A stretch of DNA of 32,718 nt from Alphaproteobacteria bacterium (GTDB taxonomy: Bacteria; Pseudomonadota; Alphaproteobacteria; Rhizobiales; Xanthobacteraceae). The DNA is taken from positions 1 to 32,718 of the forward strand of contig JAJPHK010000166.1 of the NCBI GenBank assembly GCA_021325315.1, read 5' to 3'. The notes beneath the pieces were generated by a model that saw only the letters and a list, made by a program, of their open reading frames with translations, was not told where the DNA came from and searched no databases. Both the position numbers and the translations under genes were made by a program. Positions 1 through 32,718 of the stretch are shown piece by piece (the stretch's first letter is position 1; every line of letters begins with the position of its first letter).

Positions 1-74
1 GCTTGCCCGAGTTCGCTAGATTTAAAAAGCCCAAGTCGGGTAAACCCGACTTGGGTGACAAGCCCGGCCATGAC
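1..74. repeat. composite palindromic repeat, left end cut by window edge
   Basis: Three repeat modules stand in a row. Bases 5-13 (GCCCGAGTT) are the right arm of an AACTCGGGC/GCCCGAGTT palindrome whose left arm lies outside the window. After an A/T-rich spacer comes a perfect 11-bp inverted repeat, CCCAAGTCGGG (30-40) and CCCGACTTGGG (45-55). Bases 60-74 (AAGCCCGGCCATGAC) are the exact reverse complement of 14361-14375. The first two modules recur in the same order, on the other strand, at 15520-15580, so this is a dispersed composite repeat and not chance palindromes. No coding sequence is visible in 1-168. Confidence 0.7.
30..55 (-). terminator. probable terminator of the 169-573 gene (repeat-derived)
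   Basis: On the minus strand an 11-bp perfect stem with a 4-base loop (TTTA) is followed directly by CTTTTTAAA, which is the form of an intrinsic terminator. It lies about 115 bases beyond the stop codon of the minus-strand gene at 169-573. The stem belongs to the repeat family described for 1-74, so a repeat copy appears to double as a terminator. Confidence 0.5.
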
Positions 75-168
75 GAAAAAAGATTCATTTCAGGCGATTA
101 GAAAGTCCCTGAAGATATTGCTCGCATTTTCGGCCAGCCTCTCAGCATGAGGAACGAGGTTTGCGTCG

Positions 169-573
169 CTAATGCTTCCCGATTCCGATCACGCGCACGC
201 CGTCGATCCCGCCGGTCTTGCCGTTGATGATGAGCCGTACCCGCTCGCCGAGCGCGCCGGTGGCTTCGACCACGTAGGTCGAGCCGCGGTGGCGGGGCAC
301 CTGGATGTCATGAAACCCGCGCTTCTTAAGCGACGAAACGATGTCGTTCTGGCTGACCGGTCCGCGCGCCTTGGGAACGATCCGTCGGTTGCCATAGTAG
401 TCGAACGTGTCCCGTCCGCTGAACTGAATAAAGGGCAAGCTGGGAAGAAAGGGACGGGTCACGCGGCCAATTCGTCTCCGCCCTCCGGCATGCACATCGC
501 GGGCAAAGGCGGCGGAGACGTCCGCCGCGAGAAGTATTGCGATCGCCAAGCCCGCCTTTGCGAATGCCCGCAT
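169..573 (-). CDS. secreted hypothetical protein with PepSY-like domain
   Basis: This is a 134-residue protein with an N-terminal signal peptide (hydrophobic AGLAIAILLAADVSAAFA, probable cleavage near residue 24). The C-terminal half (about residues 75-130) runs from an SQNDIVSSLKKRGF segment through PRHRGSTYVVEA to VRLIINGKTGGI. That is the helix-then-beta pattern of small PepSY-like domains, which are usually periplasmic and of unclear role. The same domain occurs in the gene at 1338-2273, with matching P-R-x-R-G, V-R-[LV]-[IV]-I and [ST]-G-x-[IV] positions. The ATG at 573 is preceded by AAAAGGA about 12 bases upstream. I cannot name a function. The location next to a heat shock gene allows, but does not prove, an envelope role. 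Confidence 0.7.
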   Translation of the reverse strand: MRAFAKAGLAIAILLAADVSAAFARDVHAGGRRRIGRVTRPFLPSLPFIQFSGRDTFDYYGNRRIVPKARGPVSQNDIVSSLKKRGFHDIQVPRHRGSTYVVEATGALGERVRLIINGKTGGIDGVRVIGIGKH

Positions 574-687
574 CGACAGCGCATTCCTTTTCTGCCCCGA
601 ACCGCACCTTGTTTAGAAAACCCGGATGAACTTGACCACAGCCCCGCATTCACAGTGCGTTCATGTAGTAGGGCGGAATTGCGGGTC

Positions 688-715
688 TTGCCGCCCCCAA
701 AAACCTCCCCATATC
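688..715 (+). promoter_or_regulatory. candidate RpoH (sigma-32) heat shock promoter
   Basis: CTTGCCG (688-694), a 13-base spacer and CCCCATAT (708-715) match the sigma-32 pattern CTTG(AAA)-N13-CCCATnT closely. Transcription would start near 721-723, exactly at the first hairpin of the hsp20 leader, giving a leader of about 87 bases. The fit to both boxes, the spacing and the heat shock gene downstream make this one of the better supported promoters in the window. It has been read by eye only. Confidence 0.65.
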
Positions 716-721
716 TTTCCT

Positions 722-811
722 GCGCCGGCCATTCGGCGGCGCAAAACCCAACGGACTCGGCCATTTGGCGGGTCTGCGACTGCATGTCGCTCAAATGGAG
801 GATATGTCATG
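722..811 (+). promoter_or_regulatory. ROSE-like RNA thermometer in hsp20 leader
   Basis: Three consecutive hairpins can be drawn. Hairpin I (722-744) pairs TGCGCC with GGCGCA, then a bulged G, then GCC/GGC around loop ATTC. Hairpin II (755-775) has the same design: GACTC with GGGTC (one G-U pair), a bulged G, and GCC/GGC around loop ATTT. Hairpin III pairs CATGTCGCT (783-791) with AGGATATG (799-806), leaving G789 bulged and closing a 7-base loop, so it buries part of the GGAGG ribosome binding site (797-801). TCGCT (787-791) fits the UYGCU signature that pairs with the ribosome binding site in ROSE elements of rhizobial small heat shock genes. Melting at high temperature would free translation. 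Confidence 0.65.
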
Positions 812-1267
812 GCAAGTTTCGATCTCAGCCCCCTTTACCGTTCTACCGTCGGTTTCGACCGCATCTTTTCGCTGCTCGATTCGTTCGGGCATGACGGCGG
901 CGTACCCGGTTATCCGCCCTACAATATCGAGCGCACCGGCGAGAATGCGTATCGCATCTCGGTCGCCGTTGCGGGCTTCACCGATAAGGAACTCGACATC
1001 CAGGTGAAGGAAAACGAGCTCACCATCCGCGGTGAGAAGAAATCCGAAGAGAAAAGGCAGGAAGGCGAAATGCTCTATCAGGGCATCGCGGCGCGTGCTT
1101 TCGAGCGCAAATTCCAGCTCGCCGACCATGTCGAGATCCGCGGCGCGAATCTCGAAAACGGTCTCCTGCATGTCGACCTCGTCCGCGAAATTCCGGAGAG
1201 CAAGAAGCCGCGCAAGATCGCGATCGGCAAGCAGGGCGCGCAGGTCATCGACGCGAAAGCCGCCTAA
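809..1267 (+). CDS. hsp20: small heat shock protein, Hsp20/IbpA family
   Basis: This 152-residue ATP-independent holdase chaperone has the usual length for bacterial class A small heat shock proteins. The alpha-crystallin domain spans roughly residues 35-135: it opens with PYNIERTGENAYRISVAVAGF, has the central ELTIRGEK strand, and ends with the conserved A-x-x-x-G-L-L position seen here as NLENGLLHVDL. A C-terminal RKIAIG supplies the I-x-I/V-type motif used in oligomer assembly. The start is the ATG at 809 because GGAGG lies 7 bases upstream and the sequence before it reads as leader; the frame stays open to 626 but has no family similarity there. Regulation is probably double: an RpoH promoter at 688-715 and a ROSE-like thermometer at 722-811. 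An intrinsic terminator follows. Confidence 0.93.
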   Translation: MASFDLSPLYRSTVGFDRIFSLLDSFGHDGGVPGYPPYNIERTGENAYRISVAVAGFTDKELDIQVKENELTIRGEKKSEEKRQEGEMLYQGIAARAFERKFQLADHVEIRGANLENGLLHVDLVREIPESKKPRKIAIGKQGAQVIDAKAA

Positions 1268-1291
1268 GCTTTTCGTAAACGCGCAAAAGAG

Positions 1292-1320
1292 AAAGGCGCC
1301 CTCAAACGGGGCGCCTTTTT
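1292..1320 (+). terminator. intrinsic terminator after hsp20
   Basis: GGCGCCC (1295-1301) pairs with GGGCGCC (1309-1315) around a 7-base loop, extended by AAA/TTT, and is followed by a run of five T (1316-1320). It begins 25 bases past the hsp20 stop codon, and the converging minus-strand gene ends at 1338. On the minus strand the stem is followed by TTTCTCTTTT, so it may act in both directions. Confidence 0.85.
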
Positions 1321-1337
1321 CGTAAAACCGATCCCGG

Positions 1338-2273
1338 TTATTCGAGCGGCTGAACCGGCGGAAACTCCGGCTTCTTCGGCTCGCTCGGAGGCGTGTCCGG
1401 CTTTTTCGCTTCCGCTTGCGCCTTGCTGTGCGCCTTTGCGATCGCCGCGGTCGTTTCCGGATCCTTCGGGCTCGTGAGCGGCGCATTCGCCTGCTTCGGC
1501 TCGTCTTTCTTCACCTCGTCCTTTTTCGTTTCCGCTTTCTTCGCGTCGTCCGGTTTCGGCTCTTCCTGTTTCGCGACATCGGCCTTCGGTTCTTCCTTCT
1601 TCGCGACATCGGCTTTCGGCGCTTCTTTTTTGCCGTCGTCTTTCTTCGCCGCGTCGATTTTCACGTCGCCCTGAATATTGGCGGGCCGCGCCTTCGGCAG
1701 CGGCACAACAGGCGGCTTTGCCGCGAGGCGTTTCGTCTCGGGCGTTGTCGAAAAGCGCGGCTCTGCCGCCAGCGGATAGGAAGAGCCAGGCCCCACGTTA
1801 CCCGGGGGCACCGGCCGGCCGCCATAATCCTCGTCGTCAGGCGCGACCGCGCCGCCCGGACCGCGATAGGCCGGCGCCTGATAGACTTCGCCGGCGCGCG
1901 GCGCGGACGGATAACCATCCGGCGAATAACCATCCCGGCCATAAGGCTCGCGCATCACATAACGCGGATCGGGCTCGTAGGGGCCAGCCTCATAGGCCGC
2001 AGGCCCTCGCAGCGCGCGCATGTCGACGACCCGTCCGCTGTGGGAGTCGATCACCACCCGCACGATCGTGCCTTCCCGGCCAATGCCGCGCACGATCCAT
2101 ACGTGTCCGCGCAGCCGCGGTTCGCTCGCCGGCTGCAAGCCCATATCCGCAACGGTACGCATCACCTCCCGCGGCGAAACGACGCCGTAATAGGGTTCGG
2201 CCGGATAGGGTTGAGCGGCTGCGGGGGTCGCCGCCATGAATGCAAATACCGCAAGGGAGCGCGACCAGTTCAT
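1338..2273 (-). CDS. secreted PepSY-like protein with Lys/Glu/Pro-rich repeat tail
   Basis: This 311-residue protein has a signal peptide (SLAVFAFMAATPAAAQ, cleavage near residue 20). Residues about 33-85 form the same small domain as the 169-573 protein: SPREVMRTVADMGL, then PRLRGHVWIVRG, then VRVVIDSHSGRVVDMRAL. Residues 95-185 are rich in Pro, Tyr and Gly. From about residue 200 the sequence is low complexity, built of imperfect 7-10 residue units such as KADVAKKEEP, KADVAKQEEP and KPDDAKKAE, and strongly charged. Such tails are often unstructured spacers that span the periplasm or contact peptidoglycan. ATG 2273 is the start; upstream is the long divergent region shared with gltB. No function can be assigned. 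The gene converges on hsp20. Confidence 0.75.
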   Translation of the reverse strand: MNWSRSLAVFAFMAATPAAAQPYPAEPYYGVVSPREVMRTVADMGLQPASEPRLRGHVWIVRGIGREGTIVRVVIDSHSGRVVDMRALRGPAAYEAGPYEPDPRYVMREPYGRDGYSPDGYPSAPRAGEVYQAPAYRGPGGAVAPDDEDYGGRPVPPGNVGPGSSYPLAAEPRFSTTPETKRLAAKPPVVPLPKARPANIQGDVKIDAAKKDDGKKEAPKADVAKKEEPKADVAKQEEPKPDDAKKAETKKDEVKKDEPKQANAPLTSPKDPETTAAIAKAHSKAQAEAKKPDTPPSEPKKPEFPPVQPLE

Positions 2274-2727
2274 TTTTACTCTCCGAGGAGCAGGGGTGAG
2301 TTCGCCGTTCCCCTCCAGTCGCGCCGGATTGCGGCGGCGTTAGGACGGCCTATCTGCAACATCATTGCGCGTCCGTGAGGAACCCGCCCCGGTTCTGTCG
2401 CTTATTCGTACATGCCCGCAATAAGCGGCAAGTTTTCCCCCGCCGATCCTTGTGTGTTTGGATTAATTCTGGCATGATATGACAGTGATGCTGTCCCATT
2501 TCCGGCGGGAAGGAAAATAAGGGCGCATCGCCAAAAAGCGCGGCAGAACTTCGAGACAACCGCGACGGCGAGATCGAAGCGGACTTGAGCGATACCGCAA
2601 GGGATCTCTCGCTCGATACGGCCGGAAGAAGCGGGCCGTCCGGAAACGGAAGGCCGGAAGCGAAGTGCGCCAACGAATGCGCGAAGAACGGAAACGAGAA
2701 TAAGTTTGATGAAGGGTGGCGATAAAA
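2274..2727. other. divergent intergenic region before gltB
   Basis: About 450 bases separate two divergent genes. I found no supportable gene here; open frames in it are short or are shadows. A weak promoter-like pair for gltB, TTGTGT (2450-2455) and CATGAT (2473-2478) with 17 bases between, sits in the least G+C-rich part. If it is used, the gltB transcript has a leader of about 240 bases. No sigma-54 site (GG-N10-GC type) with convincing flanks was seen. The promoter suggestion is low confidence. Confidence 0.3.
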
Positions 2728-5700
2728 ATGCAACAGGGGCGAGGCAACCGAACGGGGAAGCGCGACGACACGAAGGGCCGCGTGCGAAAAGCCGTTCCAT
2801 CCATGCCTGAAAACGAGTGGCAGCCGCCTGTCGCGTCCGGCCTGTTCGACCCGGCGAATGAAAAGGATTCCTGCGGCGTCGGTTTCATCGCCGACATCAA
2901 GGGCAGGAAGTCGCACCAGATCGTCGAAGACGGCCTCACGATTCTCCTGAACCTCGAGCATCGCGGCGCGGTCGGCGCCGATTCACGCGCCGGCGACGGC
3001 GCGGGCATTCTCGTGCAGATGCCGCACAAGTTCTTCGTCAAGGAAGCGAAGAAGCTCGGCATCGAACTTCCCGCGCAGGGCGAATACGCCGTCGGCGTCC
3101 TGTTCATGCCGCAGGACAGGGAATGGCGCGAAAAGATTCAGAAGGTTTACGAGGAGCAGGCGGCGCTTGAAGGCATGAAGGTGCTCGGCTGGCGCAACGT
3201 GCCGACCGACAACTCGACGCTCGGCGAGTCCGTGAAGCCGACCGAACCCTTCCACCAGCAAGTCTTCATCGCGCGCGCGCCGCACATCAAGGACGAGGAT
3301 ACGTTCGAGCGCCGGCTCTACATGCTGCGAAAGAGCATCTCCGGCGTGCTCTACGGCATCAAGGAGCGCATCAGCTCCGGCTACTATCCGGTCTCGGTCT
3401 CTTGCCGCACGGTCGTCTACAAGGGCATGTTCCTCGCCGACCAGCTCGGCACCTACTATCCCGATCTGCACGATCCGGATTTCGAGAGCGCGATCGCGCT
3501 CGTGCACCAACGCTTTTCGACGAACACCTTCCCGACCTGGTCGCTCGCGCATCCCTACCGGATGGTTTGCCACAACGGCGAGATCAACACGCTGCGCGGC
3601 AACAACAACTGGATGGCCGCGCGCCAGGCGACGGCGGACTCGCCCCTGTTCGGCAAGGACATCAACAAGCTCTGGCCGATTTCCTACGAAGGCCAGTCCG
3701 ACACCGCCTGCTTCGACAACGCGCTCGAATTTCTCGTGCAGGGCGGTTACGACCTGCCGCATGCGGTGATGATGCTGATTCCCGAAGCCTGGGCGGGCAA
3801 TCCGCTCATGGACGAGGATCGCCGCGCCTTCTACGAGTACAACGCGGCATTAATGGAGCCCTGGGACGGCCCGGCGGCGATCGCGTTCACCGACGGCCGC
3901 CAGATCGGCGCCACGCTCGATAGAAACGGGCTTCGCCCCGCGCGCTATCTCGTCACCCGCGATGGCCGCATCCTGATGGCATCGGAAATGGGCGTCTTGC
4001 CCATCGACGAGAAGGACATCGTGCAGAAGTGGCGCTTGCAGCCCGGCAAGATGCTCTTGGTCGACCTCGAACAGGGCCGTCTCGTGCCGGACGAGGAGAT
4101 CAAGGCGAAATACGCGAAGCTGCACCCCTACAAGCAGTGGCTGGAGAATACGCAGATTCAGCTCGAAAAGCTGCCGCCCGCGAAGGCGAGTGCGCCGATC
4201 TCGAACCTGTCGATCCTCGATCGTCAGCAGGCCTTCGGCTACACGCAGGAGGACATCAAGTTCCTGATGACGCCGATGGTGGCGCAGGGCGAGGAAGCCG
4301 TGGGCTCCATGGGCAACGACACGCCCATTTCGGCGCTCTCGGAGAAGCCCAAGCTCCTTTACACCTATTTCAAGCAGAACTTCGCGCAGGTCACGAACCC
4401 GCCGATCGATCCGATCCGCGAGGAGCTCGTGATGAGCCTCGTCTCGATCATCGGCCCGCGCCCGAACTTGTTCGATCTCGAAGGCCACTCGACCAGGAAG
4501 CGCCTCGAAGTCCATCAGCCGATTTTGACCGACGAGGATTTGGAGAAGATCCGCGAAATCGCCGACGTCGATTCCTACTTCCAGTCGAAGACTTTCGACA
4601 TCACTTACGCCGCCGAATCCGGTGCCGCCGGCATGAAGGCCGCGCTCGATGCGTTGCGCGACGGCGCAGAACAGGCCGTGCGCGACGGCGTCAACATCAT
4701 CATCCTTTCCGATCGCCATGTCGGCCCGGCGCGCATTCCGATTCCGGCGCTCCTGGCCACCGCCGCCGTGCATCATCATCTGATCCGCAAGGGGCTGCGC
4801 ACTTCCGTGGGCCTCGTCGTCGAAACCGGCGAAGCGCGCGAGGTGCATCATTTCGCCTGCCTCGCGGGTTACGGGGCGGAAGCGATCAACCCCTATCTCG
4901 CCTTCGAGACGCTCGTCGCGATCAAGGACGAGCTGCCGCAGAAGCTGGACGAGAAGGAAATTCTCAAGCGCTACATCAAGGCGGTCGACAAGGGACTCCT
5001 CAAGGTGATGTCCAAGATGGGCATCTCCACCTACCAGTCCTATTGCGGCGCGCAGATCTTCGACGCCGTCGGACTCTCCTCGGATTTCGTCGCGGAGTTC
5101 TTCGCCGGCACCGCGACGCGCATCGAGGGCGTCGGCCTCGACGGAGTCGCGAGCGAAGCCGTGCAGCGCCACCGCGACGCCTTCGGCGACTCGCCAATTT
5201 ACCGCGACATGCTCGATGTCGGCGGCGAGTACGCCTACCGCATCCGCGGCGAGGGCCATGTCTGGACTTCGGAAACCGTCGCCGCGCTTCAGCATGCCGT
5301 GCGCGGCAACAGCCAGGACAAGTACCGGGCCTTCGCGAAGATCGTCAACGATCAGTCGGAACGGCTTTTGACGATCCGCGGCCTGTTCGAGCTGCGCTCG
5401 GCGGAAGACGACGGCAGGAAACCCGTGCCGATCGAGGAAGTCGAGCCCGCGAAGAACATCGTCCGCCGTTTCTCGACGGGCGCCATGTCCTTCGGTTCGA
5501 TCTCGCGCGAGGCGCACACGACGCTTGCGATCGCCATGAACCGGATCGGCGGCAAGTCGAATACCGGCGAAGGCGGCGAGGAATCCGACCGCTTCAAGCC
5601 TCTGCCGAACGGCGATTCCATGCGCTCGGCGATCAAGCAAGTGGCTTCCGGCCGCTTCGGCGTCACTACGGAATATCTCGTCAATTCCGACATGATGCAG

Positions 5701-7461
5701 ATCAAGATGGCGCAGGGCGCGAAGCCCGGCGAAGGCGGCCAGCTCCCCGGCCACAAGGTCGATAAGATCATCGCCAAGGTGCGCCACTCGACGCCGGGCG
5801 TGGGGCTGATTTCGCCGCCGCCGCATCACGACATCTATTCGATCGAAGACCTCGCGCAATTGATCTTCGACCTCAAGAACGTGAACCCGGCGGGCGACGT
5901 TTCGGTGAAGCTCGTCTCCGAAGTGGGTGTGGGCACCGTCGCGGCGGGCGTCTCGAAGGCGCGCGCCGATCATGTCACGATCGCGGGTTTCGAGGGCGGC
6001 ACCGGCGCCTCTCCCCTCACCTCGATCAAGCACGCTGGCTCGCCCTGGGAGATTGGCCTTGCCGAAACGCACCAGACGCTGGTCGCGAACCGCTTGCGCA
6101 GCCGCATCGCCGTGCAGGTTGACGGCGGCATCCGCACCGGCCGCGACGTCGTCGTCGGCGCGCTGCTAGGCGCCGACGAATTCGGCTTTGCCACCGCGCC
6201 GCTCATTGCGGCGGGCTGCATCATGATGAGGAAGTGTCACCTCAACACCTGCCCTGTCGGCGTCGCGACGCAGGATCCGGTTCTCCGCAAGCGTTTCGTC
6301 GGCCAGCCGGAGCATGTAATCAACTACTTCTTCTTCGTCGCCGAGGAAGTACGCGAAATCATGGCGAAGCTCGGCTTCCGCACCTTCGACGAGATGATCG
6401 GCCAGATGCAGATGCTCGACCGCCGCAAGGTCGTCGCGCACGCGAAGTCGCAGGGCCTCGATTTTTCGAAACTGTTCACAAAGCCGAATGCTCCGAAGGG
6501 TGTCGGCATCTATCGCTCGGAGCCGCAGGATCACAAGATCGACAAGATCCTCGATCGCAAACTGATCGCGGAGGCGCAGGCGGCGCTCGACCGCGGCGCG
6601 CCGGTGAAGCTTACGACAACGATCAAGAACACCGACCGCACCGCGGGCGCGATGCTCTCCGGCGAAGTCGCCAAGCGCTACGGCCACGCCGGGCTTCCCG
6701 ACGACACGATCCACGTGAAGCTCAAGGGCACCGCCGGCCAGAGCTTTGGCGCGTTTCTCGCGCGCGGCGTCACATTCGAGCTCGACGGCGAAGGCAACGA
6801 TTATGTCGGCAAGGGCCTCTCCGGCGGCAAGCTCATCATCCGGCCGCCTGCCGATAGCGGCATCGTGCCGGAAGAGTCGATTATCGTCGGCAATACCGTG
6901 CTCTACGGCGCGATCGAGGGCGAAGCCTATTTCCGCGGCATCGCGGGCGAGCGCTTCGCCGTCAGGAACTCCGGCGCGCTCGTCGTCGTCGAAGGCACCG
7001 GCGATCACGGCTGCGAATACATGACCGGCGGCGTGGTGGCCGTGCTCGGCAGGACGGGCCGCAATTTCGCGGCCGGCATGTCCGGCGGCATCGCCTACGT
7101 GCTCGACGAGGACGGCACCTTCAAATCGCGCTGCAATCTTGCGATGGTGGAGCTTGAGCCTGTCCCCGAGGAAGAAGAAGTGAGCGAGAAGACCTATCAC
7201 CAGCTCCGCGACCTCACCGCGCATGGCCGCGTCGAGGTTATGAGCGATATGACCCGCCGCGACGCGCGCCGCCTGCACTGGATGATCTCGCAGCACGCGC
7301 GCTACACCGGCTCGAAGCGAGCGCAGGAAATCCTCTCGAATTGGAAGAGCTACCTGCCGAAATTCAAGAAAGTGATGCCGACCGAATACCGGCGCGCTCT
7401 TCTGGAGCTCAAAGCGCAAGAAGAGACTGAAAAACCTCGCCTTGCGGCGGCCGGAGCCTGA
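2728..7461 (+). CDS. gltB: glutamate synthase (NADPH) large subunit
   Basis: The alpha subunit of GOGAT releases ammonia from glutamine and adds it to 2-oxoglutarate, giving glutamate. At about 1577 residues it is full length. The N-terminal type-2 glutamine amidotransferase domain begins at the Cys of DSCGVGF (Cys49), the nucleophile exposed after propeptide removal. A central domain follows, then the FMN-binding synthase domain with the GEGGE and [11 protein letters not shown] stretches. The [3Fe-4S] ligands are C1164, C1170 and C1175 in [12 protein letters not shown]. The C-terminal GXGXG beta-helix contains [22 protein letters not shown] prefer ATG 2728, with AAGGGTGG 8 bases upstream, over GTG 2716 or ATG 2803, which lacks a ribosome binding site. 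gltD follows after 5 bases, so the two are surely cotranscribed. Confidence 0.97.
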
Positions 7462-7466
7462 TCCAC

Positions 7467-8882
7467 ATGGGCAAGATCACCGGCTTCCTCGAAATCGACC
7501 GCGAGGACCGGCGCTACGCGCCGGTCGCCGAGCGCGTGAAGCACTACAAGGAGTTTGTCGTCCCGCTCTCCGAGAAGGAGACGCGCGATCAGGCCGCGCG
7601 CTGCATGGATTGCGGCATTCCCTATTGTCACAACGGCTGTCCGGTGAATAACCAGATCCCCGACTGGAACGACCTCGTCTACAGGAACGACTGGGAAACC
7701 GCCGCGCGCAACTTGCACTCGACGAACAATTTTCCCGAATTCACAGGCCGCATCTGCCCCGCGCCGTGCGAGGCGTCCTGCACGCTGAACCTGATCGACA
7801 AGCCGGTGACGATCAAAACGATCGAATGCGCGATCGCCGACCGCGCCTGGGAAAATGGCTGGGTGAAGCCCGAGCCGGCCGCGAACCAGACCGGCAAGAA
7901 GGTGGCGATCGTCGGCTCCGGCCCCGCCGGGCTCGCCGCCGCGCAGCAGCTCGCGCGCGCGGGCCATGAAGTGCATGTCTACGAGAAATACGCCAAAGCG
8001 GGCGGATTGCTGCGCTACGGCATTCCCGACTTCAAGATGGAGAAGCATCACGTCGACCGCCGCATCGCGCAGATGGAAGCCGAAGGCGTGAAGTTTCACT
8101 ACGGCGCGCATGTCGGCGTGAATACTTCGATCGATGAGATCGTATCGAAGCACGACGCCGTGCTGCTCTCGGGCGGCGCGGAAAAGTCGCGCGACCTCCC
8201 GATCCCCGGCCGCGAGCTCGCCGGCATCCATTTCGCGATGGATTTCCTCCCGCAGCAGAACCGCCGCGTCTCGGGCGAATCCGACAACAGCACGCCGATC
8301 TCGGCGAAGGGCAAGCATGTCATCGTCATCGGCGGCGGCGACACCGGCTCCGACTGCATCGGCACGTCGCATCGCCAGGGCGCGCTTTCGGTGACGCAGC
8401 TCGAAATCATGCCGCGGCCGCCCGAAAAGGAGAACAAGCTCCTCGTGTGGCCGGATTGGCCGCTGAAGCTCCGCACTTCGTCGAGCCAGCAGGAAGGCGC
8501 CGAGCGCGAATTTTCCGTGATGACGCAGAAGTTCTCCGGCGAAAACGGCGCGGTGAAGAAGCTTCACTGCGTCCGCGTCGACGAGAAGATGAAACCGGTG
8601 CCGGGCTCGGAGTTCACGCTCGATGCCGATCTCGTGCTCCTCGCCATGGGCTTCGTGCATCCGGTGCATGAGGGCATGATCGAAAAGCTCGGCGTGAAGC
8701 TGGATGCGCGCGGCAATGTCGAGGCGAACACGATCGCCTATCAAAGCTCGATGCCGAAAGTTTTCGCCGCCGGCGACATGCGCCGCGGCCAGTCGCTCGT
8801 TGTCTGGGCGATCCGCGAAGGCCGCCAGGCCGCGCACGCGATCGACAAGTTCCTGATGGGCTCGACGACGCTCCCGCGCTGA
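7467..8882 (+). CDS. gltD: glutamate synthase (NADPH) small subunit
   Basis: The beta subunit of GOGAT carries FAD, oxidises NADPH and passes electrons through iron-sulfur clusters to GltB. The 471-residue length is standard. The N-terminal ferredoxin-like domain has cysteines 46, 49, 54 and 58 ([13 protein letters not shown]) and 97, 101 and 105 (CPAPCEASC). The FAD Rossmann motif is [10 protein letters not shown] (residues 146-155). A second Rossmann motif for [17 protein letters not shown], lies near residue 285. The family's closing FAD motif appears as [18 protein letters not shown] near residue 432. It starts 5 bases after gltB, and a strong palindrome (8902-8939) lies behind it before the converging envelope genes. 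Confidence 0.97.
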
Positions 8883-8901
8883 TTGCTGCAAATTGGTCCC
8901 C

Positions 8902-8939
8902 TCATTCCGGGTCCGTTGCTGCGCAACGTCCCGGAATGA
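8902..8939. repeat. nested palindrome between gltD and DUF459 gene
   Basis: The outer arms TCATTCCGGG (8902-8911) and CCCGGAATGA (8930-8939) are perfect over 10 bases. Inside them CGTTGC (8914-8919) pairs with GCAACG (8923-8928) around TGC. The element fills the gap between two converging genes and can fold on either strand. There is no T-run on either side, so it would act as an mRNA-end stabiliser or a factor-dependent stop if it has a role at all. Its CATTCCGGG ends look like the small intergenic palindromes common in Rhizobiales. Confidence 0.65.
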
Positions 8940-8955
8940 CTTGATTGGCGCTGAG

Positions 8956-10245
8956 TCAGCGCGCCGGCGCGTTCTTTGTCTTCTCTTTCGGCTCGGCCAT
9001 CACAGGCCTAACCTTGGGCACCTCCGGAGCAGCCTCTGCATTGTCCGGCGCCTTTGCGGCCGAAGCGTCGGCACCTTGCCGCGGCCAGCGGAAATCGTCG
9101 GCGCGTCCGGCGACCGGATCGACCGGCCTGCCGTCGATCAGCATGCGGGTCAAACTCGGATCGGTGGTCGGCAATCGCGCGGGGGTCACCGGCGTTCCCG
9201 GCCCGCCGGCAAGCGTGCCGCCGGGGCCGGAAATCTGCGTAAGCGGCATGATTGGGCCTGCAAGCGGGCGCGCATTCGGCGTTCCGGCTGGTGTGTCTGG
9301 CGCGGGTTTCGCCGCTTCGGGCGGAATGTCCGGCATCTTCGGTCCGCGTCCCGGACGCGAGTCGAACAAGCGCACGAGTTCGCGCTCGACATAGTGCGCG
9401 AGTTTCCGTTGGCCTGCCCTGGTGAAATGCACACCGTCATTCGCGCGCAGCCGCCGCGTCTGCCCGTCGAGCGCGGGACCCGTTGCCATGAAGTCCCCGT
9501 TCTCGGCGACAAAGCCGTCCCAGACGTCGATATAATAGCCGCCGGTCTTGCGCGTGCGCTCGGACAGGATCTCGTTGATGTAGATCGCGTCCAGCGACAT
9601 TTTCGGCGAGCGCACCGGCGGCAGCCCGACGACGAAAATCGGAACGTTCTTTTCCTTCAGCTTGTTCAGAAAGTCCTCGACCCGCTTGCCGTAGATTTCG
9701 CGCCAGCGCTCGGAACGAAACTCATGCACGCCCTGATCGTCGCGCAATGGTTGCCGGTCGTTGATGCCGAGAAGAACCACGAGCGCCGTCGCTTTATCCT
9801 TCGCGAGCAGGCCGGAAGCCTGCGCCACCCAGTCGAAAACGTCCGCGCGGACAAAACCGGTGTTGATCTTGGTCTTCTTGATGATCGCGACTTCCGGCCG
9901 CTCGGTCACGAACTCGTCGGCGAGACCCTGGGAAAGCTGTTCCGCGAGCGTATCGCCGAGCACGGCGACATATTCGCTCGCGGCGAGAAAGCGCTGCGCA
10001 TCGGCATCCGCGCTCGATCCGTAGACGGTGCCGCTCGGCTCCTGCGGCACCGGCGGTTCCGTTTGAACCGGCCGGGGCGGCGCCGGGCGTTCGGGAAAGT
10101 TAAACAGCCCGCGTCCGCGGCCGAAGGGATCGCGCAGGAAAAAGAAGCGCTCGTCTCCCCAGCCGCGCTGCGCCGACGCTTCGCTCGCGAATATGGTCGC
10201 GAGCGCGAACCCGGCAAGAAAGACGATGAACAGGCGCCGCAGCAT
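8956..10245 (-). CDS. secreted SGNH-hydrolase-like protein (DUF459)
   Basis: This 429-residue protein has a signal peptide ([22 protein letters not shown]). Residues about 85-315 form an SGNH/GDSL-type fold. Block I reads [12 protein letters not shown], block III reads [10 protein letters not shown] with the conserved Asn-Asp, and block V reads [15 protein letters not shown] with the Asp-x-x-His pair. The nucleophile position of block I is Thr (codon ACG) instead of the usual Ser, so hydrolase activity is uncertain. The remaining roughly 110 residues are a Pro/Ala-rich, probably disordered tail. Members of this fold include peptidoglycan O-acetylesterases; a cell-wall role is suggested by the lytic transglycosylase gene 83 bases upstream and the outer-membrane protein before it. 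The start is ATG 10245, with only a weak GCGAAAG ribosome binding site. Confidence 0.82.
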
Positions 10246-10267
10246 GAACTTTCGCCAGCGTTAGACG

Positions 10268-10288
10268 AACTCGGTTGTTGTCCGAGTT
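10268..10288 (-). other. hairpin between the transglycosylase and DUF459 genes
   Basis: AACTCGG (10268-10274) and CCGAGTT (10282-10288) form a 7-bp stem around a 7-base loop. It lies in the 83-base gap of an otherwise close minus-strand gene set and has no T-run. It may set relative mRNA stability. The arms match the inner part of the AACTCGGGC repeat module at 15557-15580, so it could be a decayed repeat copy; that link is weak. Confidence 0.4.
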
Positions 10289-10328
10289 TAGCGGCAGTTT
10301 CAAGGCTTTGACAGGCCATCCCCCGCCG

Positions 10329-11663
10329 CTAGCGTTCGGTTCGGCGGAGCCAATCGATGAATTTGACGCTTACGAAACCGTCGGGAACCATGCCCGCGCG
10401 CGCCTGCAGATCGCGAATGGCGTCCCGCGTTTTGGGGCCGAAATGCCCGTCGGCGTCGCCGAGAACGTAGCCGCGCGCGGCGAGCCGCTGCTGCAATTCG
10501 ATCCGCTCCGAGCGCGACAACGGAGCCTCGTCACGCGGCCACGGCTGCACGATCGGCCCGCCGCCGCGAATGCGGTCGGCGAGATGCCCGATTGCGAGCG
10601 CATACGACTCCGACGGGTTGTATTTCATGATGACGCGGAAATTGTTGATGACCAGAAACGCCGGCCCTTTCGCGCCCGCCGGCAACAGGAGCGAGGCCAC
10701 GTCGTCCCTGCGCGGGAACGGTTGTCCGCCGACGCGACGCACGCCGAGCGCTTCCCAGCTATGGATCGGCTTCTTGGTCGAGCGGCCCGCGAGCATGTAG
10801 TTGAAATTCGCCGGCAGCACGACTTCGTAGCCCCAGCTCGCGCCGCTCTGCCAGCCGGTCTTTTTCAGGTTGTTCGCGGTCGACGCCAGAAGATCGGGGA
10901 TCGACTGCACCACGTTCTTTTTGCCGTCGCCGTCGAAATCGACGGCGTAGCGCTTGAAGGCCGTCGGCATGAATTGCGTCGGCCCGAACGCGCCCGCCCA
11001 TGAGCCTTTCATGAGCTCCGCCGGCACGTCGCCGCGGTCGATAATCTCGAGCGCGGTGAGAAATTCGTCACGGAAATAATTCTGCCGCCGCCCGATGCAG
11101 GCGAGGGTCGCCGTGGACTGCACGACCGGGCGGTCGCCGCCCTGCGGCCCGAAATTCGATTCGATCCCCCAGATCGCGGTGAGAGTATAGCGGTCGACGC
11201 CGTAGGCGCGCTCGACCGCGTCGAAGGTGGCCCTGTTTTGCGCAATCGCCGCGCGCCCGGCATTGATGCGCGAATCGTTCACGAGATCGTCGAGATAGTC
11301 CCAGACCGGCCGGGTGAATTCCGGCTGCTTGTCGAGAAGCTCCATGATCTTCATATCGGGCTGCAGGCCGCGCGTTTGCGTGTCGAAGGTACGGCGCGAA
11401 ATCCCGCGCCGCGCAGCCTGCGGCCAGAGCTGCTCGATGCAATAGGCGAAATTGGCTTGCGCGGTGGCGAGCGCCATCGGCGTCATCTCAGGATGCGTGG
11501 AATCCGTCCGTACCGAGACCTGCGGCGCGGGCGGCTGAATATTGAAAATCCCGAAGCGGCCGTCGTACTCGGCTTGCGCGAGCGCAACTGTTGCCGGCAG
11601 CACCATCATGAAGCCGCCCGCCGTCCGGAAAAGATTCTTTCTCCACCGCCTCATTGGTTCCAT
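10329..11663 (-). CDS. lytic murein transglycosylase (MltB-type) with PG-binding domain
   Basis: This 444-residue periplasmic enzyme is predicted to cleave the MurNAc-GlcNAc bond of peptidoglycan to form 1,6-anhydro ends. After a signal peptide (hydrophobic FMMVLPATVALAQA) the SLT_2/MltB catalytic domain covers roughly residues 60-360. The catalytic Glu is in AIWGIESNFG (Glu168), with family motifs GSWAGAFGPTQFMPTAF and DFDGDGKK. A C-terminal PG_binding_1 domain (about 375-440) contains LQQRLAARGYVLGDADGHFG and an AIRDLQ helix. No lipobox is seen, so it should be soluble or peptidoglycan-bound. Two ATGs three codons apart (11663 and 11654) compete for GGGGA. It starts 32 bases after the outer-membrane gene and precedes the SGNH-like gene. 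Confidence 0.9.
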   Translation of the reverse strand: MEPMRRWRKNLFRTAGGFMMVLPATVALAQAEYDGRFGIFNIQPPAPQVSVRTDSTHPEMTPMALATAQANFAYCIEQLWPQAARRGISRRTFDTQTRGLQPDMKIMELLDKQPEFTRPVWDYLDDLVNDSRINAGRAAIAQNRATFDAVERAYGVDRYTLTAIWGIESNFGPQGGDRPVVQSTATLACIGRRQNYFRDEFLTALEIIDRGDVPAELMKGSWAGAFGPTQFMPTAFKRYAVDFDGDGKKNVVQSIPDLLASTANNLKKTGWQSGASWGYEVVLPANFNYMLAGRSTKKPIHSWEALGVRRVGGQPFPRRDDVASLLLPAGAKGPAFLVINNFRVIMKYNPSESYALAIGHLADRIRGGGPIVQPWPRDEAPLSRSERIELQQRLAARGYVLGDADGHFGPKTRDAIRDLQARAGMVPDGFVSVKFIDWLRRTER

Positions 11664-11695
11664 GTCCCCGAAAATTCAGCCGGAAATGTGATTCC

Positions 11696-13216
11696 TTATC
11701 GCTGCAATTTGAGGCCGAGCATCGCCACATCCGCCTTGTAATCCTGGCCCGCGACGTTGGAATTGAGCCCTTCCCGCCGCACTTCCGCGCGCAAGGCCAG
11801 CATCCGGTTGAACCAGTATGTAAGAGCCGCGCCATAGGTCCAGCGGTCGTCCACCCGCCCGGTACCGCGATATTGATCCTGCCCGTAGCTTCCGAACAGC
11901 GAGCCCACGAGCCAGCGGCGGAAGGCGTGATCGATCGTGATCTTTCCTTCGCGCGTGAAGATGCCGGCCGCGCCCGTGGTGATGCTCTCGTTGATCGAGC
12001 TATTGACGTCGAGCTTCACCTGCGTGAGCGCGCTCGGCTTCCAGACGAGCGAGGAGTCGATGAGCAAGCCCGAAATATTCGGCAGCGTCGGATCGTCGTA
12101 GCTGCGCGCCATGTAACCGAGGCCGATCTGTCCTTTGAGAATTTCCGGCCGGTCGAAGATGAAGCCTGCTTCCGCCTTGTAACCGTTCGAGCCCTGCCGA
12201 AGGCCGAATGAATTGACGTCCTGATCGAACACGCGCGTGTCGGCCGCAACCTCCACGAATGGCTTCATGCCGGGCGTGATCTCGTAACTGCCCCTGAGCC
12301 GCACCGTGTAGTCGTTGTAATTGAACTCGGAGAGATTGAGCGTGGTGCCGTTCAAGAGATCGGCGTCCTCGTAGATGTTGCGCGAGGCCTCGCCGAAAAC
12401 GCCGACTTCGAGCCGATTGAATTGCTTCACGAGACCCGCGCTCGTCCCGAGCGTGTAGACAAAGGGAAGCCGCTTCGCGCCCGTAATCGAGTCGGGCTGC
12501 CCCGGCGCCTGCGTCGCGAGCGAAGCCTTCTCCGTATATTCGATGCGCGTATCCTTCGTGACGTCGATCTTGCCGCGCAGCGTCACATCCGCGTCCGGGC
12601 GATCAATGTTTTCGACATTCGAGTAGGCGATATACGAGCCGCGCAGATCGAGCTGCATCTCGTGCCGCGACCATTCGGACTTTGCGCTGACCGCTCCTTT
12701 CACTTCGGTGAAGGCCGAGCCGGGACCGTTCTGCACGCGAAAGGGATTGCTGTCGTAGCCTTCCGAGATTTCGATACTCGGCTTCACCAGAAACGCGCCG
12801 GAATGAAACCCGACCGGCCCGAACGGGTCGTCGTCGATTGGCTTCTTGCGCACCGGTATCGTGGGCGTAATCGCGCCGATGCGCGGATTCATTTTCTGTC
12901 CTGGCTGCACGGCCGGCACCTCGGGTGGCGCCGGGACGGCGGCGGTCTCGCTCTTCTTCGCTTTTTTCTTTTTCTTCGGGCGGCCCGAGAGCTCGCCTGT
13001 CGAGATATAGCCGGTGCTGCCCGCGCCGGAACCCAGCGGCGATCCGAGATCGTTCGTTTGCGCAACTGTGCGGCTCCCGGCGGGCAAACTGGGGCGCAAA
13101 CCGGAGTCGCGAAAGCTGTCGGTTTGCGCGAGCGCGCTCGTCGCCGACAAGCCAAGCGCCAGCGCGGCGCAGACGGCGCGCGCTCGTCCTTGTCGGATTT
13201 GGCCCGTTGAACCCAA
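11696..13216 (-). CDS. outer membrane beta-barrel protein (BBP2_2-like)
   Basis: This 506-residue protein has a signal peptide (AVCAALALGLSATSALAQ). Residues about 80-125 are a Lys- then Pro-rich linker beginning PKKKKKAKKSE. From about residue 150 the sequence alternates polar and hydrophobic residues in many short strands (for example KPSIEISEGYDSNPF, LRGSYIAYSNVENI, YKAEAGFIFDRP) and ends in strand MLGLKLQR. This fits the putative beta-barrel porin 2 family, often linked to outer membrane or polysaccharide loci; the ligand is unknown. The only start before the signal peptide is TTG 13216, with GAAGG about 11 bases upstream; no ATG or GTG is available. It heads the minus-strand envelope group. 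Two TTAACCAT octamers lie in its divergent promoter region. Confidence 0.82.
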   Translation of the reverse strand: MGSTGQIRQGRARAVCAALALGLSATSALAQTDSFRDSGLRPSLPAGSRTVAQTNDLGSPLGSGAGSTGYISTGELSGRPKKKKKAKKSETAAVPAPPEVPAVQPGQKMNPRIGAITPTIPVRKKPIDDDPFGPVGFHSGAFLVKPSIEISEGYDSNPFRVQNGPGSAFTEVKGAVSAKSEWSRHEMQLDLRGSYIAYSNVENIDRPDADVTLRGKIDVTKDTRIEYTEKASLATQAPGQPDSITGAKRLPFVYTLGTSAGLVKQFNRLEVGVFGEASRNIYEDADLLNGTTLNLSEFNYNDYTVRLRGSYEITPGMKPFVEVAADTRVFDQDVNSFGLRQGSNGYKAEAGFIFDRPEILKGQIGLGYMARSYDDPTLPNISGLLIDSSLVWKPSALTQVKLDVNSSINESITTGAAGIFTREGKITIDHAFRRWLVGSLFGSYGQDQYRGTGRVDDRWTYGAALTYWFNRMLALRAEVRREGLNSNVAGQDYKADVAMLGLKLQR

Positions 13217-13233
13217 AGCTCTGCCGCCTTCGT

Positions 13234-13267
13234 ATGGTTAACGAAGGTAAAATGGGCATGGTTAACG
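13234..13267 (-). promoter_or_regulatory. paired TTAACCAT boxes (CtrA-like half sites)
   Basis: The 10-mer ATGGTTAACG occurs twice, at 13234-13243 and 13258-13267, with 24 bases from start to start. Read on the minus strand each contains TTAACCAT, an octamer used as a CtrA-binding motif in comparative studies of alphaproteobacteria. The pair lies 18-51 bases before the TTG start of the outer-membrane barrel gene and about 80 bases before kdsD. Direct repetition at a near-helical spacing suggests a regulator site. The identity of the regulator is inference. Confidence 0.45.
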
Positions 13268-13343
13268 GACCCTTGTTCCATAAGCGGAGTCGCATCCCCG
13301 CGGCCAAGGTGCTAGGAAGCCCGAAATCGGGGAAATTCACGGA

Positions 13344-14351
13344 ATGGCGGGTCCGAAAAGCCAGATAGCCGAAAGCGCCGGCAGCGCGGTAAGCCTGCTG
13401 CAGTCGGCCTTGCGCACGCTCAAGACCGAAACCGAGGGCCTGGAGGCCCTGTCCGCCGCCCTCAAGGACGGGCTTGGGGACGCTTTTGCGGCCGCGGTCG
13501 AGCAAATCCGCGCCGCCAAGGGCCGCGTGATCGTAACCGGCATGGGCAAGAGCGGGCATATCGGCCGCAAGATCGCCGCGACGCTCGCCTCCACCGGCAC
13601 GCCCGCCTATTTCGTCCATCCCGGCGAGGCGAGCCACGGTGACCTCGGCGTCATCTCCAGGGACGACGCCATCATCGCGCTCTCCTGGTCGGGCGAGACC
13701 ATGGAACTCCGCGACCTGATCGAATACGCCAAGCGCTTCAAGGTGCCGCTGATCGCGATCACCTCCGGCGCGCAATCGACGCTCGCGAGAGCCGCCGACG
13801 TTCTTCTCCTGATGCCGGACGTGAAGGAAGCCTGCCCGCTGGGTCTCGCGCCGACGACCTCGACGCTCGTTCAGCTTGCGCTCGGCGACGCGCTTGCGGT
13901 CGCGTTGTTCGAAAGCCGCGGCTTCACCGCACTCGATTTCAAGGCGCTGCATCCGGGCGGCAAGTTAGGTGCGATGCTCACCTATGTGCGCGACATCATG
14001 CGCAAGGAAGACGGCACGCCGCTGGTGCCGAGCGGCACGCGGATGAGCGATGCGATCGTCGAGATGACCGCGAAGGGCTTCGGCTGCGTGGGGATCACCG
14101 GCGCGAACGGCGACCTCGTCGGCATCATCACCGACGGCGACTTGCGCCGCCACATGAGCGAAAGATTGCTTTCGCAGTCGGTCGACGAAGTAATGAGCAA
14201 GAATCCGAAGACCGTCCGGCCCGATCAGCTCGCCGGCGAAGCGATGGGCATTTTGAACGCCATGAAGGTCAATGTGCTGTTCGTGGTTGAGAACCGAAAA
14301 CCGATCGGGCTCGTACGCTTCCACGATCTCTTGCGGATCGGCGTTGCCTGA
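13344..14351 (+). CDS. kdsD: arabinose-5-phosphate isomerase (KpsF/GutQ family)
   Basis: This enzyme converts ribulose 5-phosphate to arabinose 5-phosphate, the first step towards KDO for lipopolysaccharide. The 335-residue length is typical. The N-terminal SIS domain (about residues 45-185) carries GMGKSGHIGRKIAATLASTG and FVHPGEASHGDLG, then SWSGET and the sugar-phosphate site near CPLGLAPTTST, all characteristic of the family. Two CBS repeats (about 210-330) close the protein, with MRKEDGTPLV and GIITDGDLRRHM as landmarks. The start is ATG 13344; upstream is the 127-base divergent region shared with the outer-membrane barrel gene. Both products serve the outer membrane, so shared control is plausible. 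It converges on hemH across a palindrome at 14362-14388. Confidence 0.95.
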   Translation: MAGPKSQIAESAGSAVSLLQSALRTLKTETEGLEALSAALKDGLGDAFAAAVEQIRAAKGRVIVTGMGKSGHIGRKIAATLASTGTPAYFVHPGEASHGDLGVISRDDAIIALSWSGETMELRDLIEYAKRFKVPLIAITSGAQSTLARAADVLLLMPDVKEACPLGLAPTTSTLVQLALGDALAVALFESRGFTALDFKALHPGGKLGAMLTYVRDIMRKEDGTPLVPSGTRMSDAIVEMTAKGFGCVGITGANGDLVGIITDGDLRRHMSERLLSQSVDEVMSKNPKTVRPDQLAGEAMGILNAMKVNVLFVVENRKPIGLVRFHDLLRIGVA

Positions 14352-14361
14352 ATTGCTCCTG

Positions 14362-14388
14362 TCATGGCCGGGCTTGTCCCGGCCATGA
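14362..14388. repeat. palindromic repeat, likely bidirectional transcript end
   Basis: TCATGGCCGGG (14362-14372) and CCCGGCCATGA (14378-14388) form a perfect 11-bp stem around CTTGT. It sits in the 50-base gap between the converging stop codons of kdsD and hemH. Bases 14361-14375 are repeated exactly, on the other strand, at 60-74. This is the familiar GTCATGGCCGGGCTTGTCCC type of rhizobial intergenic repeat. No T-run follows on either strand, so it is at best a weak terminator. Confidence 0.75.
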
Positions 14389-14401
14389 TAACGGATAAGT
14401 T

Positions 14402-15403
14402 TCAAACCCACCCCTTCAGCTCCCGTTCGACGAGATGCGCGATCACGCGCATCCCTTCTTCCGAATCGTTCAGACACGGAATCGCCGCAAAATTCTCGCC
14501 GCCCATACCGTGAAAATATTCGGCGTTCTCGCCGCCTATTTCCTCGAGCGTCTCCAGGCAATCCGCCGCGAAGCCAGGCGTCACCACCGCGAGGTTTTTC
14601 ACGCCCTGCGCCGGAAGGCTTTTCACGGTCTCATCGGTGTAAGGCCGCACCCATTCGGCCGTGCCGAAGCGGGACTGAAACGCGATCTTGAAGCGATCGT
14701 TGTCGAGATTCATTCGCTCGCGCATCAACCGGGCTGTCTCAAAACACTGCGCCGGATAGGGATCGCCCTTGTCGGCATATTCCTGCGGGATGCCGTGAAA
14801 CGAGGCGAGCAGTAGATCGGGCTTCCACGGAAGCTTCGCGAGATCGGCTTCGCAGCTTTTCGCAAGCGCCTCGATATAAACCGGATCGTCATAATAAGGC
14901 GGCACGAAGCGAAGCGCCGGCTGCGCGCGCATTTTCGACATCGCCTCGAATGCTTTATCGACGACTGTCGCGGTTGTCGCCGCGCAATATTGCGGATAGA
15001 GCGGCACGATCAGAATGCGCTCGCAGCCCGCGGCATAAAGCGCGTTGAGCCGCTCGGCGATCGGCGGATTGCCGTAGCGCATCGCCCAATCGACCGCGAT
15101 ATTCCTGTCCCTGAAATGCGCGGCGAGTTTCTCCGATTGCGAGCGCGTGATCGTCTTTAGCGGCGACTCGTTCTTCTCGCGATTCCAGATCTCTTCATAA
15201 TCCCGCCCCTTGCGGCCGGGCCGGAAGGTGAGAATGATGAAATTGAGAATGAACCACCACAAGACGCGGTTGGTTTCGATCACCCGGCGGTCGGAGAGAA
15301 ATTCCTTCAGATACCGCCGCATCGACCGGTAATCGGTCGCGTCGGGTGTGCCGAGATTGACGAGCAGAACGCCGATTTTTCCGGAAGAGCTTGCACCATC
15401 CAT
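14402..15403 (-). CDS. hemH: ferrochelatase
   Basis: This enzyme inserts ferrous iron into protoporphyrin IX, the last step of protoheme synthesis, at the cytoplasmic membrane face. The 333 residues match bacterial HemH. The N-terminus GVLLVNLGTPD is the family opening. YPQYCAATTATV contributes to the porphyrin site. The catalytic/metal-binding His is His203 in LLASFHGIPQEY, followed by the conserved PYPAQCFETARL. The second metal ligand region is the Glu of FAADCLETLEEI. The start at ATG 15403 has only a poor ribosome binding site (CACGG). The gene stands alone, with the palindrome-rich spacer on its 5' side and kdsD converging on its 3' side. Confidence 0.96.
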   Translation of the reverse strand: MDGASSSGKIGVLLVNLGTPDATDYRSMRRYLKEFLSDRRVIETNRVLWWFILNFIILTFRPGRKGRDYEEIWNREKNESPLKTITRSQSEKLAAHFRDRNIAVDWAMRYGNPPIAERLNALYAAGCERILIVPLYPQYCAATTATVVDKAFEAMSKMRAQPALRFVPPYYDDPVYIEALAKSCEADLAKLPWKPDLLLASFHGIPQEYADKGDPYPAQCFETARLMRERMNLDNDRFKIAFQSRFGTAEWVRPYTDETVKSLPAQGVKNLAVVTPGFAADCLETLEEIGGENAEYFHGMGGENFAAIPCLNDSEEGMRVIAHLVERELKGWV

Positions 15404-15470
15404 GCCGTGGATATGACGCGTGAAGAAGCAGCCGTCAATTTGGGGGCTTGTCTCGGCCTCCTGTCATCAC

Positions 15471-15514
15471 CGGGCCGCAGCGGCCCGTGAGCGAAGCGAA
15501 CGGTTGCCGCTGCG
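15471..15514. repeat. overlapping palindromes, first module of the repeat cluster
   Basis: CGGGCCG (15471-15477) and CGGCCCG (15481-15487) form a tight hairpin around CAG. An alternative pairing uses CGCAGCGGC (15476-15484) with GCCGCTGCG (15506-15514) around a 21-base loop, so two folds exclude each other. Just before it, GGCTTGTCTCGGCC (15446-15459) resembles the GGCTTGTCCCGGCC core at 14371-14384. Together with the next two entries this fills the 302-base gap between hemH and the PaaK-like gene, where I see no coding sequence. Confidence 0.55.
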
Positions 15515-15519
15515 AGACA

Positions 15520-15580
15520 CTCAAGTCGGCTGTTGCCGACTTGAGCCTTAAAATACGCAACTCGGGCGGGCCCGAGTTGC
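15520..15580. repeat. composite palindromic repeat, complete copy
   Basis: Two perfect 11-bp palindromes stand side by side: CTCAAGTCGGC (15520-15530) with GCCGACTTGAG (15535-15545), loop TGTT; and GCAACTCGGGC (15557-15567) with GCCCGAGTTGC (15570-15580), loop GG. The spacer CCTTAAAATAC is A/T-rich. Read on the minus strand, the order and spacer match the copy at the left window edge (1-55). Loop bases differ while arms stay complementary (GGC/GCC here, GGG/CCC there), which is compensatory change and argues that the hairpin is selected or copied as a structure. Confidence 0.72.
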
Positions 15581-15624
15581 GGTGATCCATGAGAAAGTGC
15601 GGCATATTCGGGAAGTCATCATGG

Positions 15625-15687
15625 ATTACCGGGACTCGTCTGCGTCACGGCTCGCGTCCCGCTCGCCGGGCGCGACGGCCCGGTAAT
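15625..15687. repeat. long inverted repeat, third module of the cluster
   Basis: ATTACCGGG (15625-15633) and CCCGGTAAT (15679-15687) are perfect 9-base arms 45 bases apart. The interior is G+C-rich with further short self-complementary stretches such as CGGGACTCG and CGCGTCCCG. It ends 18 bases before the stop codon of the converging-side ligase gene, so it could protect the 3' end of the long minus-strand operon transcript. CATGGATTACCGGG resembles other rhizobial intergenic palindromes. Confidence 0.55.
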
Positions 15688-15705
15688 GACCGAACGATGG
15701 ATGTT

Positions 15706-16932
15706 TTATCCGCGGTCGTCGGAAATGATCTTGCCGTCGTTCGGTAGCGAACCGGGCCGCACGAATTCCACCCTGCCCTTCAGCTTCGTCACCGATTGCA
15801 GCGTGGCCGCCACCGCGTCCGCGAGACCTTGATCGGACAGATCGGATTCCGCCCTCAAGGTCATCGCATCCTGTTCGGCTTCGCGCGTCACGCAAAGGCG
15901 AAGCCGCTTCAGCTCCGGATGGCGCTTGGCGATTTCCGATACCTGCGCCGGATGCACGAACATCCCCTTGATCTTCGTCGTCTGATCGGCACGGCCCATC
16001 CAGCCTTTGATGCGCATATTTGTCCGCCCGCAGGGCGAGCGGCCCGGAAGCACGGCGGAAAGATCGCCGGTCGCGATCCGGATCATCGGGTATCCGGGAT
16101 TGAAGGTGGTGACGACCACTTCGCCTACCTCGCCCTCAGCCACCGGATCGCCGGTGCCGGGCCGGACGATCTCGACGATCATGTTTTCGCTGACGACCAT
16201 TCCTTCGCCCACAACGCTCTCGAATGAGACCACGCCCGTTTCGGCGATCGCGTAGCACTGCTTCACGTCGACGCCGCGGCTCACGAGCTCCGCGCGCAGG
16301 GATTCCGGCAGCGCTGCGCCCGAAACGATGCCGCGCTTAAGGGACGATGCGTCTTTTCCCGTTTTCGCGGCGGTATCGAGCAAAATCTTGATGAAGTCGG
16401 GCGTTCCGATATAGCCGCTCGGCCTGAAATGCGCGATCGCGTCAAGCTGCTGCTCGGTGTTGCCGACTCCGCCCGGGATCGTGGTGCAGCCGAGGTGATG
16501 CGCGCCGGATTCGAGAATATAGGCGCCGGGCGTCAGATGATAGGAAAACGAATTGTGCACGATATCGCCCGGCCGGAATCCGGCGGCGAACAACGCGCGT
16601 GCCGTCGCTTCGAAATCCTCGTCGTAATTCTGCGGCTCGAAAATCGGCCCCGGCGACATGTGCAGCCGCCTCGCCTTGTTCGGCGGGGTCACGTTGAAGC
16701 CGGCAAACGGCGGATTTTCCTTCTGCAACGCCGAAAGATCGGATTTTCGCAAGAGCGGCAGCTTCGCAAGCGCCGCGCGCGACGTGACCGCCTTCGGATC
16801 GACACCCTTGAGGTGCTTCGCCCAGCCCGGCGCTTTCATCGCATTCGCAATCACGCCGGGAAGCCTCGCGAACAAATCGCGCTCGCGCGCTTCGGGATCG
16901 CGGGTTTCCAGCGCGTCGTAATGGGCTTTCAT
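15706..16932 (-). CDS. PaaK-like adenylate-forming enzyme with atypical P-loop
   Basis: This 408-residue protein belongs to the phenylacetate-CoA ligase family, which activates aryl or alkyl acids to CoA thioesters with ATP. Conserved parts are YIGTPDFIKILL, the TGDLS motif in MIRIATGDLSAVLPGRSPCGR, GRADQTTKIKGMFVHP, and a C-terminal Lys in LPNDGKIISD, where the family has its catalytic lysine. The phosphate-binding loop, normally SSGTTGxP, reads MSPGPIFEP here, so ATP handling may differ or be lost. The ATG at 16932 lies 7 bases after the livF stop and is preferred over an in-frame TTG at 16947 that would overlap livF; its ribosome binding site is weak. It is the last gene of the ABC-transporter operon. 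Confidence 0.8.
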   Translation of the reverse strand: MKAHYDALETRDPEARERDLFARLPGVIANAMKAPGWAKHLKGVDPKAVTSRAALAKLPLLRKSDLSALQKENPPFAGFNVTPPNKARRLHMSPGPIFEPQNYDEDFEATARALFAAGFRPGDIVHNSFSYHLTPGAYILESGAHHLGCTTIPGGVGNTEQQLDAIAHFRPSGYIGTPDFIKILLDTAAKTGKDASSLKRGIVSGAALPESLRAELVSRGVDVKQCYAIAETGVVSFESVVGEGMVVSENMIVEIVRPGTGDPVAEGEVGEVVVTTFNPGYPMIRIATGDLSAVLPGRSPCGRTNMRIKGWMGRADQTTKIKGMFVHPAQVSEIAKRHPELKRLRLCVTREAEQDAMTLRAESDLSDQGLADAVAATLQSVTKLKGRVEFVRPGSLPNDGKIISDDRG

Positions 16933-16939
16933 CGGAGAT

Positions 16940-17785
16940 TCACGCAAGCCACCGCTTGCGGCGCTTGTAGTATTTTCCCTCGCGGAACGAGCGGCGTCCG
17001 GTTGTCGAGATGCCGAGATAGAATTCCTTCACGTCCTCGTTCTCCCTCAGCGTCGCGGTTGCGCCGTCCAGCACCACACGGCCGCTTTCGAGGATGTAGG
17101 CGTAAGTTGCGTATTTCAGCGCCATGTTCGTGTTCTGCTCTGCGAGCAGGAACGAAACCTTTTCGTTGTGGTTCAGCATCTTCACAATATTGAAAATCTC
17201 CTCGACAATCTGCGGCGCGAGCCCCATCGAGGGCTCGTCGAGCAAGATCATCTTCGGCCGCGACATCAGCGCGCGCCCGACCGCGCACATTTGCTGCTCG
17301 CCGCCGGACGTGTAGCCCGCGAGCGAATTCCGGCGCTCCTTCAGTTTCGGAAAATACGAATAAACGCGCTCGAGCTCCTTCGCGATCTCCGCTTTGCCCT
17401 CATGCCGGGTGAAGGCGCCGGTAAGCAGATTCTCCTCGATCGTGAGATGGCCGAAGCAGTGCCGCCCTTCCATCACCTGAATGCAGCCGCGGCGCACGAG
17501 CTCGTTCGGCGAGCGGTTATGCACTTCCACGCCGTCGAACACAATCGCTCCCTTGTTCACGGTACCGCGCTCGCCGTGCAGCAGGTTCGAGATGGCTTTC
17601 AAAGTCGTGCTCTTGCCCGCGCCGTTCGCGCCGAGAAGCGCGACGATGCCGCCCCGCGGCACGTCGAGCGAGACGCCCTTAAGGACGAGAATGACGCGAT
17701 CGTAGATCACTTCAATATTTTTCACCGAAAGGATCGCGTCGGCGGGCGATACAGCGGCTTTCGGCGATACGGCGGGTCTGGACAA
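16940..17785 (-). CDS. livF: branched-chain/aromatic acid-type ABC transporter ATPase LivF
   Basis: This is one of the two ATPases of a HAAT-family importer. The 281 residues include Walker A GANGAGKST (near residue 52), the Q-loop region CIQVMEGRHCFGHLTIEENL, the signature SGGEQQ, Walker B MILLDEPSMGLAP, and the switch region LLAEQNTNMAL where the usual His is Asn, as is common in LivF. The C-terminus is longer than usual and very basic (RRSFREGKYYKRRKRWLA). The start is a TTG at 17785, supported by GGAG 7 bases upstream; internal starts would cut the first beta strand. A strong hairpin (17809-17834) separates it from the binding-protein gene, which suggests lower expression than that gene. 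Confidence 0.92.
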   Translation of the reverse strand: MSRPAVSPKAAVSPADAILSVKNIEVIYDRVILVLKGVSLDVPRGGIVALLGANGAGKSTTLKAISNLLHGERGTVNKGAIVFDGVEVHNRSPNELVRRGCIQVMEGRHCFGHLTIEENLLTGAFTRHEGKAEIAKELERVYSYFPKLKERRNSLAGYTSGGEQQMCAVGRALMSRPKMILLDEPSMGLAPQIVEEIFNIVKMLNHNEKVSFLLAEQNTNMALKYATYAYILESGRVVLDGATATLRENEDVKEFYLGISTTGRRSFREGKYYKRRKRWLA

Positions 17786-17808
17786 GATCGTGCTCCGTGG
17801 AAGAAGAG

Positions 17809-17834
17809 GCGGGAGGCGGCGTTCCGCCTCCCGC
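17809..17834 (-). other. strong hairpin between binding-protein gene and livF
   Basis: GCGGGAGGCGG (17809-17819) and CCGCCTCCCGC (17824-17834) give a perfect 11-bp G+C stem with a 4-base loop. On the transcript it follows the binding-protein stop codon by about 16 bases and is followed by the pyrimidine-rich TCTTCTTCC. It is likely a partial terminator or a 3' stabiliser, a familiar way to make more binding protein than transporter. Confidence 0.65.
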
Positions 17835-17850
17835 GATCGTCAGCCTTCGC

Positions 17851-19173
17851 CTAGCTCGATTTCGAGCAGTCGCGCGGCGTGATGTTGTGCTCCTTCGCGT
17901 ATTTCGCGGCGTGCTCCTTCACCATCGGTCCGAGAACCGACTGATCCGCGGTGAAGTAATCGGAGATCGTCTTCCAGTTCTTGCCGTCCCACTGCTGCAC
18001 GCGGGCGACATCCGCGCCCTGATGGTCCGAGCAGGAGAACTTCAACGGCTTGATCATGCCTTCGAAGCCGAGCTCCTTGATGCGCGCTTCGGTGAGGTTC
18101 AGATTCTCGAAGCCCCAGCGGATCTGCTCGCCGGTAAGCGGCTTCTTGCCGAACTTCTCCTGCGCGGTGCGCACGGCTTCCACGCCGATCATCGAGTTGA
18201 TCAGGCCGCGGTTATAGAGCACCTGCGCGAAGTCGTCCTTCGCGGCGCCCTTGCCCTTGGAGATGACGTACTTCTTCAGGTCCTGGTGCACCTTGAATTC
18301 GCCCGGCCCATGCTGAAGCATCAGCGCCTTGTAGCCCTTGGCCTGATCGCCGGCGGGCGTGACATCGGGCTCCGCGCCTGACCACCACACGCCGATCATG
18401 TGATCGCGCGGATAGGCCACGGCCGCTGCTTCCTTGATCGCGGTCGAGTTCATCACGCCCCAGCCCCACAGGAGAACGTAGTCGGGCCGGTCCTGCCGGA
18501 TCGAGAGCCACTGCGACTTCTGCTCGACGCCGGGATGCGTGACGGGCACCGCCTTGAAGGTGAAGCCGTCTTTTTTCGCGCGCGCTTCAAGGGCCGCAAT
18601 CGGCTCTTTGCCGTAGGGGCTGTCGTGATAGACGAGCGTGATCTTTTTGCCCTTCAGCTTGTCCAGGCCGCCCATTTCCTTGGCAATGTATTGAACCGCG
18701 ACATCCGCCGCCGTCCAATAGCTGCCGAGCGCGATAAAGTTCCAGGGGAACACGGTGCCGTCCCTGCTTTCGGAGCGGCCGTATCCCTGCGTCAGAAGCG
18801 GGATCTTGTCGCCCGGCACCTTTTCGGTGAGCGCGAAAGTGATGCCGGTCGAAAGCGGCGAGAAATACGCGGCACCCGTCGGGCCTTTGCCCTTCAGGCG
18901 CTCGTAGCATTCCACGCCCTTGTCGGTGGCGTAACCGGTTTCGCATTCCTCGAACACGATCTTGACGCCGTTGATGCCGCCGTCGCGCTCGTTGATGAGC
19001 GTCCAGTAGTCGGCGACGCCGTCGGCGAACGGAACGCCGTTCGGGGCGTAAGGCCCGGTACGATAGACAAGTGAGGGAAAGAATTGCTCATTCTGCGCCA
19101 TGGCCGGTTCGGCGATCGCCGTCGCGCCGACGGTGAGCGCCGCCACAGCCAAGGCAAGGCGTGTGCGGGTCAT
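17851..19173 (-). CDS. ABC transporter periplasmic substrate-binding protein (LivK type)
   Basis: This 440-residue type-1 periplasmic binding protein (Peripla_BP_6) captures the substrate for the adjacent LivHMGF transporter. A clear signal peptide (LALAVAALTVGATAIAEPAMAQ) ends near residue 27. The mature part has both lobes, with YFSPLSTGITFALTEKVPGDKIPLL in the first and GVWWSGAEPDVTPAGDQAKG in the second. The paired cysteines in the EECETGYATDKGVEC stretch may form a disulfide. It is longer than E. coli LivK and belongs to the branch often found with acyl-CoA ligases; the ligand cannot be read from sequence. ATG 19173 has a strong GGGAGGA ribosome binding site. Hairpins flank the gene on both sides. 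Confidence 0.9.
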   Translation of the reverse strand: MTRTRLALAVAALTVGATAIAEPAMAQNEQFFPSLVYRTGPYAPNGVPFADGVADYWTLINERDGGINGVKIVFEECETGYATDKGVECYERLKGKGPTGAAYFSPLSTGITFALTEKVPGDKIPLLTQGYGRSESRDGTVFPWNFIALGSYWTAADVAVQYIAKEMGGLDKLKGKKITLVYHDSPYGKEPIAALEARAKKDGFTFKAVPVTHPGVEQKSQWLSIRQDRPDYVLLWGWGVMNSTAIKEAAAVAYPRDHMIGVWWSGAEPDVTPAGDQAKGYKALMLQHGPGEFKVHQDLKKYVISKGKGAAKDDFAQVLYNRGLINSMIGVEAVRTAQEKFGKKPLTGEQIRWGFENLNLTEARIKELGFEGMIKPLKFSCSDHQGADVARVQQWDGKNWKTISDYFTADQSVLGPMVKEHAAKYAKEHNITPRDCSKSS

Positions 19174-19187
19174 ACTTTCCTCCCTGG

Positions 19188-19203
19188 GCCCGGTTTCCCG
19201 GGC
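19188..19203 (-). promoter_or_regulatory. 5' hairpin with GNRA tetraloop before binding-protein gene
   Basis: On the transcript GCCCGG-GAAA-CCGGGC forms a 6-bp stem capped by a GAAA tetraloop, 3 bases before the GGGAGGA ribosome binding site of the 17851-19173 gene. Such stems protect processed 5' ends from decay. The ribosome binding site itself stays single stranded. With the hairpin at 17809-17834 it brackets the binding-protein message. Confidence 0.5.
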
Positions 19204-19283
19204 ATTGAACGCGAGCTTTTATCGTTCATTGCCGCGTGCCGCTTCGCTTTGCACGCAGCGATTGCTGCCAAAAGCCTAACCCC

Positions 19284-20372
19284 TCAATAGGGGTAAGGCC
19301 ATAGCCTCAATTTCTCCTTCGCGATCCCCCAGAGCCGCGCGAACCCGCGCGGCTCGTAGATCAAGAGGGCGCAAATGAGCGCGCCGACAATGACGAAGTT
19401 CAGATTGGTCACCGTCTGCACCGAAACCTGAACGCCGAAAGCGGATGGAACGAGATCGATCATGATCGGCAGTACCAGGATGAAGATCGCGCCGAGGAAA
19501 GAACCAAGAATGGAACCGAGCCCGCCGATGATGATCATGAACAGAATCTGCGTAGATTTATCGATGTCGAAAGCGAGCGGTTCCCACGAGCCGAGATGCA
19601 CGAAGGCCCACAGCGCGCCCGCGACACCGATAATGAACGAGGAAATCGCGAACGCGGTTAGCTTGGCGTAGAGCGGACGAATGCCCATAATCTCGGCGGC
19701 GATGTCCATGTCGCGGATCGCCATCCACTGCCGCCCCAGATTTCCGCGCACGAGATTTTTGGCGAGAATCGCGAATATCGTAACGAACAGAAGACAGACG
19801 AGATAACGGTCGATCGGCCGCTCCGCGACCCAGCCGAAGAAATTCAGCTGCGGCGCGTTCACACTGCCCGACGAGGAATAGTTCGTCACCCAGCCGACAC
19901 GGATGAACACCCAGTCGAAGAAGAATTGCGCCGCGAGCGTCGCGACCGCAAGATACAGCCCCTTGATGCGCAGGCTCGGGATACCAAACAAAATTCCCAC
20001 GAGCGCCGACACGCCGCCGCCGAGCAGAATGAAAAAGAGAAGCGGCATCCCCGGCACGCGCAATGAAATGTTGTAGGCGGCGTACGCCCCGATCCCCATG
20101 AAGGCCCCGGCGCCCAGCGAGATCTGCCCGCAATAGCCGGTGAGGATGTTAAGGCCGATTGCCGCGAGCGAAAGGATCAGAAGCGGAATCAGGATGCCGT
20201 TGAAGATGTAGTCTTGCCCGAACACGCCGATGTTGAACCGCGCAAGCAGCGGCATGCCGATGAAGGCGAACAGCAAAAACAGATAGACCACCATGCGATC
20301 CTGGCGCAGCGGAAACACCGCCATGTCGGCGGCGTAGGAAGTCTTGAATTGCCCGGCCTCGCGATAGAACAA
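19284..20372 (-). CDS. livM: branched-chain/aromatic acid-type ABC transporter permease LivM
   Basis: This is one of two membrane subunits of the HAAT importer (BPD_transp_2 family), 362 residues. After a short cytoplasmic start, hydrophobic segments run through most of the protein, beginning VVYLFLLFAFIGMPLLARF. The family's conserved GYCGQISLGAGAFMGIGAYAAY is present, as is the cytoplasmic loop contacting the ATPase (RQWMAIRDMDIAAEIMGI) and GGLGSILGSFLGAIFI. The start is TTG 20372: AGGAGG lies 5 bases upstream and overlaps the TAG stop of livH, a tight coupling that leaves little doubt. A gap of 110 bases separates its stop from the binding-protein start. Confidence 0.93.
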   Translation of the reverse strand: MFYREAGQFKTSYAADMAVFPLRQDRMVVYLFLLFAFIGMPLLARFNIGVFGQDYIFNGILIPLLILSLAAIGLNILTGYCGQISLGAGAFMGIGAYAAYNISLRVPGMPLLFFILLGGGVSALVGILFGIPSLRIKGLYLAVATLAAQFFFDWVFIRVGWVTNYSSSGSVNAPQLNFFGWVAERPIDRYLVCLLFVTIFAILAKNLVRGNLGRQWMAIRDMDIAAEIMGIRPLYAKLTAFAISSFIIGVAGALWAFVHLGSWEPLAFDIDKSTQILFMIIIGGLGSILGSFLGAIFILVLPIMIDLVPSAFGVQVSVQTVTNLNFVIVGALICALLIYEPRGFARLWGIAKEKLRLWPYPY

Positions 20373-20381
20373 CTGCCCCTC

Positions 20382-21311
20382 CTAGATCCGCTCGATGATC
20401 CGTTCGCCGAACAAGCCTTGCGGGCGCACAAGCAGAACAAGCAGCGCCACCACATAGGCGAACCAGTATTCGATTCCGCCGCCGATGAACGGCCCGAGAT
20501 AGGCTTCCGCAAGCTTTTCGCCCGCACCGATCAAAAGCCCGCCGACGATCGCGCCCGGCACCGAGGTGAAGCCGCCGATGATCAGCACCGGAAACGCCTT
20601 CAGGGCGAGAAAGACGATGGAAAATTGCACGCCGAGTTTCGTGCCCCATACCGTCGCCGCAGCAAGCGCCACGAGCCCTGACGCGAGCCACACCACGAAC
20701 CAGATCCAGTCGATCGAGATCCCGACCGATTGCGCCGCCGAATGATCGTCGGCGACCGCGCGCAAGGCGCGCCCGATTTTGGTGCGCTGGAAGAAAATGG
20801 CGAGCCCCGCCACCAGCAATCCGGCGATCACGCCGCCCCAGATATCCAGCTTGTTGACGAGGATGCCGCCGGGGAAAACGCTTTCCAGCAAAATCCAGGC
20901 ATCGGTAGGATAGAGAGCCAGCGGATAGACGTCGGAGCCGAAAATGATTTGTCCCGCGCCGAGGAGAATGAAGGCGAGACCGATCGTCGCCATGAACAGC
21001 GTGAGGCTATCCTGATTGACGAGCGGACCGAGCACGAAACGTTCCGCAAAATAGGCGGTTAACGCCATCACGCCGCCGGCGAAGACGAGCGCGAGAACGA
21101 CCGCTGCCCAAACCGGAAAGCCGTATCCGATGAGCAAGTCGAGCGAGCGCACGAGCGCAAGCCCGGCGAGCAGCACCATCGCGCCTTGCGCGAAGTTGAA
21201 CACGCTCGATGCCTTGAAGATCAGCACGAAGCCGAGCGCCACAAGCGAATAGAGAACGCCCGACAAGAGCCCGCCGATCAGGATTTCAAGAAATGGGCCG
21301 AGCGTGTCCAC
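20382..21311 (-). CDS. livH: branched-chain/aromatic acid-type ABC transporter permease LivH
   Basis: This is the second permease subunit, 309 residues, with the family opening GGLLSGVLYSLVALGFVLIFKASSVFNFAQGAM. About eight hydrophobic segments follow, with the ATPase-contacting loop TKIGRALRAVADDHSAAQSVGI and the late motif GGFTSVPGAIVGGLLIG. The start is a GTG at 21311; AGGAGA lies 4 bases upstream and overlaps the TAG stop of livG, the same arrangement as at the livH/livM junction. The order livG-livH-livM with stop/ribosome-site overlaps points to translational coupling. Confidence 0.93.
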   Translation of the reverse strand: MDTLGPFLEILIGGLLSGVLYSLVALGFVLIFKASSVFNFAQGAMVLLAGLALVRSLDLLIGYGFPVWAAVVLALVFAGGVMALTAYFAERFVLGPLVNQDSLTLFMATIGLAFILLGAGQIIFGSDVYPLALYPTDAWILLESVFPGGILVNKLDIWGGVIAGLLVAGLAIFFQRTKIGRALRAVADDHSAAQSVGISIDWIWFVVWLASGLVALAAATVWGTKLGVQFSIVFLALKAFPVLIIGGFTSVPGAIVGGLLIGAGEKLAEAYLGPFIGGGIEYWFAYVVALLVLLVRPQGLFGERIIERI

Positions 21312-21319
21312 CGGTTCTC

Positions 21320-22120
21320 CTAATGCGCAATGCCGAGATAGGCGTCGATGACTTTTTGGTCTTTCTGCACTTCGGCAGGCGTTCCGTCGGCGATCTTGCG
21401 GCCATAGTCGAGCACCACGACGCGGTCGGAGAGATCCATCACCACGCCCATGTCGTGCTCGATCAGCGCGATCGTCGTGCCGTAATACTGGTTCACGTCG
21501 AGGATAAAGCGCGACATGTCCTCTTTCTCTTCGAGGTTCATGCCCGCCATCGGCTCGTCGAGGAGCAGCAAGTCCGGCTCCATCGCGAGCGCGCGGCCAA
21601 GCTCCACGCGCTTTTGCAAGCCGTAGGGCAAGCGCCCCACCGGTGTCTTGCGGATCTGCTGGATGTTGAGAAAGTCGATGATCTCCTCGACCCGCAGCCG
21701 GTGCTCGATCTCCTCGCGCCGCGCCGGACCGAAATAGAGCGCTTGCGCGAAAATCCCGCGTTTCATCTTGAGCGTGCGCCCGGCCATGATGTTGTCGAGC
21801 GCGGTCATGCCGCGAAAGAGCGCGACATTCTGGAAGGTACGCGCGATCCCGCCGCGCGCGGCGTCATACGTACCCATCCGGCGGCGCGTTTCACCCCTGA
21901 AGGTGATCTTGCCGGATTGCGGCCAGTAGAAGCCGTTGATCACGTTCAGCATCGACGTCTTGCCGGCGCCGTTCGGCCCGATAATCGCGCGGATTTCGCC
22001 TTTGCGGATGTCGAACGAGACGTCGTTGATCGCCTTCAGCCCCCCGAAAGAAAGCACGACATTCTCGACCGAGAGCAGCGCCTCGCCCGCCGCGATATCG
22101 GCTTGCGAACGCCCCCTCAT
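21320..22120 (-). CDS. livG: branched-chain/aromatic acid-type ABC transporter ATPase LivG
   Basis: This 266-residue ATPase is the partner of LivF. It has Walker A GPNGAGKTS (near residue 49), Q-loop GIARTFQNVALFRGMTALDNI, the signature region LPYGLQKRVELGRALAMEP where the usual LSYGQQ is changed to LPYGLQ, Walker B LLLLDEPMAGM, and the switch His in IALIEHDMGVVM. The C-terminal DGTPAEVQKDQKVIDAYLG is the standard LivG ending. Its ATG overlaps the TGA stop of the upstream acyl-CoA ligase by four bases, so ligase and transporter are co-translated, a strong argument that they share a pathway. Confidence 0.94.
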   Translation of the reverse strand: MRGRSQADIAAGEALLSVENVVLSFGGLKAINDVSFDIRKGEIRAIIGPNGAGKTSMLNVINGFYWPQSGKITFRGETRRRMGTYDAARGGIARTFQNVALFRGMTALDNIMAGRTLKMKRGIFAQALYFGPARREEIEHRLRVEEIIDFLNIQQIRKTPVGRLPYGLQKRVELGRALAMEPDLLLLDEPMAGMNLEEKEDMSRFILDVNQYYGTTIALIEHDMGVVMDLSDRVVVLDYGRKIADGTPAEVQKDQKVIDAYLGIAH

Positions 22121-24096
22121 GCGGCTTTCCCGATCGGCGCGGCTTCTGCGGGATAAATCTGCATGTCGCGAATCGCGACGCGGCCCGAAATCGTTCCCTT
22201 GCGGCCGTCCTCGAAGGTGACTTCGGTCGAGACGTCGATTTCTTTCGAGCCGTCGTAAAGCCCCGCGACAAGCGGCGCATAGCGCTCGGCGATGAAGCGG
22301 CGGCGCACTTTCATCGTGCGCGTGAGCTCGCCGTCGTCGGCGTCGAGTTCCTTGTGCAGGATCAGAAAGCGCTTGACCTGCGCGCCCGCCATCGGCGCGT
22401 CCGCCGCGAGCGAACGGTTCACCTCATCGACATGCGACGCCAGCATCTCGTAGACGCGCGGATGCGCGGCAAGTTCCTGATACGAGCCGTAGGTGACGTT
22501 GTTCCGCTCCGCCCAGGAGCCGACCGCGACGAGATCGATGTTCAGCATCACGGTGACGAAATCGCGCTTGTCGCCGAACGCCACCGCCTCGCGGATGTTC
22601 GGATAGAACTTCAGCTTGTTCTCGATGTATTTCGGCGCAAACAGCGTGCCGTTATTCAGGCGGCCGACGTCCTTCGCTCGGTCGATGATGCGCAAGTGTC
22701 CGCTTTTCGGATCGAGAATGCCGGCATCGCCCGAATGCACCCAGCCATCGGGCGTTTTGATCTCCGCCGTTTTCTCCGGGTCCTTGTAGTAGCCAGCGAA
22801 GACGCCCGGCGAGCGGTAGAGCACCTCGCCGTTCTCCGCGAGCTTGATCTCCACCTCGTAATTGGGCTTGCCCACGCTTTCGGCGTAGATTTCGCCGTCG
22901 GGCTGCGCGGTGATGTAAACGGAAGCCTCGGTCTGCCCGTAAAGCTGTTTCAGGTTCACGCCGAGCGACCGGTAGTAGCGGAAAATCTCCGGCCCGATCG
23001 CTTCGCCCGCGGTGTAAGCGACGCGCACGCGGGAAACGCCGTAGCGGTTCCGGAGCGGCCCATACACAAGAATGTCACCGAGCCAGTAGATCAGCCGGGC
23101 GTGAAGCGGCACGCGCTCGCGATTCAAAATCTTCTCGCCCCATTTCCGCGCATGCCGGATGAAATAGTGGAAGATCTTGTATTTCAGCGGCCCCGCGTCC
23201 TCCATCCGCACCATCGAGAGTGTCAGCAGATTTTCGTAAACGCGCGGCGGCGCAAACGCATAGGTCGTGCCGATTTCGCGCCGGTCATCGTTCACCGTCT
23301 CGGGGCTTTCGGGACAATTCACGCAATAGCCGCAGCAATAGGACTGCGCGTAGGAGAAGATGTGGTCGCCGACCCAAGCCATCGGCAGGTAAGCCATCAC
23401 TTCTTCGTTTTCGCCGAGATTGTCGTATGCATTCGCGTTATTGGCCGTGCGGATCACGTTGTCGAAGGTGAGCATCACACCCTTGGGATGCCCTGTTGTG
23501 CCCGACGTATAAAGGATAACCGCGATATCGGAGCCCTTCGTCTCGGCGACCCTGTTCTCCCACCATACGGCTTTGGCGCGCATGTCGCCCGCCCGTCCCT
23601 GCTTTTGCACATCCGCGTAGGAATGCAGCCGCGTGTGATCGTAACCCTTCAGTCCGCGTTCCTCGTCATAGATGATGTGGGTAAGCGAGGGCAGCCGGTC
23701 GGCAATGGAAATCAGTTTGTCGACCTGCTCCTGATTTTCGACGACGGCGATTTTCACCGCTGCGTGCGCGAGCACGAACGCCGTCTCCTCGGCGACCGAG
23801 TCCTGATAGACCGGCACGGGAATTGCGCCGAGCGACTGCGCCGCGCACATCGACCAGTAAAGCCGCGGCCGGTTGTTGCCGATGATAGCGACCGTGTCGC
23901 CTTTCTCGAGGCCGAGTTCGCGCAGGCCAAGCGCGAAGGCACGCACCTCCTCGAGCACCTGCTCCCAGGTCCAGGTCTGCCAGATGCCGAGATCTTTCTC
24001 GCGGATCGCGGGCCGCTCGCCGCGTTTGGCGGCGTTCAGGATGAGAAGCTTTGGGAATGTATTCGTAAAGGTCGTTGCTTTTTCGAGCACGCCCAT
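22117..24096 (-). CDS. long-chain-type acyl-CoA ligase (AMP-binding, FadD-like)
   Basis: This 659-residue adenylate-forming enzyme activates a carboxylic acid to its CoA thioester. The P-loop is intact (YTSGTTGHPKG, near residue 200). Further motifs are YLPMAWVGDHIFSYAQ, LKQLYGQTE, GWVHSGDAG, and the catalytic Lys region ELTRTMKVRRRFI near residue 610. The domain size and KYIENKLKFYPNI place it with long-chain acyl-CoA synthetases, but members beside Liv-type transporters may act on aryl or branched acids. ATG 24096 sits directly on the GGGAGG ribosome site; GTG 24090, 7 bases away from it, may be the real start. Its stop overlaps livG. The 207-base region before it holds a perfect 14-base palindromic site. 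Confidence 0.92.
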   Translation of the reverse strand: MGVLEKATTFTNTFPKLLILNAAKRGERPAIREKDLGIWQTWTWEQVLEEVRAFALGLRELGLEKGDTVAIIGNNRPRLYWSMCAAQSLGAIPVPVYQDSVAEETAFVLAHAAVKIAVVENQEQVDKLISIADRLPSLTHIIYDEERGLKGYDHTRLHSYADVQKQGRAGDMRAKAVWWENRVAETKGSDIAVILYTSGTTGHPKGVMLTFDNVIRTANNANAYDNLGENEEVMAYLPMAWVGDHIFSYAQSYCCGYCVNCPESPETVNDDRREIGTTYAFAPPRVYENLLTLSMVRMEDAGPLKYKIFHYFIRHARKWGEKILNRERVPLHARLIYWLGDILVYGPLRNRYGVSRVRVAYTAGEAIGPEIFRYYRSLGVNLKQLYGQTEASVYITAQPDGEIYAESVGKPNYEVEIKLAENGEVLYRSPGVFAGYYKDPEKTAEIKTPDGWVHSGDAGILDPKSGHLRIIDRAKDVGRLNNGTLFAPKYIENKLKFYPNIREAVAFGDKRDFVTVMLNIDLVAVGSWAERNNVTYGSYQELAAHPRVYEMLASHVDEVNRSLAADAPMAGAQVKRFLILHKELDADDGELTRTMKVRRRFIAERYAPLVAGLYDGSKEIDVSTEVTFEDGRKGTISGRVAIRDMQIYPAEAAPIGKAA

Positions 24097-24139
24097 CCCT
24101 CCCCAGAAGCACGGCCATTATTTTAGCGCCCGTTATTTT

Positions 24140-24153
24140 TCGAGCTTGCTCGA
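24140..24153. promoter_or_regulatory. candidate operator palindrome before the acyl-CoA ligase
   Basis: TCGAGC and GCTCGA flank a 2-base centre, forming a 14-base inverted repeat 44-57 bases before the ligase start, within the 207-base gap after the Crp/Fnr gene. The size suits a dimeric regulator. It does not match the FNR (TTGAT-N4-ATCAA) or CRP (TGTGA-N6-TCACA) consensus. The neighbouring Crp/Fnr-like protein is one possible binder, which is inference only. Confidence 0.35.
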
Positions 24154-24303
24154 TTCCATTGCAGTGAAATTCATTTTCCGCAAGTCGCCACGCGACAGAG
24201 CGAGACGAAAGCCGCAGACGCATGCGCAGCAAATGCAGGCTTTTTTGGAATAACATTGTGGAATCAACGGTGTGTTTCGCGGGATCGAGCCGTTGGAACC
24301 GTT

Positions 24304-24978
24304 TTATTCGCCATAGTTGGCAAGCCCCTCGATATCGAGGACCACAATGCCGTTTCTCTCGATCCGCAGCAATTTCTGTTGTTCGAGGGTGCGAAGGCTT
24401 TGATTGGTTGCCTGGCGCGAAACGCCGGTCAAAAGCCCGAGCTCTTCCTGCGTGATTTCCAGATGATTGCCCGCGCCCGGAAATAGCACGGGATTGAACA
24501 ACCAGGCGATGTTGCGCGCGATCCGTCCGGTTGCATCGAGCGTTCGCCCGTATTCGAACAGCGCGATGAATTGCCCGAGCCGCTCGTTGATTTGCCGCAC
24601 CAGATAGCGGTTGAAGGCGACGCTGTGCTCGAAGAGCCAGAAAAAAGCGGCTTTGCTCATGAGCGCAAGCCGCGTTTCGCGCGCCACGACGATGTCGTAA
24701 CGGCGCGCCTCATTTTTCAAAAGCGTGCCTTCTCCGAACCAGCCGCCCGCGCGCAGGCCGGCGAAGATGACGTCCTTGCCGTCCTTCGAGACCGTGCTCA
24801 TCCGGACAAGGCCGTCCACGACGCCGACCCAAGGCTCGAACCGGTCGCCCCGATGGCAAACATAAGTGCCGGAAGTGTAGGTCTTTTCGATAATGCCCGA
24901 ACGCGCCTGCTCGATTTCCTTGTCCGTCAAATCGCGGGCCCAGAAGGCGATTTCCAGGAGTCGTTCGCGCGAGATCAC
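24304..24978 (-). CDS. Crp/Fnr-family transcriptional regulator
   Basis: This 224-residue regulator has an N-terminal cyclic-nucleotide-binding-type beta roll (about 25-130), including YVCHRGDRFEPWVGVVDGLVRM and the GWFGEGTLL turn. The phosphate-binding position after the turn reads ARRYDIV in place of the R-[ST]-A of true cAMP binders, so the ligand is uncertain. There is no N-terminal cysteine cluster, so it is not an oxygen-sensing FNR. A dimer helix follows, then a C-terminal winged helix (about 165-215) with recognition helix TGVSRQATNQSLRTL. The start is a GTG 15 bases after the stop of the indolepyruvate oxidoreductase gene, so both are likely cotranscribed. It probably controls the locus, perhaps itself included. 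Confidence 0.88.
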   Translation of the reverse strand: MISRERLLEIAFWARDLTDKEIEQARSGIIEKTYTSGTYVCHRGDRFEPWVGVVDGLVRMSTVSKDGKDVIFAGLRAGGWFGEGTLLKNEARRYDIVVARETRLALMSKAAFFWLFEHSVAFNRYLVRQINERLGQFIALFEYGRTLDATGRIARNIAWLFNPVLFPGAGNHLEITQEELGLLTGVSRQATNQSLRTLEQQKLLRIERNGIVVLDIEGLANYGE

Positions 24979-24993
24979 GGATAGCCCGGGCGG

Positions 24994-27900
24994 CTATTCG
25001 GCGGCGGCGGCGATGGAAGAAGGCGTTCCGCGCCGTACGGAATGACGGAATCGCGAAAGAAGCGCCGCGCCTTCCGCTCTTGCCGCCGTCACCGAGCGCG
25101 TCTTTACAGGCCCGAAACCGCGAATCTTCTCCGGCATGGAAGCCAACGCCGCGGCAAGCGCCCTGTTTTCGAAATTCAGGCCCACGATCAGCTCCTCCAG
25201 AAGGTCAGTATAGTCGCCGATCAGCCTCCGCTCCAACTTGCGCTCGGCCGAATATCCGAACGGATCGAAAACCGTGCCGCGCAGGAACTTCAATTTCGCC
25301 AGAACCGAAAAGACCGGCCTGATCCACGGGCCGAAGCTCATTTTTCGCGGCCGGCCGGTAGCCGGATCCTTGCGCGCGAGCAATGGCGGCGCGAGATGGA
25401 ATTCGAATTTCAGATCCCCTTCAAAAGCCGCCGCCACCTGCTTGTCGAACGAGCCGTCGGTGAAAAGCCGCGCGACTTCGTACTCGTCCTTATACGCCAT
25501 CAGCTTGAACAGGTTTTTCGCGACCGCTTCCGTGATCGCCGTCTCGCCCGCAGCAATCGCCGTCTCCGCCGTGCGCACGCGCGCGACGTAGTCGCGGTAG
25601 CGCCACGCATAGGCGGCGTTCTGGTAGGCTTCGAGATAGGCCGCGCGGCGGTCGATCATCTCGTCGAGCGATTGCGAGAGGCGCCGCGCGTCGGTGGGCG
25701 CTGCGATGGGCGCCGCGAGCTTCGCGACCGAAGCGAGATCGACCGCCGCACGCCGGCCCCAGAAAAAGGCCGACTTGTTCATTTCGACCGCCTCGCCGTT
25801 CAATTCGATCGCGCGCAGGATCGCCTCTTCCGAAATCGGCAGACGGCCAAGCTGCCAGGCGTAGCCGACGAGAAACATGTTCTGCCCGAGAGAATTGCCG
25901 AACAGCGCGCTGGAAAGCCGGGTCGCCTCGACAAAATGCGCGCGGTCCCGGCCGCCGGCCTTCGCGATCTCGCGCTTCAGGCGCTCGATGGGGAGCGAGA
26001 AGTCCGCATTATGGGTAAAATCGCCGGGCTGCGTTTCGTGGGTGTTGACCACGGCCGTTGTCCGCCCCGGCTGCATCGCGCACAAAACCTTTTTGGAGCC
26101 CACCGTGACCATATCGCCGCCGAGCACGAGGTCCGCGCCGTAAGCGGGAATGCGGATCGCGTGAATGTCTTCGGGGCGTTTTGCGATCCGCAGATGGCTG
26201 AGCACGCTGCCGCCCTTTTGCGCGAGGCCCGCCATATCAATGATGCCGGCGGCGTGGCCGTCGATATAAGCGGCGGTGCCAAGCACCTGCGCGATGGTGA
26301 CAATCCCTGTCCCGCCGATGCCGGTGATGATCACTCCGAAAGTTCCGTCGATCGCGGGGAGAACCGGCGAAGGAAGCGCGGGCAAGTCGCCCGCCGTCGC
26401 TGCCGCGCCTACGCCCTTTTTTAGCTTCGCGCCGTGCACCGTCACGAAGGACGGGCAGAAACCTTTCAGGCAGGAAAAGTCCTTGTTGCAGGCCGATTGG
26501 TCGATCTCGCGCTTGCGGCCCCATTCCGTTTCGACGGGCTGCACCGCCACGCAATTCGACTGCAATCCGCAGTCGCCGCAGCCTTCGCAGACGAGCTCGT
26601 TGATGATGACGCGCTTGTCGGGATCGGGAAATGTGCCGCGTTTCCGCCGGCGGCGCTTTTCGGCGGCGCAAGTCTGGTCGTAGATCAGAACAGTGACGCC
26701 CGGCGTCGCCGCGAGCTCCCGCTGCACCTTATCCAGATCGTCGCGGTGATGGATTTTCAGGCCCGCGGGCCACTGGATGCTCTTCGGATATTTCTCCGGC
26801 TCGTCGGTCACGAGCTCGATGCGCTTTACGTTTTCCGCCGCCACTTGGCGTGCGATGTCGTCGACATGCAGATTGCCTTCGTGCCGCTGCCCGCCGGTCA
26901 TCGCGACCGCATCGTTGAACAAAATCTTGTAGGTGATGTTCACGCCCGCCGCGACGGCGGCGCGGATCGCGAGAATGCCGGAGTGGTTGTAGGTGCCGTC
27001 GCCGAGATTCTGGAAAACATGCCCGCGTTTCGAGAACGGCGCCTCGCCGACCCAGTTCGCGCCCTCTCCGCCCATATGGGTGAAGCCCAGCGTCGAGCGG
27101 TCCATCCATTGCGCCATGTAGTGGCAGCCGATGCCGGCATAGGCGCGCATGCCTTCCGGCACCAAGGTCGAGGTATTGTGCGGGCAGCCGGAGCAGAAAT
27201 AGGGAATGCGGACAGCGACGTCCTGCGTGTCGGCAAGCCGGGCTTGCGCTTCCTTCAGGCGCGCGACACGGCCCTTCAGGTTCTCGTCATTGACGTATTT
27301 CAGAAGGCGTTCGCCGATGCAGATCGCGATCTCGTTCGGGTCGAGCGCGCCCTTCACCGGGAACAGCCAGTTGCCCTGCTCGTCCTTCTTGCCGATGCAA
27401 GCGGGCTGGTTCGCGGTGCCGTAAAGCTCCTCGCGGACCTGTACTTCGATTAGCGACCGCTTCTCCTCGACCACGATAATGAGATCGAGTCCCTTGGCGA
27501 AGTCCTGGAGTTCCTGCCGGCCGAGCGGCCACGGACAGGCGATCTTGTGGATGCGCAGGCCCCAACCGTTGGCCCTGACCTCGTCGATGCCGAGCTCGTC
27601 AAGCGCCTGGCGTACGTCGAGATAGCTCTTGCCGGTGGTGATGACGCCGATCCTGGGGTTCTGGCCGCCAGAGGTGATGACCTTGTTGAGCCTGTTGACG
27701 CGCACGAAGGCGAGCATGGCGTCCCGCTTGTAGTCGTGGAGGCGCGCCTCCATGCCGAGCACAGTATCGACCAGGCGGATGTTCAAGCCGCCCTCCGGCA
27801 TGGCGAACTCGTCGGGGCCGGGAAGCCGGATGTCGAGCCGATCGAGGCCGCCATCGACCACGGCGGTCGATTCGATCGTCTCGTGCATGCATTTCAGGCC

Positions 27901-28491
27901 GACCCAGGTGCCCGTGAAGCGCGACATCGCAAAACCGTAGAGGCCGTAGTCGATGATCTCCTGAACGCCTGCCGGGTTCAGAATCGGAATCATCACGTCG
28001 ACGAAGTTGAATTCGGACTGATGCGCAGTGGTGGAGGATTCCGCGGTGTGGTCGTCGCCCATCAGCGCCAGCACGCCGCCATGCTTCGAGGTGCCGGCGA
28101 AATTCGCGTGCCGGAACACGTCGCCGGAGCGGTCGACGCCCGGCCCCTTGCCGTACCAGATGCCGAAAACGCCGTCGTATTTGCCTTCGCCGCGAAGTTC
28201 CGCCTGCTGCGTGCCCCAAAGCGCCGCCGCCGCGAGGTCCTCGTTGAGTCCCGGCTGGAATTTGACGTGGTGGCGCTCGCAAACCTCTTTCGCGCGCCAG
28301 AAGGTCTGATCGAGCCCGCCGACCGGGGAGCCGCGATAGCCGGTGACATAACCCGCGGTATTGAGGCCGTTTAGCCGGTCGCGCTCGCGCTGCATCAGCG
28401 TCAAGCGTACGATCGCCTGCGTGCCCGTCAGGAAAACGTGACGCTTGGAAAGATCGTAGCGATCGTTGAGCGAAACGTCGGAAAGCGCCAT
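24994..28491 (-). CDS. indolepyruvate ferredoxin oxidoreductase, single-chain
   Basis: This 1165-residue fused enzyme of the 2-oxoacid oxidoreductase superfamily decarboxylates arylpyruvates (from Trp, Phe, Tyr) or related 2-oxo acids to acyl-CoA and reduces ferredoxin. The N-terminal pyrimidine-type domain opens LTGTQAIVRLTLMQRERDR. The CSGCPHNTSTLVPEG motif and the thiamine-diphosphate site GDGTYNHSG (near residue 496) follow. Cysteines in CEGCGDCGLQSNC (from about 634) and CNKDFSCLKGFC (about 668-680) bind Fe-S clusters. The gamma-type domain begins at GIGGTGIVTIAQ (about 722), and the C-terminus matches the DUF6537 extension. Archaeal enzymes split this over two chains (IorA/IorB). The start at ATG 28491 has GGAGG 6 bases upstream. 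A Crp/Fnr gene follows at 15 bases. Confidence 0.93.
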   Translation of the reverse strand: MALSDVSLNDRYDLSKRHVFLTGTQAIVRLTLMQRERDRLNGLNTAGYVTGYRGSPVGGLDQTFWRAKEVCERHHVKFQPGLNEDLAAAALWGTQQAELRGEGKYDGVFGIWYGKGPGVDRSGDVFRHANFAGTSKHGGVLALMGDDHTAESSTTAHQSEFNFVDVMIPILNPAGVQEIIDYGLYGFAMSRFTGTWVGLKCMHETIESTAVVDGGLDRLDIRLPGPDEFAMPEGGLNIRLVDTVLGMEARLHDYKRDAMLAFVRVNRLNKVITSGGQNPRIGVITTGKSYLDVRQALDELGIDEVRANGWGLRIHKIACPWPLGRQELQDFAKGLDLIIVVEEKRSLIEVQVREELYGTANQPACIGKKDEQGNWLFPVKGALDPNEIAICIGERLLKYVNDENLKGRVARLKEAQARLADTQDVAVRIPYFCSGCPHNTSTLVPEGMRAYAGIGCHYMAQWMDRSTLGFTHMGGEGANWVGEAPFSKRGHVFQNLGDGTYNHSGILAIRAAVAAGVNITYKILFNDAVAMTGGQRHEGNLHVDDIARQVAAENVKRIELVTDEPEKYPKSIQWPAGLKIHHRDDLDKVQRELAATPGVTVLIYDQTCAAEKRRRRKRGTFPDPDKRVIINELVCEGCGDCGLQSNCVAVQPVETEWGRKREIDQSACNKDFSCLKGFCPSFVTVHGAKLKKGVGAAATAGDLPALPSPVLPAIDGTFGVIITGIGGTGIVTIAQVLGTAAYIDGHAAGIIDMAGLAQKGGSVLSHLRIAKRPEDIHAIRIPAYGADLVLGGDMVTVGSKKVLCAMQPGRTTAVVNTHETQPGDFTHNADFSLPIERLKREIAKAGGRDRAHFVEATRLSSALFGNSLGQNMFLVGYAWQLGRLPISEEAILRAIELNGEAVEMNKSAFFWGRRAAVDLASVAKLAAPIAAPTDARRLSQSLDEMIDRRAAYLEAYQNAAYAWRYRDYVARVRTAETAIAAGETAITEAVAKNLFKLMAYKDEYEVARLFTDGSFDKQVAAAFEGDLKFEFHLAPPLLARKDPATGRPRKMSFGPWIRPVFSVLAKLKFLRGTVFDPFGYSAERKLERRLIGDYTDLLEELIVGLNFENRALAAALASMPEKIRGFGPVKTRSVTAARAEGAALLSRFRHSVRRGTPSSIAAAAE

Positions 28492-28501
28492 TTCAGCCTC
28501 C

Positions 28502-28545
28502 GCGCCGCGATGCTTCTATATAGGAGCGGTGCGGCGCATGGTTAG
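28502..28545 (-). promoter_or_regulatory. candidate promoter with flanking inverted repeat for the oxidoreductase gene
   Basis: On the minus strand CTAACC (28545-28540), 17 bases and TATATA (28522-28517) form a promoter-like pair that would start transcription near 28510, about 20 bases before the gene. The perfect arms GCGCCGC (28502-28508) and GCGGCGC (28531-28537) bracket the -10 box symmetrically, as an operator might. The -35 box is poor and the sites were read by eye. Confidence 0.35.
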
Positions 28546-28669
28546 GTCAGCATTCCCGGCCGAATCTCGCATAGGCGGGGTATGCGCGCAATTTCCGAAA
28601 AGAGGCGTCCCGCACAAGGAACGTGCTTTCGGGCCGATCAAAAAGCAATTTGCTGTTCATTCGGGATGG

Positions 28670-29758
28670 TTAAGCGGCGAAAAGCCGCTCCGAAGCCATG
28701 TAACCGGTGAGAAGCAGAACACCGAAGGCGGAGATCAGGATCGCCGCCGCGACCTCGATGCCCAAAACCGCGACACCCAATTGGCCGCTACCGCTGGTTT
28801 TCAAAATTCGCACGGCGAGCCCCTTGCCGAGAACGGCGATGAGCGCGATCGCCGCAACCGTGATCGCCGTCCCCGCCGCCATCGCGAAGGTCGCGATCAC
28901 GCCGACCGCGAAAATCCCTTGGGATAGCGCGAAGACGAGAATGAAGATCGCGCCCGAACACGGCCTGAGACCGACCGCGAGCACCGCCGCCAGGCCCCGC
29001 CGCAGCCAGCCCTTTCCTTTGAGCTCGGAAGGCTCGGGCCCGTGCGCGTGATCGCAATGGGCGTGATCGTCATGGTGATGATGAATGTGCTCGTGGCCGT
29101 GATCGTGATGGCCATGATCGTGTGCGTGTGCGTGTTGCGAACGGCCGCGCAGCGCCGCGAGCAGCGCCCGGCCTTTTCGCCACGCCAGCATCAGGCCGAA
29201 GGCGATGATGCCCGCGTAAGCCGCGATCTCAAGCCAGCGCACAGTTGAGCCCATCGCTTTCGCTGTCGCACCGAGGATCGCCGCGGCGATCCCCACGATC
29301 GCGATCGCCGTGAACGCCTGCGCGAGCGCTGCGGCCGCGGAAAGAACGATGCCGCGCGTCACCGTGGCGCCGTCGGCGATGAGGTAGGAGGAAATCACCG
29401 CCTTGCCGTGCCCCGGCCCCGCCGCGTGGAAAATTCCGTATAGAAACGCGAGCCACGCGAGCCCGAATTCGGCGGTTCCGTTCGCCTTCGCCGCCATCAC
29501 CGCCTGCGACATCGAGCGATAGAACGCCGCCTGCTGCGCGAAGATCCAGCCGGTGACGCCGGAGGCCGGCACCGGCTGCCCGCCGAATGCGCTCGCGGCA
29601 AGGGCGGCATTCGCAATCGCGACACCAGTGAGCGCAATCAGCACGAACCAACCGAACCGAATGGCAAGGCGGTTTCGCCCACACCCTATCTTTCCCCCGC
29701 TCGCGGGGGAGGGAAGCGAGCGAACGCGAGCAGGTGGGGGCATTAAATGAGCGCTCAT
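28670..29758 (-). CDS. nickel/cobalt transporter, NicO/RcnA family
   Basis: This 362-residue inner-membrane permease moves Ni(II) or Co(II); the direction is not evident. Hydrophobic segments start at FGWFVLIALTGVAIANAALA and include the family motif YGIFHAAGPGHGKAVISSYL and the second motif VGLRPCSGAIFILVFALSQG. Between them (about residues 210-245) lies a metal-binding loop with about 20 His residues. ATG 29758 is the start because AGGAAGG stands 5 bases upstream. This places residues 6-27 (PPPARVRSLPSPASGGK and flanks) inside an intergenic-type palindromic repeat, giving an extra N-terminal stretch not expected in the family. The DUF1007 gene ends 10 bases before it. Confidence 0.9.
   Translation of the reverse strand: MSAHLMPPPARVRSLPSPASGGKIGCGRNRLAIRFGWFVLIALTGVAIANAALAASAFGGQPVPASGVTGWIFAQQAAFYRSMSQAVMAAKANGTAEFGLAWLAFLYGIFHAAGPGHGKAVISSYLIADGATVTRGIVLSAAAALAQAFTAIAIVGIAAAILGATAKAMGSTVRWLEIAAYAGIIAFGLMLAWRKGRALLAALRGRSQHAHAHDHGHHDHGHEHIHHHHDDHAHCDHAHGPEPSELKGKGWLRRGLAAVLAVGLRPCSGAIFILVFALSQGIFAVGVIATFAMAAGTAITVAAIALIAVLGKGLAVRILKTSGSGQLGVAVLGIEVAAAILISAFGVLLLTGYMASERLFAA
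29678..29741. repeat. palindromic repeat inside the NicO reading frame
   Basis: CCCCCGC (29694-29700) and GCGGGGG (29703-29709) form a 7-bp core hairpin, and the ends (CCCACACC at 29678-29685, GGTGGGGG at 29733-29740) are imperfectly complementary. It has the look of the CCCCCACC...CCTCCCCCGCGAGCGGGGG class of repeats that usually lie between genes in Rhizobiales. Here it is read through in frame as codons 6-27 of the NicO-type permease gene. Confidence 0.6.
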
Positions 29759-29768
29759 CTCGACCTTC

Positions 29769-30401
29769 CTACGGGCACTTTACTGTGATGTGGTTCGCAA
29801 ACTGCGCGCCATAGTCGGCGCCCGCCTGCAATTGCTGGAAAAAGGCTTCGGACGGGTTGTTGGCCGCGGAGCCGTCGGCGGTTTTGGCGTCCACCGCGCA
29901 TCCCGCCGGCGCGCCGACGAGCGACACGGGCTTCTCGTCGGCGAGCGAAAAAGCGACGAAATAGCTCGGGTCGTACACTTCGAGCGCGATGCCCCCCTTC
30001 GCCGCGTTCTTTATCGGCAGCGTGAAGTGAAGCGTGAGGTTGTTCTTGTCGTCGGCTTCGAACCAGTAATCGGTCGGCTCGCCGAATTCGAGCGCCGTCT
30101 TGCCGCGCGGCGCCATGGTGAAATAGCCAAACTCCTTGAGCGAATCGACGTTTTCCTTGGCGAGCGCCTGCAATTCCTCGCGCGAGAGCTTGCCGTCGCC
30201 GTTCGCATCCAGGCCTTGCGCGGCGAATGCCGAAAACATCTCGTCGAAGGTCCAGGCATAGCGGATTTCCTTCAGCACCCCGTTGCCGTAGACGAACTCG
30301 CCTCTCGCGGTCACGAAGACGTGCGGATGCGCGAATGCGCCGCCGGTTGCGAACAGCAACGCGGCGGCGGCAATGATGAAACGGCGCACAACAGCGGCCA
30401 T
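29769..30401 (-). CDS. DUF1007 family periplasmic protein, NicO partner
   Basis: This 210-residue secreted protein starts with a signal peptide (FIIAAAALLFATGGAFA) cleaved just before HPHVFV, the hallmark N-terminus of DUF1007, whose leading histidines suggest metal binding at the mature end. An EF-hand-like loop, DANGDGKLSREEL, lies near residue 68. Later motifs are DPSYFVAFSL and a C-terminal FANHITVKCP. Its genes regularly sit beside NicO/RcnA-type permeases, so a role in delivering or sensing nickel or cobalt is likely. The frame is open up to 30653, but ATG 30401 is chosen because the signal peptide starts there and upstream residues look non-coding. The NicO gene follows after 10 bases with its own strong ribosome site. 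Confidence 0.88.
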   Translation of the reverse strand: MAAVVRRFIIAAAALLFATGGAFAHPHVFVTARGEFVYGNGVLKEIRYAWTFDEMFSAFAAQGLDANGDGKLSREELQALAKENVDSLKEFGYFTMAPRGKTALEFGEPTDYWFEADDKNNLTLHFTLPIKNAAKGGIALEVYDPSYFVAFSLADEKPVSLVGAPAGCAVDAKTADGSAANNPSEAFFQQLQAGADYGAQFANHITVKCP

Positions 30402-30501
30402 GAGGCTGGCAAATCCCTTCCCAAGTTCGAACCACGCCCAAGCAGTTCGTCGGAAGCATGGCGCGAGATTGCGCCAAATGCGGCGGAATGCCACCCCCTC
30501 T

Positions 30502-32097
30502 TTATGCGCCCGCCGCGCCTCCGTCGGAGCGCGGGTCATGTGCGCCCTCGATATTGCCCTTGGTGTCGATTTCGACGCCGCCCGCGTGTCCGAGGATTTC
30601 CTCATAAGCTTCCGGCAGCACCTGAACGTCATGACCCGCTTTCCTGAGCGCATCGATCACTTCCGGCGAGAACCGGTTCTCGACCCGGACATTGGTGATT
30701 TCCGTGCCCCAGGTGCGGCCCAGAATGAAACGCGGCCGGTCGATCGCTTCCGCAATCGGCACATTATAGGTGACGTGGCGGGTAAAGACGGTCGCATTGG
30801 TCTGCGGCTGGCCTTCGCCGCCCATGGTGCCGAACGAGAGCACCCGCCCGTCGGCAAGCTCCGCCATCGCCGGACATAATGTATGGAAGGGCCGCCGTCC
30901 CGGCTCGAGCGGGTTGAGCGCCTTGGGGTCGAGCGAGAAGCTGATGCCCCGGTTCTGCATCACGATACCGGTCGAAGGCAGTACGCAACCGGAACCAAAT
31001 TCGAAGTACAGCGACTGGATATAAGAGACGGCAAGCCCAGATGAATCGACGGCGCCGAGCCAGATCGTGTCGCCCTCGCCCGCCGGCTGCGGCCAGGGCG
31101 CGGCCTTCTTCGGATCGATCTTCTTCGCTTCCTTCTCCAGCGCCGCCGGGGTCAGATAGTCCTCCAGGTTCGCCATCATCCTCTCGAAGTCGGTCACGGT
31201 GCGCATGCGAATAAGCATTCCGCGCTTCGCCGCCTCGATCAGGCCGTGCAGAAACTCGTAGCTTTCCGGCTTCGCCGGGCCGAGCTTTTCGTAAATCCCG
31301 AGCATAAGAAGTGTCGTGATGCCCTGCGTGGGCGCCGGCGAGGTATAGACGGTTCCCGAGCTCAGCCTGACCTTGATCGGCTCGCGCAGCACGGCGCGGA
31401 ATTTCTCCAGATCCGCCCGCGTGACGGGGCTTCCGATCTTTTCCAGGTCGGAAGCGATCTCGCGGCCGACATCGCCGCGATAGAAGTCGTCGAGCCCCGC
31501 CTTCGCGAGCTGTTCGAAAGTATTCGCGAGCCGTCCGGGCTTCAGTGTGTCGCCCATTTTCGGCGGCTTGCCGTTAATGAAAAAAGCCTCCTCGAAGCCC
31601 GGCGCCTGAATATTCGACCCGCGGTCGGAGGCGAGCCGCACCGCCATCGAATGTGTGACCGGGCTGCCCTTCTTGGCGATCGCGATCGCCGCTTCCAGGA
31701 GCTTCGCGAGCGGCATCTTGCCCCCCAGCGCCTTGGACGCTTCAAGCACGACCTGCCAGCCGCCGATCGCGCCCGGCACCGTGAGCGCCGCGTTGGCGCC
31801 GCGTTCCGGGATCACCGAGATCCCCTGCGCCTTATAGAAGTCGATCGTCGCCTTCGCGCCGGCAAAACCGGCCGCCTCGATGTAGCGCACCTTCCCGGAG
31901 GGCTCGCGCACGATCCAGAAGCCGTCGCCGCCGATGTGATTCATGTGCGGATAGGCCGGCACGATGGCCGCTGCGGCCGCGACGGCGGCCTCGATGGCGT
32001 TCCCGCCCTCTTTCAGGATGGCTGCGCCCGCTTCGGCGGCCAGAACATGGGGCGCCACAACGACGCCGCGGCGGCTTTTCGCACTCAATTCAGTCAT
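30502..32097 (-). CDS. gamma-glutamyltransferase-family Ntn hydrolase
   Basis: This 531-residue member of the GGT fold is normally self-cleaved at a Thr that becomes the nucleophile of the small subunit. Family features are GGNAIEAAVAAAAA, HIGGDGFWIV, GAIGGWQ and the C-terminal GTMGGEGQPQ. The processing site reads GDTIWLGAVDSSG where classical enzymes have TTH/TTY, so the nucleophile Thr is kept but its neighbours are not. The downstream loop FGSGCVLPSTGIVMQNRG is typical of the branch that includes oxamate amidohydrolase (HpxW). There is no signal peptide, so it acts in the cytoplasm, unlike classical GGT. Substrate unknown; amidohydrolase or acylase activity is as likely as glutathione use. 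ATG 32097 has GAGG 7 bases upstream. Confidence 0.87.
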   Translation of the reverse strand: MTELSAKSRRGVVVAPHVLAAEAGAAILKEGGNAIEAAVAAAAAIVPAYPHMNHIGGDGFWIVREPSGKVRYIEAAGFAGAKATIDFYKAQGISVIPERGANAALTVPGAIGGWQVVLEASKALGGKMPLAKLLEAAIAIAKKGSPVTHSMAVRLASDRGSNIQAPGFEEAFFINGKPPKMGDTLKPGRLANTFEQLAKAGLDDFYRGDVGREIASDLEKIGSPVTRADLEKFRAVLREPIKVRLSSGTVYTSPAPTQGITTLLMLGIYEKLGPAKPESYEFLHGLIEAAKRGMLIRMRTVTDFERMMANLEDYLTPAALEKEAKKIDPKKAAPWPQPAGEGDTIWLGAVDSSGLAVSYIQSLYFEFGSGCVLPSTGIVMQNRGISFSLDPKALNPLEPGRRPFHTLCPAMAELADGRVLSFGTMGGEGQPQTNATVFTRHVTYNVPIAEAIDRPRFILGRTWGTEITNVRVENRFSPEVIDALRKAGHDVQVLPEAYEEILGHAGGVEIDTKGNIEGAHDPRSDGGAAGA

Positions 32098-32241
32098 AGG
32101 GTTTCCTCAAATCGGGCAGGACAGGACGAAAACGGAGCGGACAATGCTTGATTGGTGTGGCGTAACACGCCAGATTGCGCCCATTCTAGCCCTCCGGCGC
32201 GTCAAAACGAAACAGCCGGGGCCGATTTGGGAGCCGAAGAT

Positions 32242-32493
32242 ATGTCCGAGACAGCGAGCCGACGCCGCGGCGTGAACTGGATCAACCTCAGCACGGTCGT
32301 CAGCGCGGCGATTTTGATCGGAACGGAGATCATCGGCGCCGGATTCGCCGCCGGCTGGGCGATCGCGGGCCTCTTCGGGCTCGGCGACATCGGCGCCTAC
32401 GTGCTGCAGACACTCTTCGGCTTGCTCGCCTGCTACATCATTTTCAATTTTGTCCGCCGCGCGGCGAAGATCGAACCATTTTTTGTCGGCTAG
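32242..32493 (+). CDS. small two-helix membrane protein, unknown function
   Basis: This 83-residue protein has a basic N-terminus (SETASRRRG) and two hydrophobic stretches: LSTVVSAAILIGTEIIGAGFAAGWAIAGLFG (about 17-47) and YVLQTLFGLLACYIIFNFV (about 53-71). A basic cytoplasmic end, RRAAKIEPFF, follows. ATG 32242 has GGGAG 8 bases upstream; the frame is open to 32152 but that part lacks hydrophobic or family character. I recall short proteins of this shape with a GLFGLGDIGA centre in other Rhizobiales, but no function is known to me. It is divergent from the GGT-family gene over 144 bases. Confidence 0.72.
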   Translation: MSETASRRRGVNWINLSTVVSAAILIGTEIIGAGFAAGWAIAGLFGLGDIGAYVLQTLFGLLACYIIFNFVRRAAKIEPFFVG

Positions 32494-32718
32494 AGCGTCG
32501 CGTGCAGCGCGCAGCGCGAGATTAACTTCCGATTCATTTCTGCTTCGCGCGCGCGATTCAAAATTTTTTGGGTGCGTCAAGCAATTTTCCCTTGCATATG
32601 AAAGTTTTTTCCCATACATGCGGAATTGCCCAATTTCGCACGTGCCTGTTGTCGCGTGCCGGTCGGCAGAAGTCCGGACAAGAGGCCGGAAAGCTGTCGG
32701 GGCAGACCGGTAGCCGGA
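32494..32718. other. A/T-richer end region without a supportable gene
   Basis: The 225 bases to the window end contain an A/T-rich patch (about 32561-32620) with runs of T, which stands out from the surrounding sequence and may be the promoter region of a gene beyond the edge. A weak pair, TTGCAT (32593-32598) with TACATG 17 bases on, is the best promoter-like match. Open frames here overlap in several directions and have no family likeness. Confidence 0.3.

What the first reader, a model, noticed from the sequence alone, without database searches (positions are those of the whole stretch)
688..811. RpoH promoter feeding straight into a ROSE-like RNA thermometer for hsp20
The CTTG-N-CCCCATAT promoter would start transcription at the first base of hairpin I. 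Hairpins I and II share an unusual design (outer stem, bulged G, GCC/GGC, ATTC or ATTT loop), and hairpin III buries the ribosome site with a UYGCU-type strand and a bulged G. ROSE elements are established in rhizobial small heat shock genes. Combining sigma-32 transcription with a thermometer would give two layers of heat control, and the repeated hairpin design looks like a duplication.
Basis: partly seen in the sequence, partly recalled or inferred. Interest (0 to 1): 0.62.

Follow-up and report, generated by a model that had tools for sequence, protein, structure and literature searches.

The report
ROSE RNA thermometer before small heat-shock gene
The start of this heat-shock messenger RNA folds into three hairpins, the last of which hides the ribosome-binding site until heat loosens it, and the gene is switched on by the heat-shock sigma factor; this is a well-supported new example of a known kind of RNA thermometer, not a new kind of regulator.

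Summary
CTTG (687-690), 16 nt and CCCCATAT (707-714) precede three hairpins (721-743, 752-776, 782-807); the third pairs UCGCU (787-791, G789 bulged) with the Shine-Dalgarno GGAGGA (797-802) of an HSP20 gene (809-1267). Rfam ROSE (RF00435) matches full length, 34.5 bits, below its 45-bit gathering score. 58 orthologous leaders settle the structure: 94.1% of pair cells form, 20 of 29 pairs show compensatory change (0/500 shuffles), and a covariance model built from them finds E. coli ibpA and ibpB, absent from its training. The sigma-32 pattern is rare in this 2.94-Mb genome (7 sites, reversed control 0), lies upstream of dnaK and two sHSP genes, and recurs in 69 of 83 related leaders. This is a ROSE-type thermometer behind an RpoH promoter: a new member of a known kind; sigma-32 plus ROSE is published for P. 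putida ibpA. The hairpin "duplication" is not recent: the bulged-G cap is an old ROSE feature. New here: this conserved subgroup mostly falls below Rfam's cut-off, and the sHSP keeps the residues that let E. coli IbpA repress its own leader, so a third control layer is plausible. Thermometer function was not tested.

The parts
687..690 (+). sigma-32 (RpoH) -35 element CTTG
   Evidence: read directly; conserved in orthologues; one of 7 pattern sites in the genome
707..714 (+). sigma-32 -10 element CCCCATAT, 16 nt after CTTG
721..743 (+). hairpin I, bulged G (G727 or G728), CC/GG cap, loop ATTC; the inferred transcription start (about 721) lies at its foot
   Evidence: fold; changes on both sides in 7 of 9 pairs; start site inferred from distance to the -10 box, not mapped
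752..776 (+). hairpin II, bulged G (G759 or G760), loop ATTT
   Evidence: fold; changes on both sides in 7 of 10 pairs
782..807 (+). hairpin III, the thermosensing hairpin: UCGCU (787-791) with bulged G789 pairs with the SD
   Evidence: fold; 94.8% of cells paired, 6 of 10 pairs with changes on both sides; G789 column G in 58 of 58
797..802 (+). Shine-Dalgarno GGAGGA, 798-802 paired in hairpin III
722..815 (+). Rfam ROSE (RF00435) full-length match, 34.5 bits (gathering score 45)
   Evidence: second best in the whole genome
809..1267 (+). small heat-shock protein gene, HSP20 / IbpA-like, 152 aa
   Evidence: Pfam PF00011 E 5.9e-22; NCBIfam IbpA model 178.9 bits, under its 212-bit equivalog cut-off
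1292..1320 (+). probable intrinsic terminator (AAAGGCGCC / GGCGCCTTT then T run), so the transcript is probably monocistronic
   Evidence: read directly; not tested

Best explanation
The leader of this hsp20 gene is a ROSE-type RNA thermometer made from an RpoH-dependent transcript. On heat shock, sigma-32 RNA polymerase starts near base 721 (inferred). The mRNA folds into two GC-rich hairpins, which probably act as stable folding units, and a third hairpin in which UCGCU pairs imperfectly with the SD around a bulged G. At growth temperature the SD is closed; heat loosens hairpin III first, and ribosomes start at 809. Shown here: promoter sequence and its conservation, secondary structure by covariation, relation to known ROSE elements, presence of rpoH. 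Inferred: start site, melting in the physiological range, translational control, RpoH dependence in vivo.
For: Rfam ROSE full-length hit. Compensatory changes in 20 of 29 pairs over 58 leaders, far above shuffles and slid controls. RNAalifold, left free, finds the same three hairpins. The derived model R1 finds E. coli ibpA (25.8 bits) and ibpB (28.1 bits), both outside its training set, directly before their start codons. Of 74 R1 matches in 289 alphaproteobacterial genomes, 65 end within about 15 nt of an sHSP start listed. The promoter pattern has 7 sites in 2.94 Mb, 0 for the reversed control; they lie before dnaK, two sHSP genes, a Bax-inhibitor-like gene and three others. rpoH present, 380 bits. 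Sigma-32 transcription plus a ROSE-like thermometer is shown experimentally for P. putida ibpA (PMC3669281).
Against: The Rfam score is below the curated cut-off. Nearest-neighbour folding predicts the SD under 10% open even at 60 C, more closed than the other elements tested; the method does not treat non-canonical ROSE pairing and also keeps E. coli ibpB about 80% closed at 60 C, so this counts only weakly. No transcript or protein data. The promoter shuffles kept mononucleotide content only, and the orthologues are related, so counts are not independent.
Confidence: 0.92

Rival explanations
1. The leader is a permanent repressor or a stability element: three strong hairpins reduce translation or protect the mRNA, without a heat switch in the physiological range; heat control is transcriptional only.
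For: Folding leaves the SD closed to 60 C, and hairpin III is still -8.45 kcal/mol at 42 C.
Against: The SD-pairing strand keeps the ROSE motif U(U/C)GCU with the bulged G in 58 of 58 leaders, the motif that marks studied ROSE thermometers (PMC3669281). Folding is a poor judge: it keeps E. coli ibpB about 80% closed at 60 C too.
Confidence: 0.06
2. Transcription comes from a housekeeping sigma-70-type promoter and the ROSE element carries the whole heat response, as I recall for Bradyrhizobium hspA-type genes.
For: Leaders that score above Rfam's cut-off mostly lack the strict sigma-32 pattern (7 of 30) and show CTTGAAA with TCTAAT-like boxes.
Against: This leader and its orthologues have the strict pattern in 69 of 83; the 7 genome sites include dnaK.
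Confidence: 0.07
3. The paired arms belong to a DNA-level operator or terminator-like element rather than an RNA structure.
For: Inverted repeats in a promoter-proximal region can be operators; ROSE itself was first taken for a protein-binding site (PMC4166951).
Against: Pairs with a G-U partner or changes on both sides keep pairing, the bulged Gs are conserved and asymmetric, and the third hairpin covers the SD.
Confidence: 0.02

Closest known systems
Rfam RF00435 ROSE (sHSP thermometers)
   Same: Full-length alignment of all 94 positions; hairpin I with a bulged G and CC/GG cap; final hairpin with UYGCU and a bulged G over the SD; directly before an sHSP gene
   Different: 34.5 bits, below the 45-bit cut-off; hairpin II itself carries a bulged G; sigma-32-type promoter box, which most above-cut-off leaders tested lack
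ROSE-like thermometers of gammaproteobacterial ibpA (E. coli, P. putida)
   Same: Sigma-32 promoter plus SD-covering U(U/C)GCU hairpin in P. putida (PMC3669281); E. coli ibpA and ibpB found by model R1 and with the same bulged-G hairpins
   Different: P. putida has two hairpins, this leader three; sequence differs
ROSE elements of class A sHSP genes in M. loti, S. meliloti and B. japonicum
   Same: ROSE before class A sHSP genes; rpoH dependence together with a ROSE element reported for S. meliloti; B. japonicum hspH homologue also under ROSE (PMC3989490)
   Different: Reported from transcriptomes and sequence inspection; the exact orthology with this gene was not tested

Membership tests
ROSE / ROSE-like RNA thermometer | Lies in the 5' leader immediately before a small heat-shock gene | tested here: met
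   Element 721-807, HSP20 CDS from 809
ROSE / ROSE-like RNA thermometer | 3'-proximal hairpin with U(U/C)GCU paired imperfectly with the SD | tested here: met
   UCGCU 787-791 with GGAGGA 797-802; motif columns nearly invariant in 58 leaders
ROSE / ROSE-like RNA thermometer | Conserved bulged G opposite the SD | tested here: met
   G789; the column is G in 58 of 58
ROSE / ROSE-like RNA thermometer | Two to four hairpins, the upstream ones GC-rich | tested here: met
   Three hairpins supported by covariation
ROSE / ROSE-like RNA thermometer | Score above the Rfam RF00435 gathering threshold (45 bits) | tested here: not met
   34.5 bits, full length, E 0.0007. This is a curator's reporting cut-off rather than a biological feature; model R1 links the group to known members
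ROSE / ROSE-like RNA thermometer | SD opens with temperature and translation rises | not testable with these tools
   Folding stays closed to 60 C and is uninformative for a known element too
RpoH (sigma-32) promoter | CTTG and CCCCATNT-type boxes at E. coli-like spacing | tested here: met
   CTTG-N16-CCCCATAT; fits NNCTTGAA-N(13-18)-CNCCATAT quoted in PMC3669281 except for the AA after CTTG
RpoH (sigma-32) promoter | Shared with other heat-shock genes of the genome; rpoH present | tested here: met
   7 sites including dnaK and two sHSP genes; rpoH hit over cut-off
RpoH (sigma-32) promoter | Transcript depends on RpoH | not testable with these tools
   needs an rpoH mutant

The most novel reading that the evidence does not exclude
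The leader carries three layers of control: sigma-32 transcription, SD melting, and repression by the sHSP binding its own leader, as shown for E. coli IbpA (PMC10474464). The bulged-G / CC-GG caps of hairpins I and II, conserved from this lineage to E. coli ibpA and ibpB, would be part of what the protein recognises. The window protein keeps the counterparts of IbpA Y34, R93, R97 and K98; Y34, R93 and R97 are kept in 58 of 58 orthologues. The link between caps and binding is my inference; no tool result shows it.
Probability: 0.15. Interest if true: 0.6.

Novelty: new member of a known kind. Interest (0 to 1): 0.33.

Why it matters
It gives strong comparative evidence for a ROSE subgroup that standard Rfam annotation mostly misses, tied to a sigma-32 promoter over much of one alphaproteobacterial family. 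It also shows that the bulged G of the upstream hairpins, usually treated as scaffold, is nearly as constant as the SD-pairing motif in alpha- and gammaproteobacteria. [quoted passage not shown]

Tried and rejected
Rfam at gathering threshold: no hit anywhere in the window; the E-value search on the leader gave the ROSE match, plus two chance-level matches that were dismissed. Thermal folding as a test of function: uninformative, because E. coli ibpB stays mostly closed as well; the E. coli ibpA figure is not usable because the script took too long a stretch as SD. Recent duplication of hairpin I into II: rejected, since the common core is in all relatives and in E. coli, while loops and outer stems differ even in the same-genus genome. 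Founding papers on ROSE (PMC96696) and rhizobial sHSPs (PMC103535): not held.

Full report
What is there. The sequence has CTTG at 687-690, a 16-nt spacer and CCCCATAT at 707-714, followed by a leader of about 88 nt and an ATG at 809. The reading frame 809-1267 encodes a 152-aa HSP20 protein (Pfam PF00011, E 5.9e-22), closest among NCBIfam models to IbpA (178.9 bits; equivalog cut-off 212). The minimum-energy fold has hairpin I (721-743), hairpin II (752-776) and hairpin III (782-807). In III, UCGCU (787-791) faces the Shine-Dalgarno GGAGGA (797-802), with G789 bulged.

Is it ROSE? Rfam at its gathering threshold reports nothing in the window. A sensitive search of 640-860 gives RF00435 ROSE at 722-815 over all 94 model positions, 34.5 bits, E 0.0007, against a gathering score of 45. 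In the whole genome it is the second-best place, after the leader of another sHSP gene on contig C31 (40.8 bits). In 199 related genomes 83 have a ROSE match, 35 above the cut-off. Many of the sub-threshold matches end exactly at the start of the orthologue of this gene, so the low score is a property of the subgroup.

Structure by comparison. I aligned 58 leaders of orthologues that have the promoter pattern and a -10 box at most 100 nt from the ATG. With the structure taken from the window fold, 94.1% of pair cells are standard pairs; 20 of 29 pairs carry changes on both sides, 123 cells in all (shuffled mean 34.7; 0 of 500 shuffles as high on any measure), and sliding the partner by 1 to 3 columns drops pairing to 37-47%. 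Since the structure came from one of these sequences, the slid controls lean in its favour; the compensatory changes are the stronger evidence. RNAalifold without guidance finds the same three hairpins. The bulged G of hairpin III is G in 58 of 58.

Link to tested thermometers. A covariance model from this alignment (R1) was run on loci outside its training set. It hits the leaders of E. coli ibpA (25.8 bits, ending at the start codon) and ibpB (28.1 bits). In 289 alphaproteobacterial genomes 72 have an R1 match at E up to 0.01; of 74 matches 65 lie directly before an sHSP reading frame, and the other nine were not resolved, because the protein list was cut.

The promoter. CTTG-N(13-20)-CC(C/T)AN(A/C/T)T occurs in 67 of 83 orthologous upstream regions against a shuffled mean of 0.34; the -10 box ends between 83 and 134 nt before the ATG. 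In the own genome CTTG-N(16-18)-CCYAYAT has 7 sites, with 0 for the reversed control. Reading the genes that follow, from their sequence: dnaK, two sHSP genes, a Bax-inhibitor-1-like protein, a GatB/YqeY-like protein, an L,D-transpeptidase-like protein and a small membrane protein (the non-sHSP names are by inspection, not by profile search). RpoH is present (380 bits). Leaders scoring above the Rfam cut-off have the strict box in only 7 of 30, against 69 of 83 here. The relatedness of the sequences makes a p-value meaningless, but the contrast is large.

Hairpin design and the duplication claim. The bulged G in hairpins I and II is not peculiar to this window. The bulge columns are G in 57 and 54 of 58 leaders. 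In 38 held-out matches the hairpin I bulge column is G in 34 of 36 filled rows, including E. coli ibpA (GGACGC-G-CC-loop-GG-GUGUUC) and ibpB (AUGCUC-G-CC-loop-GG-GAGCAU). The Rfam consensus already has this bulge in hairpin I. The loops ATTC and ATTT resemble each other here, but the same-genus relative has different loops. A recent duplication is therefore not supported; an ancient one cannot be tested.

Mechanism. The best reading is transcription by RpoH holoenzyme from about 721, followed by translational control through melting of hairpin III. The two steps together are published for P. putida ibpA (PMC3669281), and a ROSE element on rpoH-dependent sHSP genes is noted for S. meliloti (PMC3989490). 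Nothing here shows melting: ViennaRNA keeps the SD closed to 60 C and keeps E. coli ibpB mostly closed too.

A possible third layer. E. coli IbpA represses its own translation by binding the ibpA 5' UTR; R93, R97, K98 and an aromatic residue at position 34 are needed (PMC10474464). The window protein has all four counterparts (GYPPYN; GIAARAFERK), while its ROSE-linked paralogues on C36 and C31 lack one and two of them. Y34, R93 and R97 are kept in 58 of 58 orthologues tested; position 98 is R or K in 28. The paper itself suggests conservation in alphaproteobacteria. That the bulged-G caps take part is speculation.

Verdict. It is a new member of a known kind. The parts worth a specialist's time are the sub-threshold sigma-32-linked subgroup, the conserved bulged-G caps, and the residues pointing to autorepression.

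Noticed in passing
L213 (own genome C36, promoter at C36:51730-51757): A second sHSP gene has the same sigma-32 pattern and a leader with a bulged-G hairpin and an AAAGUC-G-CUU / GAGGACUUU hairpin over its SD: a ROSE-like element that the Rfam model did not list in this genome.
   Followed up: partly
L038, 1501-1594 and the reading frame after it: The strongest ROSE match (87.8 bits) lies directly before an RpoH-like sigma factor gene whose first residues (MRTYDITPLRRS) resemble the start of an sHSP, as if an sHSP-rpoH pair had fused by deletion.
   Followed up: partly
L059, L060, L061, L062, L066, frames directly after the ROSE match: In five genomes a ROSE element above the Rfam cut-off precedes a 120-137 aa protein that is not an sHSP, with a shared core like EKRA(I/L)L-x-x-WASD-x-x-A(V/I)E-x-x-P-x-LR; the first 75 residues of three of them have no Pfam match. 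In two of the five an HSP20-like frame follows.
   Followed up: partly
L035 (own genome C31:3043-3129, minus strand): Another ROSE element (40.8 bits, under the cut-off) before a third sHSP gene, with a CTTGAAA-N-TCTAACT box upstream.
   Followed up: partly
window 1338-2273 (-) and 2716-7461 (+): Neighbours: a frame with a long K/E/P/A-rich tail, and a large frame that by inspection looks like a glutamate synthase large subunit; neither seems tied to the thermometer.
   Followed up: no
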